Translations under genes and position numbers: made by a program
Source of the DNA: Planctomyces sp. SH-PL62
GTDB lineage: Bacteria > Planctomycetota > Planctomycetia > Isosphaerales > Isosphaeraceae
Assembly (NCBI RefSeq): GCF_001610895.1
Contig: NZ_CP011273.1
Location: 5,394,001-5,458,000, forward strand
Reading direction: 5' to 3'
Length of the DNA stretch: 64,000 nt
Shown here: positions 1 through 64,000 of the stretch, piece after piece
Numbering within the stretch: position 1 is the stretch's first letter
Layout of the letters: every line of letters begins with the position of its first letter
Notes under the pieces: model-generated
What the model was told of the DNA's origin: nothing
The model's input: only the letters and a program-made list of their open reading frames with translations
Database searches by the model: none

Positions 1-417
1 CCCGGCGTCTCCGAGAACATCCGGGTCCGCAGCATCGTCGACAAGTTCCTGGAGCACTCGCGGATCGCCTACTTCGCCAACGGCGACGACCCCGAGGTCT
101 TCCTCTCCTCGGCCGACTGGATGCCCCGCAACTTCCGCCGCCGCGTCGAGTTGATGTTCCCCATCGAGGCCCCCGCCCTGCGCTCCAGGGTCATCGACGA
201 GATCCTCGCCATCTCACTCGCCGACGACGTCAAGGCCCGCGAACTCCTGGCCGACGGCACCTACCGGCTCATCCAGCCCGAGCCCGGCGCGGCGATCGTC
301 CGCTCTCAGGTCGAGTTCCAGAAGCTGGCCATCGAGCACGCCTCCAGCATCAACATGACCCCCGTCGTCATGCCCGATTCCGAACTCAGCGAGCGCCGAG
401 GTCCGCCTTACGGCTGA
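1..417 (+). CDS. ppk1: Polyphosphate kinase 1, C-terminal fragment
   Basis: Open from the window edge, so only the last 138 codons are present. The family enzyme polymerises the gamma-phosphate of ATP into inorganic polyphosphate, reversibly. The visible part matches the C-terminal catalytic domain of PPK1: it begins GVSENIRVRSIVDKFLEHSR, followed by an AYFANGDDPEVFLSSADWM segment and then RRVELMFPIE, all typical of the region that carries the second histidine-bearing subdomain. The catalytic histidines themselves lie upstream of the window or cannot be assigned here. The stop codon lies inside the 3' end of a convergent gene on the other strand (32 nt overlap). Recognition is strong; completeness cannot be judged. 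Confidence 0.93.
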   Translation, partial: PGVSENIRVRSIVDKFLEHSRIAYFANGDDPEVFLSSADWMPRNFRRRVELMFPIEAPALRSRVIDEILAISLADDVKARELLADGTYRLIQPEPGAAIVRSQVEFQKLAIEHASSINMTPVVMPDSELSERRGPPYG

Positions 418-1874
418 CCTTCGGCCCCCCCGGATCCGTCGCCGGCCCCTCCCGAGGGCCGGCGAGCGCGACGCTCGCCAGCAACGCCAGCATCAACGCG
501 AACGTCGGCAGGCCGACCCAGTTGGTCAGCCCGGAAAGCGTCTCGCGCGCGATCCTCACGTCGAACCAGGCGATCCACCCGAAACAGGCCAGGTACGCCG
601 CCGCCAGCGGTCCTCGACGCACCAGCTTCGCCCGATCCCGGACGAACCAGTAGGGGCCGAGCAGGAACAGGACCATGTAATACTGCGGGAACCCGACCTT
701 GTAGAGCGCCAGCGTCGTCGTCACCGCCAGCACGCACGAGGCCAGCGGATCGAACCCCGTCCGCCGCGTCCACGACCAGGCCTGATAAAGTGCGAACAGC
801 AGGACCGGCCCCGCGTACTCGTCCGGCGAGAAGAACAGGGTGTCGCGGCCGATCGGCGAATGCGGGCCGCGCAAGAAGCTGAAGATCGACAGATACGCGG
901 ACTCGCGCCTCACCGCCAGGCCGATCGGCCGCAGCGCCGAGGTCCCCCAGACGCCGCAGGCGAACGCCATCCCGCCCAGCGCCAGCCCGGCGGTCGCGGC
1001 CAGATACCGCCAGCGAATCCGCCCCCGATCCAGGGCCAGGAACGGCGCGAGCACCCCCGGGAAGAATTTCAGCAGCACGCCCGAAGTCAGCCAGCCGACG
1101 CTCGCCCACCGGCGTCCCCCCAGCCGGGCCTCGGCCGCCGCGATACACGAAAGCGCGACCAGAACGTCGAAATGGCCGAAGAGCGCGATCTCGACCCAGG
1201 CGAACGGGTTCGCGAACCAGACCGCCAGCGCCAGCCCCCCCACGCCGGCAGGCCCGACGCCCCCCCAGGCCCAGGATCAGCCAGGACACGAAGAACCAGT
1301 AGGCCGCCGCGAAGATCAGCTTCGGCCCCAGCGGGTTCCACAAGACCGGCAACGCCAGGACGTTATATAGCGGTCCGTAGGCGTTGAGCGAGAACGACCC
1401 CTGCCCCCCGATGACCAGGAACCAGGGATCGCGGCCGGCCAGGATCTCCCGCCAGATCTGCACGTAGAGGTAGTAGTCCTGGATCGCCCCCTGGAAGATC
1501 GTGAACAAGAAGAAAGCCAGGCTGGCGACGATCAGGAAACCGGCCGTCGCTCGACCCAGCCAGGCGTCGCGACGGGTCGCCCCATCCCACGCGCGACGGC
1601 CCCAGACGCCGATCGCCAGCACCAGCGCCGCATGCACGATCCCCGCCGCCGCGACGGCCGACGCGGCGTCTCGCCATGCCTGAAGCACGTCTTCGGGCGC
1701 TCGCCCCCGCGCGAACCATTTCAACGCGCGATCGAGCGTCGACGCGCCCACCCCGGGGTACGAACTCGCGATCAGCCCCGGCGCGATCGCCGTCGCGAAC
1801 CAGGCCCAGGCCGTCAGGGCCGCGCCGTAGAGGAGGAGGATGAACGCGGTCCGTCGCCAGGCGATCGCCGTCAT
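386..1874 (-). pseudogene. GT87-like polytopic membrane glycosyltransferase, frameshifted
   Basis: The start ATG at 1874 opens a frame with hydrophobic segments and the motif QDYYLYVQIWREIL, then LNAYGPLYNVLALPV, typical of polyprenol-phosphate-sugar-using GT-C enzymes (GT87/DUF2029 type). Near 1260 the frame turns into arginine-rich nonsense, while the neighbouring frame continues as a perfect membrane protein (FANPFAWVEIALFGHFDVLV and onward) to a stop at 386. Removing one C from the seven-C run at 1260-1266 joins the halves as LGGVGPAGVGGLALAVW, about 495 residues with roughly ten membrane segments. The gene is therefore either broken by a one-base insertion or the assembly has an indel. 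It is convergent with ppk1 and overlaps its end. The sugar donor and acceptor are unknown. Confidence 0.75.
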
Positions 1875-2079
1875 GCCGTGGTCTTCCGGGAATTCCGAGC
1901 CACCCGCGCCGACGCGGGATTCCGCCTGTCACCGGACGCAACCGCGATTCGCGAACCACGGTCGTCCCCACTTCGAGCGACGCCATCTTACAGGACCGGC
2001 CGCCCGCGATGCGAATCGCCCCGGCGGTCCCTCGCGGGAGGAGCGGCCGGGGCGGCCGGGTTCGAGACCGCCAGGACGG

Positions 2080-2739
2080 TCAGGCGACGCGGCGACGCCG
2101 CGCCCAGACCCCGCAACCGACGAACGAGGCCAGCCCGCACAGCACGAGCGACGACGGCTCGGGGACCGCGACGGCCGCGGCCTCGCCGTACACCAGCGAA
2201 TCGAGCGTGTACGCATAAGTCGCACCCGAGCCGGGATCGGCGACCGCGCTGATGGTCACCGAGGTGAAGGCGACGTCCGAGGTGAAGCCCAGGAACTGGC
2301 CGGTCGAGGTGTTGGGGAACACGTCGAACCGGCTGCTCACGACGTCGCCCAGGTTGAGGGTCGCCGTGTAGGCCCCTTCGAACGCGGCGAAGGTGTTGAT
2401 GTCGATCGCGAACGCGGTGATCGCCGTGGCGAAGGTGAAGGTCGCCGATTCGGAGCTGAGGAAATACCCGACTGAGGTCGATCCCAACCCGTTGGGCGTG
2501 GTGGACGTGAGATAGCTGTCGGTGACGATGGGATTTCCCCCGGAGGCCCCGTAGGTGACCCCGTCCAGCGTGCCGAGAACCGTCCCGGCGGCGAGCGAAT
2601 CGAAGTCCTGGCCCGAGAGCGTCCCGCCAGACAAAGCGGTCTGGAAAGCGGCTCGGTTGTAGGTCGTGATCGTCGCCGACGATGCGGCGCTCGTCCACAA
2701 TCCGACGCAAACAACGCAACATACAGCTGTTCGATACAT
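2080..2739 (-). CDS. PEP-CTERM sorting domain exported protein
   Basis: A 219-residue protein with an N-terminal signal peptide (about residues 1-22, ending SAASSA) and a C-terminal PEP-CTERM tripartite signal: VPEPSSLVL, a short membrane span, then the basic cluster RRRR. Such proteins are exported and processed by an exosortase, usually in organisms making extracellular polysaccharide. The body (YGASGGNPIVTDSYL, FAIDINTFA, SVTISAV) is a beta-rich choice-of-anchor type domain without catalytic motifs. The start is supported by GAAGGAG seven to eight bases upstream of the ATG. It stands alone, with a long upstream intergenic region. The specific role is unknown; no exosortase gene is in the window. 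Confidence 0.85.
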   Translation of the reverse strand: MYRTAVCCVVCVGLWTSAASSATITTYNRAAFQTALSGGTLSGQDFDSLAAGTVLGTLDGVTYGASGGNPIVTDSYLTSTTPNGLGSTSVGYFLSSESATFTFATAITAFAIDINTFAAFEGAYTATLNLGDVVSSRFDVFPNTSTGQFLGFTSDVAFTSVTISAVADPGSGATYAYTLDSLVYGEAAAVAVPEPSSLVLCGLASFVGCGVWARRRRVA

Positions 2740-4336
2740 GGCTGCTCCTTCGGATGTCGTTAAAACGGTTCAAAGAACGGCGTAACGTAATAGAGCGTTC
2801 CCAACCCTGCAACACACGTGGGAGATTTGCATCATGTTTCGATGCTTCTTCGCTATCGCACGGCCACGCATGTTCGGTTCCGGCCCCTGGCGCTCGCGTC
2901 TGATCGCGAGGAAAGCGCCCGGCGACGGGCGTCTCCTCGACCCACCGACGGGCGAATCGACGGACCCGCGGGAATCTCCGAAACCCCGCTATCGCCGGGG
3001 TTTGCGACGCCCCATGTCGCAAAGCGAGAACATCCGATGGTTTTTTCCGATTTCGCGCGAACTTGACTCCGAGTTAAGATGTCTAGGGCGATATCTCGAA
3101 CGGATCAGCCCCGATGGGGCGGCCGGGCGTTCCGCGCTCGGCAGACCTGAACGAGACGACCGAATGCGAAAGCCGCAAGGACTCGGGCGCGTGCCCGATT
3201 CCCATCGAGATCCGGGAGGACGAACGGTCCCGGCTCGGTAGACGCAGCAGGACGGCTAAGGACCGTCCCTTTCCTCGTGGGGATTCACCGCCTTCGCCTC
3301 CCGGCGCCGGCTTCATCGGCCGCGCCCCCGGGACGAAAACGAGGCGGACGATTCCCCACCACGTGATCCCGCCCCACCTGAAGGCGGATGCGAGGGTATT
3401 GCCATGTTGAACCGCAACAACCTGACGCTGTCGGCCCTTTCCAACCGGCTGAATCTCGGGACGCGGTCGCTCGTCCTTAAGGCGAGCGTCGACAACGGCA
3501 AGGCCCTGCACATCCGTCACGCACATCATGACGTCATGCGCGAGCCCATGGCGGCGCTTGCTTTTGTAGGCGTACCTTGCGTACCCGCCTATATCACGCC
3601 GCCGATTACCGGCACGGCGACGACGGATTCCCCATGTCTCCGGGCATGGGCCGATTCCACGCCGCCGACCGTCGCCGACGCGTCCCAGGGTGCGACTCCG
3701 AGCTGGCGAGGCTGGCGATGCCGGCCTTCCGCGAGCCTCGAAGCGTGCCAGGCCCCGTCCTCCCGATCGCGACGATCTCCCGCCGCGGCAGCCGCCGCAG
3801 CGAAGGCCGTCGCTACCAGTCCCCGGCTCGGCCGGGGTTCCGGTACGGTCGAGAAGGCCGGCGCGGCTGGGGCCGCAAGCCGTCGGACGGCGAACATCGG
3901 GGCGCAAGCCGCGATAGCCGGGTCTTGAAGAGTCGAACGTCCTGGAAAGTCGCGGTAGGCCGCCGGTGAGCCGTGCCGGGGAGAAAAGCCGGGGGGGAAC
4001 GATCCCCGCCCAGCCTCCCCCTGCCCGTCCGCTCTCCTGAAGGTCCGCCGACCAGTCCAGCGAATCACGACTCCGCGTCGTCGCCCTCGGAATCGGGTTT
4101 CTCGAACTCGAACCGATCGCGTCGCGCACCGCACATGCACGCGTCGCCGCGTCGAGCCGCGCGAACGCCCCCGGTCGCCTTCCGCCTTCGTCGGGAGGCC
4201 GCCGCGACGGCCGTTCCGCAGCCCTCGCGAGTGTTTCAGGTTCGTTCGTGACGTCGCCGGAACTCGTCGCACCGCATCGGCCCAGGGAACTAGGGGCCGA
4301 TCGCGCGAGTCGCCGGCAACCCCGAGAGCGGGGAAG
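2740..4336. other. Long intergenic stretch without a convincing gene
   Basis: About 1.6 kb between the divergently placed PEP-CTERM and sigma-factor genes. Reading frames here are arginine/serine/proline-rich translations expected of GC-rich non-coding DNA. One frame, 3404-3928 on the plus strand, begins with a fair ribosome binding site (GAGGG, seven bases before ATG) and a plausible first 45 residues. It then decays to low complexity, so it is not called. A short hairpin (GGACGG at 3250-3255 with CCGTCC at 3263-3268, then CTTTCC) could end a transcript. No tRNA or known RNA was recognised. Confidence 0.5.
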
Positions 4337-5020
4337 GTGGGTCCTTTGATCGCCACGCTGGAAACGCGAGAGGAAGAAACCCCGAGCTGGTTCGAGGTCG
4401 CGGCCCTGGTCCGCAGCGCCCAGGACGGGGACCGCGACGCCTTCGGCCGACTGGTCGAACAGTTCGAGCCCACGGTCCGGGCCATCGCCCTCCGCCGGCT
4501 GGGAAACGTGGGCGAGGCCCTGGAACTGACGCAGGAGGTCTTCCTGCACGTCATGCGGCGGCTGGGACAGCTCCGCGAGCCCGAGCGGTTCGCCGGCTGG
4601 CTGCGGCAGGTCGCCGTGCGGATGGCGATCAACCACGTCACGCGGAGGCCTTCCCCGTTCACGGTCGAAACGGCCGTCCTGGAAGGCGCCTTCGAGCAGG
4701 CCGACGAGCCGATCGACGCCCTCATCACCCGCGAACGCGCCGAGCGGTTGTGGGAGGCGCTCGGTCGCCTCAAGACCCTCGACCGCGACACCCTCGTCGC
4801 CTTCTACATCCGCGACCTGTCGCTGATCGAGATGGCCGAGGAACTCGACGTCCCCCTGGGCACCATCAAGCGTCGGCTCCACACCGCCCGCAAGCGGCTC
4901 CGGGTCGAACTCGAATCCAGCTCGCCCGACGAGGAATGGGCCGAGCGCCTCGATTTCCAGGAAGACCCCGACGAGGAAGACGCCCACTGCCTGGCCGCCA
5001 GCTCCGCCCGCAGCTGGTGA
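4337..5020 (+). CDS. ECF-type RNA polymerase sigma factor
   Basis: About 227 residues with the two sigma domains of the ECF group. Region 2 is at about 20-95 (DRDAFGRLVEQFEPTV, ALELTQEVFLHVMRRL, FAGWLRQVAVRMAINH). Region 4 is at about 130-190 (LDRDTLVAFYIRDLSLIEMA, VPLGTIKRRLHTARKRLR), the helix-turn-helix that reads the -35 element. It should direct RNA polymerase to an alternative promoter set. The start is uncertain: GTG at 4337 has no clear ribosome site, whereas TTG at 4346 lies five bases after GGAAGGTGG and may be the true start. No anti-sigma gene is adjacent. The acidic tail after region 4 (about residues 197-215) is unusual and may bind a partner. Confidence 0.88.
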   Translation: MGPLIATLETREEETPSWFEVAALVRSAQDGDRDAFGRLVEQFEPTVRAIALRRLGNVGEALELTQEVFLHVMRRLGQLREPERFAGWLRQVAVRMAINHVTRRPSPFTVETAVLEGAFEQADEPIDALITRERAERLWEALGRLKTLDRDTLVAFYIRDLSLIEMAEELDVPLGTIKRRLHTARKRLRVELESSSPDEEWAERLDFQEDPDEEDAHCLAASSARSW

Positions 5021-5093
5021 CCGCCGCCGCCGCGGACGAAGGGACGACGAACACATCGACCGTCCGCGATCCGGCTCCAGACCCGAACGCCCT

Positions 5094-5289
5094 CCCCCCC
5101 TCGCGGGGGGCGGTGACCCGCAGGGCCGAATGAGGGGGAACACGTGCAGGAAGACCGTCCGCGTCTCGGTCGGCCGGTCCGCGAATCCCGACGGCTTCCC
5201 GGCTCGTCCCCCCTCATCTGACCCCTCGGGGGTCGGTCTTCCCCCTCGGGGGGGAGGTGACCGCAGGGCCGGATGAGGGGGCGACGAGC
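5094..5289. repeat. Two copies of a GC-rich REP-like palindromic element
   Basis: Copy A (about 5094-5137) and copy B (about 5241-5285) share C-rich and G-rich runs followed by GGTGACC(C)GCAGGGCCG, then A/G and ATGAGGGGG. Copy B also pairs with an inverted arm upstream: CTCGTCCCCCCTCATC at about 5202-5217 against GATGAGGGGGCGACGAG at 5272-5288. The layout resembles REP/BIME-type interspersed extragenic elements. The surrounding intergenic stretch, 5021-5780, holds no convincing gene. Copies outside this interval were not recognised in the window. Confidence 0.6.
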
Positions 5290-5780
5290 GTGAGGGTCGT
5301 CGGCGTTCCGCCGCGGTCGTTCGCAAACCGTCGACGCCCGGCCGGGCCACGGGTCGGATTCGCTTCGCGACGCCGGATGTTTCCGACGGAGCACCGCCAC
5401 GGGAGAAGGCGTGATCGCGCCAGCATCCCTTCCTGCATAGCGGAAATCGAGGAGAAGACGGCCCCGTTCGCAATCGCCGATTCGGGCGCATCGTTATTTC
5501 AGGGGACGGTGCGCGAAGGACGATCCGATGCCGGGCCGGCGAGGCCGATGAAGCGGGGCGTGGGATGATGAAAAGCGCCGAACGAAGCCAATTCCATCGC
5601 CGCAAAACCACTGATAAATCACTATGCCGCAGCCTGTTGCGCCGATCGGCTTCGTTCCGGGCCGGCGCGATCGAAGCCAACTCGCCGGGGTCGCTCGGCC
5701 GCCCCGAGTTGGAGGGAGGATGGTCCTCCGGGTATCGTGGTTGAGGTCCAGAATCCCTCAACCCTCGGCGGCCCTCGATC

Positions 5781-7112
5781 GTGACGACTTTTCCGGAATC
5801 CGACGTGTATGACGTGGCCGTCCTCGGCGCCGGCGCGGCCGGTCTGGTGGCCGCGACCAGGGCGGCCGAATGTGCGGCGCGGGTGGTCCTGCTGGAGAAG
5901 AACCGCAAGGCCGGGGTCAAGATTCTGATGTCCGGGGGGACCCGCTGCAACATCACCAACGCGAGGGGATTGCGGCGGCTGGACTCGGTCTCGGGGCCGA
6001 TCGACCCGGCGTTCGACCCCAAACTGCTCCGGGGCGCGCGGGCGATCCAGGACGCTTTCGGGGCGAACGGGCCGTTCCTGGGCCCGTCGCTTCGGAAGTT
6101 CGACGTGGACCAGACGGTCCGCCTCTTCGAGTCCGAAGGGGTGGCCGTGAAGGTCGAGGCCAACGGCAAGGTCTTCCCCGTCTCCGACCGATCGGTCGAT
6201 GTGCTCGACGCGCTCCTGCGGCGGCTCGAACGCTCCGGGGCCGAGATCCGTTTTCTCAGCCCGGCCCGCTCGATCGAGCGCCTGGGGGACCTCTGGCGGG
6301 TCGCCCTGCCGCAAGGGGAGGTCCGGGCTCGGCGTCTGATCCTGGCCGTGGGGGGCCGATCGTTTCCGGGCTGCGGCACCACGGGGGACGGCTACGCCCT
6401 CGCGCAAGGGCTTGGGCATACGATCATCGAAGTCCGCCCCGCCCTGGTCCCCCTGAAGGTCGAGCCCGACTGGGTGCCGACGCTCCGAGGCCTGAGCCTG
6501 CAAGACGTGGTCGCGTCGGTCCATGGGCCGTCCGGCCCGGCCCTGGCCGAGCGTCGCGAGGCCATCCTGTTCACGCACACCGGACTGAGCGGGCCGGCGA
6601 TCATGGACGTCAGCCGGGCCGAGGCTCGTCGGGAAGGCGAGGGACGGCTGGAGTTGAGGATCGACTTCCGGCCCGACGAGTCGCGGGAGGACGTCGACCG
6701 TCGGCTCCAGGCCGCGACGAGGAAGGGCCGGGCCTCGGTCGCCTCGATCCTGTCGGCCGATCTCCCCCACCGCCTGGCCGAGTGCGTACTCGACCACTGC
6801 GGCATCCCCCGGTCGCGGATCGGCCCGGACCTCTCGCGCCCGGAGCGGATCAAGCTCGTCTCGGCGCTGAAAGGCCTGGCGCTGCCGATCGCGGGGACCC
6901 TCGGATTCGAGAAGGCCGAGGTTTGCAGCGGCGGCGTCGCGCTGGACGAGGTGGATCCGAAGACGCTGGAGAGCCGCCTGGCGCCGGGCCTCTTCCTGGC
7001 GGGAGAGGTCCTGGACCTGGACGGCCTGATCGGCGGGTACAACTTCCAGGGGGCCTGGAGCACCGGCTGGCTCGCCGGCGAATCGGCCGCGGCCGGCTCG
7101 GCGACGACCTGA
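5781..7112 (+). CDS. BaiN/YhiN-like (HI0933 family) FAD-dependent flavoprotein
   Basis: A 443-residue flavoprotein. The N-terminal Rossmann signature VLGAGAAGLVAA (residues 14-25) binds FAD. The family blocks LMSGGTRCNITNA and, near the C-terminus, FLAGEVLDLDGLIGGYNFQ follow, the second being the hallmark of the HI0933/YhiN/BaiN group. The central region (GRSFPGCGTTGDGY, TGLSGPAIM) also matches the family. Members are NAD(P)/FAD oxidoreductases; BaiN acts on bile acids in gut bacteria, but in most organisms the substrate is unknown. GTG is the start, without a strong ribosome site. It is convergent with the mla operon, with 28 bases between. Confidence 0.88.
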   Translation: MTTFPESDVYDVAVLGAGAAGLVAATRAAECAARVVLLEKNRKAGVKILMSGGTRCNITNARGLRRLDSVSGPIDPAFDPKLLRGARAIQDAFGANGPFLGPSLRKFDVDQTVRLFESEGVAVKVEANGKVFPVSDRSVDVLDALLRRLERSGAEIRFLSPARSIERLGDLWRVALPQGEVRARRLILAVGGRSFPGCGTTGDGYALAQGLGHTIIEVRPALVPLKVEPDWVPTLRGLSLQDVVASVHGPSGPALAERREAILFTHTGLSGPAIMDVSRAEARREGEGRLELRIDFRPDESREDVDRRLQAATRKGRASVASILSADLPHRLAECVLDHCGIPRSRIGPDLSRPERIKLVSALKGLALPIAGTLGFEKAEVCSGGVALDEVDPKTLESRLAPGLFLAGEVLDLDGLIGGYNFQGAWSTGWLAGESAAAGSATT

Positions 7113-7140
7113 CGGGAGCCCCCCCGGGGCGACGGCCGCC

Positions 7141-8247
7141 TCAGCGGCTGAGCGCCCCCCGCGAGATCGCGCCGGGGTCGCGCGAGACCTTCTCGGCGAA
7201 CTCGCGGAACGAGGCCAGGGCGACCTTGAGCTGCAGGAGCGCCTGGTTGGCGGACATGGCCATCGTGTTGAAGTTGTCGTACAGCTCGGTCTGGGTCAGC
7301 AGGCGCTGGAGGGAGCCGCCGGTGTTGAGGCCGCCTCGGCTGTTCCGGAGCGTGTTGGAGAGCAGCTCGACGTCCGAGGCGATGCGGTTGACCCGCCGCA
7401 CGGTCTGGCCGAAATCGGTGGCCGGCGTCCGGTCGACCGGGGCTCCCAGGTCCTTCATCAGGGGCGCGGCGTCCGCAAGGGCGGTATCGAGCCGGGCGGA
7501 GGCGGCGGAGAACTTGGCGACGCCCGTCTTCAGCGCGTCCTGGGTGGCGGGGTCGAGGGTGCTGTTGAGCCGTTCGGACGCCTGCTGGATGTTCGCCAGG
7601 GCCGCCTTGACGCCCGCCTGGTTCTCGTCGACGAAGCCTCGGATGCCCGTGGAGGCGGACGAGAGGTCCTTGCCGGTCGCGTCCCAGGTGGCGAGGAACT
7701 CGTCGAGCTTGCCGGCGCTCTGGGAGAGCTTGGCCAGGCCCGCGGCGGCTTCCTGGATGGTGTTCAGGGTGTCGCCGGCGCGTTCGAAGGCGATCGTGGC
7801 GGCGGCGAGGGCCTTGGAAGGATCGGCGGCGACTTCTCCCTCGATGATCGCGGCCTCGGCCGGGGTGGCGGCGGTCTCCAGCAGGCCTTCCCCCGAGCCG
7901 GGGAGGAGGTCGATGGTGACGTCGCCGATCAGGGAACGGGTGAGCCGGGGGACCGACCCCTTGCGGATCTTGAACTGGCTCTCCAGGGCGATCGTCACGA
8001 TCACGCCGTCGGGCTGGTCGGCCCGGTCGTCGAACTCGATGCCGACGACCTCTCCCACGCGGATGCCGCTCTTGCGGACGGAGACCCCCTGGAGGACGCC
8101 GGGGGCCTCGGCGTAGTGGACCCGGATGAACCCGCGCTCGCGGAGGATCTGGGGGGACTCGCCGAACCAGACCACCAGCATCGTCAGCACCAGTCCGGCG
8201 ACGATGACGAACATGCCGAGCCGAAACTGCATGACGCGTTCATTCAT
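7141..8247 (-). CDS. mlaD: MlaD-like MCE-domain lipid transport protein
   Basis: One N-terminal membrane segment (about residues 8-28, LGMFVIVAGLVLTMLVVWF) is followed by an MCE domain (about 40-125, with VSVRKSGIRVGEVVGIEFDD). A long alpha-helical, alanine-rich C-terminal half comes after. MCE proteins form rings or tubes that pass lipids between the inner and outer membranes, driven by the MlaFE ABC core. ATG at 8247 is chosen because GAGGG lies five bases before it; GTG at 8253 is an alternative. The gene is last of three, 36 bases after mlaF. At 368 residues it is about twice the length of E. coli MlaD, because of the C-terminal helical extension, which is usual for MCE proteins outside the gamma-proteobacteria. 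Confidence 0.9.
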   Translation of the reverse strand: MNERVMQFRLGMFVIVAGLVLTMLVVWFGESPQILRERGFIRVHYAEAPGVLQGVSVRKSGIRVGEVVGIEFDDRADQPDGVIVTIALESQFKIRKGSVPRLTRSLIGDVTIDLLPGSGEGLLETAATPAEAAIIEGEVAADPSKALAAATIAFERAGDTLNTIQEAAAGLAKLSQSAGKLDEFLATWDATGKDLSSASTGIRGFVDENQAGVKAALANIQQASERLNSTLDPATQDALKTGVAKFSAASARLDTALADAAPLMKDLGAPVDRTPATDFGQTVRRVNRIASDVELLSNTLRNSRGGLNTGGSLQRLLTQTELYDNFNTMAMSANQALLQLKVALASFREFAEKVSRDPGAISRGALSR

Positions 8248-8283
8248 GAGCACCCTCTACTTCTTCACGGGGTCCCGGCCGCG

Positions 8284-9135
8284 TCAGGATTCCGTCGCGC
8301 GATTCTGGGCCGCCAGTTCGCGGAGCCGTTCGCCGGCCTCGCCCCGGACGAACTGTCGGACGCGGGGGTCGGCGGCGTCCTCCAGGCCGTCGGGGGGGCC
8401 GTCGTAGATCACCTGGGATTCGCCGCGGCCGATCCGGGCCAGCGGGTAGAACATGACGACCCGGTCGGCGACCTTGGAGACGGTCCGCATCTCGTGCGTG
8501 ACGACGACCCCCGTCTTGTCCCCCCCCCGCTGGGTCTGGAGGATCAGCTCGTTGATGACGTCGGTCATGATCGGATCCAGGCCGGTCGTCGGCTCGTCGT
8601 AGAGCATGACCTCGGGGTCGAGCGCCAGCGCGCGGGCCAGGCCCACGCGCTTGCGCTGGCCGCCGGAGAGCTCGGCCGGTTTCTTCTGCTCCAACCCCTG
8701 GGGGAGCCCGACGTCCTGGAGCCGCTCGGCGACGATGGCCGCGGCCTTCTCCTCGTCGCAGACGTTGTGCTCGCGGAGCCCGAAGGCCACGTTGTCGTAG
8801 ACGCTCAGGCTGTCGAACAGGGCGGCCATCTGGAACAGGAAGCCGAACCGGAGCCGGAGCTTGACGAGGTCGCGCCCGGCCAGCCGGGTGACGTCCTGGC
8901 CGTCGAACAGGATCCGTCCGCTGGTGGGGTGGAGCAGCCCGATGATGAGCTTCAGGAGTACCGTCTTGCCGCAGCCGCTCTCGCCGATGACGCAGACGGT
9001 CTCGCCCCGACGGATCGTCAGGTTGAGGCCCCGCAGGACTTTCTGGCGGCGGAACTGGATCGAAACGTCCTGGAACTCGATCAACTCCCCGCCCGCCGGC
9101 CCGGCCTCGGACGGCGGGGGCGTCTCCTCGCTCAT
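8284..9135 (-). CDS. mlaF: MlaF-like ABC transporter ATP-binding protein
   Basis: This 283-residue ATPase powers MCE lipid transport. It has Walker A GESGCGKT (residues 51-58), Q-loop FLFQ (99-102), signature LSGGQ (156-160), Walker B VMLYDEP (176-182) and the switch histidine in VVVTHEM (about 214). The ATG overlaps the stop of the upstream permease gene in an ATGA arrangement, indicating translational coupling. The extension after the switch (about 230-283) matches MlaF-type proteins, which bind their permease and regulator there. No MlaB-type STAS gene is adjacent, though an unlinked STAS protein lies at 33.4-33.8 kb. Confidence 0.93.
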   Translation of the reverse strand: MSEETPPPSEAGPAGGELIEFQDVSIQFRRQKVLRGLNLTIRRGETVCVIGESGCGKTVLLKLIIGLLHPTSGRILFDGQDVTRLAGRDLVKLRLRFGFLFQMAALFDSLSVYDNVAFGLREHNVCDEEKAAAIVAERLQDVGLPQGLEQKKPAELSGGQRKRVGLARALALDPEVMLYDEPTTGLDPIMTDVINELILQTQRGGDKTGVVVTHEMRTVSKVADRVVMFYPLARIGRGESQVIYDGPPDGLEDAADPRVRQFVRGEAGERLRELAAQNRATES

Positions 9136-9989
9136 AGCAGCCCCGAGGCCTGAGGCCAGATCGCGCGATAGGTCGTGTTCCAGGCCAGCCCCAGGACGAA
9201 GTCCAGGAACAGGATCGCCATGAATGAGAAGACGAACGCCTCGGTCGCGGCCTTGCCGACCCCCTCGGCCCCGGCCGTCGAGTTGAACCCCCGGTGGCAG
9301 CTGATCAGCGCGATCGCCGACCCGAAGAACAGGCTCTTGAGGACGCCGGCGAGGATGTCGAGCCCCTCCACGTAGTCCCGCGAGTGCTTCCAGTAGGCGA
9401 ACGAGTCCACCCCCATCACCTGTGTGCAGACCGCCGCCCCGCCGATCACCCCCATGAAGTCGGCCATCAGGGTCAGCAGGGGGATCAGAAGCAGGCAGGC
9501 CAGGAACCGGGGGACCGCCAGGTAATAGATCGGGTCGGTCCCCAGCGCCGAGAGCGCGTCGATCTGCTCGGTGACCCGCATGGTCCCCAGTTCGGCCGCC
9601 ATCGACGAGCCCACCCGACCGGCGAGCATCGTCGCGGCCAGAACCGGGCCGAGTTCCTTCACCAGGGAGATGTTGATGACCGAGCCCAGCCGCGTCGCCA
9701 GCCCCATCATCTGGAACTCGTGGAACGCCTGGACCGCGAGCACCATGCCGATGAACGTCCCGGTGATCGCCACCACCGACACGCTCTGGACCCCGATGGC
9801 GTAGAAGATCGGCACCAGGACCGACCAGCGAGGCCGGCGGCGGAAGATCCAGCCGAGCGTCTTGAGCGAGAACAGGCCGACGTCGCCGATCTCGGCGACC
9901 CGGTCGAAGACGTGCTGCCCGATGCGATGGACCGCGGTCTCCGGGCCTTCCTCCTCGTCCACTTCCGGATTGAGCGCCGCCACGGCCAT
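9132..9989 (-). CDS. mlaE: MlaE-like ABC transporter permease
   Basis: A 285-residue membrane permease of the MlaE/YrbE family. It has several transmembrane segments and the family blocks SVVAITGTFIGMVLAVQAFHEF, LGPVLAATMLAGRVGSSMAAELGTM and TEQIDALSALG. With mlaF and mlaD it makes an inner-membrane lipid (phospholipid or sterol-type) import/export complex. The start ATG at 9989 is preceded by GGGAGGGG at eight bases. The frame stays open upstream, but that part is arginine-rich and not conserved-looking. It is the first gene of the operon. MlaA, B and C are not in the window. Confidence 0.92.
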   Translation of the reverse strand: MAVAALNPEVDEEEGPETAVHRIGQHVFDRVAEIGDVGLFSLKTLGWIFRRRPRWSVLVPIFYAIGVQSVSVVAITGTFIGMVLAVQAFHEFQMMGLATRLGSVINISLVKELGPVLAATMLAGRVGSSMAAELGTMRVTEQIDALSALGTDPIYYLAVPRFLACLLLIPLLTLMADFMGVIGGAAVCTQVMGVDSFAYWKHSRDYVEGLDILAGVLKSLFFGSAIALISCHRGFNSTAGAEGVGKAATEAFVFSFMAILFLDFVLGLAWNTTYRAIWPQASGLL

Positions 9990-10251
9990 TCCCGCATCCC
10001 CTCCCGAAATCGCGGTCGGTGCCGGCGCGTCGATCGCGAGAGGACCGGCGTCGACCGGCCATTCTCGACATTCTTCGATCGGTTGGCAAGGCCGACTCCC
10101 AGGCCCTCCGCCCCTCCCCAGCCTGGCGCGCACGGCCACACGGCCCCGCCCTGGGAACGGCGCGGGCGCGCAGGGACTCGGGGCCGCGCGGACGGCGGCG
10201 GATTCGTCCTTAGTACAGTCTCTCACCCTCGGCTGCGGCGACGAGGGAACC

Positions 10252-10527
10252 TCAGCGCATGACGCGGACGTAGACGCATCCGTCGTGGATGCAGATGTCG
10301 GCCTCGACCCCATCCAGTCCGGGGAGGACGACTTCGAGATAGTTGAAATCCGCGTCCCGATACCGATTCACCGACTGTTGAAGCTTAGCCGAACGCCTCG
10401 GGGCCTTAAGCTGGGCGAAACATCCCAAGAGGTCGCCGATCAGTTCGGGCAGCGAACGCCTCGACTCGGCCTCGTGAAGGGTCGGCCGGACCAGGGGCAG
10501 GGAGATGCTGCAAGCCGTGTCGGACAT
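10252..10527 (-). CDS. Small Hsp20-like (alpha-crystallin-fold) protein
   Basis: A 91-residue protein starting MSDTACSISLPLV, with AAGGA eight bases before the ATG. The C-terminal part (about 60-90, FNYLEVVLPGLDGVEADICI then HDGCVYVRV) resembles the beta strands of Hsp20/alpha-crystallin domains, where the usual text is LPGV..EDI.....DG.L.I. It is much shorter than normal Hsp20 (about 140-150 residues) and ends right after the matching strand, without the I-x-I tail. It could be a truncated chaperone, a regulator using the same fold, or a lineage-specific small protein. It is transcribed alone, on the same strand as mla but separated from it. Confidence 0.6.
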   Translation of the reverse strand: MSDTACSISLPLVRPTLHEAESRRSLPELIGDLLGCFAQLKAPRRSAKLQQSVNRYRDADFNYLEVVLPGLDGVEADICIHDGCVYVRVMR

Positions 10528-11018
10528 GGCGAAAATCCTTATCTCTGAACGCCCCAGGTCATGGGACGCGACGCCGACGCGGGGAGGCGGACCAACGCCC
10601 GACCCGATCGACATGCGATCGAACATCAACTCGTCAAGGCAACCTCACGTCTTGTTCCGCACGCCTTCGGGGTCGATTCGGGCCGCGAAGCGAGCCCGAA
10701 GGCCATGATCCCGATCCACCGCAAATCCACGAACGACGATTCAGCGAGAAGCAAGCAAAAAGAGGACTTCAGGCGGAGAACCTCGAAAACGATTTCAATC
10801 GAGCCCAGGCAACGCATTCATTGACACAAAACATCATGCATGCGAACCCGCTTGACTGTCAACCCCTAATATAACGCATGCCTGCAACTAAGGAAGCCTA
10901 AATTCCTTTTCTGTCAGGAGGATTAAGTCGCTGACGCCCTTAACCGGTTCCGGTGTTGGAGAATAGGACGGCGAACCGGGGATTGGAGCGGAGAACTGGA
11001 CGAGGGGCGGGGACCGCG
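10528..11018. other. AT-richer intergenic region
   Basis: About 490 bases, visibly less GC-rich than the rest, particularly 10700-10920. It probably carries the control region of the small Hsp20-like gene and the 3' end of the YrdC-phosphatase transcript. An open frame at 10626-10817 on the minus strand (63 codons) has no ribosome site and is not called. Confidence 0.4.
10833..10862 (-). promoter_or_regulatory. Putative sigma-70 promoter for the Hsp20-like gene
   Basis: On the minus strand TTGACA (10857-10862) is followed after 18 bases by CATGAT (10833-10838). This gives a perfect -35 and a four-of-six -10 in an AT-rich patch about 300 bases upstream of the 91-residue gene. The long leader makes the link uncertain. 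Confidence 0.35.
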
Positions 11019-12173
11019 TCAGGCGGTTTGGGGGGGGCGGGGCGGCACGCCGAGTTCGTCCAGGCGGCGGGCGAGGAGGCGTTCGATGGTCTCGGCGGTG
11101 CGTCGGTAGGTCAACTGGTCGGCGCCGATGGGGTCGGGGACGTCGCCCCCTTCGGAATCGAGGAGGGAGGAATGAGCCGCGGCGTCGGGCGCGGCGGCGA
11201 GGAGGGCCTCCAGATGGTCGGAGGTCATGGCGAAGAGGCGGTCGGCCTGCTGGAGGAGGTCGAGGCTGACGGGGCGGCTGCGGTGCTGGTCGAGCGTCCC
11301 CCCCATCGCGCGGAGGATCTCCACCGCGTGGGGGGCTGCGGGGGCGCCGTGGGACGCCGCGACGCCCGCCGAGACGACCAGGAAGCCTCGCGATTCCAGA
11401 TCGCCGATGGCGCACCCCAGGCGGCGGGCCAGGAGCACCTTGCAGATCGCCTCGGCCATCGGGCTGCGGCAGGTGTTGCCGGTGCAGATGAAGCCGAGGA
11501 CGATCCCCGAACGTCGGGTCAGGGTCCCCTCGTCGACGACCCCTTCCCGGGCGATCGACCAGCGATCCCCGTCGATGCGCACCACGGTGGCGACGCGGCC
11601 CAGGCGGCTCGGCCCGGAGTCGATCGCCATGTCGACGTCGGCCATCGCCCGCAGGGGTTCGGCGGTGGTGGCGGGGGAACCGTCGGGGTTGCGGACGAGA
11701 CTCAGGACCAGGGGCGCCGGGCAGAACTGGAGGATCTGCCGCATCAGGAGGTTCTCCGGACAGCGGAGCGCCACCTCGCCCTCTGGGGAGATCATCGGCT
11801 TGACCGCCTCGGGGAGGCGTTCGAACAGGCCTTCGCGGCCGGACCGCGGGAAGACCAGCGAGACCGGGCCGGGCCAGCATCGGCGTGCGAGCCGGGCGCC
11901 GATCGCGGGAAGGTCCGGGACCCAGTCTCCCGCCTCGGACGCCCCCTTGAGCAACAGGGTCAGAGGCCGGGGCTCCGCATCACCCCGAAGCGCCCGGAGC
12001 CGGGCCACGCCGGGGGGGTTCAAGGCGCTGGCGGCGAGGCAATAGACCGTCTCGGACGCGAGCCCGACGACTCCCCCCTGGGCCAGACAGGCGACGGCCT
12101 GATGCACCACGTCACGGGCGTCGTCGCACTGCGACAGGTCGATCCACTGGGAAGGAGAAGGGCTGTCCGTCAT
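11019..12173 (-). CDS. Fusion of YrdC/Sua5-like domain and low-molecular-weight (arginine-type) protein phosphatase
   Basis: 384 residues in two domains. Residues 10-215 match the YrdC/Sua5 fold (GGVVGLASETVYCLAASALN, WPGPVSLVFPR), the family that makes threonylcarbamoyl-AMP for tRNA t6A. Residues 224-370 are a low-molecular-weight phosphatase with P-loop CTGNTCRS (230-237) and the general-acid VPDPIG (Asp347). The Thr four residues after the catalytic Cys equals the residue that gives Bacillus YwlE its phospho-arginine preference. The YrdC part lacks the usual KxR and SAN-type nucleotide motifs (it has SLVRNPDGSPAT), so synthase activity is doubtful. In Bacillus, ywlC (YrdC) and ywlE are neighbouring genes; here they are one protein. 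The ribosome site is weak. Confidence 0.85.
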   Translation of the reverse strand: MTDSPSPSQWIDLSQCDDARDVVHQAVACLAQGGVVGLASETVYCLAASALNPPGVARLRALRGDAEPRPLTLLLKGASEAGDWVPDLPAIGARLARRCWPGPVSLVFPRSGREGLFERLPEAVKPMISPEGEVALRCPENLLMRQILQFCPAPLVLSLVRNPDGSPATTAEPLRAMADVDMAIDSGPSRLGRVATVVRIDGDRWSIAREGVVDEGTLTRRSGIVLGFICTGNTCRSPMAEAICKVLLARRLGCAIGDLESRGFLVVSAGVAASHGAPAAPHAVEILRAMGGTLDQHRSRPVSLDLLQQADRLFAMTSDHLEALLAAAPDAAAHSSLLDSEGGDVPDPIGADQLTYRRTAETIERLLARRLDELGVPPRPPQTA

Positions 12174-12249
12174 GAAGTTCCGGGGGCGTCCCTGGCGAGG
12201 ACGAGGAGGCGAAAGAAGGGTGAAACCTACGGCCGGGGGCGGGTCCCGA

Positions 12250-12546
12250 TCAGAGCAGCAGCGTCAGGCCGCTGATATCCTGGATCTCGGCGTAGATCGA
12301 GCGAACTTGCTCGGCGTTCTGGACCGTAAGTTCGAGCGTCATGGCGATGTGACGCCCGCCTCGGGTGGCGCGGACCGAGTATTCCAGGTCCGAAGACGCG
12401 GCCAGGTGTTTGGTCACGGCCTCGGCCACCCGCTTCTCGAAATCATCCTCAGCCAGGCCGATCGCCTTGATCGTGTAGTTGCCGGGGAACAGGTGAGTCG
12501 ATTCCAGGAGGTCCACCGAGGGACGATGATCCGGGCGACTGTCCAT
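12250..12546 (-). CDS. DUF493 (YbeD-like) small protein
   Basis: A 98-residue protein of the DUF493 family, recognised from LFPGNYTIKAIGLAEDDFEKRV near residue 20 and the regularly spaced sheet/helix pattern that ends YAEIQDISGLTLLL. The fold is ferredoxin/ACT-like and members are thought to be regulatory, but no reaction is established. GGAG precedes the ATG by about nine bases. It lies 76 bases upstream of the YrdC-phosphatase fusion on the same strand, so co-transcription is possible. Confidence 0.82.
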   Translation of the reverse strand: MDSRPDHRPSVDLLESTHLFPGNYTIKAIGLAEDDFEKRVAEAVTKHLAASSDLEYSVRATRGGRHIAMTLELTVQNAEQVRSIYAEIQDISGLTLLL

Positions 12547-12692
12547 GGGGTCGGCTCCAGGAACAGTGGGAAACGGGTCGGGTCGGCTTCACGGCCGCCA
12601 AGGCATCATACGATCGAATCGCGGTCCGGGGAACCCGCCGGGGCGATTTTCGCCCCGCCCGGCCCGAGGACGAAGGGCTTCGAAAGACGAGC

Positions 12693-12725
12693 AGCCTCGA
12701 CGCCGAGGGGCCCTCGGGGCGAGGC
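12693..12725 (-). terminator. Hairpin, probable terminator after the basic mini-gene
   Basis: AGCCTCG (12693-12699) pairs with CGAGGCT (12719-12725), and an inner stem CCGAGGG/CCCTCGG is separated from it by a small internal loop. On the minus strand the hairpin follows the 29-residue gene and is trailed by TCGTCTTTCG, only a modest T tract. Confidence 0.45.
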
Positions 12726-12833
12726 TGTCGTATGTGGGCTCCCGGAGGGAGAGCGGGGATCGGTCGCGCGGCGGACCGTGGAAGCGCGTCGACTTCCGGT
12801 CGTGGGCGCGGCGGGCCGGGATCCGGCTACGGC

Positions 12834-12923
12834 TTATTTCTTGCGGTGACGGATCTTGCTGCGCATCCGGCGCTTCTTGCGACCGACCTTCCGACGACCT
12901 TTGCCTCGACGACGACTGGCCAT
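12834..12923 (-). CDS. 29-residue basic protein, AURKAIP1/COX24 (bS22/mS38)-like
   Basis: The ATG at 12923 has AAGGAG five bases upstream, and the frame encodes 29 residues of which about two thirds are Arg or Lys. It starts MASRRRGKGRRKVGRKKRR and ends KIRHRKK. The K/R-K-R-x-R-M-x-x-K-x-x-H-R-K-K pattern is that of the AURKAIP1/COX24 domain. That domain includes mitochondrial mS38 and the actinobacterial small-subunit protein bS22, which sit near the decoding region of 16S rRNA. It likely binds the 30S subunit. It has its own ribosome site and a downstream hairpin. The family call relies on a very short match. Confidence 0.7.
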   Translation of the reverse strand: MASRRRGKGRRKVGRKKRRMRSKIRHRKK

Positions 12924-12997
12924 GCGTTCTCCTTGGGTTCCTGAAGCGGCGGGTACGGGGACGAGGGCGGAAGAGACTCGCCCTCAAGTCCATAATC

Positions 12998-13942
12998 CTA
13001 TTTTATACCGCAGGACGCCCCGGCGCTCAAGCGGTTGTTCCAATCGACGCACGAGAGGTCGGCCAGCGCGAGCACGAGCGCCTGGGTCCCCTTGCGGCCC
13101 AGCCCCCGGGCGGCGACGGCCCGGTAGAGTTGCTCGACGAGCGCCAGGCCGGGGAGGGCGAGGCCCATCCGGCGTGACTCGGCCAGCGCGATCCCCATGT
13201 CCTTCAGGAAGTGCTCGACGAAGAACCCGGGCTCGAAGTCGCCGGCGAGCATCCGGGGGGCGAGGTTGCTCAGGCTCCAGGAGCCGGCCGCCCCGTTCGA
13301 GACGCTGCGGAGGACCGTCTCGGGGTCCAGGCCCGCCTTGCACGCGTAGAGCAGGGCTTCGCAGACGCCGACCATGTTGCCGGCGATCAGGACCTGGTTG
13401 GTCATCTTCGCGTGCTGGCCGGAGCCGGGGCCCCCATGAAAGACGATGGTCTTCCCCAGGACCTCGAACAGCGGCCGGACGGCCTCGGCGACCTCCTCGT
13501 CGCCGCCGATCATGATCGACAACCGGCCTTCGCGGGCGCCGACGTCGCCGCCGGAGACCGGCGCGTCGAGCGCATGAACGGCCTTCGCCCCCGCCTGCTC
13601 GGCGATCGCCGCGGCCAGGGCGGGCTCGCTCGTCGTCATATCCACCAGGACCGTCGCGGGCCTCGCGGTCGTCAGCGCCCCGTCGACTCCCAGGATCACC
13701 TCGCGGACGTCTTTCGGGTGGCCCACGATCGAGAAGACCACGTCCGACGCCGCGGCGACCTCGGCCGGCGAGCCGACCGCCTTCGCCCCCCGCGCGACCA
13801 GCGGCTCGGCCTTGGACCGGGTGCGGTTGAAGACGGTCGCCGAGTAGCCGGCGTCGATCAGCCGGCCGCACATCGAGGCCCCCATCACGCCGGTGCCGAT
13901 CCAGCCGATCCGGGTCTTCCCGGGTTCGATTCGCAGGTCCAT
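12998..13942 (-). CDS. NAD(P)-dependent beta-hydroxyacid dehydrogenase (HIBADH/GarR family)
   Basis: 314 residues. An N-terminal Rossmann domain carries [12 protein letters not shown] (residues 13-24), and the substrate-binding motif [11 protein letters not shown] lies at 126-136. The catalytic lysine is Lys179 in HAKMTNQV, and an all-helical C-terminal domain completes the fold. Relatives reduce tartronate semialdehyde, oxidise 3-hydroxyisobutyrate, or reduce succinic semialdehyde/glyoxylate; the sequence does not decide which. It is divergent from glyA (178 bases apart), which would fit glyoxylate/C1 or serine-linked metabolism, but that is inference. Confidence 0.9.
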
Positions 13943-13990
13943 GATCGCGGTCCTCGGCGGCTCGGGGCGCCCCGGCCGACACGCATGGTC

Positions 13991-14020
13991 TTGAGCCTTC
14001 GGAGAGCCCGGCGATACAAT
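13991..14020 (+). promoter_or_regulatory. Putative sigma-70 promoter of glyA
   Basis: TTGAGC (13991-13996) and TACAAT (14015-14020) are 18 bases apart, in the divergent region about 100 bases before the glyA start. No riboswitch-like structure was recognised in the leader. Confidence 0.5.
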
Positions 14021-14120
14021 CGGGCTTTGCCACGGGGCGATTATAGCCGGGCCGGGCCCTCGCGACAGCCCGTGGCGGCCCGTCCCGCCCCCTCCCCTCG
14101 GCGCGAACCCAAGGCATGAT

Positions 14121-15659
14121 ATGCGACCTTCCCTGATCTCGAACTATCTCGCCGGCAAGTCGACCGGCGACGTTTCTCCCGCGTTCCTCGCCTATCTGGC
14201 CAGCCTGGAGACCGTCGCGAGCGTCTCCCCGGAGATCGCCCGCGCGATCGTCCGGGAGCTGGCCGACCAGCGGAGCAACATCAAGCTGATCGCCAGCGAG
14301 AACTACTCGTCGCTCGCCACCCAGCTGGCGATGGGCAACCTGCTGACCGACAAGTACGCCGAGGGGATCCCGCATCGCCGCTTCTACGCCGGTTGCGACA
14401 ACGTCGACACGGTGGAGGACCTGGCCAACGTCCGCGCCCGCGAGCTGTTCGGCGCCGAGCACGCCTACGCCCAGGCCCACAGCGGCGCCGACGCCAACCT
14501 GGTCGCCTTCTGGGCCATCCTCCGGGCCCGGGTCGAACTCCCCAAGATGGCCGAGGTCCTGGGCCTGGAGAACGCCGAGGCGCTGACCCCGGCCGACTGG
14601 ACCAAGATGCCGATCGAGCAGTGGAATCAGGTCCGCCACGCCCTGGGCAATCAGCGCCTCCTGGGCATGGACCTGGCCTCGGGCGGGCACCTCTCCCACG
14701 GCTACCGCCTGAACGTCTCGGGCAAGATGTTCGAGTCCCACGGCTACACCGTCGACCGCGAGACCTTCCTGCTCGACTACGACGCCATCGAGGCCCAGGC
14801 CCTCGAGGTCAAGCCGCTGATCCTGCTGGCGGGCTTCAGCGCCTATCCCCGCAACATCAACTACCGTCGGATGCGCGAGATCGCCGACAAGGTGGGCGCG
14901 GTCCTGATGGTCGACATGGCCCACTTCTCGGGCCTGGTGGCGGGCAAGGTGCTGACCGGCGACGAGGACCCGCTGGCCTTCGCCGACGTGGTGACGACGA
15001 CCACGCACAAGACCCTCCGCGGCCCCCGGGGCGGCCTGGTCCTGTGCAAGAAGGAGTTCGCCGAGCACGTCGACCGGGGCTGCCCGCTCGTGCTGGGGGG
15101 CCCCCTGCCCCACGTCATGGCGGCCAAGGCGGTCGCGTTCACCGAGGCCCTCCGCCCCGAGTTCCGCGCCTACGCCGCGAAGATCGTCGAGAACTCCCGG
15201 GCGCTGGCCGAGGCCTTCGTGAGCGTCGGCCTCAACGTCATCTCCGGCGGTACCGACAACCACCTCGTCGTGGTCGACGTCGCCTCCGCCCTGGGGGTCA
15301 CCGGCCGCCAGGCCGAGGACGCCGTTCGGCGCTGCGGGATCACGCTCAATCGCAACCCGATCCCGTTCGACCCCAACGGCCCCTGGTACACCAGCGGCCT
15401 CCGGTTCGGCACCCCCGCCGTCACCACCCTGGGCATGGGTGCCCCCGAGATGCGCGAGATCGCCGAGGTCGTCCGCCTGGTGCTGACCAACATCGTCCCC
15501 GGCCAGAACAAGACCGGCGGCAAGGACAAGGCGAAGTACACCCTCGACGCGGCCGTCGAGAAGCAGGCGAGCGACCGCGTCGCCAGGCTCCTCGGCTCGT
15601 TCCCGGTCTACCCCGAGCTGGACCTCCGCTTCCTCCAGGCCCAGTTCGACGCCGGCTGA
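14121..15659 (+). CDS. glyA: Serine hydroxymethyltransferase, long form
   Basis: Interconverts serine and glycine using tetrahydrofolate and PLP. 512 residues, against about 415-430 for most bacteria. Family blocks are clear: [50 protein letters not shown], and [14 protein letters not shown] with the PLP-contacting Asp265 and His268. The Schiff-base lysine is Lys297 in [14 protein letters not shown]. The extra length is an N-terminal extension and an insertion at about 136-185 ([20 protein letters not shown] and on), as in chlamydial and other PVC-group enzymes. ATG at 14121 follows AAGG. A rhodanese gene follows on the same strand. Confidence 0.95.
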
Positions 15660-15717
15660 GTCGATCCCGACGCCGAGCCGAACCGAGCTGAGCCGAGACC
15701 AGAGAGAATCTCGCCCA

Positions 15718-16086
15718 ATGTCCACCGAGACCCCCGGGCCGATCGCGGAGGTGACCGCCACGGCGCTCCGCGATCGGCTCGCCGGCGCCGGCCCGATCAC
15801 GCTGCTGGACGTCCGCGAGCCGCACGAGCGCGCCTTCGCCGCCATCCCCGTCCAGGCCCCGACCGGCGACCTGTTCATCCCCATGAGAAAGGTCCCCGCC
15901 AGCCTCGACGCGATCCGCGAGGCGCTCGATCGGGGCCCGGTCGTCGTCTACTGCCATCACGGCGTCCGCTCGATGCGGGTCGCCGAATGGCTCGCCGAAC
16001 GCGGCCTGAACGGCGTCGTCAACTTGCGAGGGGGCATCGACGCCTGGTCGATCGACGTCGCCCCCGAGATCCCCCGCTATTCCTGA
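15718..16086 (+). CDS. Rhodanese-like domain protein
   Basis: A 122-residue single-domain rhodanese. The start block LLDVREPHERAFAAIPVQA is followed by the active loop with Cys in YCHHGVRSMRVAEWL (CxxxxR), then the closing block VVNLRGGIDAWS. Such small proteins move sulfane sulfur between carriers or serve in cyanide/sulfide handling. It lies 58 bases after glyA on the same strand and may be co-transcribed. The ribosome site is weak (GAGAGA). The substrate is unknown. Confidence 0.88.
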   Translation: MSTETPGPIAEVTATALRDRLAGAGPITLLDVREPHERAFAAIPVQAPTGDLFIPMRKVPASLDAIREALDRGPVVVYCHHGVRSMRVAEWLAERGLNGVVNLRGGIDAWSIDVAPEIPRYS

Positions 16087-16156
16087 CGGCCGCCCACAGG
16101 CCGGATCGCGGGCCGACCGCCGGACGGCTCCCCTTTCACACCGACGGAGGAACGCC

Positions 16157-17260
16157 ATGACGCCCACCCCGCGAAGGCCCCTGCAGGCGACGGCCCTCGT
16201 TTTGACCCTCGCCCTCGGGGGATGGCTCGCGGCCCCGGACGCCCTGGCGCAAGACCGAGGAGCCGCCGAGCCCGCCGGTACGTTCCGCAACCCCCTCAAG
16301 CTCCAGGGGGCCGACCCCTGGCTGATGTTCTACGACGGCTGGTACCACCTGGCGACGACCACCGGCCGCGACGTGCGGCTCCGCAGGGCGCGACGGCTCG
16401 GGGACCTCAAGACGGCCCCCGATCAGGTCGTCTGGAAAGAGGACGACGCAAGCCGCAACCGCGACCTCTGGGCCCCGGAATTCCACCGCCTGGAATCCGG
16501 CGCCGGCCCGCGCTGGTATCTCTACTTCACCGCCGGCGACGGCCGCGAGCCGAGCCATCGCATGTACGTGGCCGAGTCGTCGGGCGACGACCCGATGGGG
16601 CCGTACACGTTCAAGGCCAAGCTCCAGACCGACCCCAGGGACGCCCACTACGCCATCGACGGCACCGTCCTGCAAAAGCCGGACGGGTCGAGCTACTTCA
16701 TCTGGTGCGGCCGTCCCAGCCCGACCGGCCAGGGGCTTTACATCAGCCGGATGACCAACCCCTGGACGCTGACCGGCCCCCGCGTCTACCTGGACGTCGA
16801 CGGCCTGGACTGCGACGTCGTCCGCGAAGGCCCCGTCGCGCTCCGTCGCGGCGACCAGGGCCGGATCTTCCTGATCTACTCCACCTGCCCGGCCGACACC
16901 CCCGACTACAAGCTCGGGATGGTCTCGATGGCCCCCGACGCCGACCCGATGAAGAGCAAGTCGTGGGAGCAGACCCTGCGTCCGGTCTTCCAGCGCGACG
17001 ACGCCGCCGGGGTCTACGGGCCGGGCCACAACTCGTTCTTCAAGTCTCCCGACGGGCTTGAGGACTGGATCGCCTACCACGCCAAGTCGGGCACGGCCGT
17101 GAGCTACGCCGACCGTTCCACCCGCGCCCAGAAGTTCACCTGGAACGCGGACGGGACGCCGAACTTCGGCAAGCCGCTCTCGACCGACCTCGACGTGCCC
17201 GCCCCTTCCGGCGAGCCGGCGAGCGGCGACGACGCGGGCCTTGAGAGGCCGACGCAGTAG
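16157..17260 (+). CDS. Exported glycoside hydrolase family 43-like protein
   Basis: A signal peptide (about 1-31, ending DALAQ) precedes a five-bladed propeller-type domain. GH43 features are visible: the catalytic base Asp53 in GADPWLMFYDGWYHL, the pKa-modulating Asp168 in YAIDGTVL and the acid Glu224 in VREGPVAL. These enzymes remove arabinose, xylose or galactose units from plant or microbial polysaccharides outside the cytoplasm. GGAGG precedes the ATG by five bases. The substrate cannot be told from sequence. The tail after about 345 is Pro/Asp-rich and probably disordered. Confidence 0.85.
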   Translation: MTPTPRRPLQATALVLTLALGGWLAAPDALAQDRGAAEPAGTFRNPLKLQGADPWLMFYDGWYHLATTTGRDVRLRRARRLGDLKTAPDQVVWKEDDASRNRDLWAPEFHRLESGAGPRWYLYFTAGDGREPSHRMYVAESSGDDPMGPYTFKAKLQTDPRDAHYAIDGTVLQKPDGSSYFIWCGRPSPTGQGLYISRMTNPWTLTGPRVYLDVDGLDCDVVREGPVALRRGDQGRIFLIYSTCPADTPDYKLGMVSMAPDADPMKSKSWEQTLRPVFQRDDAAGVYGPGHNSFFKSPDGLEDWIAYHAKSGTAVSYADRSTRAQKFTWNADGTPNFGKPLSTDLDVPAPSGEPASGDDAGLERPTQ

Positions 17261-17476
17261 TCGCGCCGACAGGACCGCCGAGGCCGTCGCTCACCGCGGC
17301 CGCCGCCCCCCCTCGGTCGGCGGCCGTCTCCGGTCGGAAGTCTCGCCGGCGCACACCGATCCTTCCTCACGCATGGATTAATGTTTATTCGCAACGTGGT
17401 TCCCTCCGCCGCCGTCCCTATGATCTAATTTCCTCGAAGATGGACCGGCGGAATCCCTCGACCTTTGAGAGAGAGC

Positions 17477-18586
17477 ATGAACGTCAAGACCTGGACGAGG
17501 CTGAAGGCCAAGCAGCTGCGACGCCTCCCCATGGAGCTGGCGATCCGCGGCCTTGCCCGATGGGAGCCGCTCGACGACCCCGCGGACGGCTATACGATCG
17601 TCATCGCCTGCATGAACCGGCTGGCCCCGATGGCGGTCGCCAACCTCCAGATTCTGTCCCGCCAGGACCGGGAGCACCTCCACGAATTGATCCTCGTCTT
17701 CGACGGCCCGGTCGACCAGGTCCCCCAGATCGTCCGGGACGCCGTGGCGGCGCATCCCGACCGGGATCGGATCCGCATCCTCGGGTATGATGCGAAGCAG
17801 GCCCGCGTGGCGAAGCGGATCAACTGGGGCTGGGTCTACTCCTGGCTCTCCTGGAGCCTCGCGATCGCGCAGGCCCGGACCCGCGCCGTGATCATCCACG
17901 ACCTCGACGCCCTGCCGGTCCGGCGCGACTTCTTCGAGCACCTCTACCTCACCTGGCTGGATACCGGCTCCTACTTCTGCAGCGGCCGCCACTACAAGGG
18001 CAACGGCGTCACGCGGGAGATGGAGTTGCACACGACGTTCGAGCTCATCCTGGACGCCGTCCACCTGCGTTCCCGCTTCAAGCCCTTCGACGCCTTCAAC
18101 AAGCTTCGGATGATCGACGGACGGATCGTGGACTTCGACACCCTGCTTTACGTCCAGTATCAGACGCCCGAGCGTGCGCTCCGGCCGATCAACGAGATCG
18201 ATCTCATGCATCCGTCGCAGGTGATCTGCCAGCACTCCGAGCTGGTGGCGGGGCGGACGGACTTCCAGGGCCGCACGCACTTCCTCGTGGTCGTTCCGTA
18301 TTACTTCTACCTCGGGAACGAGCCGGAGCCCTTGCGCAAGATGACTGCGGAGCTTCAGGACCCGAACGCCCGTTCGGTGGACCTCGGCGGCAAAACCCTG
18401 TGCATAGACGGCGTCACGCCGGCCCACTGGGCCTGGATGGAGAAGCAGATCCGGCGGCTCGAACAGGGGCTCTTCGGCTCCACCCGTCCCGAAATCGCCG
18501 CGTTCCTCGCCCCCATGGCCCGGCGGGCCGCCGACGCCCGGAGCGTGGGCCGCGAGATCGGCGAGCACGCCGTCCAGGATCGGTAG
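17477..18586 (+). CDS. GT-A-fold glycosyltransferase-like protein, function unknown
   Basis: About 369 residues. ATG at 17477 is chosen because GAGAGAG lies just before it; TTG at 17465 is in frame but lacks a site. The beginning DGYTIVIACMNRLAPMAVAN resembles the nucleotide-sugar-binding strand of GT2-like enzymes. A DxD-type motif, VIIHDLDALPVRRDF, would hold metal and sugar nucleotide. No signal peptide or membrane segment is seen, so it should be cytoplasmic. The remaining text (KGNGVTREMELHTTFELILD, ICQHSELVAGR) is not familiar. It follows the GH43-like gene and is convergent with the large exported protein. Confidence 0.6.
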   Translation: MNVKTWTRLKAKQLRRLPMELAIRGLARWEPLDDPADGYTIVIACMNRLAPMAVANLQILSRQDREHLHELILVFDGPVDQVPQIVRDAVAAHPDRDRIRILGYDAKQARVAKRINWGWVYSWLSWSLAIAQARTRAVIIHDLDALPVRRDFFEHLYLTWLDTGSYFCSGRHYKGNGVTREMELHTTFELILDAVHLRSRFKPFDAFNKLRMIDGRIVDFDTLLYVQYQTPERALRPINEIDLMHPSQVICQHSELVAGRTDFQGRTHFLVVVPYYFYLGNEPEPLRKMTAELQDPNARSVDLGGKTLCIDGVTPAHWAWMEKQIRRLEQGLFGSTRPEIAAFLAPMARRAADARSVGREIGEHAVQDR

Positions 18587-18619
18587 GCCGCCGGGCCGTC
18601 TCACCGCTCCCTCGGCGGT

Positions 18620-21046
18620 TCAAGGAGTCTCGAGGACGGCCAGGTCCTCGGGCTCCAGGCTCAGCTCGGCGACGCCTTCCCGCCACGAGACGGCGCCGCC
18701 GCGGGCCAGGTCGCGGCCCTCGCCCGACTTCGGCGCGTCGAGCCGGATCGTGACCGTCCGGCGCTCGTTGGAGTCGTTGAAGACGGTCAGGTGACGGTCG
18801 CCGAAACGCTCGACGTACACCTTCTCATCGCTCGACCGCGCCTGAGTGACCGGCTCCCAGCCGGCCTCGGCGACGAGCCGGGCGATCGGCACGTACTTGC
18901 GGAACAGCGGCCGGTCGCGCTCGTAGAGTTCCGGCCGCGTGAAGTAGGCCCCGTCCGCCGCGTTGTGGCTGAAGAAGCCGGGGAACATGCCGTAGGCGAC
19001 GGCCCGTTTCATGTACTTCTCGACCTTGTCCGGGCCCAGGCGGTCGAAGTCGGAATTCATCAGGAAGCAGAACGGCTTCCCCTTGCAGAGGGCGCGACGG
19101 AGGAGCAGGTCGGCGTCGGACATGGGCCGCCAGCGACCGCCGGGGTTCCAGTCGGATTCGGTCCCCATCACGTCGAGCAACGGGGCGAGCCAGCAGAGCC
19201 GGTCGGGCGTGGCGTTGGCCATCATCAGCTTGCCCCGCGCGTGGACGTCGCGCTCGATGCCCCGGGCGTACTCGAAGGCGATCGTCCCCCGGAAGACGGC
19301 AGGACGATGGTCGTCGAGCGCGAAGACCAGCGGAGCCTCCGATTTCGCGAAGTGCTCGCGGCGGAAGTCCAGCTCGTTGGTGACGTAACCCTCGCTGGAA
19401 TCGATGTACTCGCCGTCCAGCTCCCCCCGCTTGCGGTCCGGGCCGTAAAGGCGGTCGCGGAGGCCCGGGTTCCATTTCACCGAGAAGTCGTCGTCGGCCG
19501 CGAGCCCCGGCGTCGAGTTCATGCTCCAGACGGCCCCCTTGTTCCAGGGCTCGTCGCGGAAGAGGGCGACCGGGTCACCGTCGCGATCGTGATAGGCGCT
19601 GGAGAGCCAGGCCTTGGCCTCGCGCTTGCCGTCGGCGGCAAGCCGCTTCGCCTCGGCGACGGCCGCCTCGAGGGTGCGGGGCATGCCGTCGGGCATCGCC
19701 ATCCACCAGGTCATCGGCTCGGTGTAGCGAAACGTCAGGATGCCGTGGGCGTCGTCCCAGGCCGTCTCGCCGTCCCCCTCCTTGAACCGGAAGCCGAAAT
19801 CCTCCCACCCCTTGACCTTGCTGATCGGGCTGAAGGGCATCCAGAGCCCCTGCTCGGCCACCCGCCGCTCGAAGGCGGCGGGGAACAGCCGGTAGTAGGC
19901 GTCGAGCGCCGCGCGGAACTCCCAGGTCGGGTCGAAGTCGAATCGGCAGAACCGGAGGTTCGCCTCGGGCTTCTCCGGGGTGAGCGCCACGTCGTAGGCC
20001 AGGAACAACTCGCCGGTCGCCGCATTGCAGCCGACCCGGAAGAAGGCCGGGCGGGCCATGTCGATCCCCATCGCCGTCCCACGACCTTCGTGCGCGACCG
20101 CTCCGAAGGGATACGACGACAGCCGACCGTTCGACCCGGCCCGGTACGGCCAGGGAGAAGACTTCACGTATTCCCGCCCCGGCTCCACGGCCGACGACCG
20201 CCTCGGGTCTTCGAGCCAGCGGGCCCCCTCGGCAGGGACGGGGACCGTGTAGACGAGCGTCACGGCCCGGTCGCGTCCCGTGGTCTCACGCAGGGCCACG
20301 TCCAGGAACGCGGCCCCCCCCTCGTCGCTCCGGCGGGCGTCGAGTTCCAGCCCGATCGCCCGCTTCGCGATGTGGAGGTAATCGCCGTCGACCGCCACGT
20401 CGCGGACCTGGAAGCCCTCCCGCGCCGGGCCTTTCGGCACGACCGGCGTCCCGTCGAACACCGCCCCGCCCGAGTCGGCCGAGACGACGGCCAGCCTGGG
20501 GTTCCGGAACGACGCCTTGCCGGCGTGGTTCCGCATGAGCAGGTTGACGGTCAGCTCCTTGATCGGCCGGGCGGGGATGAACACCACCCGCGCCTCCTGC
20601 CAGTCGTGGGTGCCGGTCTTGAACGGGGAGGACTGGCCCCAGACGGTCGAACCGTCGTCGTAGACCAGATCGAGATACAGCGAGTAATCGGGGTCGGCGC
20701 CGCCCGAGACCCCTTCCGCCTTGCTCGACGCGCTGACGACGATCGGCGCGGGCTGCCGCTGATCGAGCACCACTCGCTGCGACGCCCCGCGGCGATCGGT
20801 CGACGAGCCGCCGTTGTCGCAGACGAAGGCGTCCCCCTCCCGGACGAAGCCCGCGTCCCAGGGGGTCCATTTCGCCGGGTCGAGCCGGTTCGAGCCGCCG
20901 TCCTGTGAACGGACGACGGCCTTCGCCACGCCGCCGTCGGGCGGCCCCTCGCCGCGCGCACGCCCGTTGCCGAGCGCCGCGAGGGCCAGCATGGAGAAGG
21001 CGACAAGGGATTCCAGTCGGCGGGCGGGCCGGTTGCGACGTGACAC
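18620..21046 (-). CDS. Large exported putative glycosidase, unassigned family
   Basis: 808 residues. GTG start with AGGAG seven bases upstream, and a signal peptide at about 1-33. The N-terminal part (about 60-200) looks like a carbohydrate-binding beta sandwich (YSLYLDLVYDDGSTVWGQSS, EARVVFIPARPIKELTVNLL). The central 380-720 part resembles a TIM-barrel hydrolase: AWLSSAYHDRDGDPVALF, GELDGEYIDSSEGY, PLLDVMGTESDWNPGG. A short beta domain closes the protein (HLTVFNDSNERRTVTIRLD). Acidic residues in EYIDSSEG and GTESDW are candidate catalytic groups. It is probably secreted or periplasmic, degrading a polysaccharide. The family is not recognised with certainty. Confidence 0.65.
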   Translation of the reverse strand: MSRRNRPARRLESLVAFSMLALAALGNGRARGEGPPDGGVAKAVVRSQDGGSNRLDPAKWTPWDAGFVREGDAFVCDNGGSSTDRRGASQRVVLDQRQPAPIVVSASSKAEGVSGGADPDYSLYLDLVYDDGSTVWGQSSPFKTGTHDWQEARVVFIPARPIKELTVNLLMRNHAGKASFRNPRLAVVSADSGGAVFDGTPVVPKGPAREGFQVRDVAVDGDYLHIAKRAIGLELDARRSDEGGAAFLDVALRETTGRDRAVTLVYTVPVPAEGARWLEDPRRSSAVEPGREYVKSSPWPYRAGSNGRLSSYPFGAVAHEGRGTAMGIDMARPAFFRVGCNAATGELFLAYDVALTPEKPEANLRFCRFDFDPTWEFRAALDAYYRLFPAAFERRVAEQGLWMPFSPISKVKGWEDFGFRFKEGDGETAWDDAHGILTFRYTEPMTWWMAMPDGMPRTLEAAVAEAKRLAADGKREAKAWLSSAYHDRDGDPVALFRDEPWNKGAVWSMNSTPGLAADDDFSVKWNPGLRDRLYGPDRKRGELDGEYIDSSEGYVTNELDFRREHFAKSEAPLVFALDDHRPAVFRGTIAFEYARGIERDVHARGKLMMANATPDRLCWLAPLLDVMGTESDWNPGGRWRPMSDADLLLRRALCKGKPFCFLMNSDFDRLGPDKVEKYMKRAVAYGMFPGFFSHNAADGAYFTRPELYERDRPLFRKYVPIARLVAEAGWEPVTQARSSDEKVYVERFGDRHLTVFNDSNERRTVTIRLDAPKSGEGRDLARGGAVSWREGVAELSLEPEDLAVLETP

Positions 21047-21303
21047 GGGTTGGCTCCTGGGAGGTTCGTTCGATCGCTCGCCCTATCGTGCGCCTCGCCC
21101 GAGGGCCTCGCAACAGGGCAGGCGACCCGCCCGACACCTCCCGCGATCGACGGCGTCTCGGAGCGGTCGGCTTTTTCGAAAGGAAATTGAGAGCGCGTCG
21201 GATCTTTCATTCGACTTCAAAACGCCGACGCGCGACGGCCCGACGCGTCATGACTCGATCGGCCGAAATTGAGATTTCTCAATCGACCCCACCAAGTGCC
21301 AGC

Positions 21304-21412
21304 GGAACCCCTTCGGCTGCCAGGGGTTCCGCGAACCCGTGGACCGGCCGGGGATCGGGACGACGGCTCGGGACCGGCCCGACGCCGATCCCCGGGTTCG
21401 CGGAACCCGTGG
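21304..21412. repeat. Nested inverted-repeat element in a gene-free stretch
   Basis: GGAACCCC (21304-21311) pairs with GGGGTTCC (21323-21330) as a small hairpin. GGGTTCCGCGAACCC (21324-21338) is the exact reverse complement of GGGTTCGCGGAACCC (21394-21408), each followed by GTGG. Between them CGGGGATCGG pairs with CCGATCCCCG. The whole could fold as one long cruciform or two hairpins. The intergenic interval 21047-21803 holds no convincing gene; besides this element it contains only the desaturase promoter region. Confidence 0.65.
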
Positions 21413-21679
21413 CACCCCGATCGCCGTCTCCCCACCCCCTTGAAGTTGCGGCGTCAGGTGAGGAGGGTCCCGAAAGGAAGCCGAATCGGACAACGCAACC
21501 AATTTCGAGTCAACCACTTATGTTTCTCGAACCGGCCCCGGCGTCGCGTGTGTGAAAGGATCCATCCCGGGCCGCGTCCGACCTGGCTCGCAATTCGCTC
21601 ACGGCTACATCCATCCCACCTTTGGATGTCGACTCCAAGCCTAAATCGAATGCCGCCGGGAAATCTCCTTTACGGAGTT

Positions 21680-21707
21680 TTGTGAATCCAGGCAAAGTAC
21701 GTAGAAT
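21680..21707 (+). promoter_or_regulatory. Putative promoter of the desaturase gene
   Basis: TTGTGA (21680-21685), 16 bases, then TAGAAT (21702-21707), about 97 bases before the desaturase start, in a locally AT-richer patch. Confidence 0.45.
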
Positions 21708-21803
21708 AGATCAAGCGACATCCCGATAATGAGACGTAGTATCCCAGTGGCTGGGCGACGATGAGCGCCGGGGCTTGGCCCAGCGGTCTGTAAGGGAGCG
21801 AGA

Positions 21804-23084
21804 ATGAGTGTCTCAGAGGTTGCCCGTACGTCGTTCGACGACGTGGCCTTGCAGCGGCGGATCATGCAGCTGCGGCGGCCGGACAACGTCACGAACCTGC
21901 TCTACCTGGCGCGTGAGTACGCTTGCCTGGTCCTGATCATCGGCGGGGCGGTCGTCTTCGCGGAGTCGCGAGCCGGGTGGGGGCTCTCCTGGTCGTGGAA
22001 CGTCCCGACGTTCGCCCTGGCGATCATTCTGGTGGGGGCCTTGCAGCACCGGCTGGCGGGCCTGGGGCATGAATCGTCGCACTACACGTTCGTGAAGAAC
22101 CGCTTCCTCAACGACCTCATCCCCGACCTCTTCTGCATGTTCCCGATCCTGACCTCAGTGCACTTCTACCGCGTCTTCCACATGGCGCACCACCAGCACA
22201 CGAACGACCCGGAGAAGGACCCCGACCTGCTGAACCTGGGGCGGGGCAAGCGGGCCTTCGAGTTCCCGATGACGCGGGAGCGGTTCATCGCCCTGGTCTA
22301 CTTCTGCATGATCGTCGCGCCGATCCGGTTCGCGGAATACCAGTTCGCCTACATGACGGTGAACACGATGGGGAAGGGGCGGAGCATCTACAACGGGACG
22401 GCGAAGGGTCGCGGGATCGACCTCTATCTGCCCCGGCTCTCGACGGCCCTCGGCGTGGCGTACGTCCTGGGGATCAACGCCCTGTTCCTGTACCTGACCT
22501 CGACCGGCCGACCGGGATGGATCGCGCCGGCGGCCCTGCTGTCGGGCGTGCTGGGGACGATCGTCGCCTACGCGCTACCCGATCGGATGGTGTTCCGGTC
22601 CCCCTTCCGCCAGGCCTACTCGACGCGGTTCGCGGGCTCGGCGCGGCTCTGGTTCTTCACGGTCGTGCTGGCGACGCTCGCGCTGGCGCGGTGGGGCAGC
22701 GACGGCCGATCGCCGGCCTACGTGGTCTTGCTCTGGCTGGTCCCGCTCCTCACGACCTTCCCGTTCTTCATGCTGCTGCGGGACGTCTACCAGCACTCGA
22801 ACGCCGACGCGGGGCGGCTGACCAACTCGCGGGTCTTCTTCGTCGACCCGTTCACCCGCTGGGCGGTGTTCATCTACGGGCAGGACATGCACATCCCCCA
22901 CCACCTGTTCCCGACCGTCCCCCATTACCGCCTGGCGGAGCTGCACGAACTGCTGAAGACCCAGCACGACGCCTACGGGAACCACGTCGTCGAATGCCAC
23001 GGCACGTTCGTCGGCGACCACGACCACCCGACGATCCTCGACGAGATGACCAGGCCCCGCCCGCCGCTCGCCGCGGGGATGTAG
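21804..23084 (+). CDS. Membrane fatty acid desaturase
   Basis: A 426-residue integral membrane di-iron enzyme. The three histidine boxes are present: HESSH (about residue 89), HMAHHQH (about 126) and HIPHH (about 368). Hydrophobic pairs lie between them, giving the usual four-helix arrangement with the boxes on the cytoplasmic side. It would insert a double bond into acyl chains, adjusting membrane fluidity, or hydroxylate a related lipid. ATG follows GGGAG. It stands alone between the inverted-repeat region and a convergent glycosyltransferase gene. The chain position of the double bond cannot be predicted. Confidence 0.9.
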   Translation: MSVSEVARTSFDDVALQRRIMQLRRPDNVTNLLYLAREYACLVLIIGGAVVFAESRAGWGLSWSWNVPTFALAIILVGALQHRLAGLGHESSHYTFVKNRFLNDLIPDLFCMFPILTSVHFYRVFHMAHHQHTNDPEKDPDLLNLGRGKRAFEFPMTRERFIALVYFCMIVAPIRFAEYQFAYMTVNTMGKGRSIYNGTAKGRGIDLYLPRLSTALGVAYVLGINALFLYLTSTGRPGWIAPAALLSGVLGTIVAYALPDRMVFRSPFRQAYSTRFAGSARLWFFTVVLATLALARWGSDGRSPAYVVLLWLVPLLTTFPFFMLLRDVYQHSNADAGRLTNSRVFFVDPFTRWAVFIYGQDMHIPHHLFPTVPHYRLAELHELLKTQHDAYGNHVVECHGTFVGDHDHPTILDEMTRPRPPLAAGM

Positions 23085-23114
23085 GCTGCGGTCGGACTCG
23101 GCCTCGACCCCGGA

Positions 23115-24185
23115 TCAGGCTCGGGACTCGTCCCGGAGCGCCGAGGTTTCGCGGGGGCGTCGCAGGTGGTTGACGACGTCCTCGATCGAGCCGAGGCCCA
23201 TGGGGAAGTGGGGCGGACGGACGGCGTTTCGCCCCAGCCCTGCTCGCAGTTTCCGACGGGCGGAGAGTCGTCCCAACTCGCGGGCGGCGTCGATCTTGCC
23301 GAGGTAGAAGGGGATGAAGCGGAGTCTCGCCATCCGCCAGGCGGCCTGGGCCAGCACCAGGCCGACGTGCGGCAGGAAGGCCAGCGCCAGCTTCCGCGCC
23401 GGGAGGTTCGACCAGAAGACCAGCTCCGCGTTGCGGGCCATGAGCCGCTGGAGCCTCGGGCTGCGATGGTCGGCGGTGGCTGAGATGTCGTGCAGGACGC
23501 GGCAGTGGGGCGTGAAGACCACGCGGTAGCCCGCCCAGCGCAGCCGGAAGCCCAGGTCCACGTCCTCGTAATACGAGACCAGCGAGGCGTCGAAGCCGCC
23601 GCCCGTCGCCTGAAGGGCCTCGGCCCGATAGAACGAGGCCGAGCCGCTGGCGCTCATGACGTCCTCGACGGGCCGCGACGCCCACCGCGCGACAGACTGG
23701 CCGTGGCCCCGCTTGGAGGGCCAGCCGGCCAGGCTGTACGAGTCGCCGGCCGAGTCGACGCGTTCGGGCGTCGCGCGGACGAGGACCAGGGGCGTCACCG
23801 CGCCGACCGTCGGGTCGCGGAACGGTTCGAGCCCCGCCTCGATCCAGCCGGGCGTCAGCTCGGTGTCGTCGTTGAGGACCTGGATGAAGCGCCCGCGCGC
23901 GGCCTCGATGCCGGCGTTGGCGGCGCGGCAAAACCCCTGTCCGGGAGCGAGGCGGACGACCCGCACCCGGGGGTGCGCCTGCGCCAGCCACTGCCGCGTC
24001 TCCTCGCCCGGCCCGTTGTCCGAGACGACGACCTCGCAGGCGAGCGCGGGGTCGCGGGGGAGATGGCGGAAAAGGCTTTCCAGGCAGGGTTCCAGCAGCC
24101 GCCGGCCGTGGTAGGTGGGGATCACGATCGAGCAGACGGGCCGGCTCAGGCCTCCGGAGGCTTCGTCGGGCGCGAGTGGTTCCAC
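23115..24185 (-). CDS. GT2 family glycosyltransferase
   Basis: About 356 residues. The GT-A fold starts CSIVIPTYHGRRLLEPCLES, the NDDTE motif (LNDDTELTPG) gives the metal/nucleotide-sugar site, and SYYEDVDLGFRLRWAGY is the ED(x)D block typical of rhamnosyltransferase-type GT2 proteins. A hydrophobic stretch near LALAFLPHVGLVLAQAAW could touch the membrane. GTG at 24185 is taken as start, overlapping the upstream sugar-transferase gene by 40 bases, so the two should be translated together. Role: addition of a sugar to a lipid-linked glycan at the cytoplasmic face. Donor unknown. Confidence 0.85.
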   Translation of the reverse strand: MEPLAPDEASGGLSRPVCSIVIPTYHGRRLLEPCLESLFRHLPRDPALACEVVVSDNGPGEETRQWLAQAHPRVRVVRLAPGQGFCRAANAGIEAARGRFIQVLNDDTELTPGWIEAGLEPFRDPTVGAVTPLVLVRATPERVDSAGDSYSLAGWPSKRGHGQSVARWASRPVEDVMSASGSASFYRAEALQATGGGFDASLVSYYEDVDLGFRLRWAGYRVVFTPHCRVLHDISATADHRSPRLQRLMARNAELVFWSNLPARKLALAFLPHVGLVLAQAAWRMARLRFIPFYLGKIDAARELGRLSARRKLRAGLGRNAVRPPHFPMGLGSIEDVVNHLRRPRETSALRDESRA

Positions 24186-25264
24186 GAGATCTTTCCCCAG
24201 GCGACGTGCTGGATGGTCATGAGGAGGATGCGGAAATCGATCCAGAACGACCAGCGGTTGATATAGTCCAGGTCGTACTGGATCCGCTTGCGGAGCGAGG
24301 TCCGCCCGCGCCAGCCGTGGACCTGGGCCCAGCCGGTCATCCCGCAGGGGACGGCGTGCCGCAGGTTGTAGTCGGGCATGCCGGCGGAGAACTGCTCGAC
24401 GAAGATCGGGCGCTCGGGGCGGGGGCCGACGAGGCTCATGTCCCCCTTGAAGACGTTGAAGAGCTGGGGCAGCTCGTCGACGTTCGTGTTCCGGAGCCAG
24501 TCGCCGATGCGGGTGCAGCGGGCGTCGTGGTTCGACGCCCAGATTGGACCGGTCTCGCTCTCGGCGTCGCTCCTCATGCTCCGGAACTTGATGATCCGGA
24601 ACCGCCGTCCCCCCTGCCCGATCCGCTCCTGGGTGTAGAAGATGGGTCGGCCCGAGGAGAGCAGGATCGCCAGCGACACCACCAGGAAGAGCGGGCCGAA
24701 GAGGGCCAGGAGCATCCCCGAGACGAGGACGTCGGCGGCGCGCTTGGCGAGCCGGGCGCCTTCGGAGCGGGTCCACTTGCGGAACCGGGACGAGGCCGTC
24801 CGCCAGTCGAACTCGGCGCGGGCCGCAGGCCCGTCGGCGTCGAGTTCCAGCGCGGCGAGGTCCGGGACGCCGACGCCGCCGACCGCGACCCAGTGGACGC
24901 TCACCCGGGAATTCGCCAGCCGGGCCAGCCGGGGACGCAGGTGCTTCCTCGGCTTCGAATGCGCGACCAGGACGTGGGTGGCGCCGGCCTCGTCGACGAT
25001 CTCGTCGAGGCGGTCGATGTCGCCCAGGACCGGCAGCGGGCAGGTGCGGGGGTTGACCGCCAGGTGGCGACCCCGGAATCTCGGACCCGATTTGCGGTGG
25101 TGGCCCGCGTCGATGAACCCGACGATCGGGACCGGCCCGCCCTCGAGGTCGCGCAGCAGCCTCCGGGCGTCGCGCGGGGCCCCGACGACCAGGATTCGCT
25201 TGCGCGACCGCCCGGCCAGTTCGCCGACCCGCTTCCGTCCCGCGATTTCCAGGGAATCATTCAT
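24146..25264 (-). CDS. Polyprenyl-phosphate sugar-1-phosphate transferase (WcaJ/WbaP type)
   Basis: About 372 residues. The C-terminal catalytic domain (about 195-365) is the bacterial sugar transferase: RAADVLVSGMLLALFGPLF membrane anchor, then PIFYTQERIGQGGRRFRIIK, FRSMRSDAE, TRIGDWLRNTNVDELPQLF, GDMSLVGPRPE and YNLRHAVPCGMTGWAQVHG. It loads the first sugar phosphate onto undecaprenyl phosphate, starting a repeat unit. The N-terminal 1-150 is a CoA-binding-like Rossmann domain (RILVVGAPRDARRLLRDLE), but the four N-terminal membrane helices of WcaJ are absent. ATG at 25264 is divergent from the GT2 gene at 25490. It should be the initiating enzyme of the surface-glycan locus. Confidence 0.9.
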   Translation of the reverse strand: MNDSLEIAGRKRVGELAGRSRKRILVVGAPRDARRLLRDLEGGPVPIVGFIDAGHHRKSGPRFRGRHLAVNPRTCPLPVLGDIDRLDEIVDEAGATHVLVAHSKPRKHLRPRLARLANSRVSVHWVAVGGVGVPDLAALELDADGPAARAEFDWRTASSRFRKWTRSEGARLAKRAADVLVSGMLLALFGPLFLVVSLAILLSSGRPIFYTQERIGQGGRRFRIIKFRSMRSDAESETGPIWASNHDARCTRIGDWLRNTNVDELPQLFNVFKGDMSLVGPRPERPIFVEQFSAGMPDYNLRHAVPCGMTGWAQVHGWRGRTSLRKRIQYDLDYINRWSFWIDFRILLMTIQHVAWGKISWNHSRPTKPPEA

Positions 25265-25489
25265 GAGGCGCCACCGATCCCTCGGTCGGACTCGGGGCGA
25301 TCGCGCCGGCCTCGGTCTCCCGATTGGCCTTTGCGGACCCCCGCCGTTCCCCGTACCATCCTTGGCGAACACCGCCCCGCGCGGCTATTTGTTCAAGCTT
25401 TTCCATCGGCTCATCCGACGGAATCATCCAGTGAATCCGGAAAACCCCGGATCCGAAGCAAGACCGGCAAACCTGGCGAGGTCGACCGA

Positions 25490-26584
25490 GTGGACCCTTC
25501 CCCCCCCGAGCCGCGAAACCGTCCCGAGCCGTGCCGGCTGACGGTCGTCGTCGTCAATTACGACGGCTGGCCGGACGTCGAGGGCCTGCTCGATCGGCTC
25601 GTCCGCGAGCCCGAATTCCGTTCGGGCGCGTGTCGGGCGGCCGTCGTCGACAACGCCTCGCCTTCGCCGATGCCGGACGTGGAGAGTTTCCGCCGCCCGG
25701 GCCTTCGGCTCGTGCTGAGGCCCGATAATGGCGGATTCGCCGTCGGTGTCAACGCGGGTTGGCGCGCAAGTCCCGCCCCCTGGCTCCTCCTGCTCAATCC
25801 CGACGTCGCCGTCGAGCCCGGCGCGATCGGCCGCATCCTCGATCGGATCGACGCCCTGGAGGCCCGCCCGGAAGGCCCCCCCGGCGTCGTCGGCTTCGGC
25901 CTCCGCAACGCCGACGGCTCCCCCCAGGGCTCGGTCGGGGTCTTCCCCAGCCTCGCCCGGTCGTTTCGCGAACAGTTCGCCCCGCGCCGAAGCCGGAAGT
26001 ACCTCCCCGAGGACCGCCTCCGCGCCGGCGAGGTCGACTGGGTGACCGGGGCCTGCATGCTCGTCAACGGGCGGATGATGGCCGAGATCGGCGGCCTGGA
26101 CGAGGACTTCTTCCTCTACCACGAGGAGGTCGCCTTCTGCCGCGAGGCGCGAAATCGAGGCTGGCGGATCGAGTACGACCCCACCGTGACGGTGGTCCAC
26201 CGAGCGCCCTTGCAGGATCGGCCGATTTCGCCCAAGATGCGGGTCGTCATCCGGCACAGCAAGCTCCTGTACTTCCGCAAGCACACGCCCCGGCCGCAGT
26301 TCCTCGCCCTGGCGGGGATCGTCGAGCTGGAGGCGGCGGCCCGGGGCGCCTGGGCGGCCCTGCGGAAGGCCCACGCGGAGCGACGCGCCTGGAAGACGAT
26401 CGGCGCGATCGCACGACAGCTCCGCCGGGGGGGAGGCCCCCTCGGGCGTCGGGTCGTCGAGCTGGCGGAAAGCGCCGAGCGCGGCCCGATCCAGGCCGAC
26501 GACGGCGGCCGACGTCTCGGCGAGGGCCCCAGCCGCCCCAGGCCGCGACGGCCGTCCCGAGCGTCGCGGGCCCCGGACGACTGA
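25490..26584 (+). CDS. GT2 family glycosyltransferase (rhamnosyltransferase-like)
   Basis: About 364 residues. GTG at 25490 is chosen, with GAGG eight bases before. LTVVVVNYDGWPDVEGLLDR begins the GT-A fold. WLLLLNPDVAVEPGAI carries the NPD form of the DxD motif, and GGLDEDFFLYHEEVAFCREA is the acceptor/base block. The tail (from about 280) is basic and helical, and the extreme C-terminus is Arg/Pro-rich. It is cytoplasmic or membrane-associated, adding a sugar to a lipid-linked or surface glycan. Divergent from the sugar-transferase gene and followed 58 bases later by a GT39-type gene. Confidence 0.85.
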   Translation: MDPSPPEPRNRPEPCRLTVVVVNYDGWPDVEGLLDRLVREPEFRSGACRAAVVDNASPSPMPDVESFRRPGLRLVLRPDNGGFAVGVNAGWRASPAPWLLLLNPDVAVEPGAIGRILDRIDALEARPEGPPGVVGFGLRNADGSPQGSVGVFPSLARSFREQFAPRRSRKYLPEDRLRAGEVDWVTGACMLVNGRMMAEIGGLDEDFFLYHEEVAFCREARNRGWRIEYDPTVTVVHRAPLQDRPISPKMRVVIRHSKLLYFRKHTPRPQFLALAGIVELEAAARGAWAALRKAHAERRAWKTIGAIARQLRRGGGPLGRRVVELAESAERGPIQADDGGRRLGEGPSRPRPRRPSRASRAPDD

Positions 26585-26642
26585 CGCGGACGGGCGACGG
26601 ATTCGCCCGCCGAGGCCCGCACGGCGAAAGGATGGAACCGAC

Positions 26643-28211
26643 TTGCCCCCCGCGCGACACGCCTTGCGGATCCTCCTCCTGACGGCCTTCGCCGCCGCCC
26701 TGCTCGGCCGGCTGGCCGCGACCACCGAGGTCATGTACGCCGACGGCCTGCGGTACGTCGCCGGCGCGCAGGCCGTGGCCCGAGGCGACTGGAAGACCTC
26801 CGTCGTCCGGGCCGTCGACCATCCGGCGTATCCCGTCGCGATCGCCGCCGCGCACGGCGTGCTGGGCCTGGAAGACGGCCCCCAGGGCTGGCAGACCGCG
26901 GCGCAGGTCGTCTCGGTGATCGCCGGGGCGATGCTCGTCCCACCCCTCTACCTCGTCGCGCTCGAGTTGTTCGGCCCGACCGCCGCCTGGCTCGCCTGCT
27001 TGCTCACGTTCCTGGTCCCGACCACCGGTCACGTCCTGGCCGATGTGCTCTCGGAGGGGGTCTTCCTCCTCTTCTGGACCTGGGGCTGCTGGTCGGCCCT
27101 GCGCTTCTTCCGCGAAGGCGCCGCGCGCTGGCTGGTCCCCACGATCGCCTTCGCCGGGCTGGCCTACCTGACCCGCCCCGAGGGCCTTTTGCTCCCCGCG
27201 GCGCTCGCGGCGACGCTCCTCTTGACCCCGCTGGCGGCCTCGCTCCGGCTGCCTCGCGGCGCGTGGTTCCGGGCGACGGCCCTGGTGGTCGTCGGTCCGT
27301 TGCTGGTCGTCGGGCCTTACGTCGCGATGAAGGGGGGGATCGGCACCAAGCCGGCCGTGGCCCGGCTGCTGGGAACGGCCCCGAAATCGGCGGCGACGGC
27401 CATCGAACGGGAACGCCCCCTCGACGCCGACCAGACCGCGATGAAGGCGTTCGCCATGGCCTGGCGAGGGATGTACCGGGCGGTGCAGACCGCCGTCACC
27501 CCGTTCCTGCTGGCGCTGGCGGCCTTCGGGCTGTACCGCCGGGGGGCCGCTCGGGACGACGGCCAGACGCGCGGGCGGCTGTTCGTCGCGATCGTCGGCG
27601 TCGCCTGGATGCTGGCCCTCGTCCGGCTGTACGCGACGGGGGGCTACTGCACGCCCCGCCACGCGCTCATCCTGGCCCTGCCGCTCCTGGCCGCCGCCGC
27701 GCACGGGTTGGCCCGACTGGCCGAAGGGCTCGGCGACCGCCTGACGGCACGCCCGCCCGAGACCCGCCGGCTCGCGCGGGGGCTGACCTGCGCCGCCGGG
27801 CTGGCGATCGTCGTCGCCGGCTGGGGGTCCCAGACGTTGGCCCCGATCAACGCCGATTACAACGGCTACCGCGCGGCCGGCGATTGGCTCGCGGCCCACG
27901 CCCCGCCCGACGCGAAGGTCTTCGACCTCAAGGGTTGGGCGCTCTACTACGGCCGTCGCCCCGGCTACTCGTTCGCCGATTACGGCGAGGCCGCCGACGA
28001 CCCCAAGCTCGGATATCTGGTCGCCCACGAGGCCTTCCTGATCGGCGAATGGCCGTACTGCGACACCGTCCGGGCCCTCGTCGACGGACGTTCCCCGATC
28101 GCGTCGTTCCCGGCGGTCCGGCGCAAGGGCGTCGCGCGGGTGCACGTCTTCGAGCTGGCGCCGGGCCTGGCCCGCTCGGGACCGGCCCCCGGATCGGCCG
28201 CGACGCACTGA
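26643..28211 (+). CDS. GT39/ArnT-like polytopic glycosyltransferase (paralogue 1)
   Basis: 522 residues with about ten hydrophobic helices. TTG at 26643 is supported by AAAGGATGG seven bases before it; the nearby ATG at 26632 is out of frame and stops quickly. The first loop has MYADGLRYVAGAQAVARGDW, the acidic first-loop site of GT-C enzymes. A conserved block AYLTRPEGLLLPAALAATLL follows, then GYCTPRHALILALPLLAAAA. GT-C enzymes transfer sugars from polyprenyl-phosphate carriers at the outer face of the inner membrane. The following gene is a clear paralogue, sharing the RPEGLLLPA and GYC..R(H/N)A blocks. The substrate is unknown. Confidence 0.82.
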   Translation: MPPARHALRILLLTAFAAALLGRLAATTEVMYADGLRYVAGAQAVARGDWKTSVVRAVDHPAYPVAIAAAHGVLGLEDGPQGWQTAAQVVSVIAGAMLVPPLYLVALELFGPTAAWLACLLTFLVPTTGHVLADVLSEGVFLLFWTWGCWSALRFFREGAARWLVPTIAFAGLAYLTRPEGLLLPAALAATLLLTPLAASLRLPRGAWFRATALVVVGPLLVVGPYVAMKGGIGTKPAVARLLGTAPKSAATAIERERPLDADQTAMKAFAMAWRGMYRAVQTAVTPFLLALAAFGLYRRGAARDDGQTRGRLFVAIVGVAWMLALVRLYATGGYCTPRHALILALPLLAAAAHGLARLAEGLGDRLTARPPETRRLARGLTCAAGLAIVVAGWGSQTLAPINADYNGYRAAGDWLAAHAPPDAKVFDLKGWALYYGRRPGYSFADYGEAADDPKLGYLVAHEAFLIGEWPYCDTVRALVDGRSPIASFPAVRRKGVARVHVFELAPGLARSGPAPGSAATH

Positions 28212-28239
28212 CGCACCGCTGAGACGAAGGAGTGTCGAC

Positions 28240-29874
28240 GTGAACACCGCAGCTTTCGACCCCGCCGTCACGCCCGACGCCGCGCTCGATCCCGAGACGG
28301 CCGGCCCGTTCCCGCACCTGATCCGGGTCGTCCTGCTCATGGCCGCGACGGCCGTCTTCCTGGGCTGGACGCTCCGGCACTCCGAGGCCAGCCTCCGCGA
28401 CGGCCTGCGGTCGATCCAGGCCGCCCGCCAGATCGACGCCGGCGCCTGGCGCGACGGCGTCCGGGGGATCGAGCACCCGCTGCACCCCCTGGCGATCGTC
28501 GCGGCCCACCGGCTGCTCGGCGGCGACGGTCCCGAATGGTGGCAGCGCGCGGCGGTCGCGGCGAGCTTCGCGGCGGTCGTCCTCCTGGTGGTCCCGCTCT
28601 ACCTCACCGGCCGCGACCTGTTCGGCGACCGCGCGGCGTGGCTGGGCTGCATCCTCTTCCTGGCGAACCCGCTGATGGGCTCGGTGGTCGTCAACGTCCT
28701 CAGCGAGTCGACGTTCCTGCTGGCCTGGACGTGGGGCCTGTGGGCCTCGGCGCGGTTCCTCCGCGACGGGTCGTTCGGGTGGCTACTTGGGGCCGTGGCT
28801 TTCGGCGTGCTGGCCTATCTGGCGCGTCCCGAGGGGCTGCTCCTGCCGGCGAGCCTCCTGGCGACGCTGCTCCTCATCCCGCTCCACCGCGCGACCCGGA
28901 TCAACTGGCCGCGATGGCGGCGCGCGACGGCCCTCCTGGTGCTCGGCGCGCTCGCCCTGGCGAGCCCCTACATCGCCGCCAGGGGGACGCTCACGCCCCG
29001 GCCCGGCCCGGCCCGCGTCCTTGGCCTGGAGCCGCGATCGCCCGCCCTGGCGCTGGAGCGCGAGGCCCCGATGGCCGTGGGCCAGACGACCGCCGAGACC
29101 TACCGCCTCGCCGCGCTCCGGATGGTCGAGGTCCTCCTCGACAACGTCCCGCTCGTTCTGCTGGCGACGGCCCTCGTGGGGCTCTGGACGGCCCGAGGCG
29201 GGGGCGTCCCCTCGCGGACCTGGCTGTTCCTGGGGATCTTGCTCGCCGCGTCGGCCCTGGCGCTGATCCGGCTGCACGCGACGGCCGGCTACTGCGCGGC
29301 CCGCAACGCCGTGGTGCCGGGCATGGTGCTGACCCTGATCGCGGCGAGCGGGATCGACTGGCTGATGTCCCGCCTGGCGATCCCCGGCCGACTCGTCGGG
29401 CTCCCTCGCGAGCGGCTCAAGCCGGGGCCGATGGTCTGGGCGGCGGCCCTGGCGTTCGTGGTGGTCCTGCCCCGGTTCCGGCAGCCGGTCGTCGAGACGC
29501 CCGGCCCGTTCAACGTCTACTGGGACGCCGGCCGATGGCTCGCGGAGTCGGCGGCCGAAGGGGAGGTCCTCGACCTGACCGACTGGTCGCTCTACTTCAG
29601 TCGGCTCCCCGGTTCCTCGTTCGCGCATGTCCGCGAGGCCGCCGCGAGTTCGAACGTCCGCTGGGTCGTCGCCCTCGGCTCGCAGGTCGACGGAGACTCG
29701 ACTTATTCCGACGCGCTCCGGTCGCTGATCGGCGACCGAGAGCCGGTCGCGGCGCTTCCCGGCCGGCCGCGTCCCGGCCAGGTCCAGGTGCGCATCTTCG
29801 ACCGCGAGATCGCCCCCGCCCCCCTGGCCGTCGCGAGCCCCGCCGACGACCCGGCGAAGTCCGACCGTCGCTGA
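28240..29874 (+). CDS. GT39/ArnT-like polytopic glycosyltransferase (paralogue 2)
   Basis: 544 residues. GTG start with a very good ribosome site (GAAGGAG, seven bases). The layout is the same as the preceding gene: first-loop block LRDGLRSIQAARQIDAGAW, helices, AYLARPEGLLLPASLLATLL, then ATAGYCAARNAVVPGMVL, and a C-terminal soluble part with FNVYWDAGRWLAESAAEGEV. The two genes are 28 bases apart and look like a tandem duplication followed by divergence. It probably glycosylates a lipid-linked or surface substrate using a polyprenyl sugar donor. No catalytic residue can be proven here. Confidence 0.82.
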   Translation: MNTAAFDPAVTPDAALDPETAGPFPHLIRVVLLMAATAVFLGWTLRHSEASLRDGLRSIQAARQIDAGAWRDGVRGIEHPLHPLAIVAAHRLLGGDGPEWWQRAAVAASFAAVVLLVVPLYLTGRDLFGDRAAWLGCILFLANPLMGSVVVNVLSESTFLLAWTWGLWASARFLRDGSFGWLLGAVAFGVLAYLARPEGLLLPASLLATLLLIPLHRATRINWPRWRRATALLVLGALALASPYIAARGTLTPRPGPARVLGLEPRSPALALEREAPMAVGQTTAETYRLAALRMVEVLLDNVPLVLLATALVGLWTARGGGVPSRTWLFLGILLAASALALIRLHATAGYCAARNAVVPGMVLTLIAASGIDWLMSRLAIPGRLVGLPRERLKPGPMVWAAALAFVVVLPRFRQPVVETPGPFNVYWDAGRWLAESAAEGEVLDLTDWSLYFSRLPGSSFAHVREAAASSNVRWVVALGSQVDGDSTYSDALRSLIGDREPVAALPGRPRPGQVQVRIFDREIAPAPLAVASPADDPAKSDRR

Positions 29875-29891
29875 TCGAGGACGCCGCGATC

Positions 29892-31610
29892 ATGTTCCAG
29901 GCTCCCGCACGCTCAAGAACGCTGGCCGTCGCGATCCCGATTCTGCTCGCGCTCGCGGTCGTCGCGCAGACGGGCCGTTTCCGAGCGTCCAGCAGCATCA
30001 CCTACGACGAGACGTTCTTCCTCGGCGCGGGGGTCAAGTCGCTGCACGAGGGTCGACTCGACCCGGATCTGGCGACGCACGGCACCGCCCCGCTGCCGAT
30101 GCTGGTCAACGTCATACCGTCCCTCTGGTCGAGCGGCGGCGCGGCGCGGGCGCGGACCAACGCCTGGGAAGGTTCGGGGGATCGCGCGTTGATCGCCGGG
30201 CCTCGTCTGCTGACCACGATGACGACGCTGGTCCCGCTCGTCGTCATGGGGTTCGCCTGGCTGCACCGGCGTCGGGGGCTGCTCGCGGCGACCGTTGGGG
30301 CGGGGATGCTGGCCTTCTCGCCGGCCCTGCTCGCGCACGCCTCGCTGGCGACGAGCGACGCCGCGTTCGCCTTCCTCGCCACGCTGGCCGTGCTGGCGAT
30401 CGGGCGTCATCTGGGCTCGCCGACGCCCTCGCGGTCGGCACTGGCGGCCGTCGCGACGGGGCTGGCGTTCTCGGCCAAGTACACCGGGGCCTTGCTGATC
30501 CCCTGTTTCGCGATGGGGCGGCTGATGGACCTCGTTCGCGCGTGTCGGGACGGGGGCGACGTCCGGAGCCGGCTCCGACGCACCGCCTGCGCCGGCGCGG
30601 AGGTCGCCGCGTTCCTAATGCTCGCCTTCGTAACGGCGTGGGCCTGCCACGGCTTCCAGGTTGATCCGACGCGGACCTGGCTGGGCCTCCCCTCGCCGCA
30701 GTTCGCGAGGGCCTTCGAGATCCAGCTCCTGCATGACGAGATCGGCCACCCGGCGTTCTTCCTGGGGGAGCGATCATTGCGAGGCTGGCGGACCTACCAC
30801 CCGTTCACGATGCTGGTGAAGAGCAGCTTCCCGGAGCTGGCCCTGGCGGCGGCCGGGGTCTGGCTGGCGTTCCGGTCGCGGTTTCGTCTCGACGCTCGGG
30901 CCGATCGCGAACGCGCGATGTTGATCCTCTTCGTCCTGATCCTTGGGGCCGCGCTGATCCGCTCGCCCATCAACATCGGCCACCGCTACACGCTGGCCCT
31001 GTATCCGCCGATCGTCCTCATGGCGGTCGACGCGATGGCGAAGGCGACCGCCGGACGACCTTCCCGACGCCTCTGGGGCGCGGCGTTGATCGGCGGGCAG
31101 GTGGCGACGAGCTTCGTCGCGGCGCCCGACTACCTCTCCTACTTCAACGCGCTCGCCGGCGGCCCCGACCGGGCGTGGCGGCTCCTGGCGGATTCGAACA
31201 TCGACTGGGGGCAAGACCTCCCGGCGCTCCGGGCCGTGATCGACCGCGAAGGCCTGCATCGAGTCGCCCTCGACTACTTCGGCACCGCCTCGCCTTCCGA
31301 ATACGGCGTCCGGGGGGAGTCGGTCGACGTCCTGGGCCGATCCCTCGACGAGTACGACGCCCTGGCCGTCTCCGTCACCAGGCTGCATTCGGTCTATCCC
31401 CGCGAAGGGGAGAGCCGACGCGAAGTCGCCGACGTGTACCGCGAGCTTCGCCGGGTCCCGCCGAGTTTCCGGGCCGGGAACTCCATCTTCGTCTACGATC
31501 TACGTCAGCCCGACGCGCGGTCGGCGGTCCGTTCCTCGATCGAGGCGGCCCGCCGACCGAGCCCCGTTCAGGCCGCCGCGCGGGAGTCGTCGCGATCGTC
31601 GAGTCGCTGA
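29892..31610 (+). CDS. PMT/GT39-like membrane glycosyltransferase
   Basis: 572 residues, start ATG at 29892, 17 bases after the preceding gene, so part of the same operon. SSSITYDETFFLGAGVKSLH has the D-E pair of the first outer loop typical of protein O-mannosyltransferase/ArnT-like enzymes. SPINIGHRYTLALYPPIVLM and SNIDWGQDLPALRAVIDR belong to the glycan-lipid transferase group in planctomycetes and related phyla. About eleven membrane segments are predicted by eye. It is less similar to the two upstream paralogues. Its 3' end overlaps the convergent gene by 43 bases. Confidence 0.82.
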   Translation: MFQAPARSRTLAVAIPILLALAVVAQTGRFRASSSITYDETFFLGAGVKSLHEGRLDPDLATHGTAPLPMLVNVIPSLWSSGGAARARTNAWEGSGDRALIAGPRLLTTMTTLVPLVVMGFAWLHRRRGLLAATVGAGMLAFSPALLAHASLATSDAAFAFLATLAVLAIGRHLGSPTPSRSALAAVATGLAFSAKYTGALLIPCFAMGRLMDLVRACRDGGDVRSRLRRTACAGAEVAAFLMLAFVTAWACHGFQVDPTRTWLGLPSPQFARAFEIQLLHDEIGHPAFFLGERSLRGWRTYHPFTMLVKSSFPELALAAAGVWLAFRSRFRLDARADRERAMLILFVLILGAALIRSPINIGHRYTLALYPPIVLMAVDAMAKATAGRPSRRLWGAALIGGQVATSFVAAPDYLSYFNALAGGPDRAWRLLADSNIDWGQDLPALRAVIDREGLHRVALDYFGTASPSEYGVRGESVDVLGRSLDEYDALAVSVTRLHSVYPREGESRREVADVYRELRRVPPSFRAGNSIFVYDLRQPDARSAVRSSIEAARRPSPVQAAARESSRSSSR

Positions 31611-33313
31611 CCGTCGGCCCGACTGGTCCGGATGCCGATGGGGGTCGGTTCGGCGACCGTCGCCCGTTCGGCCCGCGCGTCGTCGCGAAGGATCAGGATC
31701 AGGGCCGCAAGCACCACGACCTCGACGGCCGCCGCGGCGAGCAGCGTGGGCAGGCCCAGCCAGGCGGGCTGGAGCGAGGCCAGCCGTGCGGCGTCGTCCG
31801 GCCAGGGGGCGAATCCCGTGTAGAACGGGACCATCCTCCCGAACAGGCCCACGACCTCGGCCGCGACCGACGCCCCGACGAGGGCCAGCGGCGCGACGCC
31901 CCGGAGGCTACCCGAAAGCGGCCAGCGCATCAGGCCGACCACCACGAGCGTCAGGAACCACGGCATCGCGGCGCTCGCGTACCAGGCGCCCGTCGACCAC
32001 TGGCCCCAGGCCAGCTTCGACTGGACCATGTGATAGCCCAGCGCCGCCGTGTAGCCGGCGACGATCACCGCGCAGGCCAGCGGCAGCCGAGCCTCCGCGA
32101 AGACCCGTTCCGGCCGCAAGCCGCGACGTCGCAGGAACGCCCAGGTCAGTCCCGCCCAGGCCCATCCCAGGAGGCCGAGGACCACCAGGTCGCGATGGGC
32201 GAAAATGGCCTTCGGGTGCGTCCCCTGGAAGCTCCAGCCGCCGGCGAAGAAGACCAGGATCGTCCAGAGTTCCACGACCCAGGCGGCCCAGGGAATCTCC
32301 ATCGCCGTCCTCAGGAGGTCCGCCCGGCCGAGTCCCCGAGCGTGGTTGACGGCCGCCTCCTGCATCGAGCTGATCGAGCCGTAATGCGCCAGGTTGAACC
32401 GCATCTCGGCCTGCGTGACAGCCAGGAATCCGACCCCCAGCGCCATCCCGAAACCGGCCGCCCGGCGCCAGGAAATCTCGGGCCGCGCCGCCAGGGCGAG
32501 CATGCAGAAACCCAGGAACGGCGCGAGCGCGTAGTTGGTGGCCTTCGCCAGCACGGCGAACCCGGCGAGGGCTCCGGTCGCCAGGCACGCCGCCCCCAGC
32601 CTTCGCGGGCTCGCCCAGGGCCTCGACGAGAGCGACAGGCCGAGCCAGATGGTGAGGGTCGCCAGGAAGACCGCCAGGGCGTCGTTCGCCACCCGCACGC
32701 CGTTGATGAGGAATAGTGGATACGTCGCCAGGACGAGCCCGACCCAGGCCGCGGCGCGGCGCTCCGCGAGTCGGGGTGCCAGGCAGAAGAACGCCGCCGC
32801 AACCGCCCCCGCCGTCAGCAGCAGGTTCAGCAGCCGCATCCCCGCGATCGACGACCGCACCGCCTCCAGGCCGCCGAAGGCCGCGTACACCGGCTGGAGC
32901 AGGCGGTAGCTCAACGGCCCGTGCTGCGACTGGTACATGAACACCGACTCGTCGCGGAACGGCCGGACCGCCCCGGATCGTCGGTCGGCCCAGAATTGCT
33001 GATAGCCGACGCCGCCGGCCCCGCTCAGGCCGTCGCGGACCGCCGAGCCCGGCTGGGGAAACTTGACGGCCTCGGCCATCACGGCCGACGGCACTCGAGT
33101 CTCGCCGACGACCGGCGTCCGCCCGCCGTCGCGCAGGTGCTCGACGTACGCGACGTGCTGATACTCGTCCCAGCCCTCGAAGGGGGGGAGCGCGGCCATG
33201 AAGACCACGCCTCGGGCGATCACCAGCGCGGCCAGCAGCGCGCCGAAGCGGCGGCGGAAGGCGACCCGTGACGGATCGTCGGCCGAGCCCTCGGCCCCGT
33301 ACACCTCAAGCAT
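31568..33313 (-). CDS. GT-C-type polytopic membrane protein, putative glycosyltransferase
   Basis: About 581 residues. ATG at 33313 is preferred because AGGATGG lies five bases before it; TTG at 33328 is in frame. The early segment LPPFEGWDEYQHVAYVEHLR has the acidic first-loop pair of GT-C enzymes (DUF2142/GT39-like). Helices follow, including blocks YPLFLINGVRVANDALAVFL and LAKATNYALAPFLGFCMLAL, about eleven in all. Transcribed toward the three plus-strand genes and overlapping the last by 43 bases. It is probably part of the same glycan pathway, by location. Donor and acceptor unknown. Confidence 0.78.
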   Translation of the reverse strand: MLEVYGAEGSADDPSRVAFRRRFGALLAALVIARGVVFMAALPPFEGWDEYQHVAYVEHLRDGGRTPVVGETRVPSAVMAEAVKFPQPGSAVRDGLSGAGGVGYQQFWADRRSGAVRPFRDESVFMYQSQHGPLSYRLLQPVYAAFGGLEAVRSSIAGMRLLNLLLTAGAVAAAFFCLAPRLAERRAAAWVGLVLATYPLFLINGVRVANDALAVFLATLTIWLGLSLSSRPWASPRRLGAACLATGALAGFAVLAKATNYALAPFLGFCMLALAARPEISWRRAAGFGMALGVGFLAVTQAEMRFNLAHYGSISSMQEAAVNHARGLGRADLLRTAMEIPWAAWVVELWTILVFFAGGWSFQGTHPKAIFAHRDLVVLGLLGWAWAGLTWAFLRRRGLRPERVFAEARLPLACAVIVAGYTAALGYHMVQSKLAWGQWSTGAWYASAAMPWFLTLVVVGLMRWPLSGSLRGVAPLALVGASVAAEVVGLFGRMVPFYTGFAPWPDDAARLASLQPAWLGLPTLLAAAAVEVVVLAALILILRDDARAERATVAEPTPIGIRTSRADGQRLDDRDDSRAAA

Positions 33314-33436
33314 GATTCCATCCTGCAACGACGACCGGGAGGCCAGGCGCGCGGCGGGGGCGGTCCGACCGCCGGGACGCGCCGATACGGGCTCTTTATC
33401 GAGCCTGTCAAGGTCGATCGTCCAGGAAAAGCGCGG

Positions 33437-33790
33437 TCAGGGCTTGAGGCGGGCGAGGGCCGCGTTGCGGGTGTCGGTCACGTCGAGGATTCTCTGGAGG
33501 TTCATCGTGCGGAAGATGTCGAAGACGTAGGGGGCGACGCCGAAGAGGACCAACTTTCCCTGGCGGCGGTCGATGCGCCGCTTGAGCGTGACGAGGAAGC
33601 CGATCTCCGAGCTGGCCAGATAGTCGACGTCGGTCAGGTCGAGTGCGAAACGGCAGTCCTCTCGGGATTCGATCTGCTTGTACAGCCAGTCGCGCCGGGA
33701 GAACTGCCAGTCCTGATGCTCCTCCTCCCCGGACTCGAAAGCGACGATCAGGACTCCGGCGGAATCGCTGGTCGTGAAGCTCAACATCAT
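33437..33790 (-). CDS. STAS-domain protein (anti-sigma-factor-antagonist type)
   Basis: 117 residues forming a single STAS domain. The core CRFALDLTDVDYLASSEIGF ends in the Ser-Ser that in SpoIIAA-like proteins is the phosphorylation site, followed by LKRRIDRRQGKLVLFGV and VFDIFRTMNLQRILDV. Such proteins bind anti-sigma factors or serve as partners in signalling or transport complexes (MlaB is one branch). No anti-sigma kinase or phosphatase gene is adjacent. It lies alone, 123 bases downstream-facing from the start of the GT-C gene. Start ATG; the ribosome site is only moderate. Confidence 0.85.
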   Translation of the reverse strand: MMLSFTTSDSAGVLIVAFESGEEEHQDWQFSRRDWLYKQIESREDCRFALDLTDVDYLASSEIGFLVTLKRRIDRRQGKLVLFGVAPYVFDIFRTMNLQRILDVTDTRNAALARLKP

Positions 33791-34548
33791 GAAGTCCCTT
33801 CTACTGCGGGATCTACCGAACGCGCCCGGCGCGCGTCGTCGCGAGCGGGCGGGGGTGCTCCCGAGGCGGGAGCGGGCCGTCGACGTGCGAGACGCACCAA
33901 GGCCGGGACGGATTGCGCCGGGATTCTAAGCCGTCCCGTCGAACGAATCAAGAACGATCGCTTACGATTTGATAAGTACCAAGAATATCGGAGACAGACC
34001 GGCCGCGAGGCTCGGACCGGGCGGGATCCGGGGACGGCTCCGATCGCCCCGCTTCGACGACCTCTTCGGTCGCCGCGAGGCCGCCGGATTCGGCCCGAAG
34101 CCTGTTCGCCGACTCGCAGGCTGTCGCGACGACGTCGCACGGCCATTTCCAGCCGCCTTTGTAGACCACAAGCTTCCGCCCGCCGCGCCGGGATTCGCGT
34201 CCGCCCCGGCGACCAGGAAAACCCCGGCCTCGTTCCTGATCCGTCGGGAACGCCCGCCGTCGCTCCGCTCGCCTTCCCGCCGGTCCGTCGGATCACGAGA
34301 AGACCGACTCACTCCGTGAAGCGGGCTTGCGGAGGCCGTTCCGAAGTGTTCTCGACCGAGCCGAACGGGTGCGCCATCCGGTCGTGGCCCCGAGGTTCGG
34401 CAAGGCTGGCCCACTCGCCCGCGGGCGGGCCGGGCACCCCGGATGCGAAAGCGGGCGAGGAGCATCCTGAGAGGGGGGCGCCCTCCCAAGGTCCTCCTCG
34501 CCCCGGTCGGACATCAGATTTGACGATCCGGTCGACTTCGATCCAGAT
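33791..34548. other. Intergenic stretch without a recognised gene
   Basis: About 760 bases between the STAS gene and the end of the Gly/Met-rich gene. Open frames here are Arg/Pro-rich and lack good starts. A lower-GC patch at about 33950-33990 may hold the STAS promoter, but no convincing -35/-10 pair was found. Confidence 0.4.
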
Positions 34549-37178
34549 TCAGCGGGAGCGGCTGAACGAAAGGCCGGGGTCGTCGGGGCCGGTGCCCATC
34601 AGGTGGAAGACGAAGTGGTCCTCGTCCTTCCAGGCGATCCGACCGACCATGGGGGGTTGCGTCTCGTCGGCATTCTGGACGAGCGTCAGCAGGCCGTTGC
34701 CGCTGGTTCGCACGCCCTCGAACCGTTTCGTCGATCCGTCCTGTTCGACGCTCCAGGCGAACTTGCCGGCCTGGCTGAGGTCGAGGGTGATCTTGGAGCG
34801 ATCGTCGGGTGCCGCGGTCCATGTCCCTTCCAGCGCGTTGTCGCGGACGGCGACGGCCGGCAGCGGCTCGGCCGCCGGCGGCGCGAGCGCCGGGCGGGCG
34901 CAGCGGCCGGCTTCGCGTCGGCGTCGGGCCCCAGGGCCTCGCGCCGGGCCTTCTCCAGTTGCTTCACGAGACCCGACGAGAGCTGGTCGCGGGGCTGGAT
35001 CTCGGCCGCGGCCCGAAGCTGACCGAGGGCCTCCTCGCCGTGCCCCTGGCAGAGATAGTGATACCCCAGGAGGAAATGGGCCGGAGCGTCGTTCGGATCG
35101 GCCTTCACCCGCGTCTCCAGCGCGCGGAGTTGGTTGGTGTAGGTCCCCGCGTCGTCACCGTAGAGCCCGATCAGGGTCGGCCAGTCCCAGCCGGGACCGA
35201 TCGAGAGGACCGGATAGAGGGCCGCCGCCGCGTCGTCGTACCGCTTCATGGCGAACAGCGACAGGGCGCGGAATTCGTGGAGCGTCGGGTCGTTGGGCAT
35301 CTGCCGGAGCGCCTGGTCGGCGAAGTCCAGGGCCGCCGTGTAAAGGCCCATCTTGAACGCCTCGCGGCCCTTGTCGAACAGTCCGTCCGCGTCATCGACG
35401 ACAGACGCCTCGGGCGGCGCGGCCGTGGGGTTGATGGGCTGCGAGTAGTCGTAGACGAGAGGCTGCTCCTGGACGACGACCGTCTGGGGGACGACGTAGT
35501 ACGGGTTGTAATAACTCGTGTATCCCCAGTCATAGAGCATCGGACCGTACGCCCAGGACGACAGTCCCCAGCCGCCTCCCCAGCCAAGCCCGCCGAGGCC
35601 CCAACCGCCGCCCCAGCCAAGCCCGCCGAGGCCCCAACCGCCGCCCCAGCCAAGCCCGCCGAGGCCCCAGCCCAGGCCGTTGCCCCAGCCCAGACCCCAA
35701 CCGCCCAGGCCGCCGCCCAGTCCACCCAGGCCCCAGCCGCCAAGGCCCCAGCCCAGACTGCTCCCGAGGCCGAGCCCCAGACCCCAGCCGAAACCGTTGC
35801 CGAAGCCGCCGCCTCCCCAACCGTTGTTCCAGCCGCCTCCCCAACCGTTGTTCCAGCCTCCGCCGTGACCGCCCCAACCGTTGTTCCAGCCGCCGCGACC
35901 GCCCCAGCCGTTGTTCCAGCCGCCGCGACCGCCCCAGTTGCCGCCGCCGCCGCCGTGACCGCCCCAGTTGCGGTGAATGCCGGCGTAATTGTCTCGCCAG
36001 CCAAGGCCGCGCGAGCCCAGGTTGTTGACGTTGTTGATACTCCGATTGAAGTTCGTCGGCGTATATCGACCACCGGGCCCTCGCATGTTGGCGAACGAAG
36101 GCCGACCATTCAGGTTGCTCCCCCCGCCCGCGCCGGGGCGCCCGCCGAAGCCCTGACCGCCGCCAGGCCCACGATCCCCCCGATTGATCGAGCCCGGACC
36201 ACCAGGCCGCGAGCCAAGACCCGGACCGCCGCCGGGTCGCATGCCGGCCATCGAGCCCGCGCCGGGGCCGCGGTTCCCCCAGTTGATCGAGCCCGGACCG
36301 CCGCCGGGCCGCATCCCAGCCATCGAGCCCGATCCACCTGGGCGCGAACCGAGGCCGGGCTGCGAACCGAGACTGGGACCGCCGGGTCGCGAACCGAGGC
36401 CGGGACCGCCGCCAGGTCGCATGCCGGCCATCGAGCCCGCGCCGGGGCCGCGGTTCCCCCAGTTGATCGAGCCGGGGCCGCCGCCGGGCCGAGAGCCGCC
36501 GAGGCCGGGGCCGCCCACACCCGGGCGAGCCCCGCCGAATCCGGACGCGCCGGGCCGCATCCCCGCGACGGAACCCGGCCCCGATCGCATTCCGCCCGGC
36601 ATTCCCCCGCGATTTCCGAAGTTGAGCGAGCCGGAGTTGCTCATGCCCGGCCGCGACATACCGCCCATCGCGGGACCGCCGCGATTCGGCATACCCCCGG
36701 GCATCCCGCCTCGCATGCCACCCATCGAGCCCCCCGGAGCGCGGATGCCGCCCATCGAGCCCCCCGGAGCGCGCATGCCGCCCATCGAGCCCCCCGGAGC
36801 GCGGATGCCGCCCATCGAGCCCCCCGGAGCGCGCATGCCTCCCATACCGCCGGGCATCCCGCCGCGCATGCCTCCCATACCGCCGGGCATCCCGCCGCGC
36901 ATGCCTCCCATACCGCCGGGCATCCCGCCGCGCATGCCTCCCATACCGCCGGGCATCCCGCCGCGCATGCCTCCCATACCGCCGGGCATCCCGCCGCGCA
37001 TGCCACCTCCCATGCCGCCGCCGCCGCGCATGCCTCCCATGCCGCCGCCGCGCATGCCGCCGCCTCCGCCGCGCATGCCACCGCCGCCGCGTTGGGCGAG
37101 CACTTCCGCGCCAGGCCAGAAGGCAAGGACCGTGGCCAGGCCGGTCGCGATCACCAGACCTCTAAATCGCCGTCCCAT
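34549..37178 (-). CDS. Exported Gly/Met-rich low-complexity TPR protein, apparent frameshift
   Basis: A signal peptide (1-28, ending EVLAQ) is followed by about 480 residues of low complexity: MRGGMPGGMGG and MRAPGGSMGGI units, GPGSINWGNRG units, WNNGWGGRGG units and LGWGGGWGLGG units. A TPR-like domain comes next (FDKGREAFKMGLYTAALDFA, PAHFLLGYHYLCQGHGEEAL). In the uninterrupted frame the end becomes Arg/Ser nonsense to 34686. The next frame instead reads LPAVAVRDNALEGTWTAAPD, then KITLDLSQAGKFAWSVE and HFVFHLMGTGPDDPGLSFSR to a stop at 34549, a lipocalin-like beta domain. One missing G near 34891-34898 explains it; the restored protein is about 875 residues. Divergent from the HINT-domain gene. 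Function unknown; possibly a surface or scaffold protein. Confidence 0.7.
35578..35669. repeat. 33-bp tandem repeat, about 2.8 units
   Basis: The 33-bp unit beginning CCCCAGCCAAGCCCGCCGAG occurs at 35578-35610 and 35611-35643, then partly to 35669. It encodes, on the minus strand, a Trp/Gly-rich 11-residue unit (LGGLGWGGGWG) of the Gly/Met-rich protein. The copies are nearly identical at DNA level, pointing to recent expansion. Confidence 0.8.
36721..37005. repeat. 30-bp (x4) and 33-bp (x5) tandem repeat block
   Basis: Four 30-bp units at 36721-36840 begin CCCATCGAGCCCCCCGGAGC and alternate between GGATG and GCATG, making a 60-bp higher-order unit. Five 33-bp units at 36841-37005 begin CCCATACCGCCGGGCATCCC. 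Both encode, on the minus strand, the Met/Gly repeats of the exported protein. There are no spacers, so this is a coding minisatellite. Confidence 0.9.
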
Positions 37179-37373
37179 CAGAACCGCCCCCTTCCAGCAG
37201 CGCGAGGTGCGTCAAACGTCGATGTATTCTATGCCGTCCGGGCGATCGTGTCGGAAAACCTCCTTGCTCCTCCTAATACGATGGCGAAACCCATACCGGC
37301 CCGTGCCAACCCCTTTCGATTTCGTCGGCGGGGCCGCGTCGGCTGCCATGTCCGAATTGTTTGGCGGATTCAC

Positions 37374-37402
37374 TTGAGGTTCGGACCGGCGGGACTTATA
37401 AA
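37374..37402 (+). promoter_or_regulatory. Putative promoter of the HINT-domain gene
   Basis: TTGAGG (37374-37379), 17 bases, TATAAA (37397-37402), about 58 bases before the start codon, in the divergent region between the two TPR genes. Confidence 0.5.
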
Positions 37403-37459
37403 TGAACGACACATCATCTGATCCATGAATGGTCGATCCCCAAATCGTGGGAGGGCGGC

Positions 37460-39664
37460 ATGATCTCCGCATGGTTCCTGGGTCTCGCGGTCGGAGTCGT
37501 CGGAGGGAGCGATCAGGAGGCTCCTCGGGCTCCAGCGGCCGATCGCGCAGCCTATGAAGAAGCCCGCACCCGCGCCGGCCGCGACGCCGACGCCCAGGTC
37601 GACCTGGCTCTCTGGTGCGAGGCTCGCGGCCTGGCCGCCGAGAAGACGACGCACCTGACCCGGGCCGTTTTGATCGACCCCGACCACGCCAGGGCGCGAG
37701 GGCTGCTGGGCTACGTCCGGCATGAAGGCCGCTGGATGCGACCCGACGGCGTCAGCCGGGCCGTCGAGGAGTCGCCCGAGAGCCAGGCCCTCCTCCGCGA
37801 GTACCTGGACCGGCGCACCAGGACCAGCGACGACGCCGACGACCTCTACAAACTGGCCCTCTGGTGCGAGGAGAAGGGCCTGTCCCAGCCGATGGTCGCG
37901 CACCTGCGCCGGGTCGTGCAGCTCGATCCCGGCCGCGAGGGAGCCTGGCGCCGTCTCGGCTTCAAGAAGGTCTCCGGACGCTGGATCGACCCCGAGGCGG
38001 AGGCCGAGATCAAGGCCGCGCGCGTGGCCCAGGAGCAGGCCGACAAGGCCTGGAAGCCCCGTCTCGAAAAGCTCCGGAACGCCCTGGGGAGCAAGGAGAA
38101 GACTCGCCGGGCCGAGGCCCAGGCCGAGCTTGCGGCGATCGACGACCCCCGCGCCGCGGCGATGGTCTGGCAGGTCTTCGCCCGAGGAGGCGATGAGCGC
38201 CGCCAGCGAATCGCGGTCGACGTCTACAGCCGGATGGACGCCCCCGCCGCCTCCACCGCGCTGGCCCTGATCGCCGTCTTCAGCCCCCACGCCGGCATCC
38301 GATCCGACGCCGCCACCCTGCTCCTCCGCCGGGACCCCCGCGAGTACGCCGGCCTCCTCGCCGGGCTCATCCAGGACGAGATCAAGTACAAGATCAAGCC
38401 CGTCGAAGGCCCCGGCTCCCAGGGCGAGCTGTTCGTCCAGGGCAGGGACGAGAACGTCCGCCGGCGGTATACGCCGCTGCAAGGGCCCGTCCTCGCGCCG
38501 ACGGACCAGCTGGATCGGGATGAGAACGGCAGGCTCATCGCGCTTCGGCCCACGGGCTACACCTACACCGGCCCCAGCGTCGGCACGCTCGACATCAGCG
38601 CCAACGGCGCGGCACGTATCACCACCAACGGCGCCTCGTCGCCGTTCGATGGCGTCACCGTCTCGGGTGGGCTCATGCACGTGCCGACCGGCGTCGGCCA
38701 GAACGCAGGCTTGACGTCGGCGCTCCAGGGGGCGGGCCTGTCCGCCTCGCAAACCCAGACGATTCTGGGCCGGCTCCCGCAGTCGGTGGCCTTTCCGGTC
38801 GGCGGCAGCTGGACGAGCGGAAGCCGCGTCGAACCCGTCTATGAGGAAAGGATCCAGATTCCGGTCGAGCAGATGATGGCCGAGGCCCGCGCCTCCGCCC
38901 TGATGGCCAGGCGGCAGTTGGAAAGCGACGTCGCGCAGATCGAGGCCCAGAACGCCCCCCGGCGCGAGGTCAACGAGCGGGCTTCCGCCGTCCTCAAGCG
39001 CGTCAGCGGCGCCGACCTGGGCGACGACCGTGAGAAGTGGATGGCCTGGGCCGTGGACCTGGAGGGTTACGTCCTCCCGCAGAAGTCCGCCTCGGAGCCG
39101 CCGCCGACCTACGTCGAGGACGTGCCGATCGCCTTCCAGCCGCAGGCGACCTTCACGCGCACCGGCTCGCTGCTGGGATACGAGCTCCGGCATTCCTGCT
39201 TCGCCGGCGGGACCATGGTCCGCACCTTGCAGGGGCTTCGGGCGATCGAGTCGATCCGCCCCGGCGACCAGGTGCTCTCGCAGGACACGACGACCGGCAA
39301 GCTCGACTATCGGCCCGTCGTCACGGTCTACCACAACCCGCCGAACGAGACGTTCAAGATCGACGTCGGCCGGGAGACGGTCCACCCCACGGGCATCCAC
39401 CGGCTCTGGAAGGCGGGGCGGGGCTGGATCATGGCGCGCGAGGTCCAGCCCGGCGATCGCCTGCGGACCGTCGGCGGGCTCGTCGAGGTGTCCGCAATCG
39501 AGAAGGAGTCGGCCCAGCCCGTGTTCAACCTGCTGATCGCCGGCGGCGACAGCTACTGCGTCGGCGAGCTGGGCCTGATCGCCCACGACAACAGCTTCGT
39601 CGACCCGGTCGCGAAGCCGTTCGACGACGTGCCGGCCCTGGCCTCGGCGACGAGCCGACCCTGA
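37460..39664 (+). CDS. Exported TPR-like protein with C-terminal self-processing HINT domain
   Basis: 734 residues; GGGAGGG before ATG and a short N-terminal hydrophobic segment (1-16). Residues 40-190 hold two copies of a unit with LALWCEARGL / LALWCEEKGL and GRWMRPDG / GRWIDPEA, TPR-like. Residues 230-320 are helical, HEAT-like, and 400-560 have no family I recognise. Residues 578-711 form a Hedgehog/intein domain: nucleophile Cys580 in HSCFAGGTMV, block RPGDQVLSQDTTTGKLDYRP, block B histidine His647 in HPTGIHRLW, and the C-terminal HDN (709-711) followed by Ser712. Only 23 residues follow, so no effector toxin is visible. The domain should cleave, or ligate a nucleophile to, the preceding protein at Cys580. 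Divergent from the Gly/Met-rich TPR gene. Confidence 0.82.
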   Translation: MISAWFLGLAVGVVGGSDQEAPRAPAADRAAYEEARTRAGRDADAQVDLALWCEARGLAAEKTTHLTRAVLIDPDHARARGLLGYVRHEGRWMRPDGVSRAVEESPESQALLREYLDRRTRTSDDADDLYKLALWCEEKGLSQPMVAHLRRVVQLDPGREGAWRRLGFKKVSGRWIDPEAEAEIKAARVAQEQADKAWKPRLEKLRNALGSKEKTRRAEAQAELAAIDDPRAAAMVWQVFARGGDERRQRIAVDVYSRMDAPAASTALALIAVFSPHAGIRSDAATLLLRRDPREYAGLLAGLIQDEIKYKIKPVEGPGSQGELFVQGRDENVRRRYTPLQGPVLAPTDQLDRDENGRLIALRPTGYTYTGPSVGTLDISANGAARITTNGASSPFDGVTVSGGLMHVPTGVGQNAGLTSALQGAGLSASQTQTILGRLPQSVAFPVGGSWTSGSRVEPVYEERIQIPVEQMMAEARASALMARRQLESDVAQIEAQNAPRREVNERASAVLKRVSGADLGDDREKWMAWAVDLEGYVLPQKSASEPPPTYVEDVPIAFQPQATFTRTGSLLGYELRHSCFAGGTMVRTLQGLRAIESIRPGDQVLSQDTTTGKLDYRPVVTVYHNPPNETFKIDVGRETVHPTGIHRLWKAGRGWIMAREVQPGDRLRTVGGLVEVSAIEKESAQPVFNLLIAGGDSYCVGELGLIAHDNSFVDPVAKPFDDVPALASATSRP

Positions 39665-39683
39665 CGGTTTGAGGCCTGCGCGC

Positions 39684-39721
39684 GACGAGGCGGGAGGAGC
39701 TTCGGCCCCTCCCGCCTCGTC
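39684..39721. terminator. Strong bidirectional hairpin with UUCG loop
   Basis: GACGAGGCGGGAGG (39684-39697) pairs perfectly with CCTCCCGCCTCGTC (39708-39721). The loop continues as GC-TTCG-GC, giving a UUCG tetraloop. It lies between the convergent HINT and hflX genes. There is no T tract, so termination is inferred from position and stability. Confidence 0.65.
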
Positions 39722-39754
39722 GGCATCTCAGATTTCGACCGCGTCCACGCCCGT

Positions 39755-41083
39755 TCAGGCGTAGATGCGGATCTCCTTCTCCCGGACCTCGGCGCCGTGC
39801 TCGTACAGGAAGTCGAGGCAGCGGCGCGGGAGGCGGCAGTCCACGACGACCCGGTCGTTGGCCTCGTCATACGTGCGGCCGTGGATCTGGGCGTGCTGGG
39901 CCAGGTACGAGAGGACCCGGCCGTCGGCCACGCTGATCTCGACCTCGGCGTCGAGCGCCGATTCGAGGAGCGCCTGGCGGACGGCGTGCTCCAGGGCCTC
40001 GAGCCCCTCCCCCTTGGCCGCGCTGATCGCGATCGAGTCGCGATGCTGGGCGCGAAGGACGTCGAGGAACGAACGGTCGGGGACCCTGTCCGCCTTGTTG
40101 AGGACGAGCAAGGTCGGGTGGTCCTTGAGCCCCAGCTCCTCCAGGACCTCGACGACGGCCCGCACCTGCATCTCGGCGTCGGGGCTCGACGCGTCGACGA
40201 CGTGGAGCAGGAGGTCGGCCTGGCGGGCCTCCTCCAGCGTGGCCTTGAACGACGCCACCAGGGCGTGCGGCAGGTCGCGGATGAAGCCGACCGTGTCCGA
40301 GAGCAAGGCGGCCCCGCCCCCCCGGAACCGCCACTTTCGGGTGCGGGTGTCCAGGGTGGCGAACAGCTTGTTCTCCACCAGGACGCCGGCGTCGGTCAGG
40401 GCGTTCATGAGGGTGCTCTTGCCGGCGTTGGTGTAGCCGACGAGCGAGACCGTGGGGAAATCCCCGCGGCCGGCGACCTCGCGCTCCTTCCGCGCCTGGA
40501 TCTTGCCCAGCTTCGCCTTCAGCTCCTGGATCCGGTGGACGACCAGCCGCTTGTCTTCCTCAAGCTGCTTTTCGCCGGGACCGCGGACGCCGATGCCCCC
40601 CTTGTAGCGCGACAGGTGGGTCCACATCCGCTTGAGCCGCGGCATCGCGTATTCGAGCTGAGCCAGCTCCACCTGGAGGTGGGCCTCGTGGGTCTGCGCG
40701 TGGATCGCGAAGATGTCGAGGATGACCTCGGTGCGGTCGACGACCTTGCACTCCAGGGCCTTCTCGAGGTTGCGCGTCTGACCCGGCCCGAGGTCCGAGT
40801 CGAAGATCACCACGTCGGCCTCGAACGCCCGGACCTGCTCCTTCAGCTCGTCGACCTTGCCCGAGCCGATGTACGTCGCGACGTCGACCTGCTGGCGCTT
40901 CTGCAGCATGGTCCCGACCACGTCCAGGCCCGCCGTCTTGGCCAGGCCTCGGATCTCATCCAACGGGTCGTCGGTGTTGTACTCCCCCCCCGGCAGGATG
41001 ACCCCGACGAGGACGGCGCGCTCACGATTCCCCGAACGCTCGTTGCGGCTGGTATCGATCAAAATAGGCTGAAACCTCGTCAA
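39755..41083 (-). CDS. hflX: GTPase HflX
   Basis: 442 residues, close to the family length. The N-terminal ribosome-binding domain has YIGSGKVDELKE and FDSDLGPGQTRNLE, followed by the glycine-rich linker GGIGVRGPGEKQLE. The G domain has G1 GYTNAGKST (216-224), G2 Thr in TLDTRT, G3 DTVGF, and G4 NKAD. HflX splits stalled or stress-hibernating 70S ribosomes using GTP. TTG at 41083 is the start by openness; no strong ribosome site precedes it, and an internal TTG eight codons later is an alternative. The gene lies about 200 bases after truB on the same strand. Confidence 0.95.
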   Translation of the reverse strand: MTRFQPILIDTSRNERSGNRERAVLVGVILPGGEYNTDDPLDEIRGLAKTAGLDVVGTMLQKRQQVDVATYIGSGKVDELKEQVRAFEADVVIFDSDLGPGQTRNLEKALECKVVDRTEVILDIFAIHAQTHEAHLQVELAQLEYAMPRLKRMWTHLSRYKGGIGVRGPGEKQLEEDKRLVVHRIQELKAKLGKIQARKEREVAGRGDFPTVSLVGYTNAGKSTLMNALTDAGVLVENKLFATLDTRTRKWRFRGGGAALLSDTVGFIRDLPHALVASFKATLEEARQADLLLHVVDASSPDAEMQVRAVVEVLEELGLKDHPTLLVLNKADRVPDRSFLDVLRAQHRDSIAISAAKGEGLEALEHAVRQALLESALDAEVEISVADGRVLSYLAQHAQIHGRTYDEANDRVVVDCRLPRRCLDFLYEHGAEVREKEIRIYA

Positions 41084-41283
41084 ATGAGGAGTGGTCGGTG
41101 GAGGGACGTGGATCCGACGCGTGCGGACGAATTCTAAGCCGGCCGCCGGGTCCCGTCAACGAGGATCGCCCGTCGACGGCCCCCGGCGAGGGCTCCGATC
41201 GCGTCGCCACGTCCTTCTAGACGAACGCCGCGGCGTTCAGGTTCGAATCGAATCCCGAAGCTCCGCGAGGGCCGTCCGGCGGC

Positions 41284-42183
41284 TCATCCCAGCACCTTCC
41301 GGGGCTGGATCCAGAGGCCCTCCGGGCCGGCCTCGCCGAGCGCGAGGAGGCGGCCGTCGGGCGCGACGAGGGCGACCTGGGACCCGGCCGGGGCCTCGGC
41401 GACGACGCGACGGCCCAGGAGCACGTCGGCCGTCTGCCCCTCGTCCAGCGCGATCCTCGGCAGGTCGGGGACGGCGTCGAGCGCGGGCCGCAGCGCGTCG
41501 GCGAAGCTGTCGCGATCCAGGTCGTCCGGGGCGACGGCCTCCTCCTGGGCGAAGACGCCGATCCGGGTGCGCACCAGGGTCTCCATCAGGGCCCCGCAGC
41601 CCAGCGCCTCGCCGACGTCGCGCGCGATCGAGCGGATGTAGGTCCCGCTCCCGCAGTCGATCTCGACCTCCAGCCGGGGCCAGTCGTACCCCAGGATCTG
41701 GATGCGGCCGACGTGGACCGGCCGGGGCGCCAGCTCCACGACCTCGCCGGCGCGGGCGAGGTCGTAGGCGCGGCGGCCGGCGACCTTCAGGGCCGAATAT
41801 TCGGGGGGCTGCTGGAGGATCTCGCCGATCTGCGAGGCCAGCGCCTCCTCGATCTCGGCGAGGGTGGGGACCTGGGGGTCGACCGTCGCCACGACGGTGC
41901 CGTCGACGTCGTGGGTATCGCTCCGCGCGCCCAGGCGGAACGTCGAGCGGTAGGTCTTCCCCATGCGCTGGACGTACTCGATCAGGCGGGTCGCCGGGCC
42001 GATGCAGACCACGAGGACGCCTGTCGCCAGCGGGTCGAGCGTCCCGGCGTGGCCCGCCTTGACCCGCTTCGGCAGCAGCCGCCCGACGCGGTTGACCACG
42101 TCGCGCGAGGTCAGCCCCGGCGGCTTGTCGACGTTCAAGATCCCTTCCCATTCCGGCTTCACGCTCACGATTTCGACGCTCAC
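41284..42183 (-). CDS. truB: tRNA pseudouridine(55) synthase TruB
   Basis: Converts U55 in the T loop of tRNA to pseudouridine. 299 residues. GILNVDKPPGLTSRDVVNRV is the family's opening block, the catalytic aspartate is Asp50 in HAGTLDPLATGVL, and GCGALMETLVRTRIG and GSGTYIRSIARDVGEALGCG are present. GTG at 42183 overlaps the stop of the upstream SGNH gene as GTGA, so coupled translation is likely. The frame stays open upstream but is then only the shadow of that gene. The C-terminal part after about 240 is a short PUA-like extension. Confidence 0.95.
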   Translation of the reverse strand: MSVEIVSVKPEWEGILNVDKPPGLTSRDVVNRVGRLLPKRVKAGHAGTLDPLATGVLVVCIGPATRLIEYVQRMGKTYRSTFRLGARSDTHDVDGTVVATVDPQVPTLAEIEEALASQIGEILQQPPEYSALKVAGRRAYDLARAGEVVELAPRPVHVGRIQILGYDWPRLEVEIDCGSGTYIRSIARDVGEALGCGALMETLVRTRIGVFAQEEAVAPDDLDRDSFADALRPALDAVPDLPRIALDEGQTADVLLGRRVVAEAPAGSQVALVAPDGRLLALGEAGPEGLWIQPRKVLG

Positions 42184-43901
42184 TTGCGGCTTCCTTCGAG
42201 ATCGAATGCGGGGAGGCCGACCTCGTCGATCGGCTCTCTCGCGCGGAGGCGCCGGGCGGCCTCGGCGAATCGCCGGGACCTGGCCAGACGCTCGGTCGGG
42301 TCGTGACGGTAGCCCGCCACTCGCTGATAGTGCAGGCTCGTTCGGTCGCAGGCCTCGGCCAGCTTGCGGGCGTCGAGCCCGAAGCGGACGACGCAATCGG
42401 CCACGCCGGGCGCGACGATCGCGGCCGACGCCTCGCCGAAAACCCCTCGGGCTTTCAGCTCGCGGAGCACGGCGGCGGCCAGGGCCACGTAACCTTTCAA
42501 GTTGGGATGATGCGTATCCTCGACGACGTGGTCGTCGAGCATCCCCGTCGGGCTCGCGCCCTCAAGCTCGCGGCGGCCGTCGATCAGGATGCAGCCCTCG
42601 CGGCCCTCGGCCGCGCGACGGTACGCCTCGCGGAACGGGGCCTGGCAGCGGATCGGCAGGCCGTCCAGGTCGAGCGCCCGCAGGAACGCCTCGCGGGCCT
42701 CGGCGTTCCGGCCCTCGGCCAGGAGCCGCTTGCCGATCCGGTGATGGGCCTCGGCGAATCCGGGGTGGCGCGAGAGGATCGCCCGGTAGGCGGCCTCGGC
42801 GCGGTCGGGATCGGCGGCCTCGGCCGCGCGGGCCGACAGGAACTCCTCGGCGATTCGCGATCGCTCGGCCTCGTCGACCTCGGGCTCGACGGTGGAGCGG
42901 CCGGGCTCGTAGTCGGCCTCGTTGGCGGGGGGGATCACCAGGATCGGCAGGGCGCCGATCCGCTCGCAATAGGCGACGATCGCCTCCAGCCGCGCCGAGA
43001 AGTCGTCGAGCACCTCGCGGGCCTCGGCCGGGCTGCAAAGCGGCGGGTCGACGACCTGATGCCTCCCCTTGAGCGACGGCGGCGCGTCGAGCCGGTTCTT
43101 GCTGATCAGCTCCCGCGCCAGCCGGACGAACGGCGAGGCGGCGCCCATCCCGTGCACGGCGCGGACGACCGACGAGGCGGCGTCCAGGCCCAGTTCATAG
43201 ACCCGGTCCTCCTCGTACCGCGAGGCGAATTCGTTGTGCCCGGAATAGACGACCACGGCGTCCGGCCGACGGGTGATTCGGGCGAGCTTCTGGTGCTGCT
43301 TCTCCAGCGAATCGCCGAGCCAGGCCAGCGTCTCGACCTCGAACCGACGCCCCGGGACCGCCTCCCCCAGCTTCGCGGCGACGATGGCGCCCACCGAGAC
43401 CCACGGCCGATACGGCTCCCCCAGCGCGCTCGAACCGCCCAGAACGAGGATGCGATACACGGCCGGGTCCTCGGCCGGGAAGCTCGTCGGCAGGGCCGGG
43501 AATCGGTGCAGCCGCGATCGGATCGCCGCCGCCCCGAGTTCCAGCGAGGCCAGCGCCGCGAGACATGAGACGCCGAGCAGGAACAGCCGGCCGTAAACAG
43601 CGACGGGCCGACGCAGCCGACGCGCCCGCAACGCCCGCCAGGCGAAGAACGGGGTCCCGAGAAGTCCCACGAGGATCAGCGAGGCGTGGAGCAGGACGGC
43701 CGTTTCGAGGAGGCCGTCGGTCAGGCCCCGCCGGACGGATCGGGGGAGGATCGGCAGCCAGCCCGGCAGCGCGATCAGGACCGTGGCGGCGACCGCCGCC
43801 GGCGCCGCGAGCGCGAAACGCCCCAGCCACCGCCGGACGGCCTCGCGGCGGCCCGGGGGACGATCCTCGCGTGATGTTCGGCCCGACTGCTGGAGGTTCA
43901 A
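42180..43901 (-). CDS. Membrane-anchored SGNH/GDSL-type hydrolase with TPR-like segment
   Basis: 573 residues. Residues 20-125 hold three hydrophobic segments. The esterase core then begins: block I VLGGSSALGEPYRPW (nucleophile Ser in GGSS), block III VVYSGHNEFASRYEE, and block V DDHVVEDTHHPNLKGYVALA with the catalytic Asp/His pair. Between III and V, residues 350-420 contain a TPR-like helix set (AEAAYRAILSRHPGFAEAHH, AREAFLRALDLDG). It would deacylate or modify a glycan or lipid on the outer side of the membrane. TTG start overlaps the upstream gene's stop (TTGA); its own stop overlaps truB. Substrate unknown. Confidence 0.83.
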   Translation of the reverse strand: MNLQQSGRTSREDRPPGRREAVRRWLGRFALAAPAAVAATVLIALPGWLPILPRSVRRGLTDGLLETAVLLHASLILVGLLGTPFFAWRALRARRLRRPVAVYGRLFLLGVSCLAALASLELGAAAIRSRLHRFPALPTSFPAEDPAVYRILVLGGSSALGEPYRPWVSVGAIVAAKLGEAVPGRRFEVETLAWLGDSLEKQHQKLARITRRPDAVVVYSGHNEFASRYEEDRVYELGLDAASSVVRAVHGMGAASPFVRLARELISKNRLDAPPSLKGRHQVVDPPLCSPAEAREVLDDFSARLEAIVAYCERIGALPILVIPPANEADYEPGRSTVEPEVDEAERSRIAEEFLSARAAEAADPDRAEAAYRAILSRHPGFAEAHHRIGKRLLAEGRNAEAREAFLRALDLDGLPIRCQAPFREAYRRAAEGREGCILIDGRRELEGASPTGMLDDHVVEDTHHPNLKGYVALAAAVLRELKARGVFGEASAAIVAPGVADCVVRFGLDARKLAEACDRTSLHYQRVAGYRHDPTERLARSRRFAEAARRLRAREPIDEVGLPAFDLEGSRK

Positions 43902-45877
43902 GGTTGGACGCCGGGCGGTGGTGTGGGAGGCTGCGCGTCCTGATATTCGCGCAGGGCGGTCAGCATGGTGGGCATCGATGCCGGGTCCTGGGCGAGAAAG
44001 CCGCTGAACGCCTCAAGGGTCTTCCCCGCCAGCTCTCGATAGCGGGCCTCGCCGGTGGCGCGGTGGAGGGCCAGCAAGGCCCTCGCGGCGACGGCGTTGG
44101 CGGACGGCAGGGCGTCGTCGAGCGGGTCCTTGGAGCGGGCGAGGAGCGTCTCGTGATCGTCGGCGGTGAAGAAAAACCCTCCTTCACCCACGTCGGCGAA
44201 GTCGGCGATCATCCGGTCGGCCAGCGTGCGGGCCTGCTCAAGCCGTCGCGGATCGCCGCCGGCCTCGTGGAGCCGCAAGAGGCCGTGGACGAGGAAGGCG
44301 TAATCTTCCAGGTAAGCGGGGAGCCTGGCGGCGCCGGCGCGATAGGACCGCAGGAGCCTCCCCGAGGGGTCGCGGAGCTTGGCGAGCACAAAGTCAGCCG
44401 CCCTGTCGGCGGCGCGGAGGTGGGCCTCATCCTTGAGCACCCGCCAGCCGTCGGCGTAGGCGGCGATCATGAGGCCGTTCCAGGCCGTGAGGACCTTGTC
44501 GTCGCAGGGGGGCGCGGGGCGAAGCTCGCGAGCGGCCAGGAGCCGGGCGCGGGGGCCTTCCAACCGCCTCGCCAGCTCCTCGACGGTCATCCCCATCGCC
44601 TCGGCCTGCTCGGCCCGGGTGCGGGGCTCGGTCAGGACGTAGCGGCCGTTCTTCTCGTTCGGCTCGCGCTTGAGGCCGTAGACCTGGAGGAAGACGTCGG
44701 CGTCGGGGTCGTTCGCGAGGACCTTGCGGACCTCGGGGCGCGACCAGAGGTAGTAGGCTCCCTCGCCGGCCTCGGTCTCGGCGTCGATGGAGGAGGCGAA
44801 GCCCCCCTCGGGGGTGGTGAGCGAGCGGGCCACGAAGCCGAAGGTCGCCTCGGCCTCGTCCTTCCAGCGCGGGTCGCCGGTGAGTTCGAAGGCTCGGACC
44901 TGGACGGAGGCGAGCTGCGCGTTGTCGTAGAGCATCTTCTCGAAGTGGGGCGAGCCCCAGAATCGGTCGGTGGCGTAGCGGTGGTAGCCGCCGCCGAGCT
45001 GGTCCCGGATGCCGCCGCGGGCCATCTGGTCCAGGGTCGTCAGGGTCATGGTCAGCGGGTCGCCGCGGCCGGGGGGTCGGGCCGGCCCGCGGCTGTGCTG
45101 GTCCAGGAGGAAGGCCAGGTTGGCAGGCTCGGGGAACTTGGGTCGCCGGGGGTTCTCGCGGTTATAGCCGAAGCCGCCGTACTCGGGGTCGAACTGCTCG
45201 GCGAGCCCGGCCAGGCCCTCGGCGGGGAGCGTCGCCGGCAGGGGCGCCTTGCGCCGAGGTCGGCCGTCGCCCAGCTTGCGGCGGACGATCTCGGTGAGGC
45301 CGGCGGCGGCGCGCTCCATCTCGGGCCGCTCCTCCCGCCACGACTTGAGGATGCCCGTCAGCACGGTGTCGAACCCGGTGAAGCCTTCCTTCTGGCGCGC
45401 GGGGAAGTAGGTCCCGCCGTAGAAGGGGCGGCCGTCGGGGAGGAGGAACATGGACATCGGCCAGCCGCCGGTGCTGAACGCCTGGAGGGCCGCCATGTAG
45501 ACCTCGTCGACGTCCGGGCGTTCCTCGCGGTCGACCTTGATGCAGATGAATCCGGCGTTGAGCATCCGCGCGATCTCGGCGTCGCGGAAGCACTCGCGCT
45601 GCATGACGTGGCACCAGTAGCAGGCGCGATAGCCGATCGACAGGAAGATCGGCTTGTCCTGGGCCCTGGCGTCGGCGAACGCCTCCGGCCCCCAGGGCCG
45701 CCAGTCGACGGGGTCGTCGGCGTGGAGCAGCAGGTAGGGGCTCGTCTCGCGGCCGAGCAGGTTCCCCGCGCCTCGGGCGGGGGCCTCCTGGGCGCTCGCC
45801 GGCGGCGAGGCGAGGCCGGCGGCCAGGACGACCAGGAGTCGCGCGGCGAGCGTGCGAGCGGACGTCGATCGTGGCAT
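43898..45877 (-). CDS. DUF255 thioredoxin-like protein (YyaL/SSP411 family), exported
   Basis: 659 residues. Signal peptide 1-30 (ending PPASAQ). ATG at 45877 is preferred, with GAGG seven bases upstream. Residues 40-170 form the N-terminal thioredoxin-like domain with SPYLLLHADDPVDWRPWG and redox motif CYWC (86-89). The remaining 480 residues are an (alpha/alpha)6-barrel like those of glycoside-processing enzymes (GGIRDQLGGGYHRYATD, HFEKMLYDNAQLA). The cytosolic relative in other bacteria is annotated DUF255/YyaL; the true reaction is not established. Here a signal peptide suggests a periplasmic role. First gene of the DUF255-SGNH-truB set, each overlapping the next by four bases. Confidence 0.9.
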   Translation of the reverse strand: MPRSTSARTLAARLLVVLAAGLASPPASAQEAPARGAGNLLGRETSPYLLLHADDPVDWRPWGPEAFADARAQDKPIFLSIGYRACYWCHVMQRECFRDAEIARMLNAGFICIKVDREERPDVDEVYMAALQAFSTGGWPMSMFLLPDGRPFYGGTYFPARQKEGFTGFDTVLTGILKSWREERPEMERAAAGLTEIVRRKLGDGRPRRKAPLPATLPAEGLAGLAEQFDPEYGGFGYNRENPRRPKFPEPANLAFLLDQHSRGPARPPGRGDPLTMTLTTLDQMARGGIRDQLGGGYHRYATDRFWGSPHFEKMLYDNAQLASVQVRAFELTGDPRWKDEAEATFGFVARSLTTPEGGFASSIDAETEAGEGAYYLWSRPEVRKVLANDPDADVFLQVYGLKREPNEKNGRYVLTEPRTRAEQAEAMGMTVEELARRLEGPRARLLAARELRPAPPCDDKVLTAWNGLMIAAYADGWRVLKDEAHLRAADRAADFVLAKLRDPSGRLLRSYRAGAARLPAYLEDYAFLVHGLLRLHEAGGDPRRLEQARTLADRMIADFADVGEGGFFFTADDHETLLARSKDPLDDALPSANAVAARALLALHRATGEARYRELAGKTLEAFSGFLAQDPASMPTMLTALREYQDAQPPTPPPGVQP

Positions 45878-46014
45878 CACGGAACCTCAGCCCAGGCGGC
45901 CGCGCCCTCGCGACGAGTCGCGGCGCGACGGGCGGACGAGCCGCCCCGATTGTACGCGGAACCGGCCGGCGATCCAACCCGCACGGGCGGGACCGCCTCG
46001 CGCCGGGCCGATCG

Positions 46015-47907
46015 TCACTTCGCCGCCGGGTCGCCGACGCCGGCCGTGCGGCGCCCTTCGGTGACCTTCACGTTGGCCATCCCCTGGAGTTCCTTCGGGA
46101 GGTCGTCGTGCTTGGCGAAGACCTTGCAGATGCCGATCTCGTCCTCTCCGGGGACGGCCTTCACCTTGATGCCCAGCGTGACCGTCTTGTTCGCGCCGAT
46201 GCGCTCGATCTTGGGGAACTTGACGCCGGTGCCGTCCTTGGTCCCCTGGCTCTCCCCCTCGGGCCCGCCGGAGGTCTCGAAGATCTGGAGGTTGGGGGAG
46301 ACCTCGGCCCGGACCTCGACGTTGGTCGCGTCCTTGGTTCCGTAGTTCTGGAGCTTGATGAGGAACATCGTCTCATTCCCGACGTCGACCACCCGCTTGA
46401 TCTCGCGGACGATCAAGTCCAGGTCGGCCATGCCCTGGACGTCGGTGGAGCGTTTGTCGCGGACGACCGCCACGTTCTCCGCCCGCGCCTCGGCGGTGAC
46501 TTCATAGAATCCGACGTCTCCCATGCGGACCTCGAACGCGAGCTTGCGGGGCTCCCCCTTCGGCGGCATCTCCGGCAGCGACCAGCTTAGTCGATGGGTG
46601 TTGATGTCCCAGGTCGCGTCGGGGGGCGTCTTCACGAGCCGGCCGCCGATGCCGAGCGAGACGACCACCTGGACTCGTCGAGCCGGCGCCGAGCCGGGGT
46701 TCTCGACCGTCAGCTCATAAGAACCGATCGTGTCGGTGTAGCGCTTCTCGGGCGCGGCGAGCTGGATCTTGAGTTCGGGTTCGACGACGTCGACGGGCCG
46801 CGTGACCTCACCGTCGGCCGGGTCGAAGATGACGTCGGGGCTGGTAGCCTTCACGGTGCAGGACTGGCTCCCCCCCTGCTTGGCGTCGACGATGAAGGGG
46901 GGCAAGTCCCGTCGTTCGAACGGCCCGAGGGTGTCGATGGGGATGTCGAAGCTGTTCTGCTCGTTCCGCTCGCCGCTCTCGTGGGCGAGGCCGGGGCTGA
47001 GCTTCGCCAGGACGACGACGTTCCGCGCCGGGCCGTCGCCGGTGTTGGTGATCGAGATCCGGAACTCGGCCTGCTGGCCTTTCAAAATTTTGGCGACGCT
47101 GGGGGTCTGGACGACCTCGACCTTGAGCTTGGGCTGGAGGACGCGGGTCCGCGCCTTGCTCCCGGCGCGGAACGTGACCGTCGCGGCGTGGTCCATGGGC
47201 GCGACCTGCGTGGGCGTGACCTTCATCAGGATCACCCGGCTGGTGCCGGCCGCCACGGTATCGAGCCCCCATGTGAGCAACCCCTGCTCATTCGTTTTGG
47301 GTTCGGGAGTGCTGGAGCCGAACTTCAGGCCCGCCGGCAACTCGTCGCGCACGACCACGCTGTAGGCGTCGGACGATCCGGTGTTCGCGACCACGAGCTT
47401 GACCGTCGCCTCCTTGTTCACGTTCATCTCGGCCGGGGCCTGCACCTCCACGCTGACGAGCACCTCGTGCTTGCCCATCGGCAGCCGATCCAGCGGCAGG
47501 AGGAACCCGACGTCGCCCGTCGGGGCCGGCGAGCCCGCCGGGGCGGGAGCGACCGGGGCGGCGGCAGGGGCGGGAGCGGGCGCAGCCTGCACGCGCTCCA
47601 CCGCGTCGTCCTGCGGCGCGTCCGCCTTCGGCTTCGAGGGCAGGAAGCCTCGCAGCGCGCCCAAACCGAGGGCCGGCTTGGGCTCCGCCGCCGCGGAAGC
47701 GGGGGCGGGGGCGGGGAGGTCGGCCGGATCGTCGGGGAGGGCCACCGGATCGGCCGGGTCGACCGGCGCGGGGAGCGCGTCCACGGGGCTGAACCCGCCG
47801 GGCCCCTCCACGGGCGCCGGGAAGCTTTCCTGGAAGCCGAGGGCGCGCGCGGGACCGCAGACGATCAACAGCACGATGCCGAGCAGAAATACGAGTCGCC
47901 GGCCCAT
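46015..47907 (-). CDS. Exported DUF11-repeat protein
   Basis: 630 residues. Signal peptide (1-22), then a Pro/Ala-rich linker to about residue 135. Four DUF11-type beta-sandwich repeats follow, each beginning with a variant of VNKEATVKLVVANTGSSDAY (about 155), QQAEFRISITNTGDGPARNV (270), SYELTVENPGSAPARRVQV (400) and TMFLIKLQNYGTKDATNVEV (520). Such repeats stack as surface or S-layer stalks; no catalytic motif is present. It is probably a large exported structural protein. AAGGAGG lies upstream at a rather long distance. No sorting signal such as PEP-CTERM or LPxTG is present at the C-terminus. Confidence 0.85.
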   Translation of the reverse strand: MGRRLVFLLGIVLLIVCGPARALGFQESFPAPVEGPGGFSPVDALPAPVDPADPVALPDDPADLPAPAPASAAAEPKPALGLGALRGFLPSKPKADAPQDDAVERVQAAPAPAPAAAPVAPAPAGSPAPTGDVGFLLPLDRLPMGKHEVLVSVEVQAPAEMNVNKEATVKLVVANTGSSDAYSVVVRDELPAGLKFGSSTPEPKTNEQGLLTWGLDTVAAGTSRVILMKVTPTQVAPMDHAATVTFRAGSKARTRVLQPKLKVEVVQTPSVAKILKGQQAEFRISITNTGDGPARNVVVLAKLSPGLAHESGERNEQNSFDIPIDTLGPFERRDLPPFIVDAKQGGSQSCTVKATSPDVIFDPADGEVTRPVDVVEPELKIQLAAPEKRYTDTIGSYELTVENPGSAPARRVQVVVSLGIGGRLVKTPPDATWDINTHRLSWSLPEMPPKGEPRKLAFEVRMGDVGFYEVTAEARAENVAVVRDKRSTDVQGMADLDLIVREIKRVVDVGNETMFLIKLQNYGTKDATNVEVRAEVSPNLQIFETSGGPEGESQGTKDGTGVKFPKIERIGANKTVTLGIKVKAVPGEDEIGICKVFAKHDDLPKELQGMANVKVTEGRRTAGVGDPAAK

Positions 47908-48089
47908 AGGTATCCATCCCCTCCTTGGGAGGCCCGATCGTCGACGCCGCGCGCGTCGCGACGGGTACGAGAGCGATTCGGAACGGCCGCCGTGGCGTGC
48001 GCGCGTCGCCGCGCGTTCGGGACCTCGGCCGATCCGCCGTCGGTTTGATAGCAGAAGCCCGCCCCACCCGGAAGGTCAATCCGGGCGAT

Positions 48090-49040
48090 TCAACCTTCCC
48101 CGCCCCCCTCGATCCGCGCGGCGATCCGCTTCGCGACGGCCTCGGCGGGCTCGCCGGGCTCCATCGCCAGGGGGGCGACTTCCGCGAGCCCCCGGAACCA
48201 CGTCCCTTGCCGCTTGGCGAACTGGCGGGTTCGGATCTGGATCAGGTCGATCGTCCGATCCAAACCCGGCCCCCCTTCCAGGTGGGCGATGACCTCGCTG
48301 TAGCCGACCCCTTGCGCCGCCACGCCGCTCAGGGGCCTCGGGGCCGACTGGAGGCGGCGGACCTCGTCCACCAGGCCGGCGTCGAACATCGCCGAGACGC
48401 GGCGGTTGATGCGGTCGTAGAGCACGGGCCGGGGGAGTTCCAGGGCGAACACCCGGACGCCCGACGCCGGGCGCTCGTGCTGGCGCTGGAGGGCGCTGAA
48501 GGCGGTCCCGGTCAGTTCGATGACCTCCAGCGCGCGGACGATCCGCCGCCGGTCGTTGGGGTGGAGCCGCGCGGCGGTCGCCGGGTCGAGCATCGCCAGC
48601 CGCGCGTGGAGCGCGGCGTCGCCCTGAGCTTCGGCCTCCGCCTCCAGCCGCTCGCGGACGACCGGGTCGGCCCCCGGCCCCTCGAACAGCCCACGCAGCA
48701 TGGCCTTCAGGTAGAGCGCCGTCCCCCCCACGAACAGGGCTCGACGGCCGCGCGACTCGACGTCCCGGATCGCCTCGATCGCCCAGCCGCGATACTGCGC
48801 CACGCTGGCCGACTCCCACGGGTCGAGGACGTCGATCAGGTGATGCGGCACGCCCCCCCGCTCCGACGTCGTCGCCTTGGCCGTGCCGACGTCCATGCCC
48901 CGGTAGAGCGTCATCGAATCCAGCGCGAGGATCTCCGCGTCGAGCAACCGGGCCAGTTCGACCCCGACCGCCGACTTGCCCGAGGCCGTCGGCCCGGTCA
49001 GATAGATCGCGCGATGCTCCGGCGCGGCCGGCTCGCTCAT
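48090..49040 (-). CDS. miaA: tRNA dimethylallyltransferase MiaA
   Basis: 316 residues. Adds a dimethylallyl group to A37 of tRNAs reading codons starting with U. P-loop GPTASGKSAVG (16-26), DSMTLYRGMDVGTAKAT, and VPHHLIDVLDPWE, then the swinging-domain blocks FVGGTALYLKAMLRGLF and NDRRRIVRALEVIELTG, with RTRQFAKRQGTWFRGL near the end. The ATG overlaps the stop of the upstream membrane protein gene as ATGA, so translation is coupled. The upstream frame remains open across the previous gene, but only the part from 49040 is conserved. Confidence 0.95.
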   Translation of the reverse strand: MSEPAAPEHRAIYLTGPTASGKSAVGVELARLLDAEILALDSMTLYRGMDVGTAKATTSERGGVPHHLIDVLDPWESASVAQYRGWAIEAIRDVESRGRRALFVGGTALYLKAMLRGLFEGPGADPVVRERLEAEAEAQGDAALHARLAMLDPATAARLHPNDRRRIVRALEVIELTGTAFSALQRQHERPASGVRVFALELPRPVLYDRINRRVSAMFDAGLVDEVRRLQSAPRPLSGVAAQGVGYSEVIAHLEGGPGLDRTIDLIQIRTRQFAKRQGTWFRGLAEVAPLAMEPGEPAEAVAKRIAARIEGGGEG

Positions 49041-50833
49041 CGCCCGGTCTCGGGGAGGGCGTCCCGCGCGGCTTCCTGGAGCGCCTCGTACGGGAAGATC
49101 CAGACGAGCGGCACGCCCAGTTTGGAGACGGTGTACGCGGGCTTCGCGCGGGTCGCCAGGATGCGGTCGCGGGCGTTCCAGGCGCCGGGACGGTTCTGAA
49201 GGACGTACCATTGCGGCGTCCCCCGGTCGAGCGGGACGAGCCGCCTCGGCAGCGCGCCGGTCTCGCGCAGGTAGAGCCACGAGGTCGGGAACGTAGAGAA
49301 CTGGATCGTCCGCCCCGGCGCGGTCTCCGAGCGGAGCCAGGCCAGCGCGTCGGCGTCGAGGCCGTCCCAGTAATACGTCGGCTCCATGCCCAGCCTCGCC
49401 GCGCCCGCCGGCCCGCCGACCAGCGGACTGTAGTACGCCAGCGGCGCCGGGAGCATCAGCAGCACGCTCGCCACCCCTTCGATCAGGCTCGCCGAGGCGA
49501 TCCAGCGCGAGCCTTTCCCCAGCCACGTCCGCATCTGCTCGACGCCCGGCCCCGTCAGCAGCGCAAGCACGCCGAAGGCCGGCAGGAACAGCCGCACGCC
49601 GTCGTGTCCCGGCGTGTTCGGCATCGCCCGGAGGGCCAGCAGGAACAGCCAGTGCCCCAGGATCAGCAGGACGACCGGCTCCGCCTTCCACCTCGCGACC
49701 GCTCGATACGCCCCGGCGAGCGCCAGCAGCAGGAAGCCGACGGGCGTGACGAGGACGGTCCAGACGATCGTGTTGTACCAGGGGAGCGACTCGACCGGCG
49801 TCTGGTAGATCCGCCCCAGGAACATCACGGGGATCGGGATCGTCTTCCCTCGCGTCAGGTTCGAGCGGAAGAACCGCAGGGGACCCGCGATCGGCTCGGT
49901 CCACCACGACGGATTGAGCAGGAAGACGACGACCACCCCCACCCCGATCCCCATCGCGAGGACCTCGAACGCCCGCCGCCGACGGTACAGGATCGCCCAG
50001 GCCAGGAACGGGAGCGGCAGGAACCACCCCGTCAGCTTGTCGGCCATCGCGCAGCCGAGGAAGACGCCGAACGCCAGCGCCGGGAGCCAGGCGAGGCGCC
50101 GGGGAGCGGGATCGTCGTCGCGCTCGACGGCCGCGACGAAGCAGAAGATCGCCAGCAGCCAGAGCGAGCTCAGGGGGCCGTCGTACGCGGCGTAGTGGCC
50201 GTGCCCGAACAGATTCGGCTGGAAGACCCAGGCGCCGGCCGCGACGGCGGCGGCCCACCAACCCCAGCGCCGGGCGACAAAGTGGAACAGGCCCGCCGCG
50301 GCCAGGCTGAACAGCATGATCGGCCCGAGGCGGGCGCGCGAGAGGTCCGGCAGCCCCGGCGCGAGCACGTCCCCCTTCAGGCCGAGCAAGGCGTAAAACG
50401 GCGGATGCCCGTGGGGCTCCTCGCGGGCGAAGGGCCAGAAATAGGCCAGGACGCGGGAGTCGAACAGGAGCTTGCCGCGAGCGTCGACCTGGTCGGGCCT
50501 CGGCGGCTGGGCGCCGACCTGCTGGACCAGTTCCTGGACGGGGGGCGTCCAGGTCGCCGCGAATGCGGCGGGGTCGCCAAGGGCCCGGAACCACGTCCGA
50601 AGCCGGGCCTCGCGGCCGAGGGTGTAGCCCTCGTCCCAGACGATCGCCAGGCTGGGCTCGGTCGCCAGCATGACCGCCAGGGTCGCCAAACCGACCGCCG
50701 CCGACGCGACGAGTCGACGCACGCGCGAGGCGGATTCGTCGGCGGGACGGGGCGGGGAATGCGAAGGCCCGCGCGCCTCGACGTGGGTCGTCGGGGCGCC
50801 CGGGCTGCTTTTCGGCGATTCGGGGTCGCTCAA
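49037..50833 (-). CDS. GT39-like polytopic glycosyltransferase
   Basis: 598 residues. TTG start at 50833 with GGAGGGGAG nine bases upstream. The N-terminal 40 residues are hydrophilic, then about eleven membrane helices. The first loop has SLAIVWDEGYTLGREARLRT, with the D-E pair of GT-C enzymes. HGHPPFYALLGLKGDVLAPG and NTPGHDGVRLFLPAFG are the blocks shared by the protein-mannosyltransferase-like group. The second gene of a three-gene operon with an acetyltransferase and miaA, a functionally mixed set. Acceptor unknown. Confidence 0.8.
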   Translation of the reverse strand: MSDPESPKSSPGAPTTHVEARGPSHSPPRPADESASRVRRLVASAAVGLATLAVMLATEPSLAIVWDEGYTLGREARLRTWFRALGDPAAFAATWTPPVQELVQQVGAQPPRPDQVDARGKLLFDSRVLAYFWPFAREEPHGHPPFYALLGLKGDVLAPGLPDLSRARLGPIMLFSLAAAGLFHFVARRWGWWAAAVAAGAWVFQPNLFGHGHYAAYDGPLSSLWLLAIFCFVAAVERDDDPAPRRLAWLPALAFGVFLGCAMADKLTGWFLPLPFLAWAILYRRRRAFEVLAMGIGVGVVVVFLLNPSWWTEPIAGPLRFFRSNLTRGKTIPIPVMFLGRIYQTPVESLPWYNTIVWTVLVTPVGFLLLALAGAYRAVARWKAEPVVLLILGHWLFLLALRAMPNTPGHDGVRLFLPAFGVLALLTGPGVEQMRTWLGKGSRWIASASLIEGVASVLLMLPAPLAYYSPLVGGPAGAARLGMEPTYYWDGLDADALAWLRSETAPGRTIQFSTFPTSWLYLRETGALPRRLVPLDRGTPQWYVLQNRPGAWNARDRILATRAKPAYTVSKLGVPLVWIFPYEALQEAARDALPETGR

Positions 50834-50855
50834 GGCTCGCCGCTCCCCTCCGGGA

Positions 50856-51365
50856 TCAGACGGGCGCCAGCGCCAGGAGGTCGACGGCTTCCAGACTCCC
50901 CGACACCGGCGCGTGAGAGCGGATCAGGGCGACTTCCGTGCAGTTCGGGAAGAGCGGGCAGCGCACGCACTCGTTCCAGATCTTGTGCGGCAGGTCCGCC
51001 TTGTCCATCTGCGCGTATCCGCAACGCTCGAAGAAGCCGACGGCGTAGGTCAGCGCGAAGACGGAGTTGATCTCCAGCTCGCGGGCCTGATCCCAGCAGG
51101 CGTCGACCAGCTTGCGGCCGACGCCGGATCGCTGCGCCTCCTCGGCCACGGCGAGGCACTTCAACTCGGCCAGGTCCTCCCAGAACACATGCAGCGCCAC
51201 GCAGCCCACAACCCTGCCTTCCTCGTCGATCGCGACCAGGAATTCTCGGATGGACTCGTACAGCTCGCCCAGGGACCTTCGGATCATGACCTTCCGGTCG
51301 GCGAACTTGCGAATCAACTCGTAGATGGCGGGGACATCACCGACGCGCGCAGGGCGTATGTTCAA
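50856..51365 (-). CDS. GNAT acetyltransferase, short ArgA-like
   Basis: 169 residues. The GNAT fold is clear: IRPARVGDVPAIYELIRKFA at the start, motif A with acetyl-CoA loop LKCLAVAEEAQRSGVGRKLV (R-S-G-V-G-R), then NSVFALTYAVGFFERCGY. The ending DLPHKIWNECVRCPLFPNC, with paired cysteines, matches the short N-acetylglutamate synthase-like branch that makes N-acetyl-glutamate for arginine synthesis in several phyla. No other arg gene is nearby, so the arginine role is not shown by context. It leads the operon; only 22 bases separate it from the membrane glycosyltransferase gene. Confidence 0.8.
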   Translation of the reverse strand: MNIRPARVGDVPAIYELIRKFADRKVMIRRSLGELYESIREFLVAIDEEGRVVGCVALHVFWEDLAELKCLAVAEEAQRSGVGRKLVDACWDQARELEINSVFALTYAVGFFERCGYAQMDKADLPHKIWNECVRCPLFPNCTEVALIRSHAPVSGSLEAVDLLALAPV

Positions 51366-51553
51366 TCGAGGGACCTCCCTTATCGGCGTTCAAAAGCCGT
51401 TTGGTGGGATCGAGGCGGAAACGAGACGAAGTCGCGGAAGATGGGGACGGGCCGGGCTTGCGAGATCGTATTGGCCCGGATCTCGATTATTAGACCTAAG
51501 GCCCCCAGAATCAAGCCGCTTTTCGACGAGATCCCGGGGGGGGTCTTTCTGGG

Positions 51554-52225
51554 TCAGCGGCGCACGGCCGGGGCGGCCTCGGCCGAGGGGGTCTCGGCGG
51601 CGGTGGGAGCGTCGGCCCTGGCGGCGAGGGCCTTCTGCTCCTCGCGGAAGGGGAGGACGTTCTCGGCGTAATACTTGACCATCGTGCGGTAGTCGGGGCC
51701 GTGATTGGCCTCGACGAGGCCGAAGCCCGCCGCGACCTCCTCGGTCGCCTGCTCCAGGGTCCAGCCGCAGTACTTGGTGCGGTAGGCGATCTGGACCATC
51801 GAGACCCGGTTCAGGCCGTGGTGGCAGTGGAAGTAGATCGGGTGGTTCTTGGAGTCGTTGACCACCGCGGCCGCCTCGTCCAGGAGCTGGAAGACCGTCT
51901 TGGGGTTCTCCATCCCACGCTGGTCGACGATCGGCACGTGCACCCACTTGATGCCCAGTTCCTCCGCCAGCGTCCGCTCCTTGACGGCGATGGCGCTGTC
52001 ATGGGGGTGGGCCAGGGCGAGGATCGTCTTGATCCCGCGATCGCGGGCGATCCGCCGCATCGGCCATTCCTTCTGCCAGGCGCCGCGATAGACCTTGCCC
52101 GGCACCACCTCCGCGAACTGCTGCGCGAACACATAGTCCGAGCCGTGCCGCCAGATCTGATGCACCGCCAGCACGGCCAATCCGACCGCCAAAACGGAAC
52201 GCAGCCACATACGACGTTTAGACAT
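51554..52225 (-). CDS. Dual-specificity/tyrosine-type phosphatase, membrane-anchored
   Basis: 223 residues. ATG at 52225 has AGGGAGGA eight bases upstream. An N-terminal basic stretch and hydrophobic segment (8-25) anchor or export it. The phosphatase loop is HCHHGLNRVSM (Cys134, Arg140; HCx5R). KWVHVPIVDQRGM supplies the likely general-acid Asp (101). The C-terminus is Ala/Pro-rich and disordered. The active site would face the periplasm if the segment is a signal anchor. Substrates may be phosphoproteins, inositol phosphates or glycan phosphates. Divergent from the diadenylate-cyclase-like gene, 312 bases apart. Confidence 0.85.
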   Translation of the reverse strand: MSKRRMWLRSVLAVGLAVLAVHQIWRHGSDYVFAQQFAEVVPGKVYRGAWQKEWPMRRIARDRGIKTILALAHPHDSAIAVKERTLAEELGIKWVHVPIVDQRGMENPKTVFQLLDEAAAVVNDSKNHPIYFHCHHGLNRVSMVQIAYRTKYCGWTLEQATEEVAAGFGLVEANHGPDYRTMVKYYAENVLPFREEQKALAARADAPTAAETPSAEAAPAVRR

Positions 52226-52451
52226 CGGGCAAATCCTCCCTGTCATCCGGCCGACGAACCGATGGTCCGCCCTGTCGAACATCGCCATCCTGGAGCGGGC
52301 CCCTCGCACACGTTGGTCGGACGAGGGCGGCGGATCCTAGCAAGAGCCGCCGGATGCCACAAGCCGGACGCCAGCCTCCGTTCTGCATCGGTCCCCGCCG
52401 ATCGCGAGTTGAGGAAAACCCCCGTCGGGCGTCCGCCGGGACGTTTTCCGG

Positions 52452-52480
52452 TTCGTCAAATCCAAGGTCCTTGGTATTCT
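52452..52480 (+). promoter_or_regulatory. Putative promoter with palindromic spacer, DAC-like gene
   Basis: TTCGTC (52452-52457), 17 bases, TATTCT (52475-52480). The spacer contains the perfect palindrome CCAAGG-T-CCTTGG (52462-52474), positioned where a repressor or activator could overlap the promoter. The start codon is about 58 bases downstream. Confidence 0.4.
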
Positions 52481-52537
52481 CGGGGCCTCGCCCTACGATT
52501 GGGCGTGCCGTCGGCAAGGCCTCGGGACCATTCGCTC

Positions 52538-53998
52538 ATGGTGGATCAGACGATGCGAAAGGCGGTTCGGTTCGACGCGCCGACCCTCACGGAGCAAACC
52601 TTGCTGGCCCGATCCGAGCGACAATACGGCCAGGTCTCGAAGATCGTCGGCCTGTACCAGTCGGTGATGAGGCGCACGCTCGAGCACTTCTTCCCGGACT
52701 CCGTCCTGGAAATCCAGGGCGACCGCAGCATCATCGACTGGGACGTCGTGATGCAGGAGACCCCCTACAACCTCGTCGACGACCTCGACCGATTGGCGAT
52801 CGACATCGAATGGCGGGGGACGCGGCTCACCTTCCAGCCGGGGAGCCCGGTCCCGCTCTTCCCCTCCGAGCGGCGGATGATCGACGTCATCGTCCACGCC
52901 CTCGACTACCGCTTCCGCTCCCTCTTCGACCAGGACGTCCACGACCGGGTGGAGCGGTTCAACTACCTCACCGAAGACCTGATCATCGCCGACTATCTGG
53001 CGTCCGAGGGTCCGTTCCGGATCCCCGCGGCGCTCGAGGCCCTTCGCGTCGCCGCGTTCTCCACCTATGAGAACCGTCGGGTCACCTCCGGCGCCATCCT
53101 CCTGGGGACCCCCGACGACCCCACCACCCCAGGCCGCGAGAACCTCAAGGGCGCCCCCCAGTTCAACGCCCGGCTCACCGCCATCAAGGGCTTCCACCGC
53201 CTCTGCGACGGCGTCCGCACCGTCTTCGTGGTCGACCCCCAGGGGGAACTCGTCCGGATCGCCGACGTCGCGCAATGGGCCGAGGAGACCCAGTCCGAGC
53301 GGACCGAGGCGCACCTCTGCCCCCGCCCCTATCAGAGCCACGCCCGGGCCACGATCTCCGGCGGCCACGTCTGCCTCATCCTGACCCCCTCCCAGGAGAT
53401 CAAGGTCTTCGCGCAGGGGGAGATGGCCTTCAGCCTCAGCGACGGCCGCTGGCGTCTGCTGGACATCCCCAGCAAGTTCGCCGTCTGGAGCGAGGCCGTG
53501 CGCAGGTCCAGCGACGACGACCTCGCCCGCCGACTCTTTCAGGCCGCGATCAACCTCAGCGAGGCCCGCGTCGGAGCCTTGCTCGTGGTCGCCCGCGATC
53601 CCGAGACCTCGGTCCCCCAGCTCATCGCGCCGGTCGACCGCATGAAGGACGAAATCGCCGTCGACGACCCTCAGGACCCCGAGAACCTCTCGCCCCGCCT
53701 GGCCAAGCGGGCGCTCCACCACGCGGTCCGGGGCATGACCATCAGCCAGCTCGAACCCTCCGTCCTGGAGGCCATCGCCAGCCTCGACGGCGCCGTGGTC
53801 ACCGACCCCGACGGCGCCCTGCTGACCTTCGGCGCCATCCTCCGCATCAATCCCGAGGTCCTCGACCTGGGGCGCTCCGTGCAGGGCGCCCGCACCCTCG
53901 CCGCCCTGGCCGCCTCGCAGTTCGGCCCCGTCCTCAAGGTCAGCGAGGACGGCTACGTCACCATGTTCCTCAAGGGCCGCCGCGTCTGGGAATTCTGA
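52538..53998 (+). CDS. Diadenylate-cyclase (DAC/DisA_N)-like protein with altered active-site motif
   Basis: About 486 residues; ATG at 52538 chosen, ATG at 52553 also possible, neither with a strong ribosome site. Residues 1-210 are a helical/mixed N-terminal domain (PTLTEQTLLARSERQYGQVS, FPSERRMIDVIVHALDYRFR), likely a sensor of the kind found before DAC domains. The C-terminal part (about 345-486) resembles the DAC domain: DGA motif in IASLDGAVVTDPDG (DGA 417-419), then VQGARTLAALAAS at the position of GTRHRAALGLS, then VLKVSEDGYVTMFLKGR. The RHR is replaced by Arg452-Thr-Leu, so c-di-AMP synthesis from two ATP may be lost or changed. It could be a nucleotide-binding sensor. Divergent from a phosphatase gene. 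Confidence 0.72.
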   Translation: MVDQTMRKAVRFDAPTLTEQTLLARSERQYGQVSKIVGLYQSVMRRTLEHFFPDSVLEIQGDRSIIDWDVVMQETPYNLVDDLDRLAIDIEWRGTRLTFQPGSPVPLFPSERRMIDVIVHALDYRFRSLFDQDVHDRVERFNYLTEDLIIADYLASEGPFRIPAALEALRVAAFSTYENRRVTSGAILLGTPDDPTTPGRENLKGAPQFNARLTAIKGFHRLCDGVRTVFVVDPQGELVRIADVAQWAEETQSERTEAHLCPRPYQSHARATISGGHVCLILTPSQEIKVFAQGEMAFSLSDGRWRLLDIPSKFAVWSEAVRRSSDDDLARRLFQAAINLSEARVGALLVVARDPETSVPQLIAPVDRMKDEIAVDDPQDPENLSPRLAKRALHHAVRGMTISQLEPSVLEAIASLDGAVVTDPDGALLTFGAILRINPEVLDLGRSVQGARTLAALAASQFGPVLKVSEDGYVTMFLKGRRVWEF

Positions 53999-54052
53999 GC
54001 CGCCACGGCCGACCCGGGCGCGCCTGCCGACTTTCCCGGCTTCGAAGCGAAC

Positions 54053-54090
54053 GCGGCCGGATGGAAAGCCGAGGGCTTCCATCCGGCCGC
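54053..54090. terminator. Bidirectional terminator-like hairpin
   Basis: GCGGCCGGATGGAA (54053-54066) pairs perfectly with TTCCATCCGGCCGC (54077-54090) over 14 bp around a ten-base loop, followed by ATTTCGG. It sits between convergent genes. Confidence 0.65.
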
Positions 54091-54126
54091 ATTTCGGATC
54101 AGCGATCAAGGATCGCGGTCGTCCGC

Positions 54127-54516
54127 TCAGTTCTGGGCCGAAGCCTGGGGAGCGGCGAGGACCTGCGGGGTCGCGTAGGCCTGGGGAGCGGCGTAGACCG
54201 TCTCCGGGGCGCCGTAGACGACCTCGTTGCAGGTGGCGACCGGGGCGGCCTTCTTGCAGCCCAGGCCCTTCAGGCCGTGGAACTTCGGCATCTTCGGCAT
54301 CTTGAAGCAATGCTTCTTGGGGGCCGGGGCGCAGGTCTCGACGACCACCGGGGCCGGGGCGCAGACGGGGGCCGGCTCGCAGACCACCGGGGCCGGGGCG
54401 CAGGCGACGGTCGGGGCGCAGGCGGTCTTCTTCTTGTGACAGGCCTGGGCGTCGCCGACCAGGACGAAAGAACCAACCAGAGCGCCGAGAGCCAGGCCCA
54501 ACAGGTGACGCTTCAT
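54127..54516 (-). CDS. Small Cys/Pro/Ala-rich exported protein
   Basis: About 129 residues. ATG at 54516 (or 54519) follows GGGAGAG. Signal peptide 1-24 (ending GDAQA). The mature part begins CHKKKTACAPTVACAPAPVV and repeats CAPAPVV/CEPAPVC units with about ten cysteines. A basic centre (CFKMPKMPKFHGLKGLGC) and an Ala/Pro/Tyr tail (YGAPETVYAAPQAYATPQ) follow. No enzyme motif. It could bind metal or form disulfide cross-links at the cell surface, an idea only. It is transcribed alone, with a 500-base gene-free region upstream. Confidence 0.78.
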   Translation of the reverse strand: MKRHLLGLALGALVGSFVLVGDAQACHKKKTACAPTVACAPAPVVCEPAPVCAPAPVVVETCAPAPKKHCFKMPKMPKFHGLKGLGCKKAAPVATCNEVVYGAPETVYAAPQAYATPQVLAAPQASAQN

Positions 54517-54519
54517 CAT

Positions 54520-55041
54520 ATCTCTCCCAAAGGATCAATCGAGTAGGGGAATCTCTGAACCGTTGTTCGACCCACCAGGAAGGACTTCGGTGAATCGCAG
54601 GGGTGTCTGACACGTAGGGTATATGATGAACCTCGAGATGCCAACCCCCCAGGTCGAGTTTCTTGGAAAAGTCCAGCAATCCCCCGTCATACCCGTTAAA
54701 ACTCGCATTTCCATTAATCGGATCGCCCTTCCCATTCTTCCAAATCGCATGATCATGTCATCCAGCGCCACCCCGTCACCGCCGGAAACTCCCCGATCCT
54801 GAACGAGCAAACCACTCGCCCTCGAGCCCTCGCCCGGACGATCCGCTCAATCGCGCCGACCCGCCCTATGCGAGTCTTCGTTCCCTTCGGCAGCTCGCTT
54901 CGGAGCGAGGGCCGACGAACCAAGAGGTCCTCGGAGACCCCTCCTGCGAGGGAACGGCGGCGCCTGCTGGCGACGGCCTCGTCGATCCTCGATGATGGCG
55001 GTTCGGTTGTTCCCCTCCCTCCCCTGCCCGGAGCCCTGCTC
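54520..55041. other. Intergenic control region
   Basis: A relatively AT-rich stretch between divergent genes. On the minus strand TTGGCA, 15 bases, then TATACC lies near 54621-54647 and may be a weak promoter of the small exported protein. An open frame at 54535-54810 has no supporting features and is not called. Confidence 0.35.
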
Positions 55042-56031
55042 ATGACGTCGATCGTCCTCCTGTCGTTAAGCCTGGCGAGCTTCCAGGCGGAGCCGCCGCA
55101 AGCCGAGATCGTCGACGTGAAGAAGGTCTGGGATGACGCCAATCATAACGCGTTCACCGACCTGATCCGGTTCCAGGACCGCTGGTTCCTGACCTTTCGC
55201 GAGGGGAAGGGCCACGTCTCGCCGGACGGGGCGATCCGGGTCCTGACCTCGACGGACGGCGACGAGTGGGCCTCGGCGGCGCGGCTCACGTCGGAGACCG
55301 GCGACCTGCGCGACCCGAAACTTTCGATCACCCCCGACGGTCGGCTGATGCTCGCGGGAGCCTCGGCGCTCCACCAACCGGCCAAGGCCGGCCACCAATC
55401 CCTGGCCTGGTTCTCTCGCGACGGCCGCGAATGGTCGGAGCCGGAGCCGATCGGCGACCCCGATATGTGGCTCTGGCGACCCGCCTGGCACGAGGGGACG
55501 GCCTACGTCGTGGGCTACGCGACCGCCAACGGCAGTTCCACGCGGCTCTACTCCAGTCGAGACGGCCGCGACTTCTCCGCGATCGTCCCCAACCTGTTCG
55601 ACAAGGACTTTCCCAACGAGGCCGCCCTGGCCTGGCTCCCCGACGAGACCGGACTCTGCCTGCTGCGACGGGACGGCAAGCCTGGCACCAGCCAGCTCGG
55701 GCGATCGAAGCCGCCCTACACCGAATGGACCTGGAAGGACCTGGGCGTCCACCTGGGGGGCCCCGCCCTGCTCCGCCTCCCGGACGATCGGCTCGTCGCC
55801 GGCGGCCGGCTTCACGCCCCGAAGGTCCACACCGCCCTCTGCTGGCTCGACCCGGATTCCGGGACGCTCACCGAGTTCCTCTCGCTCCCCTCCGGCGGCG
55901 ACACGAGCTATCCGGGCCTCGTCTGGCACGACGGCCTGCTCTGGGTCAGCTATTACGCCTCGCACGAGGGGAAGACGTCGATCTATCTCGCCCGCGTCAA
56001 ACTCCCCGCGAAGCCCCCGGCCAATCCCTGA
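55042..56031 (+). CDS. Exported sialidase-fold (six-bladed propeller) protein
   Basis: 329 residues. ATG at 55042 gives a signal peptide (1-15, LSLSLASFQAE); the in-frame upstream extension is charged and implausible. The sequence has repeated WYxS.DG-type blade elements: VLTSTDGDEWASAARLTSET, SLAWFSRDGREWSEPEPIG, TRLYSSRDGRDFSAIVPNLF, which are Asp-box-like, and NHNAFTDLIRFQDRWFLTFR at the start. Sialidase-superfamily proteins hydrolyse or bind glycans. The catalytic arginine triad, acid Asp and nucleophile Tyr cannot be confidently mapped, so activity is open. It stands alone upstream of rpmF on the same strand. Confidence 0.75.
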   Translation: MTSIVLLSLSLASFQAEPPQAEIVDVKKVWDDANHNAFTDLIRFQDRWFLTFREGKGHVSPDGAIRVLTSTDGDEWASAARLTSETGDLRDPKLSITPDGRLMLAGASALHQPAKAGHQSLAWFSRDGREWSEPEPIGDPDMWLWRPAWHEGTAYVVGYATANGSSTRLYSSRDGRDFSAIVPNLFDKDFPNEAALAWLPDETGLCLLRRDGKPGTSQLGRSKPPYTEWTWKDLGVHLGGPALLRLPDDRLVAGGRLHAPKVHTALCWLDPDSGTLTEFLSLPSGGDTSYPGLVWHDGLLWVSYYASHEGKTSIYLARVKLPAKPPANP

Positions 56032-56045
56032 ACGGACAGACCGAG

Positions 56046-56073
56046 TTGCAATTCCCGGAGAATTCCGGATAAT
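56046..56073 (+). promoter_or_regulatory. Putative rpmF promoter
   Basis: TTGCAA (56046-56051), 16 bases, GATAAT (56068-56073). The spacer contains the inverted repeat CCGGA-GAAT-TCCGG. The start codon lies 54 bases downstream. Confidence 0.55.
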
Positions 56074-56126
56074 ATCCCTTTCGTCCCAGTCTGCGCCGAG
56101 CGGTAAGAAAGTCGGGAGATGCTGAC

Positions 56127-56312
56127 GTGGCCGTACCGAAGAGACGTAAATCCAAGTCCGCCAAGGGGATGCGCCGTAGTCACGACGCCCTGACGCCGGT
56201 CAACCTGACCATTTGCCCCATGTGCAAGCAGTCGGTCCCCACCCACCGAGTCCACGAGGAATGCCTCACCGAGCACTTCAAGAATGGTGCCCCGGGCCGC
56301 ATGCCCTTCTGA
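56127..56312 (+). CDS. rpmF: Large ribosomal subunit protein bL32
   Basis: 61 residues. The opening MAVPKRRKSKSAKGMRRSHD is characteristic of bL32. The zinc-site half has CPMC (30-33) as expected, but the second pair reads HRVHEECLTEH. Only Cys46 remains, with His43 or His50 able to complete a Cys3His site. GTG start with GGGAG about eight bases upstream. The usual neighbours (DUF177, plsX) are absent; the gene is alone and convergent with rpmB. Confidence 0.95.
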   Translation: MAVPKRRKSKSAKGMRRSHDALTPVNLTICPMCKQSVPTHRVHEECLTEHFKNGAPGRMPF

Positions 56313-56465
56313 CTTCGGCCAAATTCGAACCATACGCCCCAGCGTCTCCCGCCGAGCCACCCCCGAATGGTTCGGCGTTTTTTTTGCGCCGAGCCAAACC
56401 GAGGCGAGTCCTCGCTCGTCGCCCTTGCCCCGATGTCGCTTCCTGATGATTCCTCGGCGCGCGCG

Positions 56466-56504
56466 AAAGCGGAGCCTTGCGACAGGGACGCAAGACTCCG
56501 CTTT
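56466..56504. terminator. Bidirectional terminator between rpmF and rpmB
   Basis: AAAGCGGAG (56466-56474) pairs with CTCCGCTTT (56496-56504), and CTTGCG pairs with CGCAAG inside, separated by one mismatch. The A and T runs on either side suit termination from both strands. A second, weaker hairpin with eight Ts in the loop lies at about 56368-56394. Confidence 0.55.
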
Positions 56505-56549
56505 GTGAGATTCGGGTCGGTCGAGACCGCCCTGATCCGCCCCGATCGA

Positions 56550-56870
56550 TCAGATCGGGTAGAGGTTCTTGAGGTTCTCGCGGGCGGCGGCGCTCCCCTT
56601 CGAGGCCTTGATGAGGGGGAAGGTCTGCATCTTGCCGTCGACTTCGAGGGTCAACTGGCCGCTGCGGATGACCGAGGTGGCGACACGGACGCGCGTCGTC
56701 TGGCCGTTGGGGAGCCAGACGTGGATCAACTGCAAATTCGGCTTGAAGGTCCGGCGGCTGATGCCGGTCGTCTTCTTGCCGACGCCGCCGAGGTACTTCG
56801 CCTTGCCGCGTTCGGTCTTACGATTGCCGAACGTGGTCTTCTTCCCGCTGACTTCGCAAACGCGGCCCAT
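56550..56870 (-). CDS. rpmB: Large ribosomal subunit protein bL28
   Basis: 106 residues, longer than the usual 60-80. Begins MGRVCEVSGKKTTFGNRKTE, the family's RVCxxSGKxxxxGN pattern. ISRRTFKPNLQLIHVWLPNG matches the F-x-PNL-Q block, and VATSVIRSGQLTLEVDG the C-terminal strand. Extra residues are in the C-terminal tail. AGGA precedes the ATG by three bases. Its own promoter lies about 185 bases upstream. It is not linked to rpmG here. Confidence 0.95.
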   Translation of the reverse strand: MGRVCEVSGKKTTFGNRKTERGKAKYLGGVGKKTTGISRRTFKPNLQLIHVWLPNGQTTRVRVATSVIRSGQLTLEVDGKMQTFPLIKASKGSAAARENLKNLYPI

Positions 56871-57055
56871 CGTTCCTGACTCCTGCCTGCCCTGCGACGG
56901 CCGTCCCGAATCGGGCGGACGCCGTTTGATTGCGATTCCGTAGCGTGGACGCATCCGTCGCGGGGTCGGCCGATAGGACGCGCCGTGGCCGCGAGGCCCA
57001 CGGTCTTCCGTAATCGGCGCAATATGCGCACGGAACCTCCGCGGGAAAGAGTCCC

Positions 57056-57083
57056 ATTATCGCGTTGCTCGCGCAACTTTCAA
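57056..57083 (-). promoter_or_regulatory. Putative rpmB promoter with palindromic spacer
   Basis: On the minus strand TTGAAA (57078-57083), 16 bases, GATAAT (57056-57061): a strong sigma-70-type match. The spacer holds GTTGC-GCGA-GCAAC, a perfect 5-bp inverted repeat. The predicted leader is about 180 bases, long enough for an autogenous control structure. Confidence 0.6.
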
Positions 57084-57177
57084 GCCCGACCTTCGCTTCG
57101 GCTTGCTCGGGACCGCCGAACGGGCGTATCCTGCCGCTCGATCAACCAGGATGCAGCCCAGGGAACGGGAGCCCCCC

Positions 57178-59544
57178 ATGCTGTTGCGACGCGCGGAACT
57201 GGTCGTTTTCGGCGTCGTCCTGGCGGGATGCGTCGGGATCTTCTTCCACGACGCCCTCCGGCCCGGCCGGGTCCTCAGCCCGGCCGACGTCCTGTTCGTC
57301 CAATCCAGCTTCCGCGAGCCCGGCGCGTCGGCGTACGAGCCTGAGAACCGGCTCCTGATGGACCCGGTCCTCCAGTTCCAGCCCTGGCTGGCCTTCAATC
57401 GGGCCGAGCTCCGCGCCGGGCGGCTCCCGCTCTGGAACCCCTACGCAGGCTGCGGCGCGCCGCACGTGGCCAACGGCCAGAGCGCGGTGTTCGACCCGTT
57501 CAACCTGATCATCGTCCTGGGCGCCTGGCCCGACGCCCTCGCCTGGACGGCCGCAGCGAGGCTCTGGTTCGCCGGGCTGGGGGCGTTCCTGCTGGCGAGG
57601 TCGTGGGCGTTCGGCCCTTGGGGACGCTGGTTCGCGGGCCTCTGCTTCCCCTTCTGCGGCTTTCTCGTCGTCTGGCTCCTCTACCCGGTGACTCCCGCCG
57701 CGGTCTGGCTCCCCTGGCTGTTGCTGGCGACCGACCGGGCCATCCGGGAGCCCGGCCCTCGCGCGGCGGGGCTGCTGGCGTTCGCCGTGGCCGGGGTGCT
57801 CGTCGCCGGCCACGTCCAGACGAGCGCGCACGTCCTGCTGGCCGGAGGGCTGCTCGCGGCCTGGCGACTGGCGAGGGCCTCCGATCGCCGACGTCCGGCC
57901 GTCGCGTGGGGCGCGGGGATCGCGCTGGGGGTCGGGATCGCGGCCGTCCAGGTCGTCCCACTGGGGGAGTACCTGACGAAGAGCCCGGTGTGGGTCGAAC
58001 GGCGCCGCGAGCATCCCCCCTGGTGGAAGCCGACCCGGCCGAGGGTTTTGGAGGCCGCCTGCACCGCGCTTCCCTATGTGTACGGCAGTCAGCGGCGCGG
58101 CCATCCGAACCTGGCGCGGGGGCTCGGGCTGAACAACTTGAACGAATCCGCCGGCGGCTTCGCCGGGCTCGCCACGCTCATCTGGCTCGCCCCCCTGGCG
58201 GCCGTCGGGGCCCGCCGCCGTCCCGAAACGGCGTTCCTCCTCGCCGTGCTCGCCATCGGCGCGATGGGGGCGTTCCGCATCCCCCCCGTCGACAACTTCC
58301 TGCGCGCGCTGCCGGTCGTGGGCGTGATGGACAACCGCCGGCTCACGTTGTGGGTCGCCTTCGCCCTGACGTTCCTGGGGGGCCTGGGCATCGACCAGGC
58401 GGCGCGGGGCGTGCTCGTCTCGCGGCGCTGGACGTGGGCCTGGATCGCGGCGGGGCTTACGCTGGGTGCGACGGCGGCGGCCGTCCCCTTCGCCGAGCCC
58501 CTGATGCGGCAGCGGGCCGCGAGCCACTATCGCGTCGCCGACGCGGCCGAACCCCTCGAACCGGCCGAGATCGCGCGTCGCGTCGAGCTTCAGGTCGGAG
58601 CGGTGCGAGACTTCACGCCTCCGTATCTCGCGCTCGGCGCGACCGCCTTCCTCGCGCTCGCCGCGACGGCCGAGGCCGCGCGACGCCGTCCCCAGGTCCG
58701 ACGCGCGCTCCCCGGCCTGCTGCTGGCCGCGACGCTCGCCGACCTTTTCGCCTTCGGGATCGGCCTCAACCCGGCGATCGACCGCGCCGTCCAGGAGTTC
58801 GAGCCCCCCGCGATCGCCAGGCTTCGCGAGGGGCTGGAGCCCGGTCGGCGGGCGATCGGCGTCGGCGGGGAGCTGCCGCCGAACGTCCTGATGCGGTTCG
58901 GCCTGGCCGACGCGCGGAACTACGATTCGGTGGAGCTGGCGCGGAGCCTCGACTGGTTCGAGCCGCTCTACGAGCCGACCGACGAGGCCCGCAGCAGCCG
59001 CCGCACGGTGTCGTGGCCGACCGTCGGCGTGGCCCTGCCGAGGCTCCGCGAGGCGGCCGTCGGGGCCGTCGTCGCCGCGACGCCCCCGCCCGCTCCGGGC
59101 CTGTTTTCGCGGATCGAACGGGCCGGCGACGCCTGGATCGCCTGGCTCGACGGGCCCGGCCGCGTCACCCTCGAAGGCCCCGGCCGCGCGACGCTTTCGC
59201 CCCGCTCGACGCCCGCCGCGATCCGCGTCGAGGTCGACGCCGAGGGGCCGGGCCGCGTGGTCGTCCGCGAGACCTGGGACGGCGGCTGGGCGGCCCGCGT
59301 CGACGGCCGACACGTCACCATCGACAAACATCATGATATATTTATGAGCATGTCCGTCGACTCGCATGATCGCGTCGTCGAGCTTGCATATCAGCCGAAT
59401 TCGCTGCGTTTCGCCGCGATCGCGGCGGCGGCGTCCGCGGCGGCGGCGGGACTCGCCTTGACAGGAGGGGCGGCCGCGCGGATTCATGGAATGGCCGAAC
59501 GAGGGCTTGGACGGACCCGAGCCCGCCGGTTAAGATCGGGCTGA
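57178..59544 (+). CDS. YfhO-like polytopic membrane protein
   Basis: 788 residues; ATG at 57178 with GGGAG six bases before. About twelve helices from 10 to 545, then a soluble C-terminal domain and a last helix near 755-775. GRLPLWNPYAGCGAPHVANG and FAGLCFPFCGFLVVWLLYPV are the outer-loop and helix blocks of the YfhO family, GT-C-like proteins that glycosylate lipoteichoic acid in Bacillus. MDNRRLTLWVAFALTFLGGL is shared too. Function in planctomycetes is unknown; transfer of a sugar outside the membrane is inferred. A low-GC patch with rare codons (59325-59410) lies in the C-terminal domain. Confidence 0.82.
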   Translation: MLLRRAELVVFGVVLAGCVGIFFHDALRPGRVLSPADVLFVQSSFREPGASAYEPENRLLMDPVLQFQPWLAFNRAELRAGRLPLWNPYAGCGAPHVANGQSAVFDPFNLIIVLGAWPDALAWTAAARLWFAGLGAFLLARSWAFGPWGRWFAGLCFPFCGFLVVWLLYPVTPAAVWLPWLLLATDRAIREPGPRAAGLLAFAVAGVLVAGHVQTSAHVLLAGGLLAAWRLARASDRRRPAVAWGAGIALGVGIAAVQVVPLGEYLTKSPVWVERRREHPPWWKPTRPRVLEAACTALPYVYGSQRRGHPNLARGLGLNNLNESAGGFAGLATLIWLAPLAAVGARRRPETAFLLAVLAIGAMGAFRIPPVDNFLRALPVVGVMDNRRLTLWVAFALTFLGGLGIDQAARGVLVSRRWTWAWIAAGLTLGATAAAVPFAEPLMRQRAASHYRVADAAEPLEPAEIARRVELQVGAVRDFTPPYLALGATAFLALAATAEAARRRPQVRRALPGLLLAATLADLFAFGIGLNPAIDRAVQEFEPPAIARLREGLEPGRRAIGVGGELPPNVLMRFGLADARNYDSVELARSLDWFEPLYEPTDEARSSRRTVSWPTVGVALPRLREAAVGAVVAATPPPAPGLFSRIERAGDAWIAWLDGPGRVTLEGPGRATLSPRSTPAAIRVEVDAEGPGRVVVRETWDGGWAARVDGRHVTIDKHHDIFMSMSVDSHDRVVELAYQPNSLRFAAIAAAASAAAAGLALTGGAAARIHGMAERGLGRTRARRLRSG

Positions 59545-59598
59545 ACGATCTCGGCCGGGGCGGACGACCGGCACGTCGCTATTGAGGATGAAACGCTG

Positions 59599-59913
59599 AT
59601 GGTCCACTTCACGTGCGATCTCTGCGGCAGGGACATCACCTCCTCCGGGGAAGACCGATTCGTGGTCAAGATGGAGGCCTTCCCCGGCTTCGACCCCAAC
59701 GAGATCAAGGAAGAAGACCTCGACGACGACCCGATGGAAGCCGTCTCCGAACTGCTCCGGCGCGACGAGGAATTCGCGTCCCGCAACGACGCCGAGGACG
59801 CCGGCCGGCGCCACAGCTTCCGGTTCGACCTCTGCCCCTCCTGCCACCGCAAGTTCTTGCGCAACCCCCTCGGCAAGTCGAACGCCAGCGTGCTCGACTT
59901 CAGCAAGAACTGA
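59599..59913 (+). CDS. Small acidic zinc-ribbon protein
   Basis: 104 residues. Two CxxC pairs, Cys6/Cys9 (FTCDLCGRD) and Cys79/Cys82 (DLCPSCHRKF), would hold one zinc. The interval between them is strongly acidic (NEIKEEDLDDDPMEAVSELL) and probably helical. No DNA-binding or enzyme motif beyond the ribbon. It lies 54 bases after the YfhO gene. Unknown role; the ribbon plus acidic helix suggests a protein-binding adaptor, for example on the ribosome or RNA polymerase, but nothing in the sequence shows which. Confidence 0.75.
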   Translation: MVHFTCDLCGRDITSSGEDRFVVKMEAFPGFDPNEIKEEDLDDDPMEAVSELLRRDEEFASRNDAEDAGRRHSFRFDLCPSCHRKFLRNPLGKSNASVLDFSKN

Positions 59914-59986
59914 TCCGGCCGAGGCGTTCGGCCGAAAGACCTCCAAACCCATCGCGAAGGCGTCCCGCATCGAAAGGCCCCGCGAG

Positions 59987-60349
59987 ATGGAGTTCGGAGG
60001 CTTTATTCTCCTGGGGGCCCTCGCGGCGGCGGTGATCGGCGGCGGCCTCGGCCTAATCGTCGCCTTCGTGGACCGTTCGCCCCGGCGCAGGAAATGGCTC
60101 TGCATCTGGCTGTGCGGAGCGATCCTGCTCGCGGCCTTGGGGAAGCACCTTCGCCAGGCTTTTTGGCTGGACGAGCCGCTGCTCATCGCGGCGGCCTCGG
60201 GCGACCGGGCCCGCGTCGAGGCCCTGCTCCGCGCGGGGGCCGACCCCGACGCGCGGTGGGAAGACGGGACCTCGGCCCTCTCCGCGGCCCGCGCCGCCGG
60301 CTTCCGGGACGTCGCGACGATCCTGGAACGGGCCGGCGCGACTCGGTAG
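59987..60349 (+). CDS. Small membrane protein with ankyrin repeats
   Basis: 120 residues. Two hydrophobic segments (about 5-27 and 36-52) precede an ankyrin region: LLIAAASGDRARVEALLRAG and ADPDARWEDGTSALSAARAA, then GFRDVATILERAGA, about two repeats. It would sit in the inner membrane with the ankyrin part in the cytoplasm for protein binding. Transcribed after the zinc-ribbon gene and convergent with the kinase gene. Function unknown. Confidence 0.75.
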   Translation: MEFGGFILLGALAAAVIGGGLGLIVAFVDRSPRRRKWLCIWLCGAILLAALGKHLRQAFWLDEPLLIAAASGDRARVEALLRAGADPDARWEDGTSALSAARAAGFRDVATILERAGATR

Positions 60350-60416
60350 GCGGACGTGGTCGCGGCGAGCGGATCGAACCGGGCCCGCCGCCCCCCGGCG
60401 GCGACGGCATCGGGAA

Positions 60417-61763
60417 TCAGCGCGCCACGAGCATCAGGACGTTGGTGACCATGGAGAGGGCCAGGACGACGGCGAGGGCGGCGATGATCTGGTTGCGGGC
60501 GTTGACGTAGCCGGCCATCTCGATCATCTGGGCTTCGTCGACGGTGGTGGGGGCGTAGTCGTCGGCCTCGCCTTCGGCGAGGGCTTCCAGGCTGTCGGGC
60601 TTCTGGCCGGCGATCATGGGGCTGTCCCCCTGGAGCAGGCACTTGAAGTCCAGGATGAGGTCGTCGGGCGTGGTGTAGCGGTTCTCGCGGTTCTTGGCGA
60701 GCATGGTCTCGATGACCATGCCCAGGCCGCTGGAGATCTTGGTGTTGAGGTGGTCAGGCGGGACCAGCTCCACGCGGGGGTCGACGTGCTTGCGCATGAC
60801 CTCGGACGGGGTGTCGCCGCCGTAGGGGACCTTGCCGGTCACCATGTGATAAAGGGTGGCGCCGAGGCTGTAGATGTCGGCCCGGATGTCGACGTCGGTC
60901 TGGCCCCGGACCTGTTCCGGGCTGATGTAGTAGGGGGTGCCGATCGCCATCCCGGCCTCGGAGAGCCCCCACGTCTCGTCGCCGGTCAGCCGCGCCAGGC
61001 CGAGGTCGGCGAGCTTCACGCCGCCGTCCTTGGTGAGGATCACGTTCTCCGGCTTGACGTCGCGATGGATCAGCCCGCGCTGGTTGGCGTGCTTGAGGGC
61101 CTCGGCGACGGCCATGGCGATGCGGACGGCGTCCTTCTCCTCGAAGATCTTGTTCTTGTCGAGGAAGTCCTTGATCGTCGGCCCCTCGACGTACTCCATG
61201 ACGAAGAAGAACCGCCCGCCGGCCTCGCCCGCGTCGATGGCGTTGACGATGTTGTTGTGCGAGAGCTTGGCCGCGATCTGGGCCTCGCGCTCGAAGCGGC
61301 GGATGAACTCCTTGTTCTGCGCCAGGCTGTCGAGCAGGATCTTGACCGCCACGGTCCGATTGACGCTGTTCTGGCGGGCCTTGAAGACGACCCCCATGGA
61401 GCCCTTGCCCAGCTTCTCGATGATCGTATAGCCGGGGATTTCCAGCTTCCTCGCCGCCTCGCCGCGTTCCTGGAGCAGCCGGGCCATCTGCCCCTTGGTC
61501 AGGACCTTGGCACCGACCATGACGTCGAGCAGGCTCGGGCCCGGCGTCCCGTCCGCCTGCGCGGCGAGCTTGGCGCGATGCGACTTGCACGCCTCCACCT
61601 CGCCGGGCGTGGCGAGCCCCCGACGGATGATCGAGCGCTCGAGGTTCGATTCGTCGAGCGACGAGAGCCCCCGGGCGTCCTTGGGCGTCGAGGCCGAGGA
61701 CGGCGACGAGGAGGGGGACGAGGATGGGGTGCTGCGATTATCGGCGTCGGCTGGGGCGGCCAT
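60417..61763 (-). CDS. Ser/Thr protein kinase, C-terminally anchored
   Basis: 448 residues. A Ser/Pro-rich start (9-30) and a helical segment (about 35-105) precede the kinase domain 111-385. Glycine loop GKGSMGVVF (119-127), Lys141 in VAVKIL, Glu160, the catalytic HRDVKPEN (233-240) and GTPYYISPEQ are present. DFG is replaced by DLG (Asp253), so metal binding is kept. The C-terminus has one membrane helix (about 421-443), no PASTA repeats and no outer domain. It probably phosphorylates cytoplasmic targets from the inner membrane. Convergent with the ankyrin gene. Active by motif content; substrates unknown. Confidence 0.92.
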   Translation of the reverse strand: MAAPADADNRSTPSSSPSSSPSSASTPKDARGLSSLDESNLERSIIRRGLATPGEVEACKSHRAKLAAQADGTPGPSLLDVMVGAKVLTKGQMARLLQERGEAARKLEIPGYTIIEKLGKGSMGVVFKARQNSVNRTVAVKILLDSLAQNKEFIRRFEREAQIAAKLSHNNIVNAIDAGEAGGRFFFVMEYVEGPTIKDFLDKNKIFEEKDAVRIAMAVAEALKHANQRGLIHRDVKPENVILTKDGGVKLADLGLARLTGDETWGLSEAGMAIGTPYYISPEQVRGQTDVDIRADIYSLGATLYHMVTGKVPYGGDTPSEVMRKHVDPRVELVPPDHLNTKISSGLGMVIETMLAKNRENRYTTPDDLILDFKCLLQGDSPMIAGQKPDSLEALAEGEADDYAPTTVDEAQMIEMAGYVNARNQIIAALAVVLALSMVTNVLMLVAR

Positions 61764-62148
61764 GCGGACGTCTCCGCGCCCTCCGCCCGTCGCGACCGGG
61801 CGGGAGCTTTGTCTGGAATCCAGGGATCATCGAGGACGTTGCGGCGAGGCCGAGATGGGGCGGACCGGGACGGGCGCCTCGGCGACCCGACCCGACGTCC
61901 GCTCGACGCCGCTCTCGTCAAGGATACCAGCGCCGGGGCGGTTTGTGTCGCCCCGCCGCCGTTCCCGGCGCGCATCCCGAATTCTTGCGGGGGCTTTTGC
62001 ACGTGCGTTATGATGGGGCCTTGTAAGCCCGAGGCCGTCGCGAGCCCGAATAGCGAACGGCCGGCGACCGGAGGCCGGGCCGGCGTCGAGGTCGCCGACG
62101 GCCTGGAAGCGCGTCCCGAGCGAGTCTTTCTGAGCGGATGGAGTGGCG
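61764..62148. other. Divergent intergenic region, kinase/leuB
   Basis: About 385 bases. Holds a putative leuB promoter on the plus strand and presumably the kinase promoter on the other. No gene or RNA recognised. Confidence 0.4.
61985..62014 (+). promoter_or_regulatory. Putative leuB promoter
   Basis: TTGCGG (61985-61990), 18 bases, TATGAT (62009-62014). The leader to leuB is about 130 bases; no leucine-rich leader peptide was seen. Confidence 0.4.
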
Positions 62149-63267
62149 ATGTCGTTGTTGAAGATTGGCGTGATCCCCGGCGACGGCGTCGGGCCGGAAG
62201 TGATCGCGGTCAGCCTGGGAATCCTCGAAAAAGTCGCCAAACGCGACGGCCTCGCCTACGAGTTGCATGATTTCGACCTGGGAGGCGAGCGCTTCCTCAG
62301 GACCGGCGAGGTCTTGCCCCAGGCCGACCAGGACCGCCTCCGGGCCTGCGACGTCATCCTTCTGGGGGCCGTCGGCCATCCCGGCGTGCCGCCGGGCGTG
62401 CTGGAGAAGGGGATCCTCCTCAAGCTCCGGTTCGACTTCCACCAGTACATCAACCTCCGCCCCGTCCGCCTCTTCCCCGGCGCCCCCACCCCGCTCAAGG
62501 ACAAGGGGCCGGACGACATCGACATGGTGGTCGTCCGCGAGAACAACGAGGACCTCTACGTCGGCGCCGGCGGGTTCACCTACAAGGGGACGCCCGAGGA
62601 AGTCGCCATCCAGACCTCCATCAACACCCGCGCCGGCGTCGAACGCTGCATCCGATACGCCTTCGAAGCGGCTCGCGGCCGCGCGACGCGGGGGGCCTCC
62701 CGGTCCCTCTCCGAGGACGACAAGAAGAAGGGGTACGTCCGCCAGGTCACGCTGGTTGCCAAGACCAACGTCCTGACCTTCGCCCACGACCTCTGGATGC
62801 GCGCGTTCAACGAGGTCGCCCGCGACTACCCGGACGTCAAGCCCTCCTACATGCACGTCGACGCCTGCTGCATGCGGATGGTCACCAACCCCGAATGGTT
62901 CGACGTGGTCGTGACCACCAACATGTTCGGCGACATCATCACCGACCTGGGCGCCGTGCTCCAGGGGGGCATGGGCCTGGCCGCCTCCGGCAACCTCAAC
63001 CCGGACAAGACCGCCCCCAGCATGTTCGAGCCGGTGCACGGCTCGGCGCCGGACATCGCCGGCAAGGGGGTCGCCAACCCGCTGGCGGCGATCCTCTCGA
63101 CCGCCATGATGCTCGACCACGTCGGCGCCGGGGCCTCGGCCGACCGGATCCGCCGCGCCGTCGCCGCCGTGCTGGCCGCCGGCGCCCCCAAGACCCCCGA
63201 CCTGGGCGGCAAGAACTCCACCGTCGAGGTCGGCGACGCCGTCCGGGACGCGCTCGATCGGGAATGA
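62149..63267 (+). CDS. leuB: 3-isopropylmalate dehydrogenase (isocitrate/isopropylmalate family)
   Basis: 372 residues; ATG at 62149 has GGAG five bases upstream, and GTG at 62143 is an in-frame alternative. KIGVIPGDGVGPEVIAVSLG opens the family. YINLRPVRLFPG gives the arginine site and VVVRENNEDLYVGAGG the substrate loop. VAKTNVLTFAHDLWMRAFNE carries the catalytic lysine, HVDACCMRMVTNPEWFDVVV the catalytic Asp, and GDIITDLGAVLQGGMGLAAS the metal/NAD part; EPVHGSAPDIAGKGVANP ends the cofactor site. It oxidises 3-isopropylmalate in leucine synthesis. Tartrate/homoisocitrate dehydrogenases share the motifs, and no other leu gene is nearby, so the substrate is slightly uncertain. Confidence 0.9.
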   Translation: MSLLKIGVIPGDGVGPEVIAVSLGILEKVAKRDGLAYELHDFDLGGERFLRTGEVLPQADQDRLRACDVILLGAVGHPGVPPGVLEKGILLKLRFDFHQYINLRPVRLFPGAPTPLKDKGPDDIDMVVVRENNEDLYVGAGGFTYKGTPEEVAIQTSINTRAGVERCIRYAFEAARGRATRGASRSLSEDDKKKGYVRQVTLVAKTNVLTFAHDLWMRAFNEVARDYPDVKPSYMHVDACCMRMVTNPEWFDVVVTTNMFGDIITDLGAVLQGGMGLAASGNLNPDKTAPSMFEPVHGSAPDIAGKGVANPLAAILSTAMMLDHVGAGASADRIRRAVAAVLAAGAPKTPDLGGKNSTVEVGDAVRDALDRE

Positions 63268-63300
63268 GACCGCGAGGGCGGCGGGACCGGGGGCCCACCC

Positions 63301-63329
63301 TTGACTCGCCGCCCTTCGCCCCTCATAAT
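63301..63329 (+). promoter_or_regulatory. Putative promoter of the DUF1559 gene
   Basis: TTGACT (63301-63306), 17 bases, CATAAT (63324-63329), a near-consensus pair with a leader of about 150 bases. Confidence 0.55.
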
Positions 63330-63486
63330 GCAATACTGCATGCAATCTCGCCGCGATTCCCGCATTTCGCAACCACGTCGCGTGGCGGGGAGTCGACGAA
63401 TGTTGTAGCTTGAGAGATACGACTATTGTCCGGCTGAACGGACGGCCCGGACGACGGCCGACCTTCCCTTCTCCGAGGAATTCTCG

Positions 63487-64000
63487 ATGCGCCGCATTCC
63501 CGACAGTCGGCACCGGAGATCGGGCTTCACCCTGATCGAGCTTCTGGTCGTCATCGCCATCATCGGCGTGCTGGTCGCCCTGCTGCTGCCGGCCGTCCAG
63601 TCGGCGCGCGAGGCGGCCAACCGCGCGCAATGCCAGAACAACCTGAAGCAGTTGGGTCTCGCGGCGCAGGAGTATCACGACTCGTTCAACGCCTTCCCGG
63701 CCGGCTGGTACTGCACGCCGCCGATCTACGACCCCGTCAATCCCAACACGGTGATCGGCGGCGACGTGACCGGCTGCGCCAACAATTACACCCCCTATCA
63801 GCCCTACCAGTGGAACGGCATGGTCGGCCTGTTCAACAAGCTGGAGCAGGGGAACCTGTTCAACGAGATCAACTTCGACTACGGCCCCAACCACGTCATC
63901 AACACCACGGCCGTCCGCCGCACCCTGACCGGCTTCGTCTGCCCGTCGAACCGCCGCCCCGAGACGACCACCCAGACCGGCTCGACCCAGAAGATGGGCC
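63487..64000 (+). CDS. DUF1559 prepilin-type protein, N-terminal part
   Basis: Runs off the window; 171 codons are visible. ATG with GAGGAA seven bases before. [20 protein letters not shown] at about residues 11-30 is the type IV prepilin/pseudopilin processing site (cleavage after Gly13, Phe14 methylated). [20 protein letters not shown] follows, the H-x-G-like DUF1559 start seen in dozens of planctomycete paralogues. The processed helix would insert in the inner membrane, and the globular C-terminal domain would face the periplasm. The individual function of this paralogue is unknown. It has its own promoter and follows leuB by 219 bases. Confidence 0.95.

Follow-up and report, generated by a model that had tools for sequence, protein, structure and literature searches.

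The fusion gene and its occurrence

The window, by which we mean the whole 64,000-nucleotide stretch analysed here, carries on its reverse strand a gene whose product joins an N-terminal YrdC/TsaC-like half to a C-terminal low-molecular-weight (LMW) phosphatase half resembling YwlE (Table 1).

Table 1. Features of the fusion locus in window coordinates
Feature	Position	Strand	Basis
YrdC-LMWP fusion CDS (P0001)	11019..12173	-	384 aa, ATG start; single ORF
YrdC/TsaC-like half, residues 7-222	11508..12155	-	PF01300, 87 bits (cut-off 25.1); aligns with Sua5 6f89
Lost K-x-R motif site, R63-G64-D65	11979..11987	-	Alignment to Sua5 L001, where the motif is KGR
Lost S-x-N motif site, S158-L159-V160	11694..11702	-	Alignment to Sua5 L001, where the motif is SAN
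YwlE-like LMW phosphatase half, residues 223-378	11040..11507	-	PF01451, 82.8 bits (cut-off 23.2); match to YwlE 4etn
Phosphatase loop CTGNTCRS, C230-S237; T234 at the pArg/pTyr specificity position	11463..11486	-	Sequence; excerpts of PMC8001253
D347 in the D-P-x motif (DPIG); presumed general acid, as in YwlE/PtpB	11133..11135	-	Invariant in alignments
DUF493 gene, directly upstream of the fusion	12250..12546	-	PF04359, 74.1 bits; conserved neighbour in the window's family

Pfam places a Sua5_yciO_yrdC domain at residues 30-211 and an LMWPc domain at residues 227-367, and finds no other domain in the window protein. An AlphaFold2 model, for which the window protein and 74 loci (75 sequences) were aligned as input, has a mean pLDDT of 95.8 and a pTM of 0.89, so that both predicted folds, and probably their placement relative to one another, can be taken with confidence. 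Against solved structures, residues 7-222 find their best Sua5/TsaC match in 6f89 (Z 27.0, rmsd 2.0 over 205 residues), and residues 223-376 match four LMW phosphatase entries that we count as tied: YwlE 4etn (Z 24.7, rmsd 1.3, 37% identity), the Thermus LMW-PTP 2cwd (Z 24.9, 33% identity), 4egs (Z 24.7) and a second YwlE entry, 4kk4 (Z 24.2). The first-pass annotation had described a YrdC fold devoid of its K-x-R and S-A-N motifs joined to a phosphatase with a CTGNTCRS loop, and reading frame, Pfam, structure and motifs all agree with that description.

The fusion is widespread and well conserved in Planctomycetota. The window protein was matched (E <= 0.001) in 366 of 392 planctomycete genomes, and a PF00217 kinase was matched in 371 of them. 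Because the weaker of the former matches may span one half only, we based the analysis on 130 fused genes (30 loci and 100 further genes, taken from about 150 rows of matches) in which the match runs over both halves. Drawn as they were from planctomycete genomes, all 130 belong to Planctomycetota and cover 49 family codes; their genomes rank high in similarity to the window protein and do not form a random sample. A second set, the best 80 loci among the matches listed from named genomes, was retrieved with a single pattern and ranked by similarity to the window protein, and its titles are recognisably planctomycete or read plainly "bacterium". We kept 76 of these loci, leaving out three with a stop and one that was short, and the alignment took in 74. 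A pattern check of 75 proteins found both TsaC motifs in 39, S-x-N only in 4 and neither in 32; by this check the fused YrdC halves of the cultured Rhodopirellula rubra and Neorhodopirellula pilleata are degenerate.

Within the window's own family, all 45 genomes match the fusion, 41 of them over most of its length and four (G410, G411, G415 and G426) in part, which shows that the fusion is not a chance match. An assembly error was ruled out, since the degenerate state of the YrdC half recurs in all 30 aligned proteins of the family, and a single scan of viral contigs with the window protein gave no relative that would point to a phage or mobile origin. One genome of this family carries a second, more distant fused copy (G400:C341:465-1610, 44% identity) beside one of 56% identity.

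The phosphatase half and arginine phosphorylation

The phosphatase half of the window protein has an intact CTGNTCRS loop and a complete D-P motif, D347 being invariant in both alignments examined (A1, 35 rows; A2, 75 rows). The same loop is present in 30 of 30 aligned proteins of the window's family, and its Cys and Arg are kept in all 130 fusions, of which 123 read C-x-G-N-x-C-R-S, one reads CTANTCRS and six carry Asp where the second Cys would be. With B. subtilis YwlE and S. aureus PtpB the window protein shares the fold, the C-x5-R loop with its Thr, the second Cys and the D-P motif. It differs from them in having an N-terminal YrdC domain and in the residue after D-P, which is Ile in the window protein, Phe in YwlE and, according to excerpts of PMC8001253, Tyr in PtpB. 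The genomic context is also shared: McsB and McsA-like genes occur in the genome, and rpiB is a common neighbour in relatives.

That T234 occupies the specificity position, as the first-pass annotation had noted, is plain from the sequence, and the role of this position in phosphoarginine preference is described in the available text of PMC8001253, where Thr at the fifth variable loop position gives YwlE its preference for phosphoarginine and Ile a preference for phosphotyrosine, and where a T11I change in PtpB raises general (PNPP) phosphatase activity. Across the 130 fusions the position holds Thr in 109, Ser in 14 and Ile, Leu or Met in 7; the genomes of these 7 nonetheless contain McsB. 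The best matches of this half among solved sequences are YwlE and, with an equal E-value, a homologue from T. tengcongensis that is filed under RpiB. The Thr signature and the YwlE match fit a protein-arginine phosphatase, and we conclude from the sequence comparisons that this half most likely removes McsB-placed phosphoarginine from proteins.

The source genome (6.78 Mb, estimated completeness 100%) has the corresponding kinase. An McsB-type arginine kinase, which the first-pass annotation had proposed looking for, was found as the single PF00217 guanidino-kinase match; it scores 442 bits against an equivalog cut-off of 385 with the protein-arginine-kinase model NF002194, and 384.7 against 500, thus under the cut-off, with the stricter Bacillus McsB model NF053707. 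Upstream of it lie two tandem McsA-like genes (L003, 2244-2789 and 2786-3328 on the reverse strand) that overlap by four bases and score 100.3 and 122.4 bits, below the McsA model cut-off of 210. Clp_N pairs occur in three open frames, scoring more strongly in two and weakly in the third, and these frames may encode ClpC or ClpB. The fusion is the only LMW phosphatase match in the genome, no second one having been detected there.

We considered whether this half might instead be an ordinary tyrosine or small-molecule LMW phosphatase whose link to McsB is coincidental, a reading that we regard as unlikely. The fold is common to enzymes of other specificities: 2cwd ties with YwlE in the structural comparison (Z 24.9 versus 24.7), Wzb and MPtpA come next, and the specificity position holds Ile, Leu or Met in 7 fusions. 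In addition, McsB occurs with no detected LMW phosphatase in 10 of 13 genomes of family f46 and in all three of family f77, that is, as a kinase without a recognisable YwlE, and the kinase therefore does not require this phosphatase. Against such a reading stand the predominance of Thr and Ser in the fusions, the best matches among solved sequences and the effect of Thr versus Ile on preference in YwlE, as given in the same excerpts of PMC8001253. Moreover, in 25 other LMW phosphatase loops, from genomes with a weak or absent fusion match, the position is Ile in 10 and Thr in 11 (two of the 11 being fused), which indicates that Thr is not automatic in this phylum.

In all six fusions of family f62 that were examined in full (L113, L127, L125, L146, L148 and L153), the second Cys of the loop, which lies just before the catalytic Arg and is kept in the other 124 of the 130 fusions, is replaced by Asp; a loss of redox control is possible. 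A reciprocal decay in this family, through loss of the phosphatase motif in these six fusions, was considered and rejected, since the full sequences keep both Cys and Arg.

The TsaC-like half and its relation to a separate Sua5

The K-R-S-N tetrad of TsaC is absent from the window protein, which has RGD at the K-x-R site and LSLVRN where canonical Sua5 has PSANRS. The S-x-N column is slightly shifted between our two alignments, so that the four-letter tetrad codes of degenerate proteins are approximate, but LSLVRN holds no S-x-N either way. None of the 30 aligned proteins of the window's family has the full tetrad, and all six members of the window's genus keep RGD or RGE together with LSLVR. 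By comparison, standalone Sua5 proteins keep the tetrad in 31 of 31 cases in a scan of the phylum (30 of them its best-scoring matches) and in all 42 from the genomes of the comparison that follows, a set that overlaps the former. With the NCBIfam equivalog model TIGR00057 the window protein scores 80.9 bits, below the cut-off of 123.2. Judged by these sequence features, its TsaC half is most likely a pseudoenzyme.

The source genome contains two PF01300 matches, the fusion and a 349-aa Sua5 (L001) with an intact tetrad, which scores 195.8 bits against the TIGR00057 cut-off and is the second, canonical TsaC that the first-pass annotation had suggested looking for; TsaD is present as well. The genome thus holds both a separate Sua5 and an arginine kinase, the opposite of the gene content (no arginine kinase and the fusion as the sole YrdC) that was to count against the original reading. 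A second YrdC match is likewise present in 41 of the 45 genomes of the window's family, and the four that lack one (G397, G404, G425 and G426) are each at most 85% complete.

For a comparison across the phylum, we listed the PF01300 matches of the 130 genomes and split them by score and frame length into Sua5-type genes and HypF-type or weak longer-frame genes; all 42 Sua5-type genes were read for the tetrad, and the HypF-type genes were sorted by score and length alone. The full tetrad is kept in 71 of the 130 fusions, 69 of them in genomes without a Sua5 and 2 in genomes with one. S-x-N is kept with a changed K-x-R in 24 (18 without Sua5, 6 with), and S-x-N is lost in 35 (1 without, 34 with). 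In the 69 tetrad-keeping genomes the fused YrdC is therefore the sole detected TsaC candidate apart from HypF-type proteins. The interpretation offered by the first-pass annotation accordingly stands as regards the two genes looked for in the genome and has to be narrowed in another respect: the degenerate state is only one of several, and many relatives have the full tetrad.

The association between the state of the fusion and the presence of Sua5 gives a Fisher p of 1.4e-16 when scored by the tetrad and of 1.7e-22 when scored by S-x-N, both of which ignore shared descent. Within families f34, f67 and f78 the same contrast is seen, but it fails in f3 (G353, G274) and f35 (G031). With tree-based independent pairs on supported branches, 4.6 of 7 pairs ran the same way for the tetrad and 0.0 the opposite way (median p 0.0625); a second tree-based pair test gave 4.2 of 9 and 0.1 (median p 0.125), and the tests for S-x-N gave median p values of 0.25 and 0.125. 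None of the descent-aware tests reaches 0.05, for the tetrad or for S-x-N. The association is thus strong in raw counts but unproven once descent is corrected for. The pattern suggests that the fused TsaC half still works in cells that have no other copy and decays in those with a separate one.

Several genomes depart from this pattern. The tetrad is kept beside a Sua5 in G353 and G031. In G274 (L032), a genome that is 99% complete, the fused tetrad is changed (KQAA) and no Sua5 was detected. K-x-R is changed in G188 and G289, again with no Sua5 detected; 16 further genomes complete the 18 Sua5-less ones with a changed K-x-R and a kept S-x-N, among which L078, L093, L084 and L121 read K-S-S-N. 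Either the K-x-R residue is replaceable in those 18 genomes or t6A is made otherwise there, and K-x-R may consequently not be a strict marker of activity.

Estimates of dN/dS (by the Nei-Gojobori method; rough values, since dS reaches 1.1 within the window's genus and is frequently saturated in other groups) bear on what became of the degenerate half. In 15 within-genus pairs from the window's genus they range from 0.13 to 0.35 for the degenerate half and from 0.15 to 0.39 for the phosphatase half. For the window protein against G377 they are 0.48 (YrdC) and 0.27 (LMWP). The medians for the degenerate genus g4 are 0.10 and 0.04, from the 9 and 7 of 36 pairs, respectively, with usable dS. The intact genus g9 gives 0.02 and 0.004, and intact f62 gives 0.27 for both halves. 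Outside the window's genus the constraint on the YrdC half is looser relative to that on the phosphatase half. Purifying selection on the degenerate half in the window's genus implies that it probably keeps a noncatalytic role, possibly a regulatory or binding one, and there at least the half does not look like a neutral relic.

One could nonetheless suppose that the degenerate half is a functionless relic in slow decay and that the phosphatase alone matters, an account to which we assign a low probability. It would explain why the YrdC half varies widely in family f2, where it is degenerate in 23 of 23 fusions examined, and two genomes of that family (G307 and G344) have a CTGNTCRS phosphatase followed by rpiB for which no YrdC half was detected in about 1.5 kb of upstream flank, although one could lie elsewhere. 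The YrdC half also changes faster than the phosphatase half in three degenerate genera (g4, g3 and g14) and between the window protein and G377, but the intact groups g9, g6 and f70 show this too. The constraint in the window's genus, about equal to that on the phosphatase half, and the low median in g4 speak against a relic, as do the motif-site residues common to all six genus members and the confidently predicted fold; some of the constraint could come from selection that keeps a covalently attached domain able to fold.

That the half has become a changed enzyme, with new residues in the TsaC pocket and another substrate, seems very unlikely: the new stretches are conserved within the genus and under constraint, and the YrdC superfamily does include HypF, TobZ and YciO with other roles (excerpts of PMC10321239 and PMC12506659), but the letters at the tetrad positions vary widely between genera of the family, with none of the 30 aligned proteins keeping the full tetrad, which is unlike a single new active site.

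Gene neighbourhood, proposed origin and proposed role

Downstream of the fusion, at least 101 of 175 loci have an rpiB-like gene (in 100 cases on the same strand), with a median gap of -4; the count, which took in 74 of the 80 loci from named genomes, is a lower bound because many loci end early, and the identity of rpiB was checked with Pfam on one exemplar. No rpiB was found within the window. In the window's family the DUF493 gene neighbours the fusion in 26 of 29 distinct loci (L206 and L291 are identical in sequence and were counted once). In Bacillus, ywlC, ywlE and rpiB are clustered. The simplest reading of the origin of the gene is that adjacent tsaC and ywlE genes fused within an rpiB cluster and that the TsaC function was later lost where a Sua5 was present; since the trees are unrooted, the direction of change is inferred.

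The joining of TsaC to a phosphatase is an architecture that we have not found described, although TsaC and YwlE themselves are known. With TsaC/Sua5, the L-threonylcarbamoyladenylate synthases, the window protein shares the fold of residues 7-222, and 71 of the 130 fused relatives share the whole tetrad; unlike them, the window protein has no tetrad, falls below the TIGR00057 cut-off and has a phosphatase partner in place of the SUA5 domain. Like HypF and TobZ, in which YrdC is combined with a Kae1-like domain, it is a multidomain protein built on YrdC, but those proteins serve a different pathway, and the absence of further Pfam matches means that it has no Kae1-like partner. YciO is also a PF01300 paralogue and does not replace TsaC in vivo; according to excerpts of PMC12506659 it largely keeps the active-site residues, whereas the window protein has lost the tetrad. 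The accessible portions of PMC10321239 and PMC9654439, which deal with TsaC/Sua5 diversity, name HypF and TobZ as YrdC fusions and contain no mention of Planctomycetes or of a phosphatase; in the former, sequences were filtered for the tetrad, and few species had both TsaC and Sua5. In the open-licence full-text literature we found no published description of a YrdC/TsaC-phosphatase fusion, YrdC and YwlE occurring together only through YrdC in the title of a reference, and the open-licence literature yielded no study of protein-arginine phosphorylation or McsB in Planctomycetes, the one match being a paper on receiver domains.

We consider it reasonably probable that the window protein is a YwlE-type phosphatase that erases McsB phosphoarginine marks and carries an N-terminal pseudo-TsaC descended from a once-bifunctional TsaC-YwlE fusion. 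In the ancestral planctomycete fusion, which would have arisen from tsaC and ywlE genes adjoining each other beside rpiB, one polypeptide would have combined TsaC activity (t6A tRNA modification) with arginine phosphatase activity. The presence of a separate Sua5 would then have freed the fused TsaC half of its catalytic duty, and the tetrad would have been lost. In the window's lineage the half would have been kept as a folded, constrained and noncatalytic domain, most simply as a scaffold for the phosphatase or a binder of a partner or ligand; the domain may help the phosphatase to keep its shape, interact with a partner or act as a ligand sensor.

A fusion of this kind would be sensible in the light of B. 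subtilis TsaD, the partner of TsaC in t6A synthesis, which excerpts of PMC7546277 describe as arginine phosphorylated and dependent for its stability on YwlE, McsB and ClpC. By analogy, a bifunctional TsaC-YwlE might couple t6A synthesis to phosphoarginine quality control, shielding t6A enzymes such as TsaD from ClpC, and where a Sua5 is present the TsaC half might aim the phosphatase at the t6A machinery or report on ATP or threonine. We put this extension forward tentatively and regard it as doubtful.

The pattern amounts to an unusual natural experiment, with one and the same fused domain intact where a universal tRNA modification seems to depend on it and worn where it seems redundant. The fusion also brings protein-arginine phosphorylation into Planctomycetota and gives a route by which the Bacillus link between phosphoarginine and t6A can be tested. 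On the forward strand of the window, opposite to the fusion and about 2 kb away from it, lies glyA (SHMT; 14121-15659), whose Bacillus counterpart neighbours ywlE.
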